Below are positions 1-40,922 of a stretch of DNA of 40,922 nucleotides, piece after piece; position 1 is the first letter of the stretch; every line of letters begins with the position of its first letter. Source of the DNA: a virus; the IMG/VR virus record IMGVR_UViG_3300027706_000283, positions 1-40,922 of that record; one strand, given 5' to 3'. Below the pieces are notes generated by a model, which saw only the letters and a list, made by a program, of their open reading frames with translations, searched no databases and was not told where the DNA came from. The position numbers and the translations under genes were made by a program.

Positions 1-2298
1 TCACATCAGGTCGGCGACCAGCACGGCGCCGTCCCAGTCAGGCTCCGGCGGCGTGCGGAGGAACCCGCGGACACGCTCCAGCATGATGGCGGCCGGACGG
101 TCATCCGGCACCAGGCGCAAAAGGATGGTGGAGAACACGCGCTCCGCCTCGGCGAAATTGCGCTCCTCCATGGCCGCCAGCCCCTGCCGGTAAAGCGCTG
201 CCGCCTCCTCCATGGCCCCGGGCAGCTTGCCTTTCGGGCAGAGCAGCTCGTAGATGTACTGGGGCTTGTCGCCCGCCTCGAGCTTGACCTTGTCCAGCTC
301 CCGGATCTCGAAGTGCTCGGAGAGGATCTGCGACGTGCGCTCGGCCACAAGGCACCGCGTTCCATATTTCTTGTTCATGACCTCCAGCAGAAAGGCCAGA
401 TCGACGCACCTGCCGATGACACCATATTCGGTGTGCGACTCCGAGCCCATCCGCCCGCAGGAGGCCGGGCCGGTGGAGATGCCGCAGGAAAAGCTCAATG
501 CCTGATTGGAGTTGATGCGCCCCTCCCGCTGCCAGGCGGCGGACAAGGACGCCAGCTGGCCGCCCGCGTCCAGGCAGCAGTCGGCGGCCAGGCGCGCCCC
601 CGAGATCTCCGGAACGGGAAGCGGCGCCCCCCACACGGCCATCAGCCCGTGGTTCGAGACGCGGTTGACCAGCCCGTTGCGCTCGTGGACGCTTGCGGTC
701 ATGATGGCAACGCACTGGTCGAGCATGCGGATGGCCGCCTCCGGCGTCTTGTGCTCGATGAGAGGCGTCAGCCCCTGGAGCTGGAATGACAATGTGGTGA
801 CGACCGCCGTCTTTCCCTCGAGCCCCAGCTCGCCCAGCCGCCGGCGTTCGATCTCCTCGGCCAGCGCCTGCGGCACCAGGCTGCGAAAGATCCTGGTGTG
901 CTTGCGCCGCTCGTGGACGAAGAAGAGGTTCTGGTCGGTGAGCACGAGCAGCAAGGCCGGAAACGCCACGCCCGCGGTCGGCACCACCACCGGTATCACG
1001 CAGCCCAGCCAGGCGAAGGCGGCGAAGGAAAGGGCCAGCCAGATCACCGAGAAGCAGACGACCGAAACCAGCATCCACCACGGCTTGCCCCGCAGCTGCT
1101 CCAGGATGCGGGCGGCAAGCAGGGCCACAAAAAAGACGATCAGGATCTGCTCCCACAGATCCGGCTCGGACAGCGGACGCCGGTTCAGGATGTTGGCGAT
1201 TACATTGGCCTGCAGCTCCACCCCGGACATCGGGCTGGAAAAGCCGGCCGTGGGGGTGAGAAAGCTGTTGAACGGCAGCGCCTGCCGGTGCGGCAGCGCC
1301 CCCTGCGGCACCAGCTCCTCGGAAGCCGGGGAGTCCTGGTAGCCGACAAGGACGATCCTGCCGGAAAACGGGTTGGCCACGAAGTGCTTCTCCCAGTCCA
1401 CCGCCCGCCAGAAGGGAATGGCGGTCACGCTGCCGGCCGGGCCCAGATAATTTATGCGGATGGTGTGTGGAAACCAGCCGCCGGCAAGTGCGAGCCGCTC
1501 CTGGCCGTCAACGACGGCCCGGGCCTTTTCCGCCTTCTCGCAAACGCGCAGGCCAAAGGAGTGATAGAAGATGCTCAGGTGTTTGAAGCTCTCCAAGACC
1601 AGCGGCGCCCGCCTGACCACCCCGTCCTCGTCCGGCTGCACATCCACGTTGCCGATCGAGCCGGCATCGGAGCCGAGTGCGGACACGAACTCCTCATAGG
1701 GGGTGCGATAGAAGTACTGCGTGCGGCCGTTGAAGAGATTGACCCGCACCTCCACGTTGTCAGCCAGCACCACGTTCTTCATCCGCCGGAACTCGTCGGC
1801 CAGCGCCCGGTCGTCGCCGTCGGCCGTTGTGCTCCAGGCGAGCGACATGCTGTCCGGCAACACCGCCTTCAGGCGCGGCGAGAGAGCCGCGCTGGCGCCG
1901 GCCGAGAGCGGCGACGGCCCGTCGAAGAGCAGATCGAAGGCCACGACCCGGGCCCCGGCTTCCCGCAGGCGCCGGCACAAAAGCGCGTACACCTGGCGCG
2001 GCCACGGCAGCGGCATCCCCAGCCGCCGCGCCGACTCGGAATCCACATTGACAAGGACCAGATCCGGCGCAGCCTGGCCGCCGCGCCCGCCCGCCAGCAG
2101 GGCGCGCCAGAGGAAGAACTGATCGGACAGGCGCAGCTCCTGACCGGACAGGAAATCATAAAGCAGCGGCGGTCGCCAGGTCAGGACCAGGCAGGCAAAC
2201 ACGGCCACGGCCAGGCAGATGGCCAGCGTCCTGGCCGAGAGGCTGCGGGCAACCGCCTTCCACCAGTGAGAGCTTGTCGTGTTGACGCTGGTCTGCAA
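1..2298 (-). CDS. CHASE2-domain adenylate/guanylate cyclase homologue, probably catalytically inactive (host gene)
   Basis: A 765-residue membrane protein with TTG start at 2298; an in-frame stop a few codons upstream rules out a longer start. An N-terminal membrane segment (about 23-41) is followed by an extracytoplasmic CHASE2-type sensor (about 50-380), three membrane segments (about 383-455), a class III cyclase-like domain (about 495-685) and a short helical TPR-like tail. In active enzymes two aspartates bind the catalytic metals. Here the first motif reads QLQGLT (Q506 for Asp) and the second reads SNHGLMAVWG (H550 for Asp), so the domain probably does not make cAMP or cGMP and may act as a sensor or scaffold. 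It is the only host gene in the window. Family assignment is firm; inactivity is inferred from the motifs. Confidence 0.88.
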   Translation of the reverse strand: MQTSVNTTSSHWWKAVARSLSARTLAICLAVAVFACLVLTWRPPLLYDFLSGQELRLSDQFFLWRALLAGGRGGQAAPDLVLVNVDSESARRLGMPLPWPRQVYALLCRRLREAGARVVAFDLLFDGPSPLSAGASAALSPRLKAVLPDSMSLAWSTTADGDDRALADEFRRMKNVVLADNVEVRVNLFNGRTQYFYRTPYEEFVSALGSDAGSIGNVDVQPDEDGVVRRAPLVLESFKHLSIFYHSFGLRVCEKAEKARAVVDGQERLALAGGWFPHTIRINYLGPAGSVTAIPFWRAVDWEKHFVANPFSGRIVLVGYQDSPASEELVPQGALPHRQALPFNSFLTPTAGFSSPMSGVELQANVIANILNRRPLSEPDLWEQILIVFFVALLAARILEQLRGKPWWMLVSVVCFSVIWLALSFAAFAWLGCVIPVVVPTAGVAFPALLLVLTDQNLFFVHERRKHTRIFRSLVPQALAEEIERRRLGELGLEGKTAVVTTLSFQLQGLTPLIEHKTPEAAIRMLDQCVAIMTASVHERNGLVNRVSNHGLMAVWGAPLPVPEISGARLAADCCLDAGGQLASLSAAWQREGRINSNQALSFSCGISTGPASCGRMGSESHTEYGVIGRCVDLAFLLEVMNKKYGTRCLVAERTSQILSEHFEIRELDKVKLEAGDKPQYIYELLCPKGKLPGAMEEAAALYRQGLAAMEERNFAEAERVFSTILLRLVPDDRPAAIMLERVRGFLRTPPEPDWDGAVLVADLM

Positions 2299-2388
2299 GC
2301 CGGTAGCCCTGCCGGAACGAAATCACCAGCCATATGCCACGGCCAGGCGGCGGCTAACGGCTCGAGGTTGTCCGGGCAGGGCAAAAAT

Positions 2389-2442
2389 TGGACGGTACTG
2401 GACTCGAACCAGTGACCCCCACTATGTCAAAGTGGTGCGCTA
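2389..2442 (-). other. Probable attL: 3' fragment of tRNA-Val(GAC)
   Basis: On the minus strand this reads as the 3' two-thirds of a tRNA: the last part of the D arm (GCGCA), anticodon stem CCACT/AGTGG with loop TTGACAT (anticodon GAC at 2426-2428), a variable loop, T arm ACTGG-TTCGAGT-CCAGT, then ACCGTCC and discriminator A, with no encoded CCA. The bases that should form the 5' acceptor strand and first half of the D arm (beyond about 2442) do not match a tRNA and do not pair with ACCGTCC. That is the pattern left when a temperate phage recombines within a tRNA gene: one junction keeps only the 3' part. The integrase gene starts 160 bases away. The intact tRNA and attR would be beyond the right edge. 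Confidence 0.75.
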
Positions 2443-2603
2443 CAATGCGCGCTTTTAAGGACCCAGCCCGCCAAAAATTCATCGGACCAGGGACAAAAAA
2501 ATCACCGATTGGGCGATGGCAAATTGAACTTTTTCCGGCCGTCAGACGTATGTAGAGTAGATACCAAAGTTGGATTTTCGACTGACACTCGGAGGTGGCG
2601 GCG

Positions 2604-3605
2604 ATGACGGACGACGTTCCGGCGCTTTTGCGCGCCGTTTTGGCCAAACTTGACGACAGGACACGCCTTGCCGGGGGACCCGGCTGCGCGACGCTTGGGG
2701 AAGTCTTCTCTGTCTACTGCGACCGACACGCGAGTCGACGCTGTAAGACATACCGGCAGATTCGCTCGAACTTCGAGCGCTACCTCGGCCACCTCCGCGA
2801 CTTGTCGCTCGACATGCTGACCGCGGATCTCATTCAAGAGCTCCACGACTTCCTGGCGGACACCCGCGGCCGCGCGACCGCGAATCGGACGCTCGAACTG
2901 CTCCGAGCAATGCTCAATCGCGCGAAGCGCTGGCGCATCGTCAAGGGTGAGAATCCAGCGCTCGTCGTCGAACCGTTCAGGCTGTTCCCGCGCGAGCGTT
3001 TCCTCTCGGCCGACGAGCTCCCCAGGTTCATCGCGGCGGTCGACTCCGAGCGGAAGCAAGTCAATCGCGACTTCTTCAAGATGCTGCTTTTCACTGGGCA
3101 GCGCGTCAGCAACGTGATGGCGATGCGCTGGTCAGAGATAGATTTCGACTCGCGCCTCTGGCTCATCCCGGCGCCGGAGATGAAAAATAACCGCGTCGGC
3201 GTCGCTGTCCTCTGCGACGCGGCGATCGAGATACTGAAGCGCCGCAGGATTGGCGCGCGGACCGGCTGGGTATTCCCTGGCCGCACATTGCCGGGACGAA
3301 TGGGCTATCCGTCCCGCGCCTGGGCGCGGATCCTCCGACGGTCCGGGCTGCAGAACTTCCGCGTACACGACCTGCGGCGGACGCATGCGAGCTGGATGAT
3401 AAAGAGCGGCGCCAGCCTGCAGATTACCGGCAAGGCGCTCAATCACCGATCGTTGACGGCAACGCTCGTCTATGCGCGGCTTGACATGGACCCGGTCCGG
3501 GCCGCCGTCGAGAAAGGCGTCGCGGCAATGTTAGCGGCCGGCGGCCTATCTGGAGAGAATCGAGCGTACGAGCGCATCGCTGGCGTGCTCGCCGATCAGG
3601 CTTGA
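2604..3605 (+). CDS. int: Tyrosine-type phage integrase
   Basis: Site-specific recombinase that would integrate and excise the prophage at the adjacent tRNA-derived site. Counting from a GTG at 2595, the active-site set is R170 (TGQRVSN), K197, H258 and R261 (HDLRR), H284 (LNHRS) and nucleophile Y293 (YARL), in the right order and spacing. The N-terminal part (about 30-130) looks like a SAM-like core-binding domain. I prefer ATG 2604 over GTG 2595 because GGAGGTGG at 2591-2598 is then a well-placed ribosome binding site. The C-terminal 60 bases overlap, tail to tail, the gene on the other strand. No excisionase is recognised beside it. Confidence 0.95.
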   Translation: MTDDVPALLRAVLAKLDDRTRLAGGPGCATLGEVFSVYCDRHASRRCKTYRQIRSNFERYLGHLRDLSLDMLTADLIQELHDFLADTRGRATANRTLELLRAMLNRAKRWRIVKGENPALVVEPFRLFPRERFLSADELPRFIAAVDSERKQVNRDFFKMLLFTGQRVSNVMAMRWSEIDFDSRLWLIPAPEMKNNRVGVAVLCDAAIEILKRRRIGARTGWVFPGRTLPGRMGYPSRAWARILRRSGLQNFRVHDLRRTHASWMIKSGASLQITGKALNHRSLTATLVYARLDMDPVRAAVEKGVAAMLAAGGLSGENRAYERIAGVLADQA

Positions 3606-4208
3606 TCCGAACTGGCTCGTCGGCAGCTCAACCGGAGCCGGCGCACTTCCCGCGAAGAACTCGACCCCGACATCGGGAGACAGTCCGAGCAACGCTTTCT
3701 CGTAAATGTGTCGCATCTCAAGCCTTCCCGGGCCCCTGGAGATGAACGAGATTTGTTCTGGCCCGCAAGAGATCTTTCTGATGACGCCGTCCTTTACCTC
3801 TATTTTGGTAACTTGCGCATCCTCACACAGGACGCCCAACTGAGTGATGCTAGGCGCAGAGATTGCGGAATAGATGGCATAGGAAGAGGAGCGCTCGCCG
3901 CGCGATTCCTCGACTGACGTAGCCCAGTTCTGGCTCACCCAGAGCTGGACCGCTTGCTGTCCTCGGCCGCCGAACGGGCGTCCCTGCCAGCCAATTCTGC
4001 GCCAGCCTGCCGCCTGCGCCCCGAGATTCGGCAACATCCGCTCATCGAATCTGGAGCCGGCGACCATCTGCACCGGCGCACTGCGGTCCACGGCGCCGGT
4101 CATCGGAAGCTCCACGTCTTGTTCGATCGTCGCCTTCAGCGGTGCCGAAAACGCTGGCTGCGAAGTCAGCAGATAGACAAAAATCGCCGACAAAAGCCCT
4201 TTTTTCAT
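3546..4208 (-). CDS. Secreted protein of unknown function (possible moron)
   Basis: A 220-residue protein starting with a clear Sec signal peptide: MKK, a hydrophobic stretch to about residue 18 and a likely cleavage site at AFSA. A purine-rich ribosome site (GGGGGA) lies 8 bases before the ATG at 4208. The mature part has no motif I recognise; two cysteines (near LCED and ISCGP) could form a disulfide in the periplasm. It reads against the late genes, is convergent with the integrase and overlaps its last 60 bases. Position between integrase and packaging genes and its own orientation suggest a gene expressed in the lysogen, such as a lysogenic-conversion or superinfection factor. That role is inference. 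Confidence 0.7.
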   Translation of the reverse strand: MKKGLLSAIFVYLLTSQPAFSAPLKATIEQDVELPMTGAVDRSAPVQMVAGSRFDERMLPNLGAQAAGWRRIGWQGRPFGGRGQQAVQLWVSQNWATSVEESRGERSSSYAIYSAISAPSITQLGVLCEDAQVTKIEVKDGVIRKISCGPEQISFISRGPGRLEMRHIYEKALLGLSPDVGVEFFAGSAPAPVELPTSQFGSSLIGEHASDALVRSILSR

Positions 4209-4265
4209 TGGCCGATCCCCCTTTCCCGACCATATCAGACGGCCGCCAGATCGTAAAGTTCCGGG

Positions 4266-4517
4266 TCAGACGGGCGGCGTGTTAGCCGGTCGGCCACCCT
4301 TGCGGCCGTTTTTTCGTGCCTTTTTAGCCTTCTTCGGAGACCTTTTGCACCCGTTAAGGCTGCCCAGAACGGAAGCGAACAGCGCAAAATATTCGTCCTC
4401 GGACACCTGATCGTTCTTCTCCCACCGTCCAGGCCATAGCTTGTCAGCAGCCTTTTTCAGCGCAGCAGCGACCGGCTGACCCGGCGTCGCTCGCCCGATG
4501 TCCTGAAAGCCGACCAT
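4266..4517 (-). CDS. Small basic-tailed protein, unknown
   Basis: An 83-residue protein with a strong ribosome site (GAGGAGG) just before the ATG at 4517. The first 60 residues look helical and include an acidic stretch (SEDEYFALFASVLG). The last 25 are strongly basic and end in a KNGRKGGRP-type tail, as seen in small DNA-binding phage and bacterial proteins. It lies upstream of the secreted-protein gene in the same direction, 57 bases apart, so the two may be co-transcribed. The 500-base region upstream would hold its promoter. I do not recognise a family; a DNA-binding role is only suggested by charge. Confidence 0.6.
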   Translation of the reverse strand: MVGFQDIGRATPGQPVAAALKKAADKLWPGRWEKNDQVSEDEYFALFASVLGSLNGCKRSPKKAKKARKNGRKGGRPANTPPV

Positions 4518-4716
4518 ATCGTTCCTCCTCGTGACACGCTACGTGAGAATAAGCCTTTCCGGCTAACCCAGGCGTTCGGTTTTTCGGCGATTTTTCGGAC
4601 CTTCATTTTTCGCCCGTATCAATCGCGCGGTCAATATTACCAGCGTCGCGGCAGGCGTTGGGTTAAAAGTCCGCAAACCCAATAAGTACGTTCGTCCGGC
4701 CGCCCAAAAACTTTTG

Positions 4717-4815
4717 TTCCAGCCTCACTGGCCTGACTGACAGACAGGTTCCTATGGAAACCTGTCTGTCAGTCAGTGAGGCTGTCAGTCAGATAAGCCA
4801 TAGATGAGGCTGGAA
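4717..4815. repeat. Nested inverted repeats with three copies of CTGTCAGTCAG
   Basis: A perfect 16-bp inverted repeat (4735-4750 with 4759-4774, 8-nt loop) is extended by an outer 10-bp pair (4720-4729 with 4775-4784) after a 5-nt bulge. The left outer arm can instead pair, over 11 bp (4717-4727), with a second copy of the right arm at 4805-4815, giving two mutually exclusive folds. The 11-mer CTGTCAGTCAG occurs at 4766-4776 and 4782-4792, and inverted at 4733-4743. It could be an operator with iterated protein sites, an attenuator, or part of the packaging region. Confidence 0.75.
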
Positions 4816-5041
4816 TTTTGAGTAGCTGAAATGTACTGTGATTTGATGAGCCAAGATCTGATTAGCTTTAATAAGCGCTAACGCGGTCTGATCTTGATTA
4901 ATGCGTCCGGCGCCAACTTGACAGTCACCGCCGGCGAGCCGCATAGACGGCCGCACGCCAACCACGTATACGCGCGGTTGGCGCGGATTTAATATCTCAT
5001 TGCAAGGCTAATCGGTTATCGTGTTTATGACGGAGTCCCAC
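4816..5041. promoter_or_regulatory. Non-coding region with further dyads and a weak candidate promoter before the HNH gene
   Basis: No gene is seen. An imperfect hairpin pairs 4852-4858 (CAAGATC) with 4890-4896 and 4862-4866 with 4877-4881. A TTGACA hexamer lies at 4918-4923, but the -10 position 17-18 bases on (GCATAGA) is poor. An 8-bp perfect inverted repeat CGCCAACC/GGTTGGCG sits at 4956-4963 and 4976-4983. With the preceding repeats this is the densest dyad region on the left side, fitting a control region and/or a cos-flanking packaging site. Confidence 0.4.
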
Positions 5042-5455
5042 ATGCCGTTAAAGCCAAAGACCCCCTGCTGCTACCCCAACTGCCCGGCGCTCACCGATGA
5101 CCGTTACTGTCCCCAACACGAACGAGATCGCAAGCGCCAGGCCGATGCGCGCAGGAAGGACGACCCCCTACGCAGGCTTTACGGTACTGCCCGGTGGAAG
5201 CGGCTCCGGTCGCAGGTGCTGCGAGAAGAGCCGCTCTGCCGGGACTGCCGTGCCGAAGGGCACGTCGAGGCATCGGCCGAAGTCGATCACATTGTCCCGG
5301 CCCGGCGCGGCGGCGGCTTCTTCGATCGCGCCAACCTCCAGGGGCTGTGCCATCCACACCACAGCCGTAAGACGGCGAGCGAAGACGGCGGCTTCGGCAA
5401 TGATGCACCGAGACCCGAAAGCCGCGCCCCGTCGGGCCTTTTGCAGAAGGGATAG
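5042..5455 (+). CDS. HNH endonuclease next to terminase
   Basis: A phage HNH nuclease. An N-terminal zinc-binding cluster (CCYPNC then CPQHE) precedes the HNH module: CRDC, the first catalytic histidine in DHIVP, the asparagine in NLQGLC, and CHPHHSRK closing the zinc site. In HK97-like phages a small HNH protein beside the terminase genes works with terminase in cos cleavage; the same position here suggests that role. ATG 5042 is preferred over upstream GTG 5021 and ATG 5027 because CGGAG at 5031-5035 then has good spacing. It is the first gene of the rightward packaging and structural block. Confidence 0.85.
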   Translation: MPLKPKTPCCYPNCPALTDDRYCPQHERDRKRQADARRKDDPLRRLYGTARWKRLRSQVLREEPLCRDCRAEGHVEASAEVDHIVPARRGGGFFDRANLQGLCHPHHSRKTASEDGGFGNDAPRPESRAPSGLLQKG

Positions 5456-5576
5456 GGGTTCAATTTTCTGGAACCGGCAGCCCCAGCGCCGCGCGCCCAG
5501 CCAAAAAAATTTCCACGCGAAAAATCACGCGCGGTCTGTCGCCACCGTGCGCGGTGCCGCGTAACGTTCGAGCGAA
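5456..5576. other. Candidate cos region between HNH and terminase genes
   Basis: 120 bases without a gene. It holds an A-rich stretch (AAAAAAATTT around 5503-5512), repeated ACGCG motifs and a short dyad CACCG-TGCG-CGGTG (5543-5556). In HK97-type phages cos lies in this position, between the HNH and small terminase genes. No known cos sequence is recognised, so the assignment rests on position and dyad symmetry only. Confidence 0.3.
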
Positions 5577-6152
5577 ATGGGATCACGAGGCCGCATTCCG
5601 AGAACCGCCAAAGAGGAAGCCAGGCGCGGAAACCCGCGCAGGCAGAAGCGAAGCGAGAACGCGCAGCCGAACGCGCTGGATGGTGACCATCTTGCCGAAA
5701 AACCGATAGAAACGGTCACGCCGGCGAAGCCGGACTGGCTAAGTAAGGACGCTTCCGCGCATTGGGACCGGCTTTTGCCCATAATGCTCGCGGCGGACAT
5801 GGTCAGGGCCGTGGATGGTGACCTTCTCGCCGAGTATTGCGAGGAGCTGTCCATCGCAATCCGCTGCAGGAAGGTACTGAAGACGAAAGGAGCGACCATC
5901 CGGCACGCGAACGGCGCGCAGATGCCGCGCCCGGAGGTCAAACAAGGCCGCGACGCATGGAAACATGCGCTGAAGATGGCGTCGGAGCTCGGCTTGACAC
6001 CGAGGGCCCGAAAGACTATGAGTATCAGCATCACCGCCGCGGAGCCGCAGAGTGATCAAACGTCCAGAAAGAAAGCTATTCTCGGCAGACGGCAAGCCGG
6101 TGAAGTGGCGGAGCTGGTGGCCGCCCGAAAACGCCGAGCTAACGCTCAGTGA
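5577..6152 (+). CDS. Terminase small subunit, P27 family
   Basis: DNA-recognition subunit of the packaging motor. The start MGSRGRIPRTAKEE and the core P-x-WL...A..HW (around 50-63), then a D-x-LLAEYCEEL segment, are typical of the P27 family. The helical body ends near ELGLTPRARK. The reading frame continues for about 40 residues beyond the usual end and overlaps the start of the large subunit by 101 bases, making this member longer (191 residues) than the common 150 or so. No strong ribosome site is seen before ATG 5577. Confidence 0.85.
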   Translation: MGSRGRIPRTAKEEARRGNPRRQKRSENAQPNALDGDHLAEKPIETVTPAKPDWLSKDASAHWDRLLPIMLAADMVRAVDGDLLAEYCEELSIAIRCRKVLKTKGATIRHANGAQMPRPEVKQGRDAWKHALKMASELGLTPRARKTMSISITAAEPQSDQTSRKKAILGRRQAGEVAELVAARKRRANAQ

Positions 6153-7716
6153 TTGCGAGCGGTTCTATTACGACCCGGAAGAAGGCAATCGCTGGGTCGA
6201 CTGGTTCAGCGAATACCTCGTCCACGTGTCGGGGGACATGGCGGGGCGACCGCTCGTCCTGCTGCCGTACCTGCAGAACTTCACCCGCGAGCTCATGGGC
6301 TGGCGGTGCGTCAAGGACGACACGCGCCGTTACCTGACCGCGTTTCTATACGTGCCAAAGAAGAACGCGAAGACGCTCTGGGTCGCCGGGCTCGCGCTCG
6401 GGCTGATCGCCATCGACGGCGAGCCCGCAGCGGAAGTCTTCCAGCTCGCCGGCACCGAAGAGCAGGCGCGCATCGGCTACAAGATGGCCCAGGACCAGAT
6501 CGAGGGCCGGCCGGAGATGATGGCGATGTTCCACAGCTGGCGCGACTACATCGAGCACCCGGAGAGCAACTCGGTCTTTCGCGCGCTGACGTCCAGCCCG
6601 AAGGGCAAGCACGGGCCGAGCGTCCACGCGGCGATTTTCGACGAGTTCCACGAGTTCGGCGACCGGGAGCTCGTGCGCGCGATGCGGAAGGGCATGGTTG
6701 CGAGGACGAGCCCGCTGCTGCTCTACACGACCACCGCCGGCCGCGACCCCGAGGGCCCCTGGTGGGAAGAGCACGAATACGCGACCGCCGTCGTGAAGGG
6801 CGACATCGACAACCCGCGCTACCTGGCGGACCTCTATGAGCCGGACCCGGGCGACAAGCCGACGGACCGGAAGGTCTGGGCGAAGGTCAACCCGGGCTAT
6901 GGGCTCTCTGTCAACGAACAGATCCTCGAGCAGATATTCCGGGAGGCGGAGGGCCGTCCATCGGAGGAGGCGGATTTCTGTCGGTGGCATCTCAACATGC
7001 GCATGACCGGCGCGCAAGAGTACATCCGGACGGAGGAATGGGAGGCGTGCCTCGAGGACTTCACGCCTGAGTCGCTGAAGGGAGAGCCGTGCTTCGGCGG
7101 GCTCGACCTCGCCAGCGTCCGCGACATGAACTCGCTGTCGCTGGTCTTCCCGAAGTTGCTCGACGGAGCGATCGTCTACCGGCTGCTGCTGTACTATTGG
7201 GTCCCCCGTCTCACCGCCAAGGAGAAGGAGCTCGCCGGCTACAAGTACCCGAAGTGGATCGGGGACGGCCTGGTCCGCGCGACCGAGGGCAATGCTACCG
7301 ACTACCGCCAGATCGAGGCAGACGTCGAGGAGATCCTGACCGAGTTCGACGTTCAGGAGCTTGCTTTTGACCGGATGTTCGCGAACGAGATGATCACCAA
7401 CCTAACGGAGAAGTTCAAGGACGTGGTCTTCGTCGCGATCCCCAACACGATGACGGGGATTGGACCCGCGACCAAGCGCTTCCAGGAGCTCGTGCTCGGG
7501 AAGCAGGTCCGGCACAACGGCAATGCCGTGCTGACATGGAACGTGGGCAATGCGCTCGTGCTCAAGGACAACAAAGAGAATATGATGCTCTCGAAGAGCA
7601 AGAGCAAGGGCAAGATCGACGGACTGGCGGCGACGATCAACGCGCTGTCCCGCGCGATTCATTACGTCCCGAAGCCGAAGAGCGTCTACCAGGACCGAGG
7701 GCTCTTGATAATCTGA
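6052..7716 (+). CDS. terL: Terminase large subunit (Terminase_1 type)
   Basis: Packaging ATPase and nuclease. The ATPase domain has the deviant Walker A P102-KKNAKT and Walker B AAIFDE (D197, E198). The RNase H-like nuclease has acidic residues at D352 (GLDLASV), D440 (AFDRMF) and D523 (KIDGLAA). Length 554 fits HK97-type large terminases. The start is GTG 6052, with GGAG upstream; it overlaps the small-subunit gene in another frame, and a later start is possible but would cut into well-formed sequence. With the P27 small subunit and HNH protein it forms the packaging module. Confidence 0.95.
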   Translation: MIKRPERKLFSADGKPVKWRSWWPPENAELTLSDCERFYYDPEEGNRWVDWFSEYLVHVSGDMAGRPLVLLPYLQNFTRELMGWRCVKDDTRRYLTAFLYVPKKNAKTLWVAGLALGLIAIDGEPAAEVFQLAGTEEQARIGYKMAQDQIEGRPEMMAMFHSWRDYIEHPESNSVFRALTSSPKGKHGPSVHAAIFDEFHEFGDRELVRAMRKGMVARTSPLLLYTTTAGRDPEGPWWEEHEYATAVVKGDIDNPRYLADLYEPDPGDKPTDRKVWAKVNPGYGLSVNEQILEQIFREAEGRPSEEADFCRWHLNMRMTGAQEYIRTEEWEACLEDFTPESLKGEPCFGGLDLASVRDMNSLSLVFPKLLDGAIVYRLLLYYWVPRLTAKEKELAGYKYPKWIGDGLVRATEGNATDYRQIEADVEEILTEFDVQELAFDRMFANEMITNLTEKFKDVVFVAIPNTMTGIGPATKRFQELVLGKQVRHNGNAVLTWNVGNALVLKDNKENMMLSKSKSKGKIDGLAATINALSRAIHYVPKPKSVYQDRGLLII

Positions 7717-7722
7717 CAATGT

Positions 7723-7751
7723 TTGACATTGCGGGCGTCTTGACCCACAAT
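7723..7751 (+). promoter_or_regulatory. Sigma70-like promoter before portal gene
   Basis: TTGACA at 7723-7728, a 17-base spacer and CACAAT at 7746-7751. A small dyad CAATG-TTTGA-CATTG (7717-7731) covers the -35 hexamer and could be a regulator site. The predicted start of transcription (about 7758) falls at the beginning of the conserved leader hairpin. Confidence 0.5.
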
Positions 7752-7756
7752 TAGGT

Positions 7757-7791
7757 CGAGCTCCCAGCCTACAAAGGGAGCTTTGTCTTTG
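7757..7791 (+). promoter_or_regulatory. Leader hairpin covering the portal Shine-Dalgarno (copy A of a repeated element)
   Basis: AGCTCCC (7759-7765) pairs with GGGAGCT (7776-7782), so the only good ribosome site, GGGAG, lies in the 3' arm 8 bases before TTG 7789. A second copy with the same architecture (12 identical bases, 7 variable, GGGAGC, then WTTRTCTTT) precedes the fibre gene at 25418. Conservation of both arms and spacing with a changed loop suggests a translational control element. Confidence 0.55.
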
Positions 7792-9489
7792 CCTGGTCTC
7801 GTCGCTCGTGTCCGGACCGCGCTAAGGGGCCTTTTTGAGGGGCGGGATCACCCTTCGATGCCGTCGGGCATCCTCCTGAGTGCCCTCGGCGGCCGTCCCG
7901 CCTGGACCGGGCGCTGGATGTCCCCTGACGTCGCCCAGCAGTGCACGGCCGTCTATGCGTGCATCGGTGTCCTCGCCGAGTCTCTCGCGTCGCTCCCGCT
8001 GGTTCTCTACCGCCAAGAGGGAAACCGGAAGGTCAAGGCGATCGAACACCCGCTCTATAGCGTGTTGCACGATGGATGGAACTTCGAGCAGACCAGCTAC
8101 GAAGCGCGCGAGATGCTTATGGGACATCTCTGCTTGCGCGGGAATGCCTACTGCCAGATCGTCCGCGATAACTATTTCCAGGTCTCGCAGCTCGTGCCGC
8201 TGCAGCCGGACTGGATGATCATAAAGCGGCAGCCGACCGGACAGCTGCTCTATGAGTACCGCAAGCCGAACGGCCTGCCGGTGAATTTTCAGCCCGGAGA
8301 GATCCTGCACCTGCGGCTCCGGTCCAACGACGGCATGCAGGGCATGAGTCCGATCACGCTGCAGCGCGAGACGGTCGCGTTGAACATGGCTTACACGGAG
8401 TTCGCCGCGAAGCTCTTCGGCAGCGGCGCGCGGCCTTCCGGGATACTCACATATCCGGGCGAGGTGACAAAGGACCAGGCGGACCGGATCAAAGAGTCCT
8501 GGAATCAAGCATATGGTGCCCTCGACAACGTCCATAAGGTCGCCGTGCTCGAGCAGGGGATGACCTGGCAGCAGATGCAGATTACGCCGGAAGACGCGCA
8601 GTATCTGGAGAGCCGCAAGTTCAGCCGGAGCGAGATCGCGAGCATCTACCGCGTCCCGCCGCACATGATCGGCGACCTCGAGCGCGCGACGCACAGCAAC
8701 ATCGAGCAGCAGGCGATCGACTTCGTCCAGAACACCATGCTGCCCTGGGTGATTCGGTGGGAGCAGACGCTTACGCGTGACCTCCTGACGCCGGCGGAGC
8801 GCCGGACCTATTTCCTCAAATTCAATCTGTCGGCGCTGCTCCGCGGCGACACCGCGACGCGATATCAGGCATATGTCCAGGCGAGGCAGAATGGCTGGCT
8901 GAACGCCAATGAGATCCGGGACCTGGAGGACATGGACCCGATCGACGGGCCAGCCGGCGAGGCGTACTGGATGCCGGTCAACGTCGTCGTCGCGGGCGAT
9001 GCGCCAGGCGGGGTCGGCGCCGCGGATGCAGGCGACCCGAACGCCGGAGGCGCCGGCGGCGGGTCGCAATCCGGCAGTCCAAGAGCGGACAAGAAGGACG
9101 ATGCCGACACGGCAGCTCGCGCCCTCGAGCCCGTCGTGCGTGACGTGTTCTTTCGGCTGCAGCGGCGCGGGCTCCTGGCGGTCCAGCGCAACCAGCCGGC
9201 CGAGACGCTTCTGACGGAGCTCGCCGAGTCGCTCGAGGAGTGGCTGGCACCCGCCGGCTCCGGGCTCGCCGGCGTGCTCGGGCTGCCGGAGGGCACGCCC
9301 GGGCGCGCCCTCCGGCAGCTTTCCGCCGAATATATGACGGCCGCGAGAATCGCGCTCAAGGACGGCGGCCCGACGGAGCTCGGGCGGCTCTTCGGGCTGG
9401 AGAGTGAGGCGTCCCGCTGGACGGAAAGGTTCACAGCTATTCTGGAGGAGATCCGAGATGGAAGAAAGAAAGGCGATCGCGCCGCATAA
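7789..9489 (+). CDS. Portal protein, HK97 family, with C-terminal extension
   Basis: Dodecameric head vertex through which DNA is packaged. The core (to about residue 400) carries HK97-portal features: a VYACIGVLAESLASLPL helix, the stem/clip region, and FSRSEIASIYRVPPHMIG followed by NIEQQAIDFVQNTM. After a Gly/Ala/Asp-rich linker (about 405-440) an additional 125-residue helical domain makes the protein longer than the usual 400-430. TTG 7789 is chosen over TTG 7783 because the GGGAG ribosome site at 7776-7780 is then properly spaced. The end overlaps the protease gene by 32 bases. Confidence 0.93.
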   Translation: MPGLVARVRTALRGLFEGRDHPSMPSGILLSALGGRPAWTGRWMSPDVAQQCTAVYACIGVLAESLASLPLVLYRQEGNRKVKAIEHPLYSVLHDGWNFEQTSYEAREMLMGHLCLRGNAYCQIVRDNYFQVSQLVPLQPDWMIIKRQPTGQLLYEYRKPNGLPVNFQPGEILHLRLRSNDGMQGMSPITLQRETVALNMAYTEFAAKLFGSGARPSGILTYPGEVTKDQADRIKESWNQAYGALDNVHKVAVLEQGMTWQQMQITPEDAQYLESRKFSRSEIASIYRVPPHMIGDLERATHSNIEQQAIDFVQNTMLPWVIRWEQTLTRDLLTPAERRTYFLKFNLSALLRGDTATRYQAYVQARQNGWLNANEIRDLEDMDPIDGPAGEAYWMPVNVVVAGDAPGGVGAADAGDPNAGGAGGGSQSGSPRADKKDDADTAARALEPVVRDVFFRLQRRGLLAVQRNQPAETLLTELAESLEEWLAPAGSGLAGVLGLPEGTPGRALRQLSAEYMTAARIALKDGGPTELGRLFGLESEASRWTERFTAILEEIRDGRKKGDRAA

Positions 9490-10576
9490 GACCGCCACGA
9501 CCGACGGCGCATGGGACGGGCCGGAGGCGAAGGCGCGGCTCAAGCTCGACCAGGACGCCTCGTATTACCGCAAGGCGTTCGCCTGGCAGGACCCGGAAGG
9601 CGACCCGACCAAGAAGGGCAGCTACAAGTTCATCCACCACGAGGTCAGCTCCGCGGGTGACATCGGGGCGGCCAACCTCGAGGCCTGCTCGGCCGGCATC
9701 GCCATCCTGAACGGCGGCCGTGGCGGGACGAAGATACCGGACGCGGACCGCCAGGGCGTCTACGATCACCTGGCCAAGCACATCCGCGACGCGGGCAACG
9801 AGCCGCCCGAGCTCCGGTCGCTCGGCGACGCGTTCGATTATGACGGCATCCGCTACACGCACGGGCTCGAGCTGCGCGACCTGGTCGTCGACGACACGAA
9901 AAAGAAGCCCGTCATCAGCGGCTACGCGAGCGTGTTCAACAGCCTTTCCGACGACCTGGGCGGATTCCGCGAGCGGGTCAAGCCGGGCGCCTTCAACCGC
10001 GACATGACGCCCGATTCGGACGTGCGCGCTTTGCGCGACCACGAGCCGTCGATGATCCTGGGCAGGACGAAGGCCGGGACGCTCCGCCTGTCGACGAACA
10101 ACAAGGGCCTCCTGGCGGAGATCGACCCTCCGGACACTACTGTCGGGCGCGACACCGTCGAGAGCATCAAGCGGGGCGATCTGGACGGCATGTCCTTCTC
10201 GTTCCGCGCGATGCGCGACGGCTGGAAGGTCGAGGACGGACAAAATATCCGAGAGCTACATGATGTGAAGCTCGGGGATGTCTCCGTGGTGACCTATCCG
10301 GCATACCCTGCCACCAGCGTCGGCATGCGGTCGCTCTTCCGCGAGCAAGGGCTGCAGGAGGAGAGCATCGCCGAGCTCTGCGCGGCGGCGGTCCGCCTCG
10401 AGCGCTCGCTTGAATTACAAGAGCGAGATATGCGGCTAATAGCCGAGTACCGCTCCGCACTATCTACAGTGCTACCCAAGGCGGCTATACATCGACTAGA
10501 GGAGGCTGCCAGCGCCATCAAGCGCGGGCGGTCAGTCGAGACCGTCCGCAGGCAGCTCTCACTTCTGGACATTTGA
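9458..10576 (+). CDS. Prohead maturation protease, HK97 family, with N-terminal extra domain
   Basis: Serine protease that removes the capsid delta domain and activates head maturation. From ATG 9458 (GGAGGAG upstream), residues 1-115 form an extra domain with KKGSYKFIHHE and LNGGRGG motifs, found fused to some phage proteases. The protease core starts near GYASVFN (155) and has H195 (RDHEPS) and S246 (DGMSFSF) as likely catalytic residues. A helical C-terminal tail (about 290-370) follows. The stop codon lies inside the -35 box of the promoter for the capsid gene. Confidence 0.92.
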   Translation: MEERKAIAPHKTATTDGAWDGPEAKARLKLDQDASYYRKAFAWQDPEGDPTKKGSYKFIHHEVSSAGDIGAANLEACSAGIAILNGGRGGTKIPDADRQGVYDHLAKHIRDAGNEPPELRSLGDAFDYDGIRYTHGLELRDLVVDDTKKKPVISGYASVFNSLSDDLGGFRERVKPGAFNRDMTPDSDVRALRDHEPSMILGRTKAGTLRLSTNNKGLLAEIDPPDTTVGRDTVESIKRGDLDGMSFSFRAMRDGWKVEDGQNIRELHDVKLGDVSVVTYPAYPATSVGMRSLFREQGLQEESIAELCAAAVRLERSLELQERDMRLIAEYRSALSTVLPKAAIHRLEEAASAIKRGRSVETVRRQLSLLDI

Positions 10577-10601
10577 CAAACCGGCGAGCCGGGGTTATAG
10601 T
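10573..10601 (+). promoter_or_regulatory. Strong sigma70-like promoter for capsid gene
   Basis: TTGACA (10573-10578), a 17-base spacer and TATAGT (10596-10601), 11 of 12 consensus matches. The spacer contains the dyad CCGGC-GA-GCCGG (10581-10592), a possible operator. Transcription would start near 10608, giving a 176-base leader before the capsid start codon. Confidence 0.7.
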
Positions 10602-10607
10602 GCTGTC

Positions 10608-10748
10608 GAAAATTTAAGTGCGACGCACGCCCGTGATCCGTTGGTCAGGCCTCTGCGTCAAGCAGTGCACACCAGGCTGGTCCGTCGGCCACTGGCGAAG
10701 CTGAGAAAACCGTGATACCACGGTGCTCACAGCTTCGCTTTTTGCTTT
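10608..10748 (+). ncRNA. Structured leader / candidate small RNA ahead of capsid gene
   Basis: The 207 bases between protease and capsid genes hold no ORF but several stems: an 11-base palindrome (10618-10628), GACGCA/TGCGTC (10622-10627 with 10654-10659), and a long terminal hairpin ending in a T tract. With the strong promoter before it, transcription should yield a discrete RNA of about 130-140 nt, with capsid mRNA made by readthrough. It is either a small RNA or an attenuated leader. No known RNA family is recognised. Confidence 0.5.
10695..10748 (+). terminator. Intrinsic terminator-like hairpin in capsid leader
   Basis: GCGAAGCTG (10695-10703) pairs perfectly with CAGCTTCGC (10730-10738); an inner stem ACCGTG/CACGGT (10709-10714 with 10719-10724) caps it. 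TTTTTGCTTT follows at once. This is a good rho-independent terminator shape, placed between a strong promoter and the capsid gene, so it would act as an attenuator or partial terminator. Confidence 0.65.
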
Positions 10749-10783
10749 AAGGAGTTGCGGGCACCGACCAAGGAGAAGAGTCG

Positions 10784-12022
10784 ATGCCCATTACCGAACG
10801 AACTGCATGGATGCAGGAGCGCGGCGCGATTGTTAAGCAGCTCCGCGACCTGTGCGATAAGGTCTCGGCAGAAAAGAGAGACTACTCCGCCGAGGAACAG
10901 CAGCTCCACGACAGGCTGTTCGATCAGCAGGATGAGCTCCGCAAGAAGATCGAGCGGGACGAGAAGATCGAAGGTCTCGAGAAGGAAATTCGCAGCGTGG
11001 CCAAGCCGCCGGAGCACCGCGAACCGGAGCCAGGCAATGGCAATGAGACGCGGAAGCGCCCCGAGCAGACGGAAGAATACCGCGCGGCGTTTAATTCGTG
11101 GCTGCGCACCGGCGTGGCCCAGCCGATCCTGGAAGAGCGCGCCCTGCAGGCGGACGTTGCGACCGAAGGCGGCTATCTGGTCGCCCCGGAGCAGCTCGTC
11201 CGCGAGGTCATCAAGTTCGTGGACAACGAGGTCTTTATCCGCGGGCTGGCCAGGAAGTTCGAGGTGACCCAGGCCGTCTCGCTGGGGGCTCCGCAGTTGG
11301 ACGCCGACCCGGACGATCCGACCTGGACGTCAGAACTGTCGACCGGCACGGAAGACTCTGCGATGTCGCTCGGCAAGCGCAACCTCTTCCCGCACCCATT
11401 GGCGAAGCGCATCAAGATATCGAACCGCTTGCTCAGGACGAGCGTTATCGATATCGAAGGGTTCGTCATGGAGCGTCTCGGGTATAAGTTCGGCATAGCG
11501 CAAGAAAAGGCGTTCATGACGGGCAGCGGCCCCGGACAACCGCAGGGCGTGTTCGTCGCCGATGAGAACGGCATCGACACCTCGCGCGACGTCAGCACCG
11601 GCAACAGCACGACCGCGGTCGGCGCGGACAACCTCTTTGAGGTCAAGTACAGCCTGAAGCCGCAGTATCACAAGAACGCGACCTGGGTCTTCCACCGCAC
11701 GGGGATCAAGGACATTCTGAAGCTGAAGAATGGCGACGGCTCGTACCTCTGGCAGCCCGGGCTGCAACAAGGGCAGCCGGACCGCCTGCTCAATATGCCG
11801 TACGTCATGTCTGAGTACGCGCCGAGCACGTTCGCGACCGGCCAGTATGTGGGCATCCTGGGCGATTTCAGCTACTACTGGATAGTCGACTCGCTGAACA
11901 TGCAGGTCCAGCGGCTCACCGAGCTCTACGCCGAGACGAACCAGACCGGCTTCATCGGCCGGATGGAAACGGACGGCGCTCCGGTGCTGGCGGAGGCCTT
12001 CGCTCGCGTCACGCTCGCGTAA
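10784..12022 (+). CDS. Major capsid protein, HK97 fold
   Basis: Forms the icosahedral head. Residues 1 to about 105 are a charged coiled-coil delta (scaffold) domain that the protease should remove; the mature shell probably begins near LQADVATEGGYLVAP (about 121). The rest follows the HK97 gp5 pattern, with an N-arm, E-loop/spine region (SEIST-like stretch around DPTWTSELSTG), KISNRLLRTS and a PQGVF motif. Length 412 fits a capsid with an internal scaffold. ATG 10784 has an AAGGAGA site 8 bases upstream. Confidence 0.95.
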   Translation: MPITERTAWMQERGAIVKQLRDLCDKVSAEKRDYSAEEQQLHDRLFDQQDELRKKIERDEKIEGLEKEIRSVAKPPEHREPEPGNGNETRKRPEQTEEYRAAFNSWLRTGVAQPILEERALQADVATEGGYLVAPEQLVREVIKFVDNEVFIRGLARKFEVTQAVSLGAPQLDADPDDPTWTSELSTGTEDSAMSLGKRNLFPHPLAKRIKISNRLLRTSVIDIEGFVMERLGYKFGIAQEKAFMTGSGPGQPQGVFVADENGIDTSRDVSTGNSTTAVGADNLFEVKYSLKPQYHKNATWVFHRTGIKDILKLKNGDGSYLWQPGLQQGQPDRLLNMPYVMSEYAPSTFATGQYVGILGDFSYYWIVDSLNMQVQRLTELYAETNQTGFIGRMETDGAPVLAEAFARVTLA

Positions 12023-12047
12023 GCACTCACCAAAGGAGAGAGAACCA

Positions 12048-12488
12048 ATGATCAACTTGAGTGAAGACGTAAAGGTCGTGCGCGTTATGGACGCGGTCGC
12101 GGCCGGCACGTCGAACCAGACGGGAACGACCATCGACACGGCCGATTATGACGGCTGCATGTTCGTGGCCGCGTTCGGCACGCTGAGCGCAGGCGCGGTG
12201 ACGTCGCTGAAGGCTCAGGGAGGCGCCAAATCGGATGGCTCCGATGCGGCCGACCTCGCCGGCACCAATACGGCGATCCCCCAGTCCGACTCGAACGGCT
12301 GCGTCCTGCTCGACATCTTCCGTCCGCAGCAGCGCTATCTGACGCCGGTTGTTCTGCGCGGGACCGGTAACGCGGTGATCGACGGCGTGTTCGCGATCCT
12401 CTACAGAGGGCGCAACAAGCCAGTGGCGCTCGACGCAACGGTCGCAGCGCGCACGGTGCTGGCATCGCCGGCGCCCGGCACGCCGTAA
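12048..12488 (+). CDS. Putative head decoration/structural protein
   Basis: A 146-residue protein directly after the capsid gene, with GGAGAGAG before the ATG. It begins INLSEDVKVVRVM and contains a mostly beta pattern with DLAGTN and AVIDGVFAILYRG segments. Proteins of this pattern are frequent behind the capsid gene of siphoviruses and are usually annotated only as hypothetical; position and beta content suggest a capsid-binding or decoration protein. No catalytic motif is visible. Confidence 0.6.
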   Translation: MINLSEDVKVVRVMDAVAAGTSNQTGTTIDTADYDGCMFVAAFGTLSAGAVTSLKAQGGAKSDGSDAADLAGTNTAIPQSDSNGCVLLDIFRPQQRYLTPVVLRGTGNAVIDGVFAILYRGRNKPVALDATVAARTVLASPAPGTP

Positions 12489-12504
12489 GGCGCGGGAAGC
12501 TAAA

Positions 12505-12529
12505 GGCGGGCCGGTAACCCCGGCCCGCC
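12505..12529 (+). other. GC-rich hairpin between structural genes
   Basis: GGCGGGCCGG and CCGGCCCGCC form a perfect 10-bp stem with a 5-base loop in the 63-base gap after the decoration-type gene. There is no T tract, so it is more likely an mRNA-stabilising, processing or pause structure than an intrinsic terminator. Confidence 0.5.
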
Positions 12530-12551
12530 GAATCCCCACAAGGAGAGAGAA

Positions 12552-12812
12552 ATGTCAGCAGACGCTACGTATCAAACCAAGAATTATGAGAAGCAGGGCG
12601 GCGACACCTGGGTCATCGGCGGCACGCTCGACATCGAAGGCGGCAAAATCGTCAACGCCGGCACGCAGGCGGGATCAGTGGCAACGGTGAGCGCCGCCAA
12701 CTCGTTCAACGCCACATACAACAATGTGGAAGTCGAGAACGCCGTGAACGCGAACGCCACGGCGATCAACGCACTCATCGCCGCGTTGCAGGGCGTCGGG
12801 ATACTGCCGTAA
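12552..12812 (+). CDS. Head fibre-like small structural protein
   Basis: An 86-residue protein of the pattern seen in short phage head-fibre/decoration proteins: an N-terminal NYEKQGGDTWVIGGTLDIEGG beta segment and a C-terminal helix NATAINALIAALQGVGIL that would trimerise. AAGGAGAGAG precedes the ATG. It sits between the decoration-type protein and the connector genes, in keeping with a role on the capsid surface. Function is inferred from pattern and position. Confidence 0.6.
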   Translation: MSADATYQTKNYEKQGGDTWVIGGTLDIEGGKIVNAGTQAGSVATVSAANSFNATYNNVEVENAVNANATAINALIAALQGVGILP

Positions 12813-12835
12813 GGCGAGCACGGAGGAGGCGAACC

Positions 12836-13066
12836 ATGAAGATCCGCATGCTCGCAACCGCCGCGAGTCCCGAAGGCGTCCTGGACGCCGGCAAGGTCTA
12901 CGAACTGCCCCGCGACAAGGCCGAGGCGTTCATCCTCGCCCGCGCGGCCCGGCCGGCGGAAGCCGTGCCGATCAGGCTGGCGAAGGCAGTCGAGCTCGAG
13001 TCGGCGACGATCGAGCCGCCAGAGCGCACGACAAAGCCGGCTGCCGTCCGGCGGAGGGATAAGTGA
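12836..13066 (+). CDS. Small head-region protein, unknown
   Basis: A 76-residue protein with GGAGGAGG before the ATG. It starts with a short beta region (KIRMLATAASPEGVLDAGKVYELP) resembling the small proteins often found between capsid and connector genes, then a helix (DKAEAFILARAARP) and a basic tail. Its last codons overlap the connector gene by GTGA, suggesting translational coupling. No motif gives a function. Confidence 0.6.
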   Translation: MKIRMLATAASPEGVLDAGKVYELPRDKAEAFILARAARPAEAVPIRLAKAVELESATIEPPERTTKPAAVRRRDK

Positions 13067-13734
13067 CCTACGTCGTCCAGACGAAGCCCTCAGCTGAGCC
13101 CTTGAGTCTCGCCGACGCAAAGGCTCACCTGCGCGTCACGTGGGACGACGAGGATACGCTCATCAGCGCCCTCACCGTCGCTGCCAGGGAATACGCCGAG
13201 ACCTACACGCGCCGCAAGTTCATCACGCAAAAGTGGCGATTGTACCTCGACTATTTCCCGACCACGGGAACGCTGACCGGACTGGCGCCGAACGTCGTGC
13301 CGTTCATCGCCCAGGGCGTCGCCCCGGAGCTCGCATTCCGACAGCTCAGCTACGGCACGATCCACGTCGAAGACTCGCCGATCCAGTCGATCGACGCCAT
13401 TCACTACCTTGACCTGAATGGGGTCGAGACGCTCCTCGATCCGAGCCAGTACATCGACGATCTGTCGCCGATTCATCGCCGCATCACGCCGAGCTACGGC
13501 ACGAGCTGGCCGGCGGCCAGGCCGCAGATGAACGCGATCTGGGTCGACTACACGGTCGGCTATGGCGCGGACGGCTCGGCGGTCCCGTCCGGCATCCTCG
13601 CCGCCATGAAAATGCACGTCGGATCGCTTTACGCGTTCCGCGAGTCGATTGCCAGCGGCATCAGCGTCGCAGCGCTGCCTAAGCCGGCGTCGATCGACGC
13701 GTTGCTATGGAATCACCGGGCATGGAGCGCGTGA
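13063..13734 (+). CDS. Head-tail connector protein (gp6/phiE125 gp8-like)
   Basis: A 223-residue adaptor that would dock under the portal. The start (SLADAKAHLRV, DDEDTLISALTVAAREYAE, YTRRKFIT) is the hallmark of phage gp6-like connectors. A long beta middle part and a final helix (AAMKMHVGSLYAFRES) complete it. Start is GTG 13063, sharing GTGA with the preceding stop. Confidence 0.88.
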   Translation: MTYVVQTKPSAEPLSLADAKAHLRVTWDDEDTLISALTVAAREYAETYTRRKFITQKWRLYLDYFPTTGTLTGLAPNVVPFIAQGVAPELAFRQLSYGTIHVEDSPIQSIDAIHYLDLNGVETLLDPSQYIDDLSPIHRRITPSYGTSWPAARPQMNAIWVDYTVGYGADGSAVPSGILAAMKMHVGSLYAFRESIASGISVAALPKPASIDALLWNHRAWSA

Positions 13735-13735
13735 C

Positions 13736-14080
13736 ATGAGAGCCGGGATGCTCGACAGACGAATGACGCTCGATTCCCTCGTCAAAGGCAAGGGCCCGAT
13801 GGGCGACGTGGAGGACCACTGGGTCACGCTCTCCGCCTCCGAGCCGGTGAACGTCAAGCCGATAGGCGGTCGCGAGCTCGTGACCGCCGGCGGCATCTTC
13901 ACGGACTTCGACACCCGGTTTACGATGCGATTTCGCGACGACATCGCGATCGACACGACCTGCCGCATCACGTACAACGGCGACCAATACGACATTTTCT
14001 CCGTCGCGGAGATTGGCCGGCGCGAAGGGCTCGAGATATTGGCCAAGCGCAGGACCGAAGGAGTTGAGCTCGGCGGATGA
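13736..14080 (+). CDS. Head-tail joining (head closure) protein
   Basis: A 114-residue protein beginning MRAGMLDRRMTLDS, typical of the SPP1 gp16-like head-tail adaptor family that plugs the connector after packaging. The pattern continues with WVTLSASEPVNVKPIGG, FRDDIAIDTTCRITYNGDQYDI and a C-terminal EGLEILAKRR strand. The ATG lies one base after the preceding stop; a longer frame to 13649 only covers the preceding gene. The end overlaps the next gene by ATGA. Confidence 0.85.
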   Translation: MRAGMLDRRMTLDSLVKGKGPMGDVEDHWVTLSASEPVNVKPIGGRELVTAGGIFTDFDTRFTMRFRDDIAIDTTCRITYNGDQYDIFSVAEIGRREGLEILAKRRTEGVELGG

Positions 14081-14571
14081 CGATCACTAGAGTACAAGTG
14101 AGCGGGCTCAAGGAGCTGAATGAGAAGCTGAAGCTCATTCCGGAGAAGGTCGGGCTCGACATCATCAAGGATTCCGTCATGGAAGGCGCGACTATCCTCT
14201 CGGATGCCATGGCCGCCACGACGGCCTTCCACGACCGGACCGGGACGCTCCGGAGCATGATCAAGGCGAAGCCGCAGAAGGCGCGGAGATATCAGGCCGT
14301 GGTCAATGCCGGCGTCGTCGCGCCCAGGACGCGGGTGCAACGCGAGACGCTTAAGCGCCTGATCAAGAAGCTCAAGGGCCATGTCCCGGACGCGGCCCAG
14401 AAGCAGCAGGACGCGTTCTACTGGCGGTTCCTCGAGTACGGGACTTCCCGCATGCCGCCGCATGCCTTCATCCGGCCCGCGTTCGACGCGAACAAGGACG
14501 CAGTCGTCGAGAAGGTCAAGGAGGCCATTTCCGCGCGACTCGACGACCTCCTGGAGGGCATGGCAGTATGA
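14077..14571 (+). CDS. HK97 gp10-family head-tail protein
   Basis: A 164-residue neck/tail-completion protein. The N-terminal VQVSGLKELNEKLKLIPEKV and the basic middle with HDRTGTLRSMIKAKP match the HK97 gp10 family, as does the C-terminal FLEYGTSRMPPHAFIRPAF. It is coupled to both neighbours by ATGA overlaps, which keeps the connector proteins in fixed ratio. Confidence 0.9.
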   Translation: MTITRVQVSGLKELNEKLKLIPEKVGLDIIKDSVMEGATILSDAMAATTAFHDRTGTLRSMIKAKPQKARRYQAVVNAGVVAPRTRVQRETLKRLIKKLKGHVPDAAQKQQDAFYWRFLEYGTSRMPPHAFIRPAFDANKDAVVEKVKEAISARLDDLLEGMAV

Positions 14572-14966
14572 GCCTCGAGAGCGGACTGTATCAATACCTT
14601 TCCAATCATCCGGACGTCTATTCGCAGGTCCAGGGGCGTGTCTTCTGCGGCAACATGGGTGATGATCCGCAGCTTCCGGCGATCAAGTTCGACCTCATCT
14701 CCGAGCAGTCGGAGCATTCGATGGAGGGCCCGGCAGGGATCGCGCCGGCGCGCGTCCAGGTCGACTGCTACGCCACGGAGCGGAGCGCCTTGCGTCCGAT
14801 CCAGGAATCGGTCCGGCTCGCGCTCGACGGATTCACCGGGCTCATGGACGACACAACCATCCAACACATTCTTCTGTCCAACGCCATGCCCGCATTCGAG
14901 GAAGAGCCGCGGATCTGGGCGCTCACCATGGACTTCGAGCTCATGTACACGCAGTCAACGCATTAA
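14568..14966 (+). CDS. Tail terminator/completion protein (DUF3168-like)
   Basis: A 132-residue protein with the pattern of gp17-like/DUF3168 tail terminators: SLESGLYQYLSNHPDV at the start, LPAIKFDLISEQSEHSMEG, ARVQVDCYA and a final strand WALTMDFELMY. It would cap the tail tube and join it to the head. It overlaps the gp10-like gene by ATGA. Confidence 0.82.
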   Translation: MSLESGLYQYLSNHPDVYSQVQGRVFCGNMGDDPQLPAIKFDLISEQSEHSMEGPAGIAPARVQVDCYATERSALRPIQESVRLALDGFTGLMDDTTIQHILLSNAMPAFEEEPRIWALTMDFELMYTQSTH

Positions 14967-14977
14967 AGGAGACGCCA

Positions 14978-15343
14978 ATGCCACGCACCGCACTCACCGC
15001 CACCAAATTGTTCAATGTCTACTCAGGGACGCCGGCCTCCGACGCGCTCGACGTCCAGGGCCTGCTCACCGCGCTGGACAATACCAACGGCAACTCCTTC
15101 CCGTGCACGGGCGAGGAGATACTGCTGATTCAGAACAGCGACGTGTCGGCGCACACAGTCACGATTCATTCCGTCCCGGACAGCGAGGGCAGGACGGGCG
15201 ACATCACGGCATATAACCTCGAGGCCGGCGACATTGCTATGGTCGAGATCCCGCGCACGGGCTTTATCCAGTCCGACGGGACCGTGTACATCGACGCGAA
15301 CTCGAACCTCGTCAAGGTCGCGGTCCTGCGCAAGGTTCAGTAA
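14978..15343 (+). CDS. Putative phage structural protein, beta-rich
   Basis: A 121-residue protein with AAAGGAG before the ATG. The pattern of an N-terminal MPRTALTATKL, a middle with EEILLIQNSDVSAHTVTIHS and a C-terminal YIDANSNLVKVAVLRKV is seen in small beta-sandwich proteins encoded between tail completion and tail tube genes. It may decorate head or tail. No enzymatic motif is present. Confidence 0.6.
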   Translation: MPRTALTATKLFNVYSGTPASDALDVQGLLTALDNTNGNSFPCTGEEILLIQNSDVSAHTVTIHSVPDSEGRTGDITAYNLEAGDIAMVEIPRTGFIQSDGTVYIDANSNLVKVAVLRKVQ

Positions 15344-15374
15344 TCCCCGCGATCAACTCAGAAGGAGAACGTAA

Positions 15375-15794
15375 ATGACAACTAACGCACTTTCCGCATT
15401 CGGCACGCTGCTGAAGCGCGGCGACGGCGGCAGCCCTGAGAGCTTCACGACCATCGCGGAGATCACGCAGGGCAGCGGTCCGGCCGCCAAAAACACGCTG
15501 GCCGACGCGACCACGATGGACAGCCCGTCGCGGGCCCTCCAGTACATCGCGACGGTCCTGGACAGCGGCAAGGTCTCGGCGGACATCCTGTTCAAGCCGA
15601 CGGATACTACACATGCCGATCTGCTCGCGGACCAGGACGCGGGCACGTTGAGGAACTTCCAGCTCGCGCTGCCGAGCGGGAAGACGTACTCGTTCGCGGC
15701 ACTGGTTGAAGGGCTCTCGCCGGCGTGGAAGGTGGGCGACCTGCTCAAGGCGACGCTCTCGCTGCAGATCAGCGGGGACGTGACCAGGTCGTAA
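15375..15794 (+). CDS. Major tail tube protein
   Basis: A 139-residue protein that would polymerise into the non-contractile tail tube. It has the usual features of siphovirus tube proteins: an N-terminal GTLLKRGDGGSPESFTTIAEI strand region, a TMDSPSRA segment, then a beta-rich core with LADQDAGTLRNFQL and LKATLSLQISGDV. AAGGAGAA precedes the ATG, and placement just before the frameshifted chaperone genes matches the lambda V-G-T-H order. Confidence 0.85.
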   Translation: MTTNALSAFGTLLKRGDGGSPESFTTIAEITQGSGPAAKNTLADATTMDSPSRALQYIATVLDSGKVSADILFKPTDTTHADLLADQDAGTLRNFQLALPSGKTYSFAALVEGLSPAWKVGDLLKATLSLQISGDVTRS

Positions 15795-15821
15795 CGCAGG
15801 ATCTAATCCAAGGAGGCAAAC

Positions 15822-16283
15822 ATGGAAAAGATCGAAGAGAAAACGGGCGCGGTCGCCTGCGCGGCAGACATCCTCGGCATCGAGGACGCGATCGTCCAGG
15901 CGGTCGAGGTCCCGGAATGGGGTGGCAAGACGGTGTTTGTTCGGAGCATGTCCGGCAAGGATCGCGATGCCTTCGAGATGGCGCACGTTCAGCTGAAGGA
16001 CGATGCGCGCGTCAACTACCGCGCGCGGCTGCTCGTTCTGGCGATCACGGACGCCGACGGTAAGCGGATCTTCGATGACCGGCCCGAGACCGTCGAGGCG
16101 CTGGGCAAGAAGAACGCCGCCGCGCTGGGCCGGCTCTGGAAGGTCGCGGCGAAGCTCAACGGCATGCTTGACGAGGAGCAGGAGAACATACGAAAAAACT
16201 CCGGGTCCGACCAGAGCGCCGCTTCTGGTTCAGACTCTGCCTCGCCCTCGGCATCCCCACCGTCGAGCGAGCCCAGCAGCTGA
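15822..16283 (+). CDS. Tail assembly chaperone, gpG-like (unshifted product)
   Basis: A 153-residue helical protein after a strong AAGGAGG site. It corresponds to lambda gpG, which coats the tape measure during tail assembly. The core ends near GMLDEEQENIRK; the 25 residues past the slippery site are low-complexity Ser/Ala/Pro, as expected when most ribosomes simply terminate. A fraction of ribosomes should shift to the -1 frame to make the longer G-T product. Confidence 0.85.
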   Translation: MEKIEEKTGAVACAADILGIEDAIVQAVEVPEWGGKTVFVRSMSGKDRDAFEMAHVQLKDDARVNYRARLLVLAITDADGKRIFDDRPETVEALGKKNAAALGRLWKVAAKLNGMLDEEQENIRKNSGSDQSAASGSDSASPSASPPSSEPSS

Positions 16284-16534
16284 TCAGCGCCCGCCAATTC
16301 GCCGAATGGTGGGCCTACTTCCAGCTCGAGCCATTCGGCGAAGTCCGCGGGGACCTGCAAGCAGGCATGATCGCCGCGGCGATGGGGAGCGGAAAGAAAC
16401 TGCGGGACTACATTCTGGACGATGACCCACACAGGGAGGAGCGACTGGCAAAAGAAGCGGCGGAGAACCTCGAGGCGCAGCTCGACGCGTTTATAGCCTC
16501 GAAAGCGGGAGAGCAGGATGGCAACAATCGGTGA
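15822..16534 (+). CDS. Tail assembly chaperone, gpGT-like frameshift product
   Basis: If ribosomes slip one base back at 16193-16199, translation continues in the -1 frame through 111 further codons to TGA at 16532-16534. That frame encodes a typical T-domain: RQFAEWWAYFQLEPFGE followed by DLQAGMIAAAMG, then a charged helical tail. The T-domain has no start codon or ribosome site of its own and overlaps the tape measure start by 17 bases, as in lambda-like phages. Reading: join 15822-16198 with 16198-16534, depending on which base is re-read. Confidence 0.88.
16193..16229 (+). promoter_or_regulatory. Programmed -1 frameshift site A AAA AAC with downstream hairpin
   Basis: The heptamer AAAAAAC at 16193-16199 is in register with the zero frame (codons AAA 16194-16196 and AAC 16197-16199), the canonical X XXY YYZ form. 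A short stem ACCAGA/TCTGGT (16210-16215 with 16224-16229) starts 10 bases downstream and could stimulate slipping. Confidence 0.88.
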
Positions 16535-19500
16535 GATAGTCGTCAGGGTCGCGGCCGACACCGCGCAGTTCCAGACCGACATGGACCGGGCCTCTCGCAT
16601 CGCCGCCAAGTCCGTCGACGACATCGCCAACAAGGTGCAGAAGCTGCAGGATCTCTTCGTCGGGATCGGCGGCTTCATGGCCTTTGACCGCATCATAGAA
16701 GAGGCCGCGAATGCTGAGGAAGCAATGTCGCAACTCGCCGCCGGCGTCAAGTCGACAGGCGAGGCGGCCGGCTTCTCCGCGCAGCAGCTCTCCGACATGG
16801 CGGAATCGTTCTCCCGGGTGACCAACTACACGAAGGAGACCGTGCAGTCCGCCGAGGCGGTGCTTCTCACGTTCACGAAGATCCACGGCGACACGTTCCC
16901 GCGTGCGACAAAGGCGGCCGCGGACCTGGCGACGCGCATGGGGATGGACCTGCCGGCCGCGGCGAAGCTCGTCGGGCGCGCCCTCGAGGACCCCGCCAAG
17001 GGCATGACGGCGCTGACCCGTGCCGGCATCGTCCTGTCGTCCGGGCAGAAGGAGCTGATCAAGAGCTTTGAGGGTTCCGGGCAGATGGCAAAGGCCCAGG
17101 ACGTTATTCTCACGTCGCTCGAGCACAGCCTGGGGGGCGCTGCAGAAGCCGCCCATAACACGCTGGGCGGCGCGCTCAAGGACCTAAAGGAGAGCTTCGC
17201 CGACCTGCTGCGGGATGTGGGTGAGTCGCAGTCCGACGGCATCCGAGGCGCGCTCGAGGGGCTCTCTGGCGCTTTCGACTTCGTCCGGACGCACGCCAAG
17301 GAGGTCTCGGACGGCCTGCTCGGGATCGCCGCGGCGAGCGCGGTCCTGGCGGCCGCCCAGATGCCGCGCATCTTCGAGCAGATCGCCGGCTCCGCAACGG
17401 CTGCCTTCGCCGCGTTCGCCGCCGGCGGCCCTCCTGCCTGGGTCGCTGCCGGCATCGCGGTGGCTGTGGGCGCGCTCGTCATGTTCAAGGACACGATGGT
17501 CGACGTCGGCGGCCAGCAGGCGACGCTCGGCTCGATCGTCCAGGCGACCTGGGAGGAGATCCAGTCAGTCTTCGAGCAGGTCACCGCGGCCGTCGTGCCT
17601 TATGTCCAGGCGATGGCCGAGTCAATAGGCGGGTTCTTCGGCAAGAATCTCCCGGACTTCGTCTCACTGGGGAAAGAGCTGCTCGCGACCTGGCTCGATG
17701 CCGTCCTCAATGACGTGAACTTGGTCATCTCGGCTTTCTCGGGACTGGGCGCGTTCCTGTCGACCTTCTGGCAGACTCACGACGTCGGCCACGCGTTCGC
17801 AGCCGCGACGCAGGCGTTCAGCGAGTCGATGTCGACCGGCTTCGTCGAGAAGGTGACGTCTGGCATGGATGCCGCCGGCAAGGAGATCATGGCGCGCGCG
17901 GCGCAGATAACGCAGCAGCTCCAGGAGCAGGCGAAGCAGGCCAAGGCCGCGATGTCGTCCGGCGGGTCGTTCGGCGCGATTGCCGATCAGGACGGACAGG
18001 CGGCGGACAAGGCCGCGGACAAGATCCAGAAGTACCTCGACAAACTCAAGGACTCGATGACCGTCCTGCAGCTCGAGGCGCAGGGGCACAAGGACCGGAT
18101 CCCGCTTCTCCAGGCGGAGCAGCAGCTCGAGCAGCAGACCGGCGAGAGCGTCGATGCCCTCACCAAAAAATACCCCGGGCTCATCCAATCACTGAAGGAC
18201 CTGATCGCGCAGCAAGAGAAGCTGAAGGCGACGATCAAGGTCAACGACGAAATAAACCGCCTTCAGAGAGAGATTGATCTCGAGAAGCAGAAGCAGACGC
18301 TCATAAGGCAGGGGCGAGAGGACGAGATCCCGGGCCTTCAGACGATATCGAAGCTGCAGAGCGATGGGATAAACCTCACGGCTGCGCAGAAGGAGAAAAT
18401 CCTCGACCTGACCGCGGTGCTTGCGGCGCAGACGAAGCAGACGAATGACCTGAAGACCGCGGAGGAGAACCTCAAGAAGCAGCGCGACGCGACGGACAAG
18501 TACCTGAAGCAGCTCGACGAGGAGAACCAGAAGAAGCAAGAGCAGCTGACGCTAACGAAGTCGCAGCTCGAGGTTCAACAGGCCCTGGACAAGGCGCGGC
18601 GAGAGAACCCGAACCTGACGGATGAGCAGGCTGGCGCCATCATAAGCAAAGTCGGGCAGGGGCAGCAGCTAGATCAGCTCAGCCGATCGAAGAGCTATCT
18701 CGACAACCTCCAGGCGCAGACGCGCCAGCTCGAGCAGCAAGCGCAGATCGGCCAGCTGATCGCCCAGGGCGACAAGCAAGGAGCGGACCTGGCGAAGATG
18801 CGCTTCGACTACTTGAAGGAGATCAATAAGGGACTGAGCGACCAGGACCCGCTATACCGCGACCAGCTCCTCCCGGACGAGGAGCAAATGCTGGAATATT
18901 ACAGCCAGCAACAGTCCGCGGCGCAGCAGCAGCTTGACGATCAGAAGAAGGCGCAAGATGTCATAAACGGGCTGAAGGACAAGACCTCGGAGTGGGCGGG
19001 AAAGCAGCAGGAGCTGAACGATCTGTTCCAGAAGGGGCTTCTCACCGTCGAGCAGTACAGGCAGGCGTGGCTGCAGGCGGACCCGGCCATGCAGCAGGTC
19101 AAGCAGACCGCGGACCAGATCGCCGGCGCCTTCACGAACGCATTCGACAAGGTAATCCAGAAGGGCGGCAACTTTAAGGACGCCATGAAGGGGCTGGCGA
19201 AAGACGTGCTGGGCATCTTTGAGAAGAACCTGATCGAAAAACCGCTGCAGCAGGGAATATCCAGCTTGCTGCAGATGCCGTTCAAGTACCTGCTCGGCCC
19301 GCGGATCCCGCAAGGCGCTGGGCAGGGCTACGGCGGCGGCTTCGGGCAGCCGTCGGGGTGGCCGTTCTCGGGCGGTGGTCAAGGAGGCGGCCAGAGGGGC
19401 TTCCTGGGCCCGCTGTCCGTTCCGGCTGCAGGCCGCCCTGGCGGCGCAGGATTCCAGCCGATCGGAAACACGAACCCGATGAACCTGGGCGGCCCGGTCA

Positions 19501-20831
19501 CATCGACCGGCAATGTCACATACTCAGGAACGTCTTACTTTAACGGCCCGATCGATCTCGCTGGCACGCTTAAGGGCCCGATGTTTGTCGACGGCGACCT
19601 GATGATCGAGAAGGACGCCTACTTCAACGGCAACGCGGAATACTTCGGCAACATCACATACAGCGGCCCGGTGAACTTCACCGGCGGCGTGAACGGTCTC
19701 TGCTGCGGCAGCGGCGCCAGCCCTCAGAGCTTCCCGAGTATGCCGGCGGGCGTTCCACCGGCCGGCTACCCCGGACCCAGTGGCGGCCTGCCCACCGGCG
19801 GCGGTGGCTTCGGGCCGCCACTGGCCGGGGAAATTTTCAACGGCATCAGTTACGGCATGCCCTGGACTGACTTCAACGGGCAGGATCTCTTCGGCGGCGT
19901 CGGCCCGTCGACGCCCGGGCTCACGAGCTGGGCCGGCAGCGCGCCAACTCTTCCGAGCCTGCAAGGGGCCGCCCTGGGCGGCGGCTATCCCTACGATCTA
20001 AGCCAGTTCAGTGCCGGAGGACCCGGCGGCGGCAGCCAATCGCAGCCGATTCCCGTCTACGGCATGCCCGGCGTCTTCGTCAAGGATGTCCTCGGACCCA
20101 ACTCGGCGATACCGTATCAGACCTACAGCTTCGGCGGATATGCGCCGCCTCCCGGCTTCGGCCAGGGAATGCCGGTCTTTCCGCCGATGATCGGCTCGCC
20201 ATATCTGCCGGAATCGCCTCCGCCGGCGGAGTGGCAGCCGTTCAATTCGTACACGCCATTCAGCACGCCGAACTCTGCGCCGCCTGCTGGTAGCGGCTGG
20301 AACGGCGTCACCTATTACGGCGACAATTCGCTGCCGGCGACGCCCTTCGGACAGGGCGGCAGCGTGCCCGTCTCGCTTCCCTGGTCTCCGGCTGACGGCT
20401 CGGACTATGCATCGCAGATCAATTACGGTACGCCGTACGGCGGGTGGATGAACCAGCGCTCCGGAGGCGACTATTACGCTGGATTCCCAGGACCGGCCGA
20501 CGGGTCATATCCCGGCTTCGCCTCTGGCGGGCGGCCCACGCCCGGGCAGATTGCGCTCGTCGGCGAGAAAGGTCCCGAGCTCTTCGTTCCGGACAGCGCC
20601 GGCACCGTGCTGCCAAACAGCGCGATCGGCGGCGGCGACGTGCACGTCAGTATCACCAACAACGTCTCGAGCGCGAACGTGAGCGGTCAGGTAATGCAGA
20701 CGCCGCAAGGAAGGCAGATCGCCTTCATCATCGACGAGATCATGGCGGGCCAGATTACCGCCGGCGGCAAGACCACCAAGGCGATCGCGAGCAAGTTCGC
20801 GCTGAGATCTGGAGCGGGGGTAAGGTTCTGA
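16518..20831 (+). CDS. Tail tape measure protein with a glycine/proline-rich insert
   Basis: A 1437-residue protein that sets tail length. Residues 1 to about 930 are mainly helical: an N-terminal GEIVVRVAADTAQFQTDMDRA, hydrophobic segments near 270-320, and long Gln/Lys-rich coiled coils (about 480-880). Residues 935-1333 differ: Gly/Pro/Tyr/Phe-rich low-complexity sequence enclosing a repeat block (about 990-1062) of short strands such as TGNVTYSG, IDLAGTLKG and FVDGDLMI that looks like a beta-solenoid. The end (1334-1437) returns to the conserved tape measure C-terminus with LVGEKGPELFVPDSAGTVLP. Its stop overlaps the next ATG by one base. Confidence 0.93.
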   Translation: MATIGEIVVRVAADTAQFQTDMDRASRIAAKSVDDIANKVQKLQDLFVGIGGFMAFDRIIEEAANAEEAMSQLAAGVKSTGEAAGFSAQQLSDMAESFSRVTNYTKETVQSAEAVLLTFTKIHGDTFPRATKAAADLATRMGMDLPAAAKLVGRALEDPAKGMTALTRAGIVLSSGQKELIKSFEGSGQMAKAQDVILTSLEHSLGGAAEAAHNTLGGALKDLKESFADLLRDVGESQSDGIRGALEGLSGAFDFVRTHAKEVSDGLLGIAAASAVLAAAQMPRIFEQIAGSATAAFAAFAAGGPPAWVAAGIAVAVGALVMFKDTMVDVGGQQATLGSIVQATWEEIQSVFEQVTAAVVPYVQAMAESIGGFFGKNLPDFVSLGKELLATWLDAVLNDVNLVISAFSGLGAFLSTFWQTHDVGHAFAAATQAFSESMSTGFVEKVTSGMDAAGKEIMARAAQITQQLQEQAKQAKAAMSSGGSFGAIADQDGQAADKAADKIQKYLDKLKDSMTVLQLEAQGHKDRIPLLQAEQQLEQQTGESVDALTKKYPGLIQSLKDLIAQQEKLKATIKVNDEINRLQREIDLEKQKQTLIRQGREDEIPGLQTISKLQSDGINLTAAQKEKILDLTAVLAAQTKQTNDLKTAEENLKKQRDATDKYLKQLDEENQKKQEQLTLTKSQLEVQQALDKARRENPNLTDEQAGAIISKVGQGQQLDQLSRSKSYLDNLQAQTRQLEQQAQIGQLIAQGDKQGADLAKMRFDYLKEINKGLSDQDPLYRDQLLPDEEQMLEYYSQQQSAAQQQLDDQKKAQDVINGLKDKTSEWAGKQQELNDLFQKGLLTVEQYRQAWLQADPAMQQVKQTADQIAGAFTNAFDKVIQKGGNFKDAMKGLAKDVLGIFEKNLIEKPLQQGISSLLQMPFKYLLGPRIPQGAGQGYGGGFGQPSGWPFSGGGQGGGQRGFLGPLSVPAAGRPGGAGFQPIGNTNPMNLGGPVTSTGNVTYSGTSYFNGPIDLAGTLKGPMFVDGDLMIEKDAYFNGNAEYFGNITYSGPVNFTGGVNGLCCGSGASPQSFPSMPAGVPPAGYPGPSGGLPTGGGGFGPPLAGEIFNGISYGMPWTDFNGQDLFGGVGPSTPGLTSWAGSAPTLPSLQGAALGGGYPYDLSQFSAGGPGGGSQSQPIPVYGMPGVFVKDVLGPNSAIPYQTYSFGGYAPPPGFGQGMPVFPPMIGSPYLPESPPPAEWQPFNSYTPFSTPNSAPPAGSGWNGVTYYGDNSLPATPFGQGGSVPVSLPWSPADGSDYASQINYGTPYGGWMNQRSGGDYYAGFPGPADGSYPGFASGGRPTPGQIALVGEKGPELFVPDSAGTVLPNSAIGGGDVHVSITNNVSSANVSGQVMQTPQGRQIAFIIDEIMAGQITAGGKTTKAIASKFALRSGAGVRF

Positions 20832-21193
20832 TGGCAGGAATCAGCTGGCCAGGTGACATCCCGCAGCGACCGATGCCCGGATACACGAACACGCTGCAGA
20901 CTTCGATGATCGAGTCGCAAGTCGGCGCCGGACCTGCGAAAGTCAGACCACGCTTCATCTACAACTCGCAGTGGTCGATCTACACCAACTGCAAGATGTA
21001 CCTTACCGCCGCACAACGCGCGTCGTTCCTCAACTTCTGGCAGAATACTCTTCAGAACGGCTTCCTGTCGTTCGACGTCGCCGATCCAGACACGGGCAAT
21101 AACGTCACCGCGCGCATGCGGGCGATGCCGCAACTCTCGCCGGTGTCGACGACGTACTGGCTGCTCACCTACACGCTGGAGATTCTGCCCTAA
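20831..21193 (+). CDS. Minor tail protein (tail tip)
   Basis: A 120-residue protein starting at ATG 20831 (TGATG overlap with the tape measure stop). It matches small siphovirus tail-tip proteins with an N-terminal WPGDIPQRPMPGY, a QVGAGPAKVRPRF segment, a conserved FLNFWQNTLQNGFLSFDVADP and a closing YTLEILP strand. Position between tape measure and J-like hub, where lambda has M and L, suggests a tail-tip baseplate role. Confidence 0.75.
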   Translation: MAGISWPGDIPQRPMPGYTNTLQTSMIESQVGAGPAKVRPRFIYNSQWSIYTNCKMYLTAAQRASFLNFWQNTLQNGFLSFDVADPDTGNNVTARMRAMPQLSPVSTTYWLLTYTLEILP

Positions 21194-21703
21194 GTGCGCA
21201 CGCTGACCGCTATAGCCCAGAAGGCCGTTCATGCAAGGGAGACATCAGACGTCGTCCTCCTTCTGCTCGAGCTTTCTCACGTGCAGTTCGCGCAGACGCA
21301 TTATCTCGTCCAGAACAGCACGGACGTCACGATCAGCGGGCAGACGTACAAGGCGACTCGGATGTCGATCACGCTTCCTTACGACGCGGACGATCAGCTC
21401 CGACAGCTGCAGGTGTCGATCGACAATGCAGACCAGACGCTCACCGAAGACATTCTGAACGCGCAAATTACTCCTCCGCAGGCTGTGATCTATGTCGCTG
21501 TCTCGAACAATATCAACGATCCCGAGATAACTGCCGGCCCAATGACGTTTGACGTCCAGCAAGTCGTCGGGACGGACTCGGACCTCGGGCTCGTGCTGCT
21601 CGGACCGCCGGTCTTGAACGAGCCGCTGCTCGGCTGGAGCTACACTCCCGACCTCTTCCCAGGGCTGTTTGCTGCCGACCCGACGGCCGGGGTGTCTAAA
21701 TGA
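21194..21703 (+). CDS. Tail-tip protein, DUF1833-like
   Basis: A 169-residue protein with GTG start immediately after the preceding stop. It has the pattern of DUF1833-type minor tail proteins: VLLLLELSHVQFAQTHYLVQN, ATRMSITLPYDADDQLRQLQVSIDN and a middle VIYVAVSNNI. The order tape measure, small tip protein, DUF1833-like, J-like hub is common in this phage type. It overlaps the hub gene by ATGA. Confidence 0.75.
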   Translation: MRTLTAIAQKAVHARETSDVVLLLLELSHVQFAQTHYLVQNSTDVTISGQTYKATRMSITLPYDADDQLRQLQVSIDNADQTLTEDILNAQITPPQAVIYVAVSNNINDPEITAGPMTFDVQQVVGTDSDLGLVLLGPPVLNEPLLGWSYTPDLFPGLFAADPTAGVSK

Positions 21704-24700
21704 GCCTCTCCTTCAACCCCGCGACCGGCTCGTTCCAGCCTTACGGCTACTTGCCGCAACCGTTCTACGGACTGGGCAACGGGCCGCCGGTCGGTTTCGC
21801 CGGCACGTCGCCGCTGTTCTCGAGCCTCGGGTTCACGAGCGTCGTCGGCGCGCTCGCGGCCGCGACTATCGGCATCGGGGCTGCCTTCGGACTGGCGGCT
21901 TTGTCTCGGTCGGGCACGGCCAACACCGTGCAGAGCCAACCATTCGCCGCCGTGCCGCTTGGACCGCCCGTTACGACTCAGCCGCAGCCGCTGCCGCAGG
22001 TCGGCGGCCCATCGCACGCGCTCGTCCCGCAGATAACTGGTATCACGAACCGCAGCGCGCCCTACGAGATGGTGCCGCGCGTATACGGCAAATATCGTAT
22101 GTACCCCAGCAACGGCGCGACGCCATACTCGTTCACGCAGAACGGCGAGCAGATCTGGTCTATCCTGCTGTGCCTCGGGCCCGGGCCGCTGAACATCCAG
22201 AACGTCGAGATCGGGCAGAGGCCGCTCGCCCAATACCCGGCCGGCACGGTTCTCAGCGAGATCTCCGCCGGCACCGCCAGCGACGCGCCGATCACGCTCT
22301 ACACGGAAGACATCCAGGAGGACGACTTCATCCTGCCGCTTGCGAGTGGGCAAGTGCAGCAACGGACCGCGATCGGTGCGGCCGACGAGCTTTCCATCGA
22401 CATCCAGTTCCCGCTCGGGCTCTACACTGTCACCACGGTCGTCAACACGTACAAGATCCCGCAGCCGCCGGGGAGCCCGTACGGCCCGGGCGGCGCGCTC
22501 GCCAGCCTGCAGCCGTCCGTTACGACGGTCACGCCGAACGTCCAGGCGGCCGCGTCCGTGAGCTTCAACGTGAAATACCGGCTCGCGGGATCGAGCGGCG
22601 CGTGGACGTCCGTCGGCGCCGTCTCCGTCTCTGACCTGACCTCCGGGTCACTCACCAGGACGGTCAAGTGGACAGTCCCGAATGGCGTCTATGACATCCA
22701 GGTCGAGAAGGTCACAGGAGACGGCGACGGGACGACGACCGTCAACTATTGCCAGTGGATAGCGTCTAGGGCGATCAATTTCAAGAGCCCGATGCCGTCT
22801 CTGAAGGACCAGAGCGGCAATCCGGTCTATCTCGCGCAGATCGCCATGCAGGTCAAACCCAGCTCCGTAGTAAGCGGCGCGCTCCAGCAGATCGGCTGCG
22901 ATGTCACGAGCCAACTCCCCGCATGGAACGGCTCAAGCTGGACCGCGGCAGCAGACACGCAAAATCCCGCCTGGATCCTCGCCGATATATTGAAGACGGA
23001 TTACGCCCGCAAATGCGTGAGCGCGAGCTCGCTCGACCTGGCCGCGTTCCTCGACTGGGCAAACTTCTGCGATGCCAGCGGCTTCACGTTCAACAAGATC
23101 TACGATCAATCCGTCACCGTCCTGGACGCCGTCAAGGAAGTCACAGCCGCTGGGCGCGCGACCTGGGCGATCCGGGACGGCGTCTTCACGGTCATCGTCG
23201 ACAAGCCGCGCGACACTGTCGCGCAATGCTTTACGCCACTCAACTCGTCCGGGTTCCGGTTCACGAAGCAGTTCCCTTATCCCGTGCATGCGCTGAAGGT
23301 CAATTTCGTCAATGCCGACACGTCATACCAGCAGGACACGATCGTCGTCTACGATGACGGCTACGACGCGAGCACGGCCACGAAGTTCGAGTCGCTCGAT
23401 CTGCCCGGTGTAACGAGCCACGCGCAAGCCTGGAAGCTCGGCCGGTATCATCTGGCGTGCAGACGCCTCAGGCCGTACGTCTATCAGTTCACCACGGACG
23501 TCGAGAACCTGGCGGTCACCCGCGGCGACCTGATCTCCATGACGACCGACACGATGCTCTGGGGTGCCGGTGCGGGACGGATAACAGACGTCATCCTCGA
23601 CGCGTCAAACAATGTGTTAGCGGTCACCCTCGATAACGAGATCGCACTCGACGCGAACAAGAGCTATTCGGTCAGGATCCGCTCTTACTTCGGCGACACC
23701 GTGAGCGCGGCGCTGACGCTCGGAGGCACCGGACGCACGCTTACTTTCCAGACGCCGCTCGACCCGGCAAGCGCGCCGCATAACGGCGACCTGGTGCTCG
23801 TCTTCGAGACGGGCAAAGAGCAGCTGCTCCTCGTCTCGGCCATCGAGCCGCACGAGGACCTCGCTGCCCTTATCACCGCCATCGACTATAGCCCGGACGT
23901 ATACGCGGCGGACAGCGGGACGATCCCCGACTTCGTGAGCAACATCACACAGCCGGTCTTTCAGCAGAAGACACTGCCCGCGCCGTCCATTAACAACATC
24001 CGGACAGACGAGCTCGTCCTCTTCCGCGACCCGGACGGCTCGCTTCAGAGCCGCATCCAGCTCGTCATGGACCCACCGCCGGCGAGTGTCAAATATTTCG
24101 AGGCCCGATCGCGGCGCACCGGCTCGAGTCTCTGGGGACCCGTGCACGACACACCCGTCACCACCGGGGCAGTCTACATCACCGGCGTCAGTGACATGCT
24201 CACCTACGACGTCCAGGTCCGCAGCCTCGACGCAGATGGCTTCACGTCGGACTGGGTCGAGGCTGACGGCATCCTCGTGATCGGGAAGACCACGCCGCCG
24301 CCCGTGCCAGTCGGGATCAACATGCTTTTCGATACGAAAGGCAACCCGACGAGCGTCTACTGGCAATATTCGGAGACCGCGCTCGGGCAGCCCGTGCCGC
24401 CAGACCTGGCAGGCTTTCGCGTGAAGTACCTGCAGGGCGCCGGCGTCAACTGGGACGGCGGCCACGTTGCCGCCGACTTGATCACTGCGACGCAATGGGA
24501 CATGAAGAACATGCCACTCGGCATCGTGACTGTCATGGTCAAGGCGGTCGACACGAGCGGCAACGAGTCGAGCGGCAATCCAGCTTATATCATCCGCAAC
24601 CTGGGCGACGCGCCGGTCGAGAATGTGATCGACACCATTTCTTCGGGCCCTGCGTACTCCGACGGCACGATCACGAACGGGACGGTCTCGGGCGGCATAA

Positions 24701-25377
24701 TCTCCGCGACCGACAACGGCGGCCTATTCTACACGGCGGACACCGGGGCGCTCATGTACAGCCCGGTCCCGAGCAACGACTTCTATACGATCACTTATCT
24801 CGAGATGAGCTTCGAGAAGACGTTCGAGCCGGACGCCGACACGCCGCAGCCGTTCAGCATCTCTCTTGACACGGCGATCACCGGCGAGAGCTACAAGGTC
24901 GAATACATGGAGCACGGCACGTCTTGTTTTTACGCCCAGGGGCCGCTCGCGTCGTCGACGCCTTTCTACAATTCCGACACGGGCTCGAGTTTCTACACGG
25001 ATAACTCTTCCTACGTTCCGTGGCCAGGTTACGTGACCGGCACCATCACACGTTACAGCTTCAAGGTGACGACAGCCGAGAGCAGCCTGGCCAAAGGCGA
25101 GATATCGAAGTTCGACATCGTGCTCGACGTGCCGGACAAGACCGAAAACGTGATCGGCTTCTCGGTGCCCGCCGCCGGCGGCAGGCTGCCGCTATCCAAC
25201 GTATATGTGTCCATAACTACGGTCAACCCGACGATCCTGGGCTCGGGCGGGGTCGGCTCCGCCGCAATTTCCTGCCAGGTCCTCGACAAGAGCGTCTCCG
25301 GTCCGCTCGTGCAGTGCTTCGACAAGACGGGCTCGGCGGTAGGCGCCACTATAGATGCGTTCGTCCAGGGCTATTGA
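21700..25377 (+). CDS. J-like central tail fibre / host-specificity hub protein
   Basis: A 1225-residue tail-tip protein. The N-terminus has a hydrophobic segment (about 45-70: VVGALAAATIGIGAAFGLA), then a conserved hub region with RSAPYEMVPRVYGKYR and SILLCLGPGPLNIQNVEIG. A phage-tail_3-like region follows (LADILKTDYARKC, FLDWANFCDASGF, AIRDGVFTVIVDKPRD), then fibronectin type III-like modules (about 790-970) and a beta-rich C-terminal receptor-contact region with repeated FYTADTGALMY / FYNSDTGSSFY patterns. It would trimerise at the tail tip and recognise the host surface. Confidence 0.9.
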   Translation: MSLSFNPATGSFQPYGYLPQPFYGLGNGPPVGFAGTSPLFSSLGFTSVVGALAAATIGIGAAFGLAALSRSGTANTVQSQPFAAVPLGPPVTTQPQPLPQVGGPSHALVPQITGITNRSAPYEMVPRVYGKYRMYPSNGATPYSFTQNGEQIWSILLCLGPGPLNIQNVEIGQRPLAQYPAGTVLSEISAGTASDAPITLYTEDIQEDDFILPLASGQVQQRTAIGAADELSIDIQFPLGLYTVTTVVNTYKIPQPPGSPYGPGGALASLQPSVTTVTPNVQAAASVSFNVKYRLAGSSGAWTSVGAVSVSDLTSGSLTRTVKWTVPNGVYDIQVEKVTGDGDGTTTVNYCQWIASRAINFKSPMPSLKDQSGNPVYLAQIAMQVKPSSVVSGALQQIGCDVTSQLPAWNGSSWTAAADTQNPAWILADILKTDYARKCVSASSLDLAAFLDWANFCDASGFTFNKIYDQSVTVLDAVKEVTAAGRATWAIRDGVFTVIVDKPRDTVAQCFTPLNSSGFRFTKQFPYPVHALKVNFVNADTSYQQDTIVVYDDGYDASTATKFESLDLPGVTSHAQAWKLGRYHLACRRLRPYVYQFTTDVENLAVTRGDLISMTTDTMLWGAGAGRITDVILDASNNVLAVTLDNEIALDANKSYSVRIRSYFGDTVSAALTLGGTGRTLTFQTPLDPASAPHNGDLVLVFETGKEQLLLVSAIEPHEDLAALITAIDYSPDVYAADSGTIPDFVSNITQPVFQQKTLPAPSINNIRTDELVLFRDPDGSLQSRIQLVMDPPPASVKYFEARSRRTGSSLWGPVHDTPVTTGAVYITGVSDMLTYDVQVRSLDADGFTSDWVEADGILVIGKTTPPPVPVGINMLFDTKGNPTSVYWQYSETALGQPVPPDLAGFRVKYLQGAGVNWDGGHVAADLITATQWDMKNMPLGIVTVMVKAVDTSGNESSGNPAYIIRNLGDAPVENVIDTISSGPAYSDGTITNGTVSGGIISATDNGGLFYTADTGALMYSPVPSNDFYTITYLEMSFEKTFEPDADTPQPFSISLDTAITGESYKVEYMEHGTSCFYAQGPLASSTPFYNSDTGSSFYTDNSSYVPWPGYVTGTITRYSFKVTTAESSLAKGEISKFDIVLDVPDKTENVIGFSVPAAGGRLPLSNVYVSITTVNPTILGSGGVGSAAISCQVLDKSVSGPLVQCFDKTGSAVGATIDAFVQGY

Positions 25378-25388
25378 TTCCCTTTGAC

Positions 25389-25417
25389 TTGACGCCCCGG
25401 ATGGGGCAAAATATACC
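25389..25417 (+). promoter_or_regulatory. Sigma70-like promoter before fibre genes
   Basis: TTGACG (25389-25394), a 17-base spacer and TATACC (25412-25417). The spacer holds the dyad GCCCC-GGAT-GGGGC (25394-25407), a possible operator. Transcription from it would begin near 25424, inside the 5' arm of the leader hairpin. Confidence 0.55.
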
Positions 25418-25453
25418 CGAGCTCCCAGCTTGCTGCGGGAGCATTATCTTTTG
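25418..25453 (+). promoter_or_regulatory. Leader hairpin covering the fibre-gene Shine-Dalgarno (copy B)
   Basis: GCTCCC (25421-25426) pairs with GGGAGC (25437-25442), with AGC/GCT inside. GGGAG is the ribosome site for TTG 25451. It matches the element at 7757 in both arms, arm spacing and the trailing TTRTCTTT, while the loop differs. Confidence 0.55.
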
Positions 25454-26344
25454 ACAGCGTTACCGGCGGTCGGCGTCCTCGACGGCGCCACGACAACGAC
25501 AGGGCAGTATCAGACCGCGATCGCGCAAGTTCGCCAGGTCATCGCGGAGATGCTTGGGGGTTCTTCCAAGGCGGCGGTGACGCTCTCGGCCAACGCCTTC
25601 ACGCCCGCGGCAGGGCAAGGCACGTTCGTCGTCAGCCCGTCTGTCGCCAGCAGTCCGGATACGCTCAAGAATATTGCCGCAACGAATGTAGGCGACGGCC
25701 GCGTGATAATGCTCACGCCCGCGAGCGCCACCGGCCCGATCACCGTGCACCACGCGAACGGCGGAGCCGGGCAGATCCTGAACATGGACGCCGCGGACTT
25801 CGTACTCGCCGACCCGTCGCAGTTCTGTCTTTACATCTACGACTCGACCGCCGGCACGTTCACCGAGATCTTCCGAAGCTACGGCAACCAGAAGACGTCG
25901 TTCCGTTCGTTTCTGGGACTCGGGATCTGGAACGCCGCCCTCGCCGCTACCGCCGGAGGGGTGCTCTACACCGATGGGACCACGATCCAGAACACGGGCG
26001 GCGGCACGAATGGCAATGTACTCGCGCTCTCGGGCGGCGTGCCGACGTGGTCGACGAACGCCCCGGCGTGGGGATACAACTCGCACACGGCGTCGTTCTC
26101 GGCGGCGGTCGGCAACGTCTACAAGGTCGACACTTCCGGGGGAGCCGTAACGTGCACCTTGCCGACGGCGGTCGGCTGCGCGGGTCAATCGATCCGCGTC
26201 AAGTTGGGGACTGCCGGCAACGCGCTTACTTTCGCGTTCACGTCGGGGCAGAACTGCGACGGAAGCACGAGTCTCAGCACGAACGTCGTCAACGACTTCT
26301 TTGAGTTCACGAGCGACGGCGCAAACTGGATGAGGACAGGGTAA
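25451..26344 (+). CDS. Putative tail fibre protein
   Basis: A 297-residue Ala/Gly/Thr-rich beta protein following the hub gene, with no enzyme motif. Short strand repeats (AVTLSANAFTPAAGQGTF, GPITVHHANGG) and a C-terminal module ending SLSTNVVNDFFEFTSDGANWMR resemble phage fibre tip domains. TTG 25451 is preferred to TTG 25430 because the GGGAG at 25437-25441 is then 9 bases upstream. A local promoter and the repeated leader hairpin precede it, so it may be controlled apart from the tail operon. Its stop overlaps the next ATG (TAATG). Confidence 0.65.
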   Translation: MTALPAVGVLDGATTTTGQYQTAIAQVRQVIAEMLGGSSKAAVTLSANAFTPAAGQGTFVVSPSVASSPDTLKNIAATNVGDGRVIMLTPASATGPITVHHANGGAGQILNMDAADFVLADPSQFCLYIYDSTAGTFTEIFRSYGNQKTSFRSFLGLGIWNAALAATAGGVLYTDGTTIQNTGGGTNGNVLALSGGVPTWSTNAPAWGYNSHTASFSAAVGNVYKVDTSGGAVTCTLPTAVGCAGQSIRVKLGTAGNALTFAFTSGQNCDGSTSLSTNVVNDFFEFTSDGANWMRTG

Positions 26345-27696
26345 TGACAAAGATTCTCGCGGCAGTGCTCGCCACCATTCTCTGCGCCGGGCCTGCGCTG
26401 GCGCTCGTCGCCAACCCTGCCCGCATCGGCGGCGACGGCAGCGATAGCGCCGTCACCGTCGGTGCGGTGACCGACACTTCGCCGCGGCAGATAAACTCGA
26501 CCAATTTCGTCCAGTCCGCGTCGACGACCTGGACGGTGTTCACCGGGACGGTCGTGAACGCCACGGGAACGATCACCATCAGCGGCACGGTGCTCGGCGA
26601 CGGGAACGGCTATTCGGGCGGGGTGGGTGGGAAATGGGGCACCAGCGCGTTCCAGTGCAGCCAGTGCGGCGGCGGCCCGTCGGGCGGCGGCGTTACCGTC
26701 GGCGACTCCGCGATCAGTACGTCCACGTTCGGAGGAGCCGGAGGCGGTAACGGGGGCGCCGGCGGCAACGGCGGAAGCCCCAACGCGACCGTATTTCCGC
26801 GGGGAGGGGGACCCGTCAACCTGGCGCTTGGCGCAGGGAGCGGCGGCAGCGCGGGTATGGGCGACTCTAGCAACAACGGCGGGAGCGGAGGGTACGGCGG
26901 GGCCTTCGTGCGATTTATCGCGAAAGGCGCCATCTCGATCGGCGGGACATTGGGATCCCGGGGCGGCGGCGGCCTTCCAGCTGCAGGTGGACAAGCGGGC
27001 GGCGGCGGTGGGGGCGCGGGCGGAACATTCGGATTGTACAGCGCTGTGTCCATCACCAATAGCGGGAGCGTGCTCCTTAACGGCGGCAACGGCGGCAGCG
27101 CGGCCAGCACCTCGGGCGGAGCTGGCGGAGGCGGAGGCGGAGGCATCTGCCTCGTCCAGTCTCCCTCGAACACGTTGGGCACGATCACGACGTCAGGCGG
27201 GGCGGCAGGATTTATCGGCTCCGCGACATTGGCCGCGCAGTCTGGCTTCGCGGGCGTCACGATTAACCTGTCCACGACCCCCAATGTTCCGTTTATCGCC
27301 CTGAAAAGGTCCTCTGATCTCCATGCGCAGTACGGCGGCTTCATGGTCGCACATTGCCAAATGCTCCGGGCATTGGGCATGATGACCGAGACCGAGCCGT
27401 ATTGCATGGACGAGCGCCTGAATGCCGCGCAGATGATCGCCCTCAAGCGCAACGATGAGCAATCCCGCTTCGCGACGGCTTTCCGCGAATACCGGACCGG
27501 CATCGAATGCGGAACGGGACGCAAGCTCTCGCCGGTCGAGCAATACGACCGATGGCTCACGATGACGGCGGAAGACCGCCAGGTCGTCCGTGACGAGCGC
27601 ACGTTCGATCAGATGTGCCTGGGCGTCTCCGCCGGGCAAGAATCGACCGCCGGCTATTGCATTGGAGACTGGGAGGAGCTGCCGCCATGCGTTTAA
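26344..27696 (+). CDS. Glycine-rich adhesin-like protein with signal peptide and Cys-rich C-terminus
   Basis: A 450-residue protein in three parts. Residues 1-21 form a good Sec signal peptide (MTKILAAVLATILCAGPALA), unusual for a virion tail protein. Residues about 85-295 are glycine-dominated with GGxGGxGG runs, the pattern of polyglycine-II adhesins such as T2/S16 gp38. The last 130 residues are non-repetitive, helical and hold six cysteines (AHCQ, PYCM, IECG, QMCL, GYCI, PPCV) that could form disulfides. A receptor-binding tip or a secreted surface protein made during lysogeny or lysis are both possible. The gene is coupled to its neighbours at both ends. Confidence 0.65.
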   Translation: MTKILAAVLATILCAGPALALVANPARIGGDGSDSAVTVGAVTDTSPRQINSTNFVQSASTTWTVFTGTVVNATGTITISGTVLGDGNGYSGGVGGKWGTSAFQCSQCGGGPSGGGVTVGDSAISTSTFGGAGGGNGGAGGNGGSPNATVFPRGGGPVNLALGAGSGGSAGMGDSSNNGGSGGYGGAFVRFIAKGAISIGGTLGSRGGGGLPAAGGQAGGGGGGAGGTFGLYSAVSITNSGSVLLNGGNGGSAASTSGGAGGGGGGGICLVQSPSNTLGTITTSGGAAGFIGSATLAAQSGFAGVTINLSTTPNVPFIALKRSSDLHAQYGGFMVAHCQMLRALGMMTETEPYCMDERLNAAQMIALKRNDEQSRFATAFREYRTGIECGTGRKLSPVEQYDRWLTMTAEDRQVVRDERTFDQMCLGVSAGQESTAGYCIGDWEELPPCV

Positions 27697-27947
27697 TTCT
27701 TTCTTCACTCGCAGCCATCATGCTCGCCGCGCCGGCCCGCGCCGAGCGGTATCTGGTCTATTATTCGACCGCACCCGGCACTGCGCCGGCGACGCTCCTG
27801 GTCTCGGACACCGCACCGACCGGACTCCCCGCCGGCGCGGCCACTTTCGTCTGGACGATCGACCCGTCCGACACCTACAAGGTCATCGACAACTATCCGT
27901 TGAACGCGAGCGGGCAGCCGGCATACGTCGCGCCGCCCTCAAACTAA
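27687..27947 (+). CDS. Small secreted protein, unknown
   Basis: An 86-residue protein with GGGAGGAG before the ATG. The first 19 residues are a signal peptide ending APARA. The rest is a small beta-type domain (RYLVYYSTAPGTAPATLLVS ... FVWTIDPSDTYKVIDNYP). It starts inside the last codons of the preceding signal-peptide protein, so the two are probably made together and act outside the cytoplasm. No family is recognised. Confidence 0.65.
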   Translation: MRLILSSLAAIMLAAPARAERYLVYYSTAPGTAPATLLVSDTAPTGLPAGAATFVWTIDPSDTYKVIDNYPLNASGQPAYVAPPSN

Positions 27948-27956
27948 GGAGGCACC

Positions 27957-28250
27957 ATGTTTCTATCCGCCACAGGCATGCTCAAGTCCTTTTTTCGGTC
28001 CTTCCTGAAAGACCATCCGAAGCTCCCGCAGATAATCGCGAAGATCGAGGCGATCGAGACGCGCCTGGCACCGCTGGCGGCCAAGCTGCCCGCCGGCTGG
28101 GTCAATAAGCTGCTGGTCGCGGCGAACGACTTGCTCGGCAGCCCATTCGATGCCGCGGAGATCGCCACCGTTGAGGCCGCAGCGGCCGAGGCGGCTGAGA
28201 TCGCCAAGGACGTCGCCGAGGTCGCCCAGGAGCTCGGGGCCCTCGGGTAA
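27957..28250 (+). CDS. Small amphipathic protein of the lysis region, unknown
   Basis: A 97-residue helical protein with AAGGAGG before the ATG. It has an aromatic/basic N-terminus (LKSFFRSFLKDHPKLP), a middle helix (IIAKIEAIETRLAPLAAKLP) and an Ala/Glu-rich C-terminal helix. No full membrane segment is evident. Its stop overlaps the ATG of the receiver-membrane fusion gene (TAATG), so the two are likely translated together; it may be an accessory or partner of that protein. Confidence 0.6.
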   Translation: MFLSATGMLKSFFRSFLKDHPKLPQIIAKIEAIETRLAPLAAKLPAGWVNKLLVAANDLLGSPFDAAEIATVEAAAAEAAEIAKDVAEVAQELGALG

Positions 28251-28879
28251 TGCTAATAATCCTCTCTGCTGAAGACAGCGACACCTTCGCGCTCCTGGTC
28301 AAGCTCTTCTTCAGGAAGGAGGACGGCTTCGAGGTCGACACAGCCGATTCCGTGGCGGATGTGTTCACGAAGCTACGAGACAAGCGCTATGACGTGATCA
28401 TCCTCGACCTGGGGCTGAAGGACAGCCAGGGACTCGAAACGCTTCACCGGATCGTCGAAAGGACCAGTACCCCCGTCATCGTTCTCACCGGATCGCACAA
28501 TGAGGAGTTAAAGCAAGAGTGTATGAATAGCGGAGCAGCAGGGTTTATCACGAAGAAACCGTTCCACGACCAGGAGCTCGTCGAACTCGTCCTGCGGTGC
28601 GGCCTGAGCAACCGCCCGCGACACGTCGAAGAGCACAAGAGAAGGATCCAGGCGCGCCTGCAGGCGGAGGCCACGCCAAGGCATATCAGACTCGCGGGCT
28701 ACAGCAGCGCCGCCGCCATCCTGCTTTGCCTGATAATCGACGGTGCATCGCAGATGTATTATCAGCACTCGTACAAGATCCCCGAGTGGGTCCTGTCGCT
28801 GGCGGTGCCCGGCGCGTTGCTCGGAACTGGGCACTACGTCGACAAGAAGATCCTCGGCTCGAAGCCAGACCTGCGCTGA
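28250..28879 (+). CDS. Receiver domain fused to two membrane segments; candidate phospho-regulated holin
   Basis: A 209-residue protein. Residues 1-118 form a response-regulator receiver: acidic pair E8/D9, phospho-acceptor D53 in IILDLGL, T80 in VIVLTGS and K103 before proline in TKKPF, so all key positions are present. After a charged linker (about 119-146) come two hydrophobic segments (about 148-166 and 180-197) and a short basic tail. There is no DNA-binding or enzyme output domain. It lies 12 bases before a lysozyme lacking its own export signal, the usual place of a holin, and no other holin is evident nearby in this operon. Holin function and phosphorylation control are inference; a membrane-tethered phosphate sink is the alternative. 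Confidence 0.7.
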   Translation: MLIILSAEDSDTFALLVKLFFRKEDGFEVDTADSVADVFTKLRDKRYDVIILDLGLKDSQGLETLHRIVERTSTPVIVLTGSHNEELKQECMNSGAAGFITKKPFHDQELVELVLRCGLSNRPRHVEEHKRRIQARLQAEATPRHIRLAGYSSAAAILLCLIIDGASQMYYQHSYKIPEWVLSLAVPGALLGTGHYVDKKILGSKPDLR

Positions 28880-28891
28880 TCGGGGGCTCTC

Positions 28892-29455
28892 ATGACGGAT
28901 CCGTTGATCGCCATCATCAAAGGATACGAGTCCTTCGGCGGCGGGGTCATCGGAGGCAAGTCTTATCCGTATCACGGCGCCGCCGACGCGCCCGGCGTCC
29001 TTACCGTCGGATTCGGGCACGTACTGAGCCGGGACGAGGTGCGGACCGGCCGCTTCAAGGACGGGCTAACTGTCGAGGAGGCGGAGCAGCTGCTCCTGGA
29101 GGACCTCAAGCCGCGCATACGGCTCGCGCAGACTCTTATCCGGAAGGCGGACCGGCACGAGCTCGGCGCGTTTGTCGATCTGCTATACAACTGCGGGACG
29201 GCGCCGCTTGTCGGCAGTCCCGGCATACAGCACAACAAGGGCAATAAGCGCAGCGCCGCCATGGCGATGCCGCTCTACGACTGCGGATGCCGTCACCGGC
29301 ATTTGCTCGGATTGTGGCGCCGGCGCCTCACCGACGTCCTCTATTATCTGACCGGCGAGCTTATCGTCGCCAGGGATTCGGCGAGCGAGGATCGGTTAAC
29401 GAAGAGGCTGGCGTCGATGGGTTACAGCTGGGTGAAGCCGGTCGATATGCACTAA
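28892..29455 (+). CDS. Endolysin, T4-type lysozyme (GH24)
   Basis: A 187-residue peptidoglycan hydrolase. Likely catalytic residues are E13 (KGYESFGG), D32 and T38, with the family signature TVGFGHVLS at 38-46; the D-to-T spacing equals that in T4 lysozyme. The C-terminal part carries ALGAFVDLLYNCG-type and LWRRRLTDVLYY motifs. There is no signal peptide or SAR segment, so release needs a holin. No Rz/Rz1 spanin genes are recognised. Its stop codon overlaps the stop of the opposing gene, leaving no room for a terminator. Confidence 0.9.
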   Translation: MTDPLIAIIKGYESFGGGVIGGKSYPYHGAADAPGVLTVGFGHVLSRDEVRTGRFKDGLTVEEAEQLLLEDLKPRIRLAQTLIRKADRHELGAFVDLLYNCGTAPLVGSPGIQHNKGNKRSAAMAMPLYDCGCRHRHLLGLWRRRLTDVLYYLTGELIVARDSASEDRLTKRLASMGYSWVKPVDMH

Positions 29456-30045
29456 TACCCTATGCCCGGATAGATTTCATACGCGCCTTCGCTCACGCCA
29501 GGTTCGAGCTTCTTCACAGGCAGCTCGCCTACGGGCTCCACGGTGCAGACGCGACAGATGCCGGTCCGGATGTCGAGCGTGCGGCACAAGCAGCCGGCGC
29601 ACTTGCGGAGCGGGGCGCCGCGAGTGAGGAACGGGACAGGCGCGGGAACCGTTGCGTCCATGACCGGCTCGGACTCCTCGCGCTCGTCCGCGGCAGGACC
29701 AGGGGCCTGCGCGTTGTACCGCGACCGGCTGCTCACCCGACGACACGTCGCGCAGATCCCAGATGAGCTGCGCTTGTTCGGACGCCTTATTCCGCACGTT
29801 GCACATTTGGCGCGTTCGCCGCGGCTGGCAGCCGGCTGATTCGAGGAGGCGGGTTTCGCGGCGGCGGTCTCCGCGCCTCGAGGTATCGGGGCGGATGGAC
29901 CGACCTCTTCAGACAGCCGAGCGACGGCCTCGCCCAGGGCGCTAAGCAGCAGCAGCATCAATCGCTCGCGAATGTCGCCGAGCTGCGCGTCTATACCCGG
30001 CTCCATGCGTCCCGCCCTCTCTCTCTCTCTCTTTCTCTCTCTCAT
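29452..30045 (-). CDS. Double zinc-ribbon protein, last gene of the leftward operon
   Basis: About 197 residues from ATG 30045 (GGGGAGGAG just upstream); ATG 30006 is an alternative start. Two cysteine modules, CATC-x12-CATC in the middle and CAGC-x11-CRVC near the C-terminus, suggest two zinc ribbons separated by a Pro/Ala/Glu-rich linker. Such proteins often bind nucleic acid or bridge proteins, so a regulatory role at the early/late junction is possible but not shown. The codons after ATG 30045 are an almost pure GA dinucleotide repeat (RERKRERER), so slippage there would alter the frame. Confidence 0.6.
   Translation of the reverse strand: MRERKRERERAGRMEPGIDAQLGDIRERLMLLLLSALGEAVARLSEEVGPSAPIPRGAETAAAKPASSNQPAASRGERAKCATCGIRRPNKRSSSGICATCRRVSSRSRYNAQAPGPAADEREESEPVMDATVPAPVPFLTRGAPLRKCAGCLCRTLDIRTGICRVCTVEPVGELPVKKLEPGVSEGAYEIYPGIGY
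30017..30043. repeat. CT/GA dinucleotide tract at the start of the zinc-ribbon gene
   Basis: 27 bases of CT repeats with one interruption (TTT at 30032-30034), lying two bases inside the preferred start codon on the minus strand. Length changes of one or two units would shift the frame from ATG 30045, or change the ribosome site if ATG 30006 is used. Confidence 0.8.
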
Positions 30046-30061
30046 GGCTCCTCCCCGGCTG

Positions 30062-30436
30062 TCATACCATTTCCTTCGGCGGCAACGGAATAGCCTCCCG
30101 CGCGGGCCTCCAAAGATGAAGGCAATACTCATGTCTATTCACGTGATCATCTTTCGCGACGTGGAGCTGCATGACGACCTCATCCTCGCGCCAAAAAAGA
30201 TCCTTGACGAAACACATTTCTCTCCAATTAGGCGTTCGCGAACCACCGACGGACACGCTGGCATGATCCCAATCGCTCTCGTTCCCTTGCGCGTCGGCGC
30301 TGCAGGCAAGAATCCGCAACGAGGCCGAGCCGACCGGCGAAGGAACAAGGAAGGCCCCGCACCGTTCGCCACTTTCTGTCCCCCATTCGCCGCCGCGGAT
30401 GCGATATTTCTCGAGCTCCGTCATGCGTTCAAACAT
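30062..30436 (-). CDS. DUF7694-like phage protein
   Basis: A 124-residue protein starting at ATG 30436, six bases after GGAGGAGG. The conserved block is in the C-terminal half: DWDHASVSV, RTPNWREMCFVKDLFW, EDEVVMQLHV and EYCLHLWRP followed by IPLPP. This pattern is frequent in phage genomes (DUF7694-type) and of unknown function. The gene sits 16 bases upstream of the zinc-ribbon gene in the same direction. Confidence 0.75.
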   Translation of the reverse strand: MFERMTELEKYRIRGGEWGTESGERCGAFLVPSPVGSASLRILACSADAQGNESDWDHASVSVGGSRTPNWREMCFVKDLFWREDEVVMQLHVAKDDHVNRHEYCLHLWRPAREAIPLPPKEMV

Positions 30437-30620
30437 CAGCAGCCTCCTCCCGCACCCACCTCCGGATCGCGCCAATCCGCTCGCAACGCCGAAGGTAATG
30501 TTCCCGCTCGCGCAGTAGCCGCTCGGTCTCCATTTCAAGCCCTTTGAGCCTCACGTCGACGCGCACGGCGCTGCGGTTGAGCTCGACCCGCCTCCACCTG
30601 CGCTCCATCTCAATGTTCAC
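30429..30620 (-). CDS. Small coiled-coil basic protein
   Basis: About 63 residues from GTG 30620 (GGAGGAG 8 bases upstream); an ATG at 30608 is also possible. The sequence is a single highly charged helix rich in Arg and Glu (LKGLEMETERLLREREHYLRRCERI). It overlaps the stop of the upstream membrane protein gene and the start of the downstream gene. No function can be assigned. Confidence 0.55.
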   Translation of the reverse strand: MNIEMERRWRRVELNRSAVRVDVRLKGLEMETERLLREREHYLRRCERIGAIRRWVREEAADV

Positions 30621-30807
30621 TTGCTTTCTCCTCCGTCTCCGTCTTCGCCTTCTTCTCGGCGATCGCCTGGTCATGAGCCTCGCCCATGTGCTCCCACCCG
30701 GCCACGCCGACGCCGAACCCGATGAACGGCCCGAAAGCCTGTCCGAGCGCCGTGCCGCCCAGGGCGAAGATTGGGAGCAGCGTCCAGTGAAGTATTTTGA
30801 AAAGCAT
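30610..30807 (-). CDS. Small two-segment membrane protein
   Basis: A 65-residue protein from ATG 30807 with AGGAGG upstream. Two hydrophobic stretches (about 6-22 and 24-40, glycine-rich: PFIGFGVGVAGW) are followed by a charged Lys/Glu tail. Size and topology resemble small holins or antiholins, but it lies in the early operon. It might modulate lysis or act on the membrane early in infection; no family is recognised. Confidence 0.65.
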   Translation of the reverse strand: MLFKILHWTLLPIFALGGTALGQAFGPFIGFGVGVAGWEHMGEAHDQAIAEKKAKTETEEKASEH

Positions 30808-30818
30808 GTAGATCCTCC

Positions 30819-31025
30819 TTATTCGGCGGCCTTCGCCGCGGTCTTTCCCTTCCTCCACTTAGCCGCCTCGGGACAGCTCGAGAAGTGGCTGACATGACGG
30901 GTCAGGTCAAGCTCCAGGTCGCCGACCTCAACGGTCTCAGCGTCAACGGGCATATTCTTTCCTGCATCAGTCTTAAACCAGATGATCTGCGCGCCGCACG
31001 AGCGGCACAGCGATTGATTGTTCAC
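30819..31025 (-). CDS. Small zinc-binding phage protein
   Basis: A 68-residue protein from GTG 31025, preceded by AAGGAGGG. CRSCGAQIIWFKTDAGKNMP at the N-terminus and HFSSCPEAAKW at the C-terminus form a pattern common in small early phage proteins, with three cysteines and one histidine likely to bind zinc. Function unknown. Confidence 0.7.
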   Translation of the reverse strand: MNNQSLCRSCGAQIIWFKTDAGKNMPVDAETVEVGDLELDLTRHVSHFSSCPEAAKWRKGKTAAKAAE

Positions 31026-31035
31026 GATCCCTCCT

Positions 31036-31257
31036 TTATTCCGGCACCGTCTCAAATATCCGGAATCCGTCCGTGCTCGCGCCAAACCCGGACGCCGGGG
31101 CGGACGACCGCGGCGCGTTTTGCTGCTTGAAATTGTCGATGTAACGGCGCAGCGACTCGCGGACCAGATCGCTCCGGGTCCGGTGCTCGCATTGGGCCAC
31201 GAGGTCGATCCGCTCGAGCAAGCCTGGTGGCAAAGAAATAAGCACTTTCTTATGCAT
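31036..31257 (-). CDS. Ribbon-helix-helix DNA-binding protein
   Basis: A 73-residue protein of the CopG/Arc type: strand KVLISLPPGLLERIDLVA, then the two helices with RTRSDLVRESLRRYID. These proteins dimerise and bind operators through the N-terminal strand. The tail beyond residue 45 is disordered. A purine-rich site (GGGGG) precedes ATG 31257. It probably regulates phage transcription; its target is unknown, and no toxin gene is paired with it. Confidence 0.8.
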   Translation of the reverse strand: MHKKVLISLPPGLLERIDLVAQCEHRTRSDLVRESLRRYIDNFKQQNAPRSSAPASGFGASTDGFRIFETVPE

Positions 31258-31277
31258 TTCTACCCCCTTCGATGACT

Positions 31278-32750
31278 TCAGTCATCATCTGCGGTGGCAT
31301 AATCCGCCCCCGCGTTTCCTTTACCCCTGCGCTTCTTCGGCGCCGGCTTCTCGCGGTGCGGCTCCGGGACCGGCAACGCCGGGTCCCAGTCGCCGAGAAA
31401 GGCCCGCGAGGGGTCATACCTCAAATAGGCGGTCCCGGGTGCGCCGTCGCGATTCTTCCGAAAGATCAGCTCGACGATGCCCTTCCTGGGCGTGTCCTCG
31501 TAATAGTATTCATCGCGGTAGATGGCGATCGCCATGTCGGCGTTGTTCTCGAGATCGCCGCTCTCCCGCAGGTCCGAAAGCAGCGGCCGCTTGTCCTGCC
31601 TGTCTTCGCACGCCCTGGACGCCTGGGCGAGCGCGATGACCGGTATCTTGAGACGCTTGGCCAGGTCCTTCAGGTCCTTGGCGATCTCCGCGACCTCGAC
31701 CTGCCGGTTCTCGCGCCGTTCACCCTTCATGATCTGCAAGTAATCAATGATTGCGACGCAAGGCTTCCGGTCCCGCGCCGTCATACGCCGGATAGCCGCC
31801 TCAACGTCCGGCACCGTGTAGACGCCCTCCGCGATAATTTCCAGCTTGCTGCGGGACAGCCTGTCGGCAAAGAGGTGAATCTCGTCGAAGTCGTCCTTGT
31901 CGAGCTGCCCCAGTTTGAGCCGCTCCTTCTGGACCGGCGTGTAGGCGCAGGCCAGGCGGTCCACGATCTCGGTCTCGGACATCTCCAGCGAGAAGAACGC
32001 GACGTAATCCGTGCTCGGACCACGAAGCGCGATATTGGCCGCGATCGACGTCGCGACGTCAGTCTTGCACATTCCAGGTCGACCGAAGATGATCACGAGC
32101 TGACCGGGCTGAAAGCCATGGGTAATCTTGTCGACGTCGATGAACCCGCTGGCGACGCCCAAGAGCTCGCCCTGTTTCTCGAACCGTCGGTCGATCAGAT
32201 CGAGCCATCGGCCGACCTGGTCCTCCGTGCCGCCGGCGCCCCCACCGAGCGCCTTGGCGGAGAACTCGCAAAGCGTCGCTGCCCGCTTATTGAGGAAGTC
32301 CTGCAGCTCGTCGTCCCCGCAGTTAAGGGCCTGCGTCTTCTGCTTCACCGCGTCGCGCATCAGCTCGCGCCGGACCCAGTCACGCCGCACCGCCTTCGCA
32401 TGAAACTCCAGGTTGGCGGTCGTCGGCACCGCGTCCGCGAGTCCGACGAGATACAGGCGGCCACCGACGGTCTCCAGGCAATCGTGGATCTCTAACGCTC
32501 GAGCTAGCGAGATGAAGTCGATCGGCTCGCCAATCTCCGTGAGCGCCTCCATGGCCTCATAGATCCGGCGGTGCCCGGCGGCGAAGAACATCTCTGCTTT
32601 AAGGATGGACGAGACGCGCTCGATCGAGCCGAGGACGAGGAGAGCCCCGAGCACCGCGCGCTCCGTCTCCGCGGAGTGTGGCGCGCGAATGACACGGTCC
32701 TCGCGTCCCTGCTCTTGGCCCCTGGCTTCCACTTGTGCCTGTCCCTTCAC
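31278..32750 (-). CDS. dnaB: Replicative DNA helicase, DnaB family
   Basis: A 490-residue helicase that would unwind phage DNA. The N-terminal domain (PHSAETERAVLGALLV, GHRRIYEAMEAL) binds partners; the RecA-like domain has Walker A GRPGMCKT (about 223-230), SLEMSE, Walker B VAIIDYLQIM and an R-finger region near the end. Residue 228 is cysteine (codon 32067-32069) where the P-loop glycine is almost always found. GTG 32750 is chosen since it shares GTGA with the preceding stop; a longer frame to 32849 covers the upstream gene. No partner initiator or primase gene is recognised. Confidence 0.92.
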   Translation of the reverse strand: MKGQAQVEARGQEQGREDRVIRAPHSAETERAVLGALLVLGSIERVSSILKAEMFFAAGHRRIYEAMEALTEIGEPIDFISLARALEIHDCLETVGGRLYLVGLADAVPTTANLEFHAKAVRRDWVRRELMRDAVKQKTQALNCGDDELQDFLNKRAATLCEFSAKALGGGAGGTEDQVGRWLDLIDRRFEKQGELLGVASGFIDVDKITHGFQPGQLVIIFGRPGMCKTDVATSIAANIALRGPSTDYVAFFSLEMSETEIVDRLACAYTPVQKERLKLGQLDKDDFDEIHLFADRLSRSKLEIIAEGVYTVPDVEAAIRRMTARDRKPCVAIIDYLQIMKGERRENRQVEVAEIAKDLKDLAKRLKIPVIALAQASRACEDRQDKRPLLSDLRESGDLENNADMAIAIYRDEYYYEDTPRKGIVELIFRKNRDGAPGTAYLRYDPSRAFLGDWDPALPVPEPHREKPAPKKRRGKGNAGADYATADDD

Positions 32751-33034
32751 TGAATTATGCCCTCGCAGTACGTCCGCGCGTGGCGGATTGCGCCCTCGAT
32801 GTCCTTTACGATCAACAGGCCCGCCCTGCGCAGGCTCTTGATCTGCCACTCGCCACGTTCGTTCCGACCGATGGATGCGCCCGGCTGCAGCGTGCGCAGC
32901 TTTTCGATCAACAGGTGATCCGCCTTGACGGTCGCCCAGGCCGCCCGGAGCTCGTTCTCCTCGTGCGGCTCGATGGCCGACGCGGCGAAGTCGACGGCGT
33001 CCTGGATGATCCGGAGGGCATCGGCGGAAGTCAT
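32747..33034 (-). CDS. Helical protein upstream of helicase, unknown
   Basis: A 95-residue mostly helical protein with ATGA overlap to the previous gene and GTGA overlap to the helicase gene. It begins MTSADALRIIQDAVDF and has a small beta region (GASIGRNERGEWQIKSLRRAG) in the middle. Tight coupling to the helicase suggests a role in replication, for example in loading or in protein ratio control, but there is no recognised motif. Confidence 0.6.
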   Translation of the reverse strand: MTSADALRIIQDAVDFAASAIEPHEENELRAAWATVKADHLLIEKLRTLQPGASIGRNERGEWQIKSLRRAGLLIVKDIEGAIRHARTYCEGIIQ

Positions 33035-33234
33035 GATGCGATCGCCTCCTTGCGCGTTCTCGCCGCTGCGACGTATTCGGTCTGGCAAGGCTTGCAATAG
33101 ACCGACAACCCGAGGGTTGCGGTCCGGTTCGCGAAGAAGAAGTCGCGGTCGGCCGGCAGCCATTCGCGGCATTTCGGACAGCGCTTCTCGAGGACGCCGC
33201 CGACGACTCGCTGCGCCGAGAACGCCGGATTCAT
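33031..33234 (-). CDS. Small zinc-finger-like protein
   Basis: A 67-residue protein with CPKC (RCPKCREWLPADRDFFF) and CKPC (YCKPCQTEYVAAA), the common HNH-like/zinc ribbon pattern of small phage proteins annotated as endonuclease-associated or hypothetical. No HNH catalytic residues are present. It is coupled by ATGA on both sides. Confidence 0.65.
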   Translation of the reverse strand: MNPAFSAQRVVGGVLEKRCPKCREWLPADRDFFFANRTATLGLSVYCKPCQTEYVAAARTRKEAIAS

Positions 33235-33620
33235 GCCCCTGCCCTCAACAGATCTGCCGAATTGACCACCTCGACGTGGTCGATCGGCGAGAACAACTTC
33301 TTGCCTCCGACCGCGAGCAGCCGCGGGCTCTCGGCCGGTCCCTGATATCCGATGAATGGCCAGAGCGTCTCCTCGACCTCCTCGCGCGTGACCCGCGGGC
33401 TGTGGAAACGGACGAAGAGCCATGAGCGTCGCTCACTCCCGTGCGCGGTCGGCACGGAAAGGCGTCGCGTGTTTATTTTGAACTTCGCCGACGGGAACTT
33501 CAGTCGCAGATAGCGCTTCGCGAGCCTGGCCGCATCGGACAGCATCACGATGCGCGAGTACCCCTTGTTCGGCGCCTCGACGAGCAGCGACACGCCCAGG
33601 ACCTCGACCACTTCTCTCAT
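33231..33620 (-). CDS. Unknown early protein
   Basis: A 129-residue protein of mixed alpha/beta character, coupled by ATGA to both neighbours. Its start MREVVEVLGVSLLVEAPNKG, a central basic stretch (KRYLRLKFPSAKFKINTRR) and a WLFVRFHSPRVTREEVEETLW segment give no family match I recognise. Located between an HTH regulator and a zinc-finger protein in the early operon. Confidence 0.6.
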   Translation of the reverse strand: MREVVEVLGVSLLVEAPNKGYSRIVMLSDAARLAKRYLRLKFPSAKFKINTRRLSVPTAHGSERRSWLFVRFHSPRVTREEVEETLWPFIGYQGPAESPRLLAVGGKKLFSPIDHVEVVNSADLLRAGA

Positions 33621-33889
33621 GGCTCCGCCCTCCCGCCATCAATGGGCGCCGCTGCCGGCAGAAGCGTCGCAGGATCCGCGCCCAGGGCCTCGGCCACCTG
33701 GAAGAGCCGATCGACGCTGACGGACGTATGTCCGTTCTCCCATTCCTGGATCGTCTGGCGGACGACGCCGATCTTGGCCGCCAGTTGTAGCTGCGTGAGT
33801 CCGGCATACAGCCGCGCCCTCGCGATCCTGTGCCCCACTTCGCGCGAGACGGTCATGCCGCCCCGTTTTTCGCCCCTTGATCGCGTCAT
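33617..33889 (-). CDS. XRE-family helix-turn-helix regulator
   Basis: A 90-residue protein with a clear XRE HTH: RIARARLYAGLTQLQLAAKIGVVRQTIQEWENGHTSVSVDRLFQVAEALG, split here as recognition region LAAKIGVVRQTIQEWENG. It is a single-domain protein like Cro or a small repressor, with no peptidase domain, so not a RecA-cleavable repressor. It is coupled by ATGA to both neighbours, meaning it is expressed with the early genes. Confidence 0.85.
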   Translation of the reverse strand: MTRSRGEKRGGMTVSREVGHRIARARLYAGLTQLQLAAKIGVVRQTIQEWENGHTSVSVDRLFQVAEALGADPATLLPAAAPIDGGRAEP

Positions 33890-34134
33890 CGCTGAAATTC
33901 CTCCTTGAATCGGTCGTATGCCCGGTTACAGGTCCTGCACATATGCGGCAGGTGCATGCCTCCATATTGGGCGCACGCCCAGAGCGGAATGCGCTCCTGG
34001 GGACGCTCGGATCGCCGGATGCACTTCTCCCCGTCATCAACGTGGAAGAACGCGGTCTCGCCGAACTCGAGCCGTTCTTCTTTATGGTCGAAGGGGCGCT
34101 GGCACACGGCGCAGAGCCTGGGAGCGAGTTCCAC
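33886..34134 (-). CDS. Zinc-binding HNH-like small protein, unknown
   Basis: An 82-residue protein from GTG 34134 with AAGGAGAT upstream. The N-terminal LCAVCQRPFDHKEERLEFG and the C-terminal HMCRTCNRAYDRFKEEF give two CxxC pairs able to bind zinc. A middle KCIRRSERPQERIPLW is basic. It is the first gene after a 180-base gap in the operon, so its own promoter or an RNA-processing site may lie just upstream. Confidence 0.6.
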   Translation of the reverse strand: MELAPRLCAVCQRPFDHKEERLEFGETAFFHVDDGEKCIRRSERPQERIPLWACAQYGGMHLPHMCRTCNRAYDRFKEEFQR

Positions 34135-34315
34135 TTTTAATCTCCTTCTGGCTCTGCCGGCAGCTGCGGCGGGAATATTGACAATGTGGATGGGGATCTA
34201 GACATTCTGAGATTTCGGATTGAGCTCGCATTCATTGGGCTGGCGTACGTCTCGGAGCTCCGGCAGGACCTCCAGGATCGACAGCGGCAGATCGTCCTGG
34301 AGGTCCTGGACGCGG
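34135..34315 (-). other. Gap in the early operon with a 14-bp hairpin
   Basis: A perfect 14-bp inverted repeat (34264-34277 with 34295-34308, 17-base loop) lies just after the stop of the preceding gene, without a T tract. A 10-bp palindrome CTGCCGGCAG is at 34154-34163. On the minus strand one frame reads VQDLQDDLPLSILEVLPEL and ends at TAG 34199-34201; its codon use is like a gene, but there is no ATG, GTG or TTG start after the upstream stop, so I do not call it. Confidence 0.5.
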
Positions 34316-34762
34316 CTATGCCAGCTTGCCAGTCTTCACCGGACCAGCCGCCTCCGCCGTCGCGCCGTCGTCCTTGACCTTGCCCTTTCCGGACTTGAAG
34401 TCGAGTTTTGTCTGTCCCGGCACGTCGCCGGTCTTCTTCGCGTCATCCGCCTCGGCCTTCTCCAGCTTCTCGCGCAGTTTCGCGTCAAGCGGGACCTCGT
34501 CCTGCGCGATGCCTACCAGGTTTTCGATGTCCTTGTCGCGCGGCACGATATTGGAGATCGCGCGGCGCAGGACGTCGATGTCCCAGTCGACGAAGCTGCA
34601 GCAATCTAGGTACGCCGAGCGCAGCTTCTGGATGGACTTTGCGTGTTCCTTGATTGCATCCTCATCAGTAATGAGTGGCGTCGGCAGCTCGGCCAGACAC
34701 TTCCTAATCGCCTTGCGCGCTGCCTGGCGCTTCAGAATGTCGTTGTATGCATTAATCCCCAA
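34316..34762 (-). CDS. Unknown early protein with QTKLDF C-terminal motif
   Basis: A 148-residue protein from TTG 34762 (AAAGGAGG upstream), overlapping the stop of the RusA-like gene by 11 bases. The first 100 residues are helical (YNDILKRQAARKAIRKCLAEL, RDKDIENLVGIAQDEV). The tail is disordered and Lys/Asp-rich and carries GQTKLDFKSGKGK, loosely resembling clamp-binding peptides. Position among replication and recombination genes suggests a DNA-related role, but the family is not recognised. Confidence 0.6.
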   Translation of the reverse strand: MGINAYNDILKRQAARKAIRKCLAELPTPLITDEDAIKEHAKSIQKLRSAYLDCCSFVDWDIDVLRRAISNIVPRDKDIENLVGIAQDEVPLDAKLREKLEKAEADDAKKTGDVPGQTKLDFKSGKGKVKDDGATAEAAGPVKTGKLA

Positions 34763-35237
34763 TGTCGCCTCCTTTGACAGCCTCCGCGACCGTCTTCGTC
34801 TGCATCCGATGGATCTCAATGGTCACGCCCGGCCGCTCGCCCGGCAGGCAATAGCGCTTTTCCGCCTCGCGTGACGCGATCTGTGAATCGTCGAGCCAGG
34901 TAATGCCTGTCAGCGCATCCTCCGTTGATCTGAGTATCTTCGTGAGGTCGGGCTTCGTGACGTGCCATATGGGCGCCGACTCCTTCAGCAGGTGTGCGTT
35001 CTTTCCGGTCCGGAAGTGGGACTTCGGACGCGGGAAGCGGAATTTGCAGCTCATGGCGAGCGGGCCGTCTACCGGAGCGCCTGAATACTGCGCGACGGCG
35101 GCCGCCTGGACGTCGCCTCGCCAGTATTTCGTCTTCGGGTTATCCGGGCGCACGAACATCCGCCCCGTCGACCTGTTCACGCCGCCGATCTTGCTCCCGC
35201 CAGGCTGCGGGATTCCGACGACCTCGATGCGGATCAT
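34752..35237 (-). CDS. RusA-like Holliday junction resolvase
   Basis: A 161-residue nuclease-like protein. It begins with the RusA-type strand IRIEVVGIPQPGGSK, has a WRGDVQAAAV helix, and the core KPDLTKILRSTEDALTG followed by DDSQIASREAEKRY. In E. coli RusA three aspartates bind metal (RDLDN and EDD); here the second one of the first motif is Thr (PDLTK), a variant seen in many phage homologues. It would resolve recombination or replication junctions before packaging. ATG 35237 shares ATGA with the upstream gene. Confidence 0.85.
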   Translation of the reverse strand: MIRIEVVGIPQPGGSKIGGVNRSTGRMFVRPDNPKTKYWRGDVQAAAVAQYSGAPVDGPLAMSCKFRFPRPKSHFRTGKNAHLLKESAPIWHVTKPDLTKILRSTEDALTGITWLDDSQIASREAEKRYCLPGERPGVTIEIHRMQTKTVAEAVKGGDIGD

Positions 35238-35545
35238 GCCGCCTCTCCCGCGAGAGCAAGACCCACGGCGCGGACGCCTTCGAGCATCGTTGCGGTGTCC
35301 GCCTTAAGAGACTCGATCAGCCCGGCCAGCTCCGGCGACACGTCGCCGCCGTCCAGCCGCGTGAGCAGCTCGTCGAGCGCTCCGCTGAACGGGCCGACGG
35401 CTCGCCGGAGACCGTTGTATGCGTCGCGCGCGTCGTCCAGGATCATGTAGGCGCTGCGTCCGTCGGCTTGCGTCAGCAATCCGTGATATCGATTGATCGA
35501 GTCGAGAGCTGCCGAGACCGTCTCAGCCGTGGGTGTCGTCTGCAT
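35234..35545 (-). CDS. Helical protein, unknown
   Basis: A 103-residue all-helical protein, moderately acidic, with AGGAGGAACG before ATG 35545. Segments ALDSINRYHGLLTQADGR and LDELLTRLDGGDVSPELAGLIESL suggest a small helical bundle. No cysteines and no known motif. It overlaps the RusA-like gene by ATGA. Confidence 0.6.
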   Translation of the reverse strand: MQTTPTAETVSAALDSINRYHGLLTQADGRSAYMILDDARDAYNGLRRAVGPFSGALDELLTRLDGGDVSPELAGLIESLKADTATMLEGVRAVGLALAGEAA

Positions 35546-35554
35546 CGTTCCTCC

Positions 35555-36100
35555 TTACCTTCTTGCTGCCAAAAAGCCCGCGCCCAGTCCGACCGTCGGC
35601 GGGACGCTGAACGTCAAGAGCTGCCATACTGTCCAGCAGTTCGGTCGCCGCTCCTTCCAGGGACGGTCGTCGCGCACGCCGGGCAAGCGGTGATCCGCTT
35701 CCTTCGTAATTACCGAGCCGTCCGGCTTCAGGACCGTATAGAACCAGGCCGTCTCTTTCCCGGGGACCAGCTTGGCCGTCTTCCAAGACCGCGCCCTGCG
35801 ATGCGTGCGCACCAGCCCCAAGATCGTCATCTTGTTTCTGAAGACGCCGTTGCTGATGGTCGTTTTTGAGCCGGCGACCTCGTCCTGGTCGTCGGGCGCG
35901 TTCGACCCGCGGAGGTCCTGGACCTGCGATAGCGGTCTCCCGTAAAAACAGCCCGCGCATCCGGCTCCGCCCCCGCTCGCGACCGCCGGCGATGCGAGCG
36001 ACAGGCAAAGGCTAAATACAATTAGCGCGCGGGTCCCAATCCGGATCCGGCTCGGGCTCCTGTGAGGGTCGACGGCTTTGACCCAGTTTCCATACCTCAT
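35555..36100 (-). CDS. Exported/membrane-anchored protein, unknown
   Basis: A 181-residue protein with a long basic N-terminus followed by a hydrophobic signal (RALIVFSLCLSLASPAVASG), a short Cys-containing segment (GCAGCFYG), a soluble middle region, and a C-terminal hydrophobic segment (WTVWQLLTFSVPPTVGLGAGF) ending AARR. It should therefore span or face the periplasm. ATG 36100 has AAGGAG upstream and overlaps the preceding gene by 89 bases. Membrane proteins in early operons often act in superinfection exclusion or host takeover; that is only a guess here. Confidence 0.6.
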   Translation of the reverse strand: MRYGNWVKAVDPHRSPSRIRIGTRALIVFSLCLSLASPAVASGGGAGCAGCFYGRPLSQVQDLRGSNAPDDQDEVAGSKTTISNGVFRNKMTILGLVRTHRRARSWKTAKLVPGKETAWFYTVLKPDGSVITKEADHRLPGVRDDRPWKERRPNCWTVWQLLTFSVPPTVGLGAGFLAARR

Positions 36101-36395
36101 GAGTTATCGCTCCTTCTTTTTTCGCGATGATTGCGCAACACAGCGCGCAATCGGCCATTAGCGCGAGCACTTCGCGCAGGTCGGGGTCGTGCCCGGCCTC
36201 GAGCAGCCGCCGAAAGGATAGCTGCACAAGGTTGATGAGCCGCGGGACCGTCTCGGCGCACAGGTCCACGCTTGTGCCCTGACTGACGGTCTCAGCCTCG
36301 ACGAGCCGTCGCTCCATCTCGGCGGCGAATGCGGCCACGAACGGGCGCAGCTGCGGGCCCGGGCCGCCGATGTCTGCTTCGATCTGCGATCTCAT
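36012..36395 (-). CDS. Helical early protein, unknown
   Basis: A 127-residue helical protein with ATGA overlap to the upstream gene. The middle is hydrophobic and Cys-containing (LALMADCALCCAIIAKKEG) and the tail is Pro/Asp-rich (SQEPEPDPDWDPRAN). No family is recognised. Confidence 0.6.
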   Translation of the reverse strand: MRSQIEADIGGPGPQLRPFVAAFAAEMERRLVEAETVSQGTSVDLCAETVPRLINLVQLSFRRLLEAGHDPDLREVLALMADCALCCAIIAKKEGAITHEVWKLGQSRRPSQEPEPDPDWDPRANCI

Positions 36396-36733
36396 GACGC
36401 CTCCATTCTTGGCATGACCGATATATCCACGTGCAGGTTAGGGCTCAAATGGATCGTGTAAGCGACGCGGCCGTGGGGCTTCTGTGCTGGCGCCGGCCAG
36501 GACGGGTCTTTAAGCGCCTCATCTGCGTCGTGCAAATATGCGTTCGGAAATTCAAACTTGTAGGCGCACGCCACGGCCCGGACGAAGTCGTGCCCGTCTA
36601 TCGCGCCATCCGTCCAGGGCGCTGCGATCAAATCCAAGTCGCGCACGCCCGACCCATGCAGCCCGATGGCATACCCGTACCCGAATGCGACTATCCTTGC
36701 GACCGCGAGCGCCCGCTCGTATATGTCATTCAT
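36392..36733 (-). CDS. Nucleotidyltransferase-fold-like phage protein
   Basis: A 113-residue protein with GLHGSGVRDLDLIAAPWTD near residue 24, which fits the GS...DxD signature of the nucleotidyltransferase fold, followed by conserved KPHGRVAYTIHL and VDISVMPR. Proteins of this pattern occur in many phage early operons without assigned function. The DLD acidic pair could bind metal, but it is smaller than most active transferases. ATGA overlaps tie it to both neighbours. Confidence 0.65.
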   Translation of the reverse strand: MNDIYERALAVARIVAFGYGYAIGLHGSGVRDLDLIAAPWTDGAIDGHDFVRAVACAYKFEFPNAYLHDADEALKDPSWPAPAQKPHGRVAYTIHLSPNLHVDISVMPRMEAS

Positions 36734-37248
36734 GACGCCTCCTTCGGCGTGACGCCGCCTATCTCGTGCCCTTCAGCGGCCATTGCCAGGATCGGCTCCC
36801 AGTCGTCGACCACCACGACAATGCGTTCCTCGAGCCGGACCGGCAAGAGCTCCTGGACGTCGGGTGGCTGTTCCGCGTACCACGCTCCGAACGCATCCTC
36901 GTCAATGCTCCAGCAAGGAGCTTTCTGCGCGGACTCGCGAGAGGGCCCTTCCCCGAGACGGCCAAGCACCGAGTTGTAACGCTCCCAGGTGAATCCATCG
37001 GCGTTGTATAGGACGGGTCCTGCGTCGTCGTTCCGCATCAACGTGCCGGCATCGCGCAGCATGACATCGACCTTGTCCTGGGACATTCCCAGCTCGGCTC
37101 CGCGCGCGTACAAAAGCGAGAGCTCATCCGTGCCGGGGAAGAGCGGCGTCGCGTCTGGGTCGCATCCGCTCTCTGGCATCGGGCGGTTTTTCCGCTCCTC
37201 TCGCGCCTTGGCCGCGAGCTCGGCAAGCGTCTTTCCCGGTCCGCTCAT
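36730..37248 (-). CDS. Unknown early protein
   Basis: A 172-residue protein. The N-terminus is basic and helical (KTLAELAAKAREERKNRP), the middle contains a segment with ELGMSQDKVDVMLRDAG, and the C-terminus has strands with hydrophobic runs (LEERIVVVVDDWEPILAMA). No motif that I recognise. It is coupled by ATGA to both neighbours. Confidence 0.6.
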   Translation of the reverse strand: MSGPGKTLAELAAKAREERKNRPMPESGCDPDATPLFPGTDELSLLYARGAELGMSQDKVDVMLRDAGTLMRNDDAGPVLYNADGFTWERYNSVLGRLGEGPSRESAQKAPCWSIDEDAFGAWYAEQPPDVQELLPVRLEERIVVVVDDWEPILAMAAEGHEIGGVTPKEAS

Positions 37249-38015
37249 GAGTCGACCTCCTCGAACTCACCTGCGGCGGACAGCCGATAGAGCACGTCCG
37301 GCCTTATGCCGTTCTCGCCGACCTTGCTGGCGCGGATCGCAATGATCTCGCCATCCGCCCCGAGATGCACGAGGCAGATCGCCCCACCCGCGCCGGCGCG
37401 TGCCGCATTGGCGAAGCCAAGGCCACAGGACACGGAGCCTGCTCCGGCGGTGCTTGCGTGGCTGTACCTACCGGCGGTGCTTGCATGGCTGGACTTACCG
37501 GCGGTGCTTGCGTGGCTGTACCTACCGGCGGTGCTTGCATGGCTGCACTCTCCGGCGGTGCTTGCGTGGCTGTTATCAGCCGTCGTGTGCGCCTCATCGG
37601 AAGCGTTCGCCGCCTTGGTCGCCTCGTCGGCGATCCTCTTCCACTCCTGCGCAATCTGCCGCAGTGCGCCATTGATGCCGCCAGCGTAAGCGATTTTCCC
37701 ACGCGGGAATTTCACCTTGCCGCCCAGGTCGATGCACTCCTCCCGGCGAACACCGATAACCCACCACAGCGCGTCAGGGGCCGAGCTCAATAGCGACCAG
37801 TCGCCGACGCCGTCTAGGCAGCCATGCAGGCCATTGCCACATTCATTTGTCGGCGCCCAGTCCGGGCACTCGACGGTCGCGCCGATCTCGCGTGGCCAAA
37901 TGAATCCATTGTGCGAGCGGCCGTCCGCCGCGCTTGTGCGGATGACGTATGCGTCAGGCTCAAATGCGGTCGTGGTGCCCTTCGCTGGCTTGGTAGCGGT
38001 TTTCTTCTTAGGCAT
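37245..38015 (-). CDS. DUF7666-like protein with nine-residue tandem repeats
   Basis: A 256-residue protein from ATG 38015 (GGAGGGCGAG upstream). The N-terminal half has a beta domain with SHNGFIWPREIGATVECPDW, NECGNGLHGCLDG and VKFPRGKIAYAGG, as in phage DUF7666 proteins. Residues about 147-191 are five copies of SHASTAGxx, a pattern like the beta-roll heads of YadA-type adhesins. The end (GGAICLVHLGADGEIIAIRAS ... PDVLYRLSAAGEFEEV) is a conserved beta module. Function is unknown; repeats may vary in number between related phages. It overlaps the end of the ATPase gene. Confidence 0.75.
   Translation of the reverse strand: MPKKKTATKPAKGTTTAFEPDAYVIRTSAADGRSHNGFIWPREIGATVECPDWAPTNECGNGLHGCLDGVGDWSLLSSAPDALWWVIGVRREECIDLGGKVKFPRGKIAYAGGINGALRQIAQEWKRIADEATKAANASDEAHTTADNSHASTAGECSHASTAGRYSHASTAGKSSHASTAGRYSHASTAGAGSVSCGLGFANAARAGAGGAICLVHLGADGEIIAIRASKVGENGIRPDVLYRLSAAGEFEEVDS
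37444..37578. repeat. Five tandem 27-bp repeats inside the DUF7666-like gene
   Basis: Units begin at 37444, 37471, 37498, 37525 and 37552 with CCGGCGGTGCTTGC on the plus strand. They are in frame (nine codons each) and differ mainly at the last two codons. Alternate units share the same variant (TGTACCTA), suggesting expansion by a two-unit step. Confidence 0.9.
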
Positions 38016-39042
38016 CTCGCCCTCCATTCTTAATGCGCTCCTCGAGCGCCGCAATCTGATCGGCCGTCGCCGTGGACTTCCAACTCTCGCCCAGCTCCGC
38101 GGACGCCAGTTTCTTGACCTGGGCGACTGACCAGCCGGGGCCGGTCTTCGACGTCACGCGGAACAAGAAGCTATTGACGGCCTTCTCGCCTGCTGGCGCG
38201 CCAACGGCGGCATGTGTCTCTCTCGCATCCTGCGCGTTCACGGAAGACTGTGCGTTATTCACACCCGCGCGGGCCTCGTTCACGGGCTGCGTCTTCTTGT
38301 TCACCGGAGGCTTTGCATCGTTCACCGGAGGCCGCCGCGTTGGCTCTTGCGCGCCATTCTGTTCTCCGGCATTCAAGAAGTCGAGCAGGATCTGCGCGAA
38401 CTCTTGGCCGGGAAGCTCGAATACGGCCCGGTCGAGGCGCCGGCATCGCGTCTTGTCGATCCGCAGCGTGTGCTCATGGTCGAGATCACCCGTTACGGTG
38501 AACTCGAAGTCGAAGTCCCGACGGATCGCCGGCTTCGTACCGAGCTTCTCAACCACGAGCTTTCCCTGCTCGTCGCGGCCCATAGACCATTCGGTCGCGG
38601 CCCTCGCGGTCGCGATGATATGCGCGCGGCTCGAAAGGATCGCGTCAAATAGCTGCTTCCACTTCTTGCCGGCACGATTCCAGAGCGAGACCGTGTTCCT
38701 CGTGTTTGTCCGGATGGCTTCCGCATCGACCCACGCGGTCAACCACTCCCACGGATGCGAGAGACTGTCGATGCCGATTACGTCGCAGCCGTCTGCCTCC
38801 AGGGCCTTAATCGCCTTGATGTAGTTGTCGACCGACGGCTCGACCATGTCAACGTGCCGGAAGCGGAACTCGTCGGCATACAGCGCGGCGCTCCGATGCT
38901 CCGAATCAATCACACCCAGCCGCGCGCCCATGTGCTGCCCCACGTTCAGCATCGTGTAGGTCTTGCCGCTGCCCGCGCGACCCACTAGCAGGACCCGCGC
39001 CCTCTCTTGTTTCTTTACAGCATCAGTGATAATAACGTCCAT
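38008..39042 (-). CDS. Sak4/AAA_24-like ATP-binding recombination protein
   Basis: A 344-residue RecA-fold NTPase. Walker A is VGRAGSGKTYTM near residue 20-28 and Walker B is CDVIGIDSLS near 85-94; a later KPAIRRDFDFEFTV and RIDKTRCRR fit the phage AAA_24/Sak4 type. These act in single-strand annealing and phage recombination. The linker (about 233-268) is a sevenfold-residue repeat with VN at each unit. The C-terminus (about 285-344) is a separate small domain (TSKTGPGWSVAQVKKLASAE). The start overlaps the preceding stop (TAATG). A cognate single-strand binding protein is not recognised in the window. Confidence 0.85.
   Translation of the reverse strand: MDVIITDAVKKQERARVLLVGRAGSGKTYTMLNVGQHMGARLGVIDSEHRSAALYADEFRFRHVDMVEPSVDNYIKAIKALEADGCDVIGIDSLSHPWEWLTAWVDAEAIRTNTRNTVSLWNRAGKKWKQLFDAILSSRAHIIATARAATEWSMGRDEQGKLVVEKLGTKPAIRRDFDFEFTVTGDLDHEHTLRIDKTRCRRLDRAVFELPGQEFAQILLDFLNAGEQNGAQEPTRRPPVNDAKPPVNKKTQPVNEARAGVNNAQSSVNAQDARETHAAVGAPAGEKAVNSFLFRVTSKTGPGWSVAQVKKLASAELGESWKSTATADQIAALEERIKNGGRDA
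38237..38341. repeat. 21-bp in-frame repeats in the ATPase linker
   Basis: TTCA (part of GTTCAC, coding VN on the minus strand) recurs exactly every 21 bases at 38237, 38258, 38279, 38300 and 38321. The encoded units are PPVNDAK, PPVNKKT, QPVNEAR, AGVNNAQ and SSVNAQD, a degenerating seven-residue tandem repeat in a disordered linker. Confidence 0.8.
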
Positions 39043-39386
39043 TACGGCTTATCTCCCGTGCTTGCAGCTAGGCGGTCGCGATCCCAGCGCAGCGTCGAGA
39101 TCTCCGTCTTGTAAATCTCGATCTGCGCGAGCGCGGCCGCGTGCATTGCCTCAGCTTGATGGTAGCGGCGTACAGCCTCCCTCACGCGTTCGACTAGCGA
39201 CGCGGCGCAGTGCGCGATATTGTCGAGCGCCTCGTGAGCGTCCGCGACCTCCGTCTCGAGCGCCGCCCATCGCTTATATGTGAAGCTCTGGCGCTGCTCG
39301 GCGCGCTGGTCCGGCGTCGGCGTCTGGCGCGAGCGCCATGTCGGGCACGCGTCGCAGACGATGCCGCCGATGTGACTACAGGTCAT
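39042..39386 (-). CDS. Helical protein with N-terminal Cys cluster, unknown
   Basis: A 114-residue protein starting at ATG 39386, sharing ATGA with the preceding gene. It begins MTCSHIGGIVCDACP, which may bind zinc, followed by a long coiled coil (WAALETEVADAHEALDNIAH to RWDRDRLAAS). It overlaps the ATPase gene by TAATG, so it is co-translated with it. Function unknown. Confidence 0.65.
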   Translation of the reverse strand: MTCSHIGGIVCDACPTWRSRQTPTPDQRAEQRQSFTYKRWAALETEVADAHEALDNIAHCAASLVERVREAVRRYHQAEAMHAAALAQIEIYKTEISTLRWDRDRLAASTGDKP

Positions 39387-39856
39387 GATACGTGCCTCCA
39401 TGTCTTGCCATTGCGCACCGACAGCACGGTCGTCCTGGCGACGCCGAGGGCGGCCGCGATCCTCGCATCCGGTACATGCTCGCCAATCAGCCGGATTAGT
39501 CTGACCTCGTTCTCCGTCAGTTTCGACTCCGGCCGGGCTTCCCCCTTGCGAATAATGCCCGTCGCGACTGCGTGCTCCATGTTCTGCTTTTGCGTGCCCG
39601 CGAAGATATGTTTCGGATTGCAGCATGGTGGATTGTTGCAGGAGTGGCAGCCGTTCTCGGTCTTGCCGAGGGCGACGCCATTGGCGATCGCATATGCGAC
39701 CCGATGCGCCTTGCGCGTCTCGCCTTTCCGGAGCGCGAAGTTGCCGTAGCCGCGATCATCGCGCGCGGCCATCCACGGCCAGCACGCATCAGGGCCAGCG
39801 CTCCGGTCGACTTTCGACCAGAATCGTTCTATTACCGCCGGATGCAAGTCTGCCAT
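39383..39856 (-). CDS. HNH endonuclease with C-terminal HTH (homing type)
   Basis: A 157-residue HNH_3-type nuclease: CWPWMAARDDRGYGNF, KAHRVAYAIANG with the first histidine, then CHSCNNPPCCNPKHIFAGTQKQNM supplying the zinc ligands and HNH residues. The C-terminus SKLTENEVRLIRLIGEHV and DARIAAALGVARTTVLSVRNG is a helix-turn-helix that would read DNA. Free-standing homing endonucleases of phages look like this. It is the first gene after the 475-base structured non-coding region; its own ribosome site is weak (GGCGGAC). Confidence 0.85.
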   Translation of the reverse strand: MADLHPAVIERFWSKVDRSAGPDACWPWMAARDDRGYGNFALRKGETRKAHRVAYAIANGVALGKTENGCHSCNNPPCCNPKHIFAGTQKQNMEHAVATGIIRKGEARPESKLTENEVRLIRLIGEHVPDARIAAALGVARTTVLSVRNGKTWRHVS

Positions 39857-39904
39857 AAGCTGTCCGCCACCGTATCCGGTGACGCCCCCGTCATGTCTGT
39901 CTAG

Positions 39905-39957
39905 GGTCCGTAGGAGATGGGCCGCGCTCCCAGCGGTAGGCCCATCTCCTACGGACC
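39905..39957 (-). other. Perfect 19-bp inverted repeat hairpin
   Basis: GGTCCGTAGGAGATGGGCC (39905-39923) is repeated exactly inverted at 39939-39957, with a 15-base loop that itself contains CGCT-CCC-AGCG. There is no T tract on either strand, so it is not an ordinary terminator. It lies 48 bases before the HNH start on the minus strand. It could be an RNA structure protecting or regulating the HNH mRNA, a protein-binding cruciform, or a processing site. Confidence 0.85.
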
Positions 39958-40055
39958 TTCGACTCCAGCCCTGTACTTCGCGGCTTGTGTGACGGTCCGG
40001 GGCTGCTTAACCTATGTTCCGTCGCATCGCCAGCCAAGCACAGGCCCAGGTCTCC

Positions 40056-40154
40056 AAGGCAGAGCCCCCGCATTGCTGCGGTTGGCTCGGGATCAAAATT
40101 GGTGATCTTTATCCAATCACCGCCGGCGGTGTCACCGGGGGACGGCTCTGCCTT
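40056..40154 (-). ncRNA. Candidate structured RNA closed by a 15-bp bulged stem
   Basis: Read on the minus strand, AAGGCAGAG (complement of 40146-40154), a 4-base bulge and CCCCCG (complement of 40136-40141) pair with CGGGGG (complement of 40065-40070) and CTCTGCCTT (complement of 40056-40064). Inside are the 14-base palindrome CACCGCCGGCGGTG (40118-40131) and alternative stems GGTGAT/ATCACC and GATCA/TGATC that share bases and exclude each other. It begins within a few bases of the predicted transcription start. A riboswitch-like leader, small RNA or origin-type structure are all possible; no known family is recognised. Confidence 0.5.
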
Positions 40155-40162
40155 TGGGTGGA

Positions 40163-40191
40163 ATAGTACCGAGCGCCGGCGCTATTGTCTA
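40163..40191 (-). promoter_or_regulatory. Leftward promoter with palindromic spacer
   Basis: On the minus strand TAGACA (40186-40191), a 17-base spacer and TACTAT (40163-40168). The spacer contains the perfect 12-base palindrome AGCGCCGGCGCT (40172-40183), a good operator candidate. It would drive the structured leader and the HNH-to-zinc-ribbon operon. Confidence 0.5.
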
Positions 40192-40316
40192 GCCCCTCGA
40201 CGATACGAAAGTGTTAATATCTTCTGGACATCCCAGAGTAGCGCAGGCAGACAGCCTGCATATCACTACTTTAATCTCGCTAGCGGCACATCCTATATAT
40301 GAGCGGTCCTTGTCTG

Positions 40317-40331
40317 CCGCATTAGATGCGG
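40317..40331 (-). other. Short hairpin after the Cro/XRE-like gene
   Basis: CCGCAT-TAG-ATGCGG forms a 6-bp stem with a 3-base loop, directly against the stop codon of the regulator gene on the minus strand. No T tract follows. A second 6-bp stem GCAGGC/GCCTGC lies at 40243-40259. They may end or stabilise the upstream transcript. Confidence 0.4.
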
Positions 40332-40571
40332 TTAAACCTCGCCGTCGCCAAAGTAAAAGCGAACCATCAAATCCTGCGCCGAGAAGCCCCCGGCGGCTGC
40401 GAGCTTCTCCAGCGTCGGAAGCGTCGGCCGCGTGCCGCACACTGCGATGCCCCTTATTGTGTTCAGGCTTATCCCAGTTCCCTTTGATACATCCGCAAGA
40501 CTTCCCCAGCCCATTGCAAGCATCAGGTCGCGCATCGCCGGATGAATAGGCTTATTCGTGTATCTCGCCAT
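40332..40571 (-). CDS. Cro/XRE-like helix-turn-helix protein
   Basis: A 79-residue protein with an HTH in LADVSKGTGISLNTIRGI and a following RPTLPTLEKLAAAGGFSAQDL that matches the later helices of XRE/Cro folds. GGAGG lies 8 bases before ATG 40571. It directly follows the upstream gene and precedes the operator-bearing region 40163-40191, so it may bind there as a Cro-type regulator. The binding site is inferred from position only. Confidence 0.75.
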   Translation of the reverse strand: MARYTNKPIHPAMRDLMLAMGWGSLADVSKGTGISLNTIRGIAVCGTRPTLPTLEKLAAAGGFSAQDLMVRFYFGDGEV

Positions 40572-40922
40572 TCATTTTCCTCCTGTCCGCGGATGTTCCA
40601 CATGAGGCACTGCCGAGGCGGCCCGGCGCCCCGCAATGACTTCAAGCAGCTCGATAATGTGCTGGTTCTGCGCATAGTTCAGGACCGCCAGGCGCATCAT
40701 CGAATCGAGGGTCGCTTGGACGTCCTGGATCGCTCCTTGGGCCTCCGCTTGACCCCGATAGAAGTCGACCAGGCTGCTCGCGACGATCGAGTCGCTGAGG
40801 TCGGCATCGGCCGTGGACGCGCGGTACAGAGACGCAAGCCTCCGAACCGTCTCTGGATGCGACGGCTTTTGACCGAGCTCCTCCTTATACGAGTCCGTCT
40901 GCGCCTGCATCTCGGCGGTCAT
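40572..40922 (-). CDS. Helical early protein at window edge, unknown
   Basis: At least 116 residues; an ATG occurs exactly at the window edge, so the true start may lie further upstream. The protein is mostly helical (ETVRRLASLYRAS, QDVQATLDSMMRLAVLNYAQNQHIIELLEVIAGRR) with a short basic tail. No family is recognised. Its stop lies directly before the ATG of the Cro/XRE-like gene, so they share a transcript. Confidence 0.55.
   Translation of the reverse strand: MTAEMQAQTDSYKEELGQKPSHPETVRRLASLYRASTADADLSDSIVASSLVDFYRGQAEAQGAIQDVQATLDSMMRLAVLNYAQNQHIIELLEVIAGRRAASAVPHVEHPRTGGK

Follow-up and report, generated by a model that had tools for sequence, protein, structure and literature searches.

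The product of a gene directly upstream of the endolysin gene in the phage record IMGVR_UViG_3300027706_000283 consists of a response-regulator receiver domain joined to a hydrophobic C-terminal region, and we propose, at a probability of roughly 0.58, that this protein is a membrane-anchored, phosphorylatable regulator of lysis. The proposal rests mainly on placement: receivers that lack an output domain recur among the lysis genes of eight lineages, the one described here included, in cassettes whose endolysins are of unrelated types. Counting against it, the fusion is known from one phage, the second of its hydrophobic segments is weak, and the end of a late operon is a common place for cargo genes. 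The whole record, 40,922 nucleotides in length, is referred to below as the window.

The open reading frame at 28250-28879(+) encodes a protein of 209 aa, as given by the ORF listing and translation of the window. A Pfam profile search matched PF00072 over residues 4-114 (E=6.7e-23; 81.4 bits, above the curated cut-off of 30.2 bits). In the alignment, E8/D9, D53, T80 and K102/K103 fall on conserved receiver positions, and the full phospho-site set is thus present: the acidic pair E8/D9, the phospho-acceptor D53, T80 and K103. An AF2 run with a receiver alignment modelled residues 1-118 as an alternating strand/helix receiver with pLDDT >90, and searches of the Pfam and PHROGs profiles found no output domain after it. 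The gene start overlaps the upstream 97-aa ORF by 1 base (TAATG), the stop lies 12 bp before the lysozyme ATG at 28892, and a hydrophobicity scan of the lysozyme detected no N-terminal TM or SAR segment. The preliminary description of this DNA, which had reported a 209-residue frame with the key receiver positions, no DNA-binding or enzyme output, and a location 12 bases before a lysozyme lacking an export signal, is borne out on each of these points. Searches for full-length homologues in IMG/VR, phages and GTDB genomes returned generic receivers and a single near-identical record, IMGVR_UViG_3300005524_000111, which is identical over 18,140 bp and is, therefore, not independent of the window. 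The C-terminus searched alone had no relatives in phages, plasmids, Pfam or PHROGs; a search of seven host-type genomes with the same query ran without a positive control.

Features of the window discussed in the text, with the basis of each assignment
Feature	Position	Strand	Basis
Receiver (CheY-like) domain, residues 1-117	28250..28600	+	PF00072, alignments, AF2 pLDDT >90
Charged helical linker, residues 123-141	28616..28672	+	AF2 pLDDT about 85
TM1 (hydrophobic segment 1), residues 145-173	28682..28768	+	WW octanol, KD, AF2 helix
TM2 (hydrophobic segment 2, marginal), residues 179-194	28784..28831	+	WW; low-confidence helix
Phage lysozyme (endolysin), no export signal	28892..29455	+	PF00959 5.4e-12; phrog_7 endolysin 3.1e-12
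97-aa ORF, no TM, function unassigned	27957..28250	+	ORF list, PHROGs, hydropathy
Two-TM ORF, 82 aa, rival holin candidate	30610..30858	-	WW -11.6 and -1.2; phrog_126 E=0.066
Central tail fibre protein J, query for kin phages	21700..25377	+	phrog_31 6.9e-86

The two hydrophobic segments differ in quality. TM1 is fair (WW octanol -4.2, KD 1.7) and is helical in both AF2 runs, while TM2 is marginal, with a WW value of -2.7 over 15 residues and a KD value <1.0 over 19. The AF2 run with the receiver alignment gave helices at 123-141 (pLDDT about 85) and 153-173 (about 60) and did not resolve TM2, which was helical only in the run with the C-terminal 92 residues alone, where three helices (122-140, 143-173 and 179-194) were predicted at low confidence. 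Of the two membrane segments claimed previously, the first is thus fair and the second marginal, so that "one and a half" describes the present evidence better. The predicted hairpin is bordered by basic residues on either side, TM2 being followed by a basic tail, and because of these flanking charges it fits an N-in/C-in topology.

The rightward operon of the window carries terminase, portal, major head protein, tape measure and tail fibre J genes, and the leftward genes include one for a DnaB-like helicase. Judged by eye, the left end, 1-2298(-), encodes an apparent CHASE2-type nucleotidyl cyclase of bacterial type, and motifs point to a tyrosine-recombinase-like ORF at 2604-3605(+); because of these two features the record is probably an integrated temperate phage (provirus) with some host DNA. 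The left-flank host gene had no match in Acidobacteriota at a very strict threshold. A CT-rich low-complexity run (ctctctctctctttctctctct) occupies 30013-30045, immediately to the right of the point where the two operons converge. The histidine-kinase ATPase domain (HATPase_c) had no match in the record; any phosphoryl group for the receiver must, therefore, be host-derived.

Receivers were then compared across phages by means of a grouping that we propose here, the lysis-cassette receiver, defined as an output-less receiver within two genes of an endolysin, holin or spanin gene. Besides the window, seven lineages contain one: the cultured alterophages V22, A5, R9Y, R8W/H4-4 and PB15, and the uncultured L111 and L153. 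V22 was reached by a BFVD fold search and tblastn, and L111, a 44-kb viral record, by an IMG/VR scan with the receiver alignment. The gene orders are varied. In R9Y1 (of R9Y1-R9Y3), a one-TM gene, the receiver gene and a GH108 lysozyme gene (5e-24) each overlap by 4 bp. L153 has the order one-TM, receiver, Amidase_3 (5e-46), and PB15 has coiled-coil TM, receiver, Peptidase_M15_3 (3e-13) and GTA_holin_3TM (3e-16). R8W and H4/4 (Autographiviridae) carry a DUF7940 class II holin gene (9e-13) followed by one-TM, receiver and two-TM genes. V22 combines a one-TM coiled coil, the receiver ORF30, an Rz-like spanin (phrog_4297, 7e-6; 32-bp overlap) and a two-TM gene, and A5 (Schitoviridae) has the V22 gene order and then an annotated endolysin. 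In L111, a tail-fibre-like gene precedes a stand-alone receiver, a one-TM gene and a V-Csn-type glycosidase (PDB 7tvm, E=5e-27). Overlaps between genes of the receiver cassettes are commonly 4 bp and range up to 47 bp, and the phospho-site Asp and Lys are kept in all eight lysis-linked lineages.

The preliminary description had suggested looking for proteins of the receiver plus two-TM type beside other phage lysins. Receivers do recur there, as described, and the fusion does not, having been found only in the window phage and in the sibling record identical to it. Elsewhere the receiver is encoded by a gene of its own, which usually adjoins a one-TM coiled-coil gene. Each lysis-linked receiver has either a TM partner or a TM fusion. 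The one-TM coiled-coil proteins upstream of alterophage receivers may be partners of these receivers. Three such proteins (L141:4627-4992, L144:3708-4004 and L146:3727-4008) share a similar C-terminal motif (LTELTMHLLNQR / LDDLMLHLMNQR / LKVLQAALLHRK). PT11-V19 has a related one-TM/receiver pair, in which the receiver (L146:3998-4450, adjoining the one-TM gene) no longer has the phospho-acceptor Asp or the Lys and is, hence, a pseudo-receiver.

Several observations define how widely such genes occur. No receiver was present in any of the 40 records drawn from the J-kin and V-Csn sets, which indicates that receivers are not common baggage. V-Csn neighbourhoods were considered as a general home for receivers and rejected, the receiver of L111 being the only one among 16 loci. 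In L111 the V-Csn chitosanase gene (3664-4266) directly follows the receiver and one-TM genes behind tail-fibre-like genes, which is a typical endolysin place; V-Csn chitosanase genes also occur in L123-L138, and a published account treats the soil-virus enzyme as an auxiliary metabolic gene (PMC9485262). Counting against the proposed lysis role, the stand-alone receiver of phage L116 has no recognised lysis genes beside it. Two IMG/VR contigs of 548 and 219 kb (L121 and L122) bear two small receiver genes in tandem around 3400-4400, and these are related in sequence to the window and L111 pair of the tree described below. Most receiver matches in the "phages" collection fell on unannotated sewage or faecal contigs without phage signs and were left uncounted.

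A maximum-likelihood tree of 40 sequences placed the alterophage receivers and that of L153 in one clade (98/96), and the receivers of the window and L111 paired elsewhere (98/77). The label "lysis cassette" requires two changes on this tree, and 0 of 500 label shuffles did as well. The tree does not join all lysis-cassette receivers in a single common descent; given the two changes, the entry of receivers into lysis cassettes appears to have happened at least twice, on a tree with few comparison receivers and several long branches, built from a set gathered by searching outwards from the window protein.

The timing of lysis determines burst size; the usual explanation of it combines holin accumulation with anti-holins. 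The occurrence of receivers among lysis genes suggests that these phages may let host signalling influence burst time. In the mechanism that we envision, the receiver of the 209-aa protein would face the cytoplasm and would be phosphorylated by a host histidine kinase or a small phosphodonor; it would then alter the state of the attached membrane segments or of holins that are its partners, and lysis timing would thereby track host physiology. In the window phage, receiver and membrane part form one protein that probably fills the holin slot; it may do so as the holin itself or, at somewhat longer odds, as an anti-holin or a membrane-anchored regulator of another holin, neither of these being better than even odds. 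In other phages the receiver would act beside separate one-TM and holin genes. Recognisable holins are present in R8W and PB15 in addition to the separate receivers, and because other lineages keep holin and receiver apart in this way, the common denominator would be a lysis regulator and not a holin. Counting against the proposed mechanism, the related receiver of PT11-V19 is without Asp and Lys, so that phosphorylation is not needed in every case. A broader version can be offered only tentatively: several unrelated phage groups might independently have put two-component phosphorylation over lysis, the receiver reading a host kinase or acetyl-phosphate and setting the holin trigger, with receiver and holin made one protein in the window phage.

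One alternative, the one raised in the preliminary description, is that the hairpin of two TM segments forms the hole, acting as the holin, with the receiver as its inbuilt timer, a possibility that we take seriously while holding it at less than even odds. The gene directly precedes that of a lysin in need of export, the charge pattern would suit N-in/C-in, and profile searches recognised no holin in the rightward operon and no member of three families (GTA_holin_3TM, DUF7940 and phrog_1356) in the record. A kin phage also points this way. L022, the best-matching tail-J relative besides the sibling record (J at 35% identity), has J followed by two ORFs, one of which matches a tail fibre, and then a 93-aa ORF and a two-TM protein of 124 aa whose N-terminus is predicted to be cytoplasmic; next comes an endolysin (phrog_181, 1e-36), which overlaps the two-TM gene by 4 bp. 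In the window, three ORFs come after J, and then the 97-aa ORF, the gene for the receiver-TM protein and that for the lysozyme; the 93-aa ORF, whose function is unassigned, occupies the slot of the 97-aa ORF. The receiver-TM protein thus occupies the slot of the holin-like protein of L022. Against holin identity stand the marginal TM2, the separation of holin and receiver genes in other lineages, a length of 209 aa where holins are commonly under about 150 aa, and the failure of the protein to match any known holin family (PHROGs, GTA_holin_3TM, DUF7940 and phrog_1356). Homology of its C-terminus to phrog_1356-type holins was rejected, given that 1262 of 5000 block-shuffled controls scored equally high, and homology of its hairpin to the L022 two-TM protein is suggestive only and falls short of significance: a local score of 39 has p 0.06-0.08 when blocks of 12 residues are shuffled, 0.17-0.31 when the blocks have 6 residues and about 0.01 with full shuffles. 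Thus the link of receivers to lysis genes and the slot shared with L022 support part of the original proposal, while the single-phage fusion and the weak TM2 leave the holin itself in doubt. The statement that no other holin was visible in the rightward operon agrees with the profile searches, with the caveat of a two-TM ORF of 82 aa on the minus strand. This ORF has two hydrophobic segments of strong profile and belongs to the leftward operon, close to the gene for the DnaB-like helicase. It might be the true holin, with the receiver protein as an accessory; its two-TM profile and a weak phrog_126 match would favour this, but the match is below significance, and the opposite strand and the helicase operon imply presumably early expression, so we regard it as unlikely. 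The confidences attached to the rival readings overlap and are not meant to total one.

The chief alternative is that the receivers are signalling cargo, that is, decoys that soak up host phosphoryl groups or rewire host signalling and that adjoin lysis genes as cargo of the late operon end. Authors have classed such genes as auxiliary metabolic genes (AMGs): the V22 receiver as a class II AMG for signalling (PMC7289586), that of R8W as PhoB in phosphate adaptation (PMC8228385), and those of V22 and A5 within a "host recognition module", with which they travel and which is common to A5, V22 and P24 (PMC10579305). Moreover, the complete response regulators of Komp_PAO1_1, Bhz63 and prophiGD05-1 sit away from lysis genes. 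Against this, stand-alone receivers are found in several lysis arrangements that are unrelated to one another and have tightly overlapping genes, their placement has at least two origins, a TM partner or fusion accompanies every case, and a late-operon position is late for rewiring the host; we consider the cargo explanation doubtful. That the window protein arose by chance, from a receiver recently gained and joined to a membrane segment, and has no selected role would agree with the limitation of the fusion to this phage and its sibling record. We think that this is very improbable, as the codon-position G+C pattern of the gene agrees with that of the neighbouring genes, the phospho-site is intact and the placement among lysis genes recurs elsewhere.

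The PhoB-like annotation deserves separate comment. R8W gp48 (L144:4001-4462) and H4/4 gp44 (L145) are annotated as PhoB-like DNA-binding response regulators. R8W gp48 has 153 aa, comprising a receiver and a short tail, which leaves no room for a PhoB-type DNA-binding domain, and the phosphate-adaptation reading of the two genes looks unsupported. Full-text searches of openly licensed papers, pairing receivers or response regulators with holins or lysis cassettes, found none that proposed a role in lysis. If receivers do control lysis, phages would couple lysis to host physiology via host phosphorelays, and CheY-like and PhoB-like genes now listed as AMGs in marine phages would acquire a new meaning; with the cultured Alteromonas phages, the idea can be tested without recourse to the uncultured soil phage.

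Class II holins have two TM segments and an N-in/C-in topology. The receiver-TM protein resembles those of the DUF7940 and phrog_1356 families in its slot before the endolysin, its two hydrophobic segments and its predicted cytoplasmic N-terminus, but it differs in having no significant sequence match to them and in being a protein of 209 aa with a folded receiver. The OmpR-type response regulators of prophiGD05-1 and Bhz63 share the receiver fold; unlike the window protein, they either carry a DNA-binding output or adjoin a histidine kinase, and they lie away from lysis genes. The N4 pinholin gp63 is comparable as a holin in which a cytoplasmic part has a regulatory effect on lysis timing, whereas its "Receiver" is the name of a cluster of lysis-timing mutations, for which the accessible text describes neither PF00072 nor phosphorylation; it was rejected as a precedent, the likeness being one of name only (PMC12642591). 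The closest counterparts are V22 gp30, A5 gp11 and R8W gp48. The accessible parts of their publications apply the AMG label and propose no lysis role, and the three differ from the window protein in being separate genes without a TM fusion and in belonging to a different receiver clade; like it, each is an output-less receiver with an intact phospho-site, located in or beside the lysis genes and near a TM gene.
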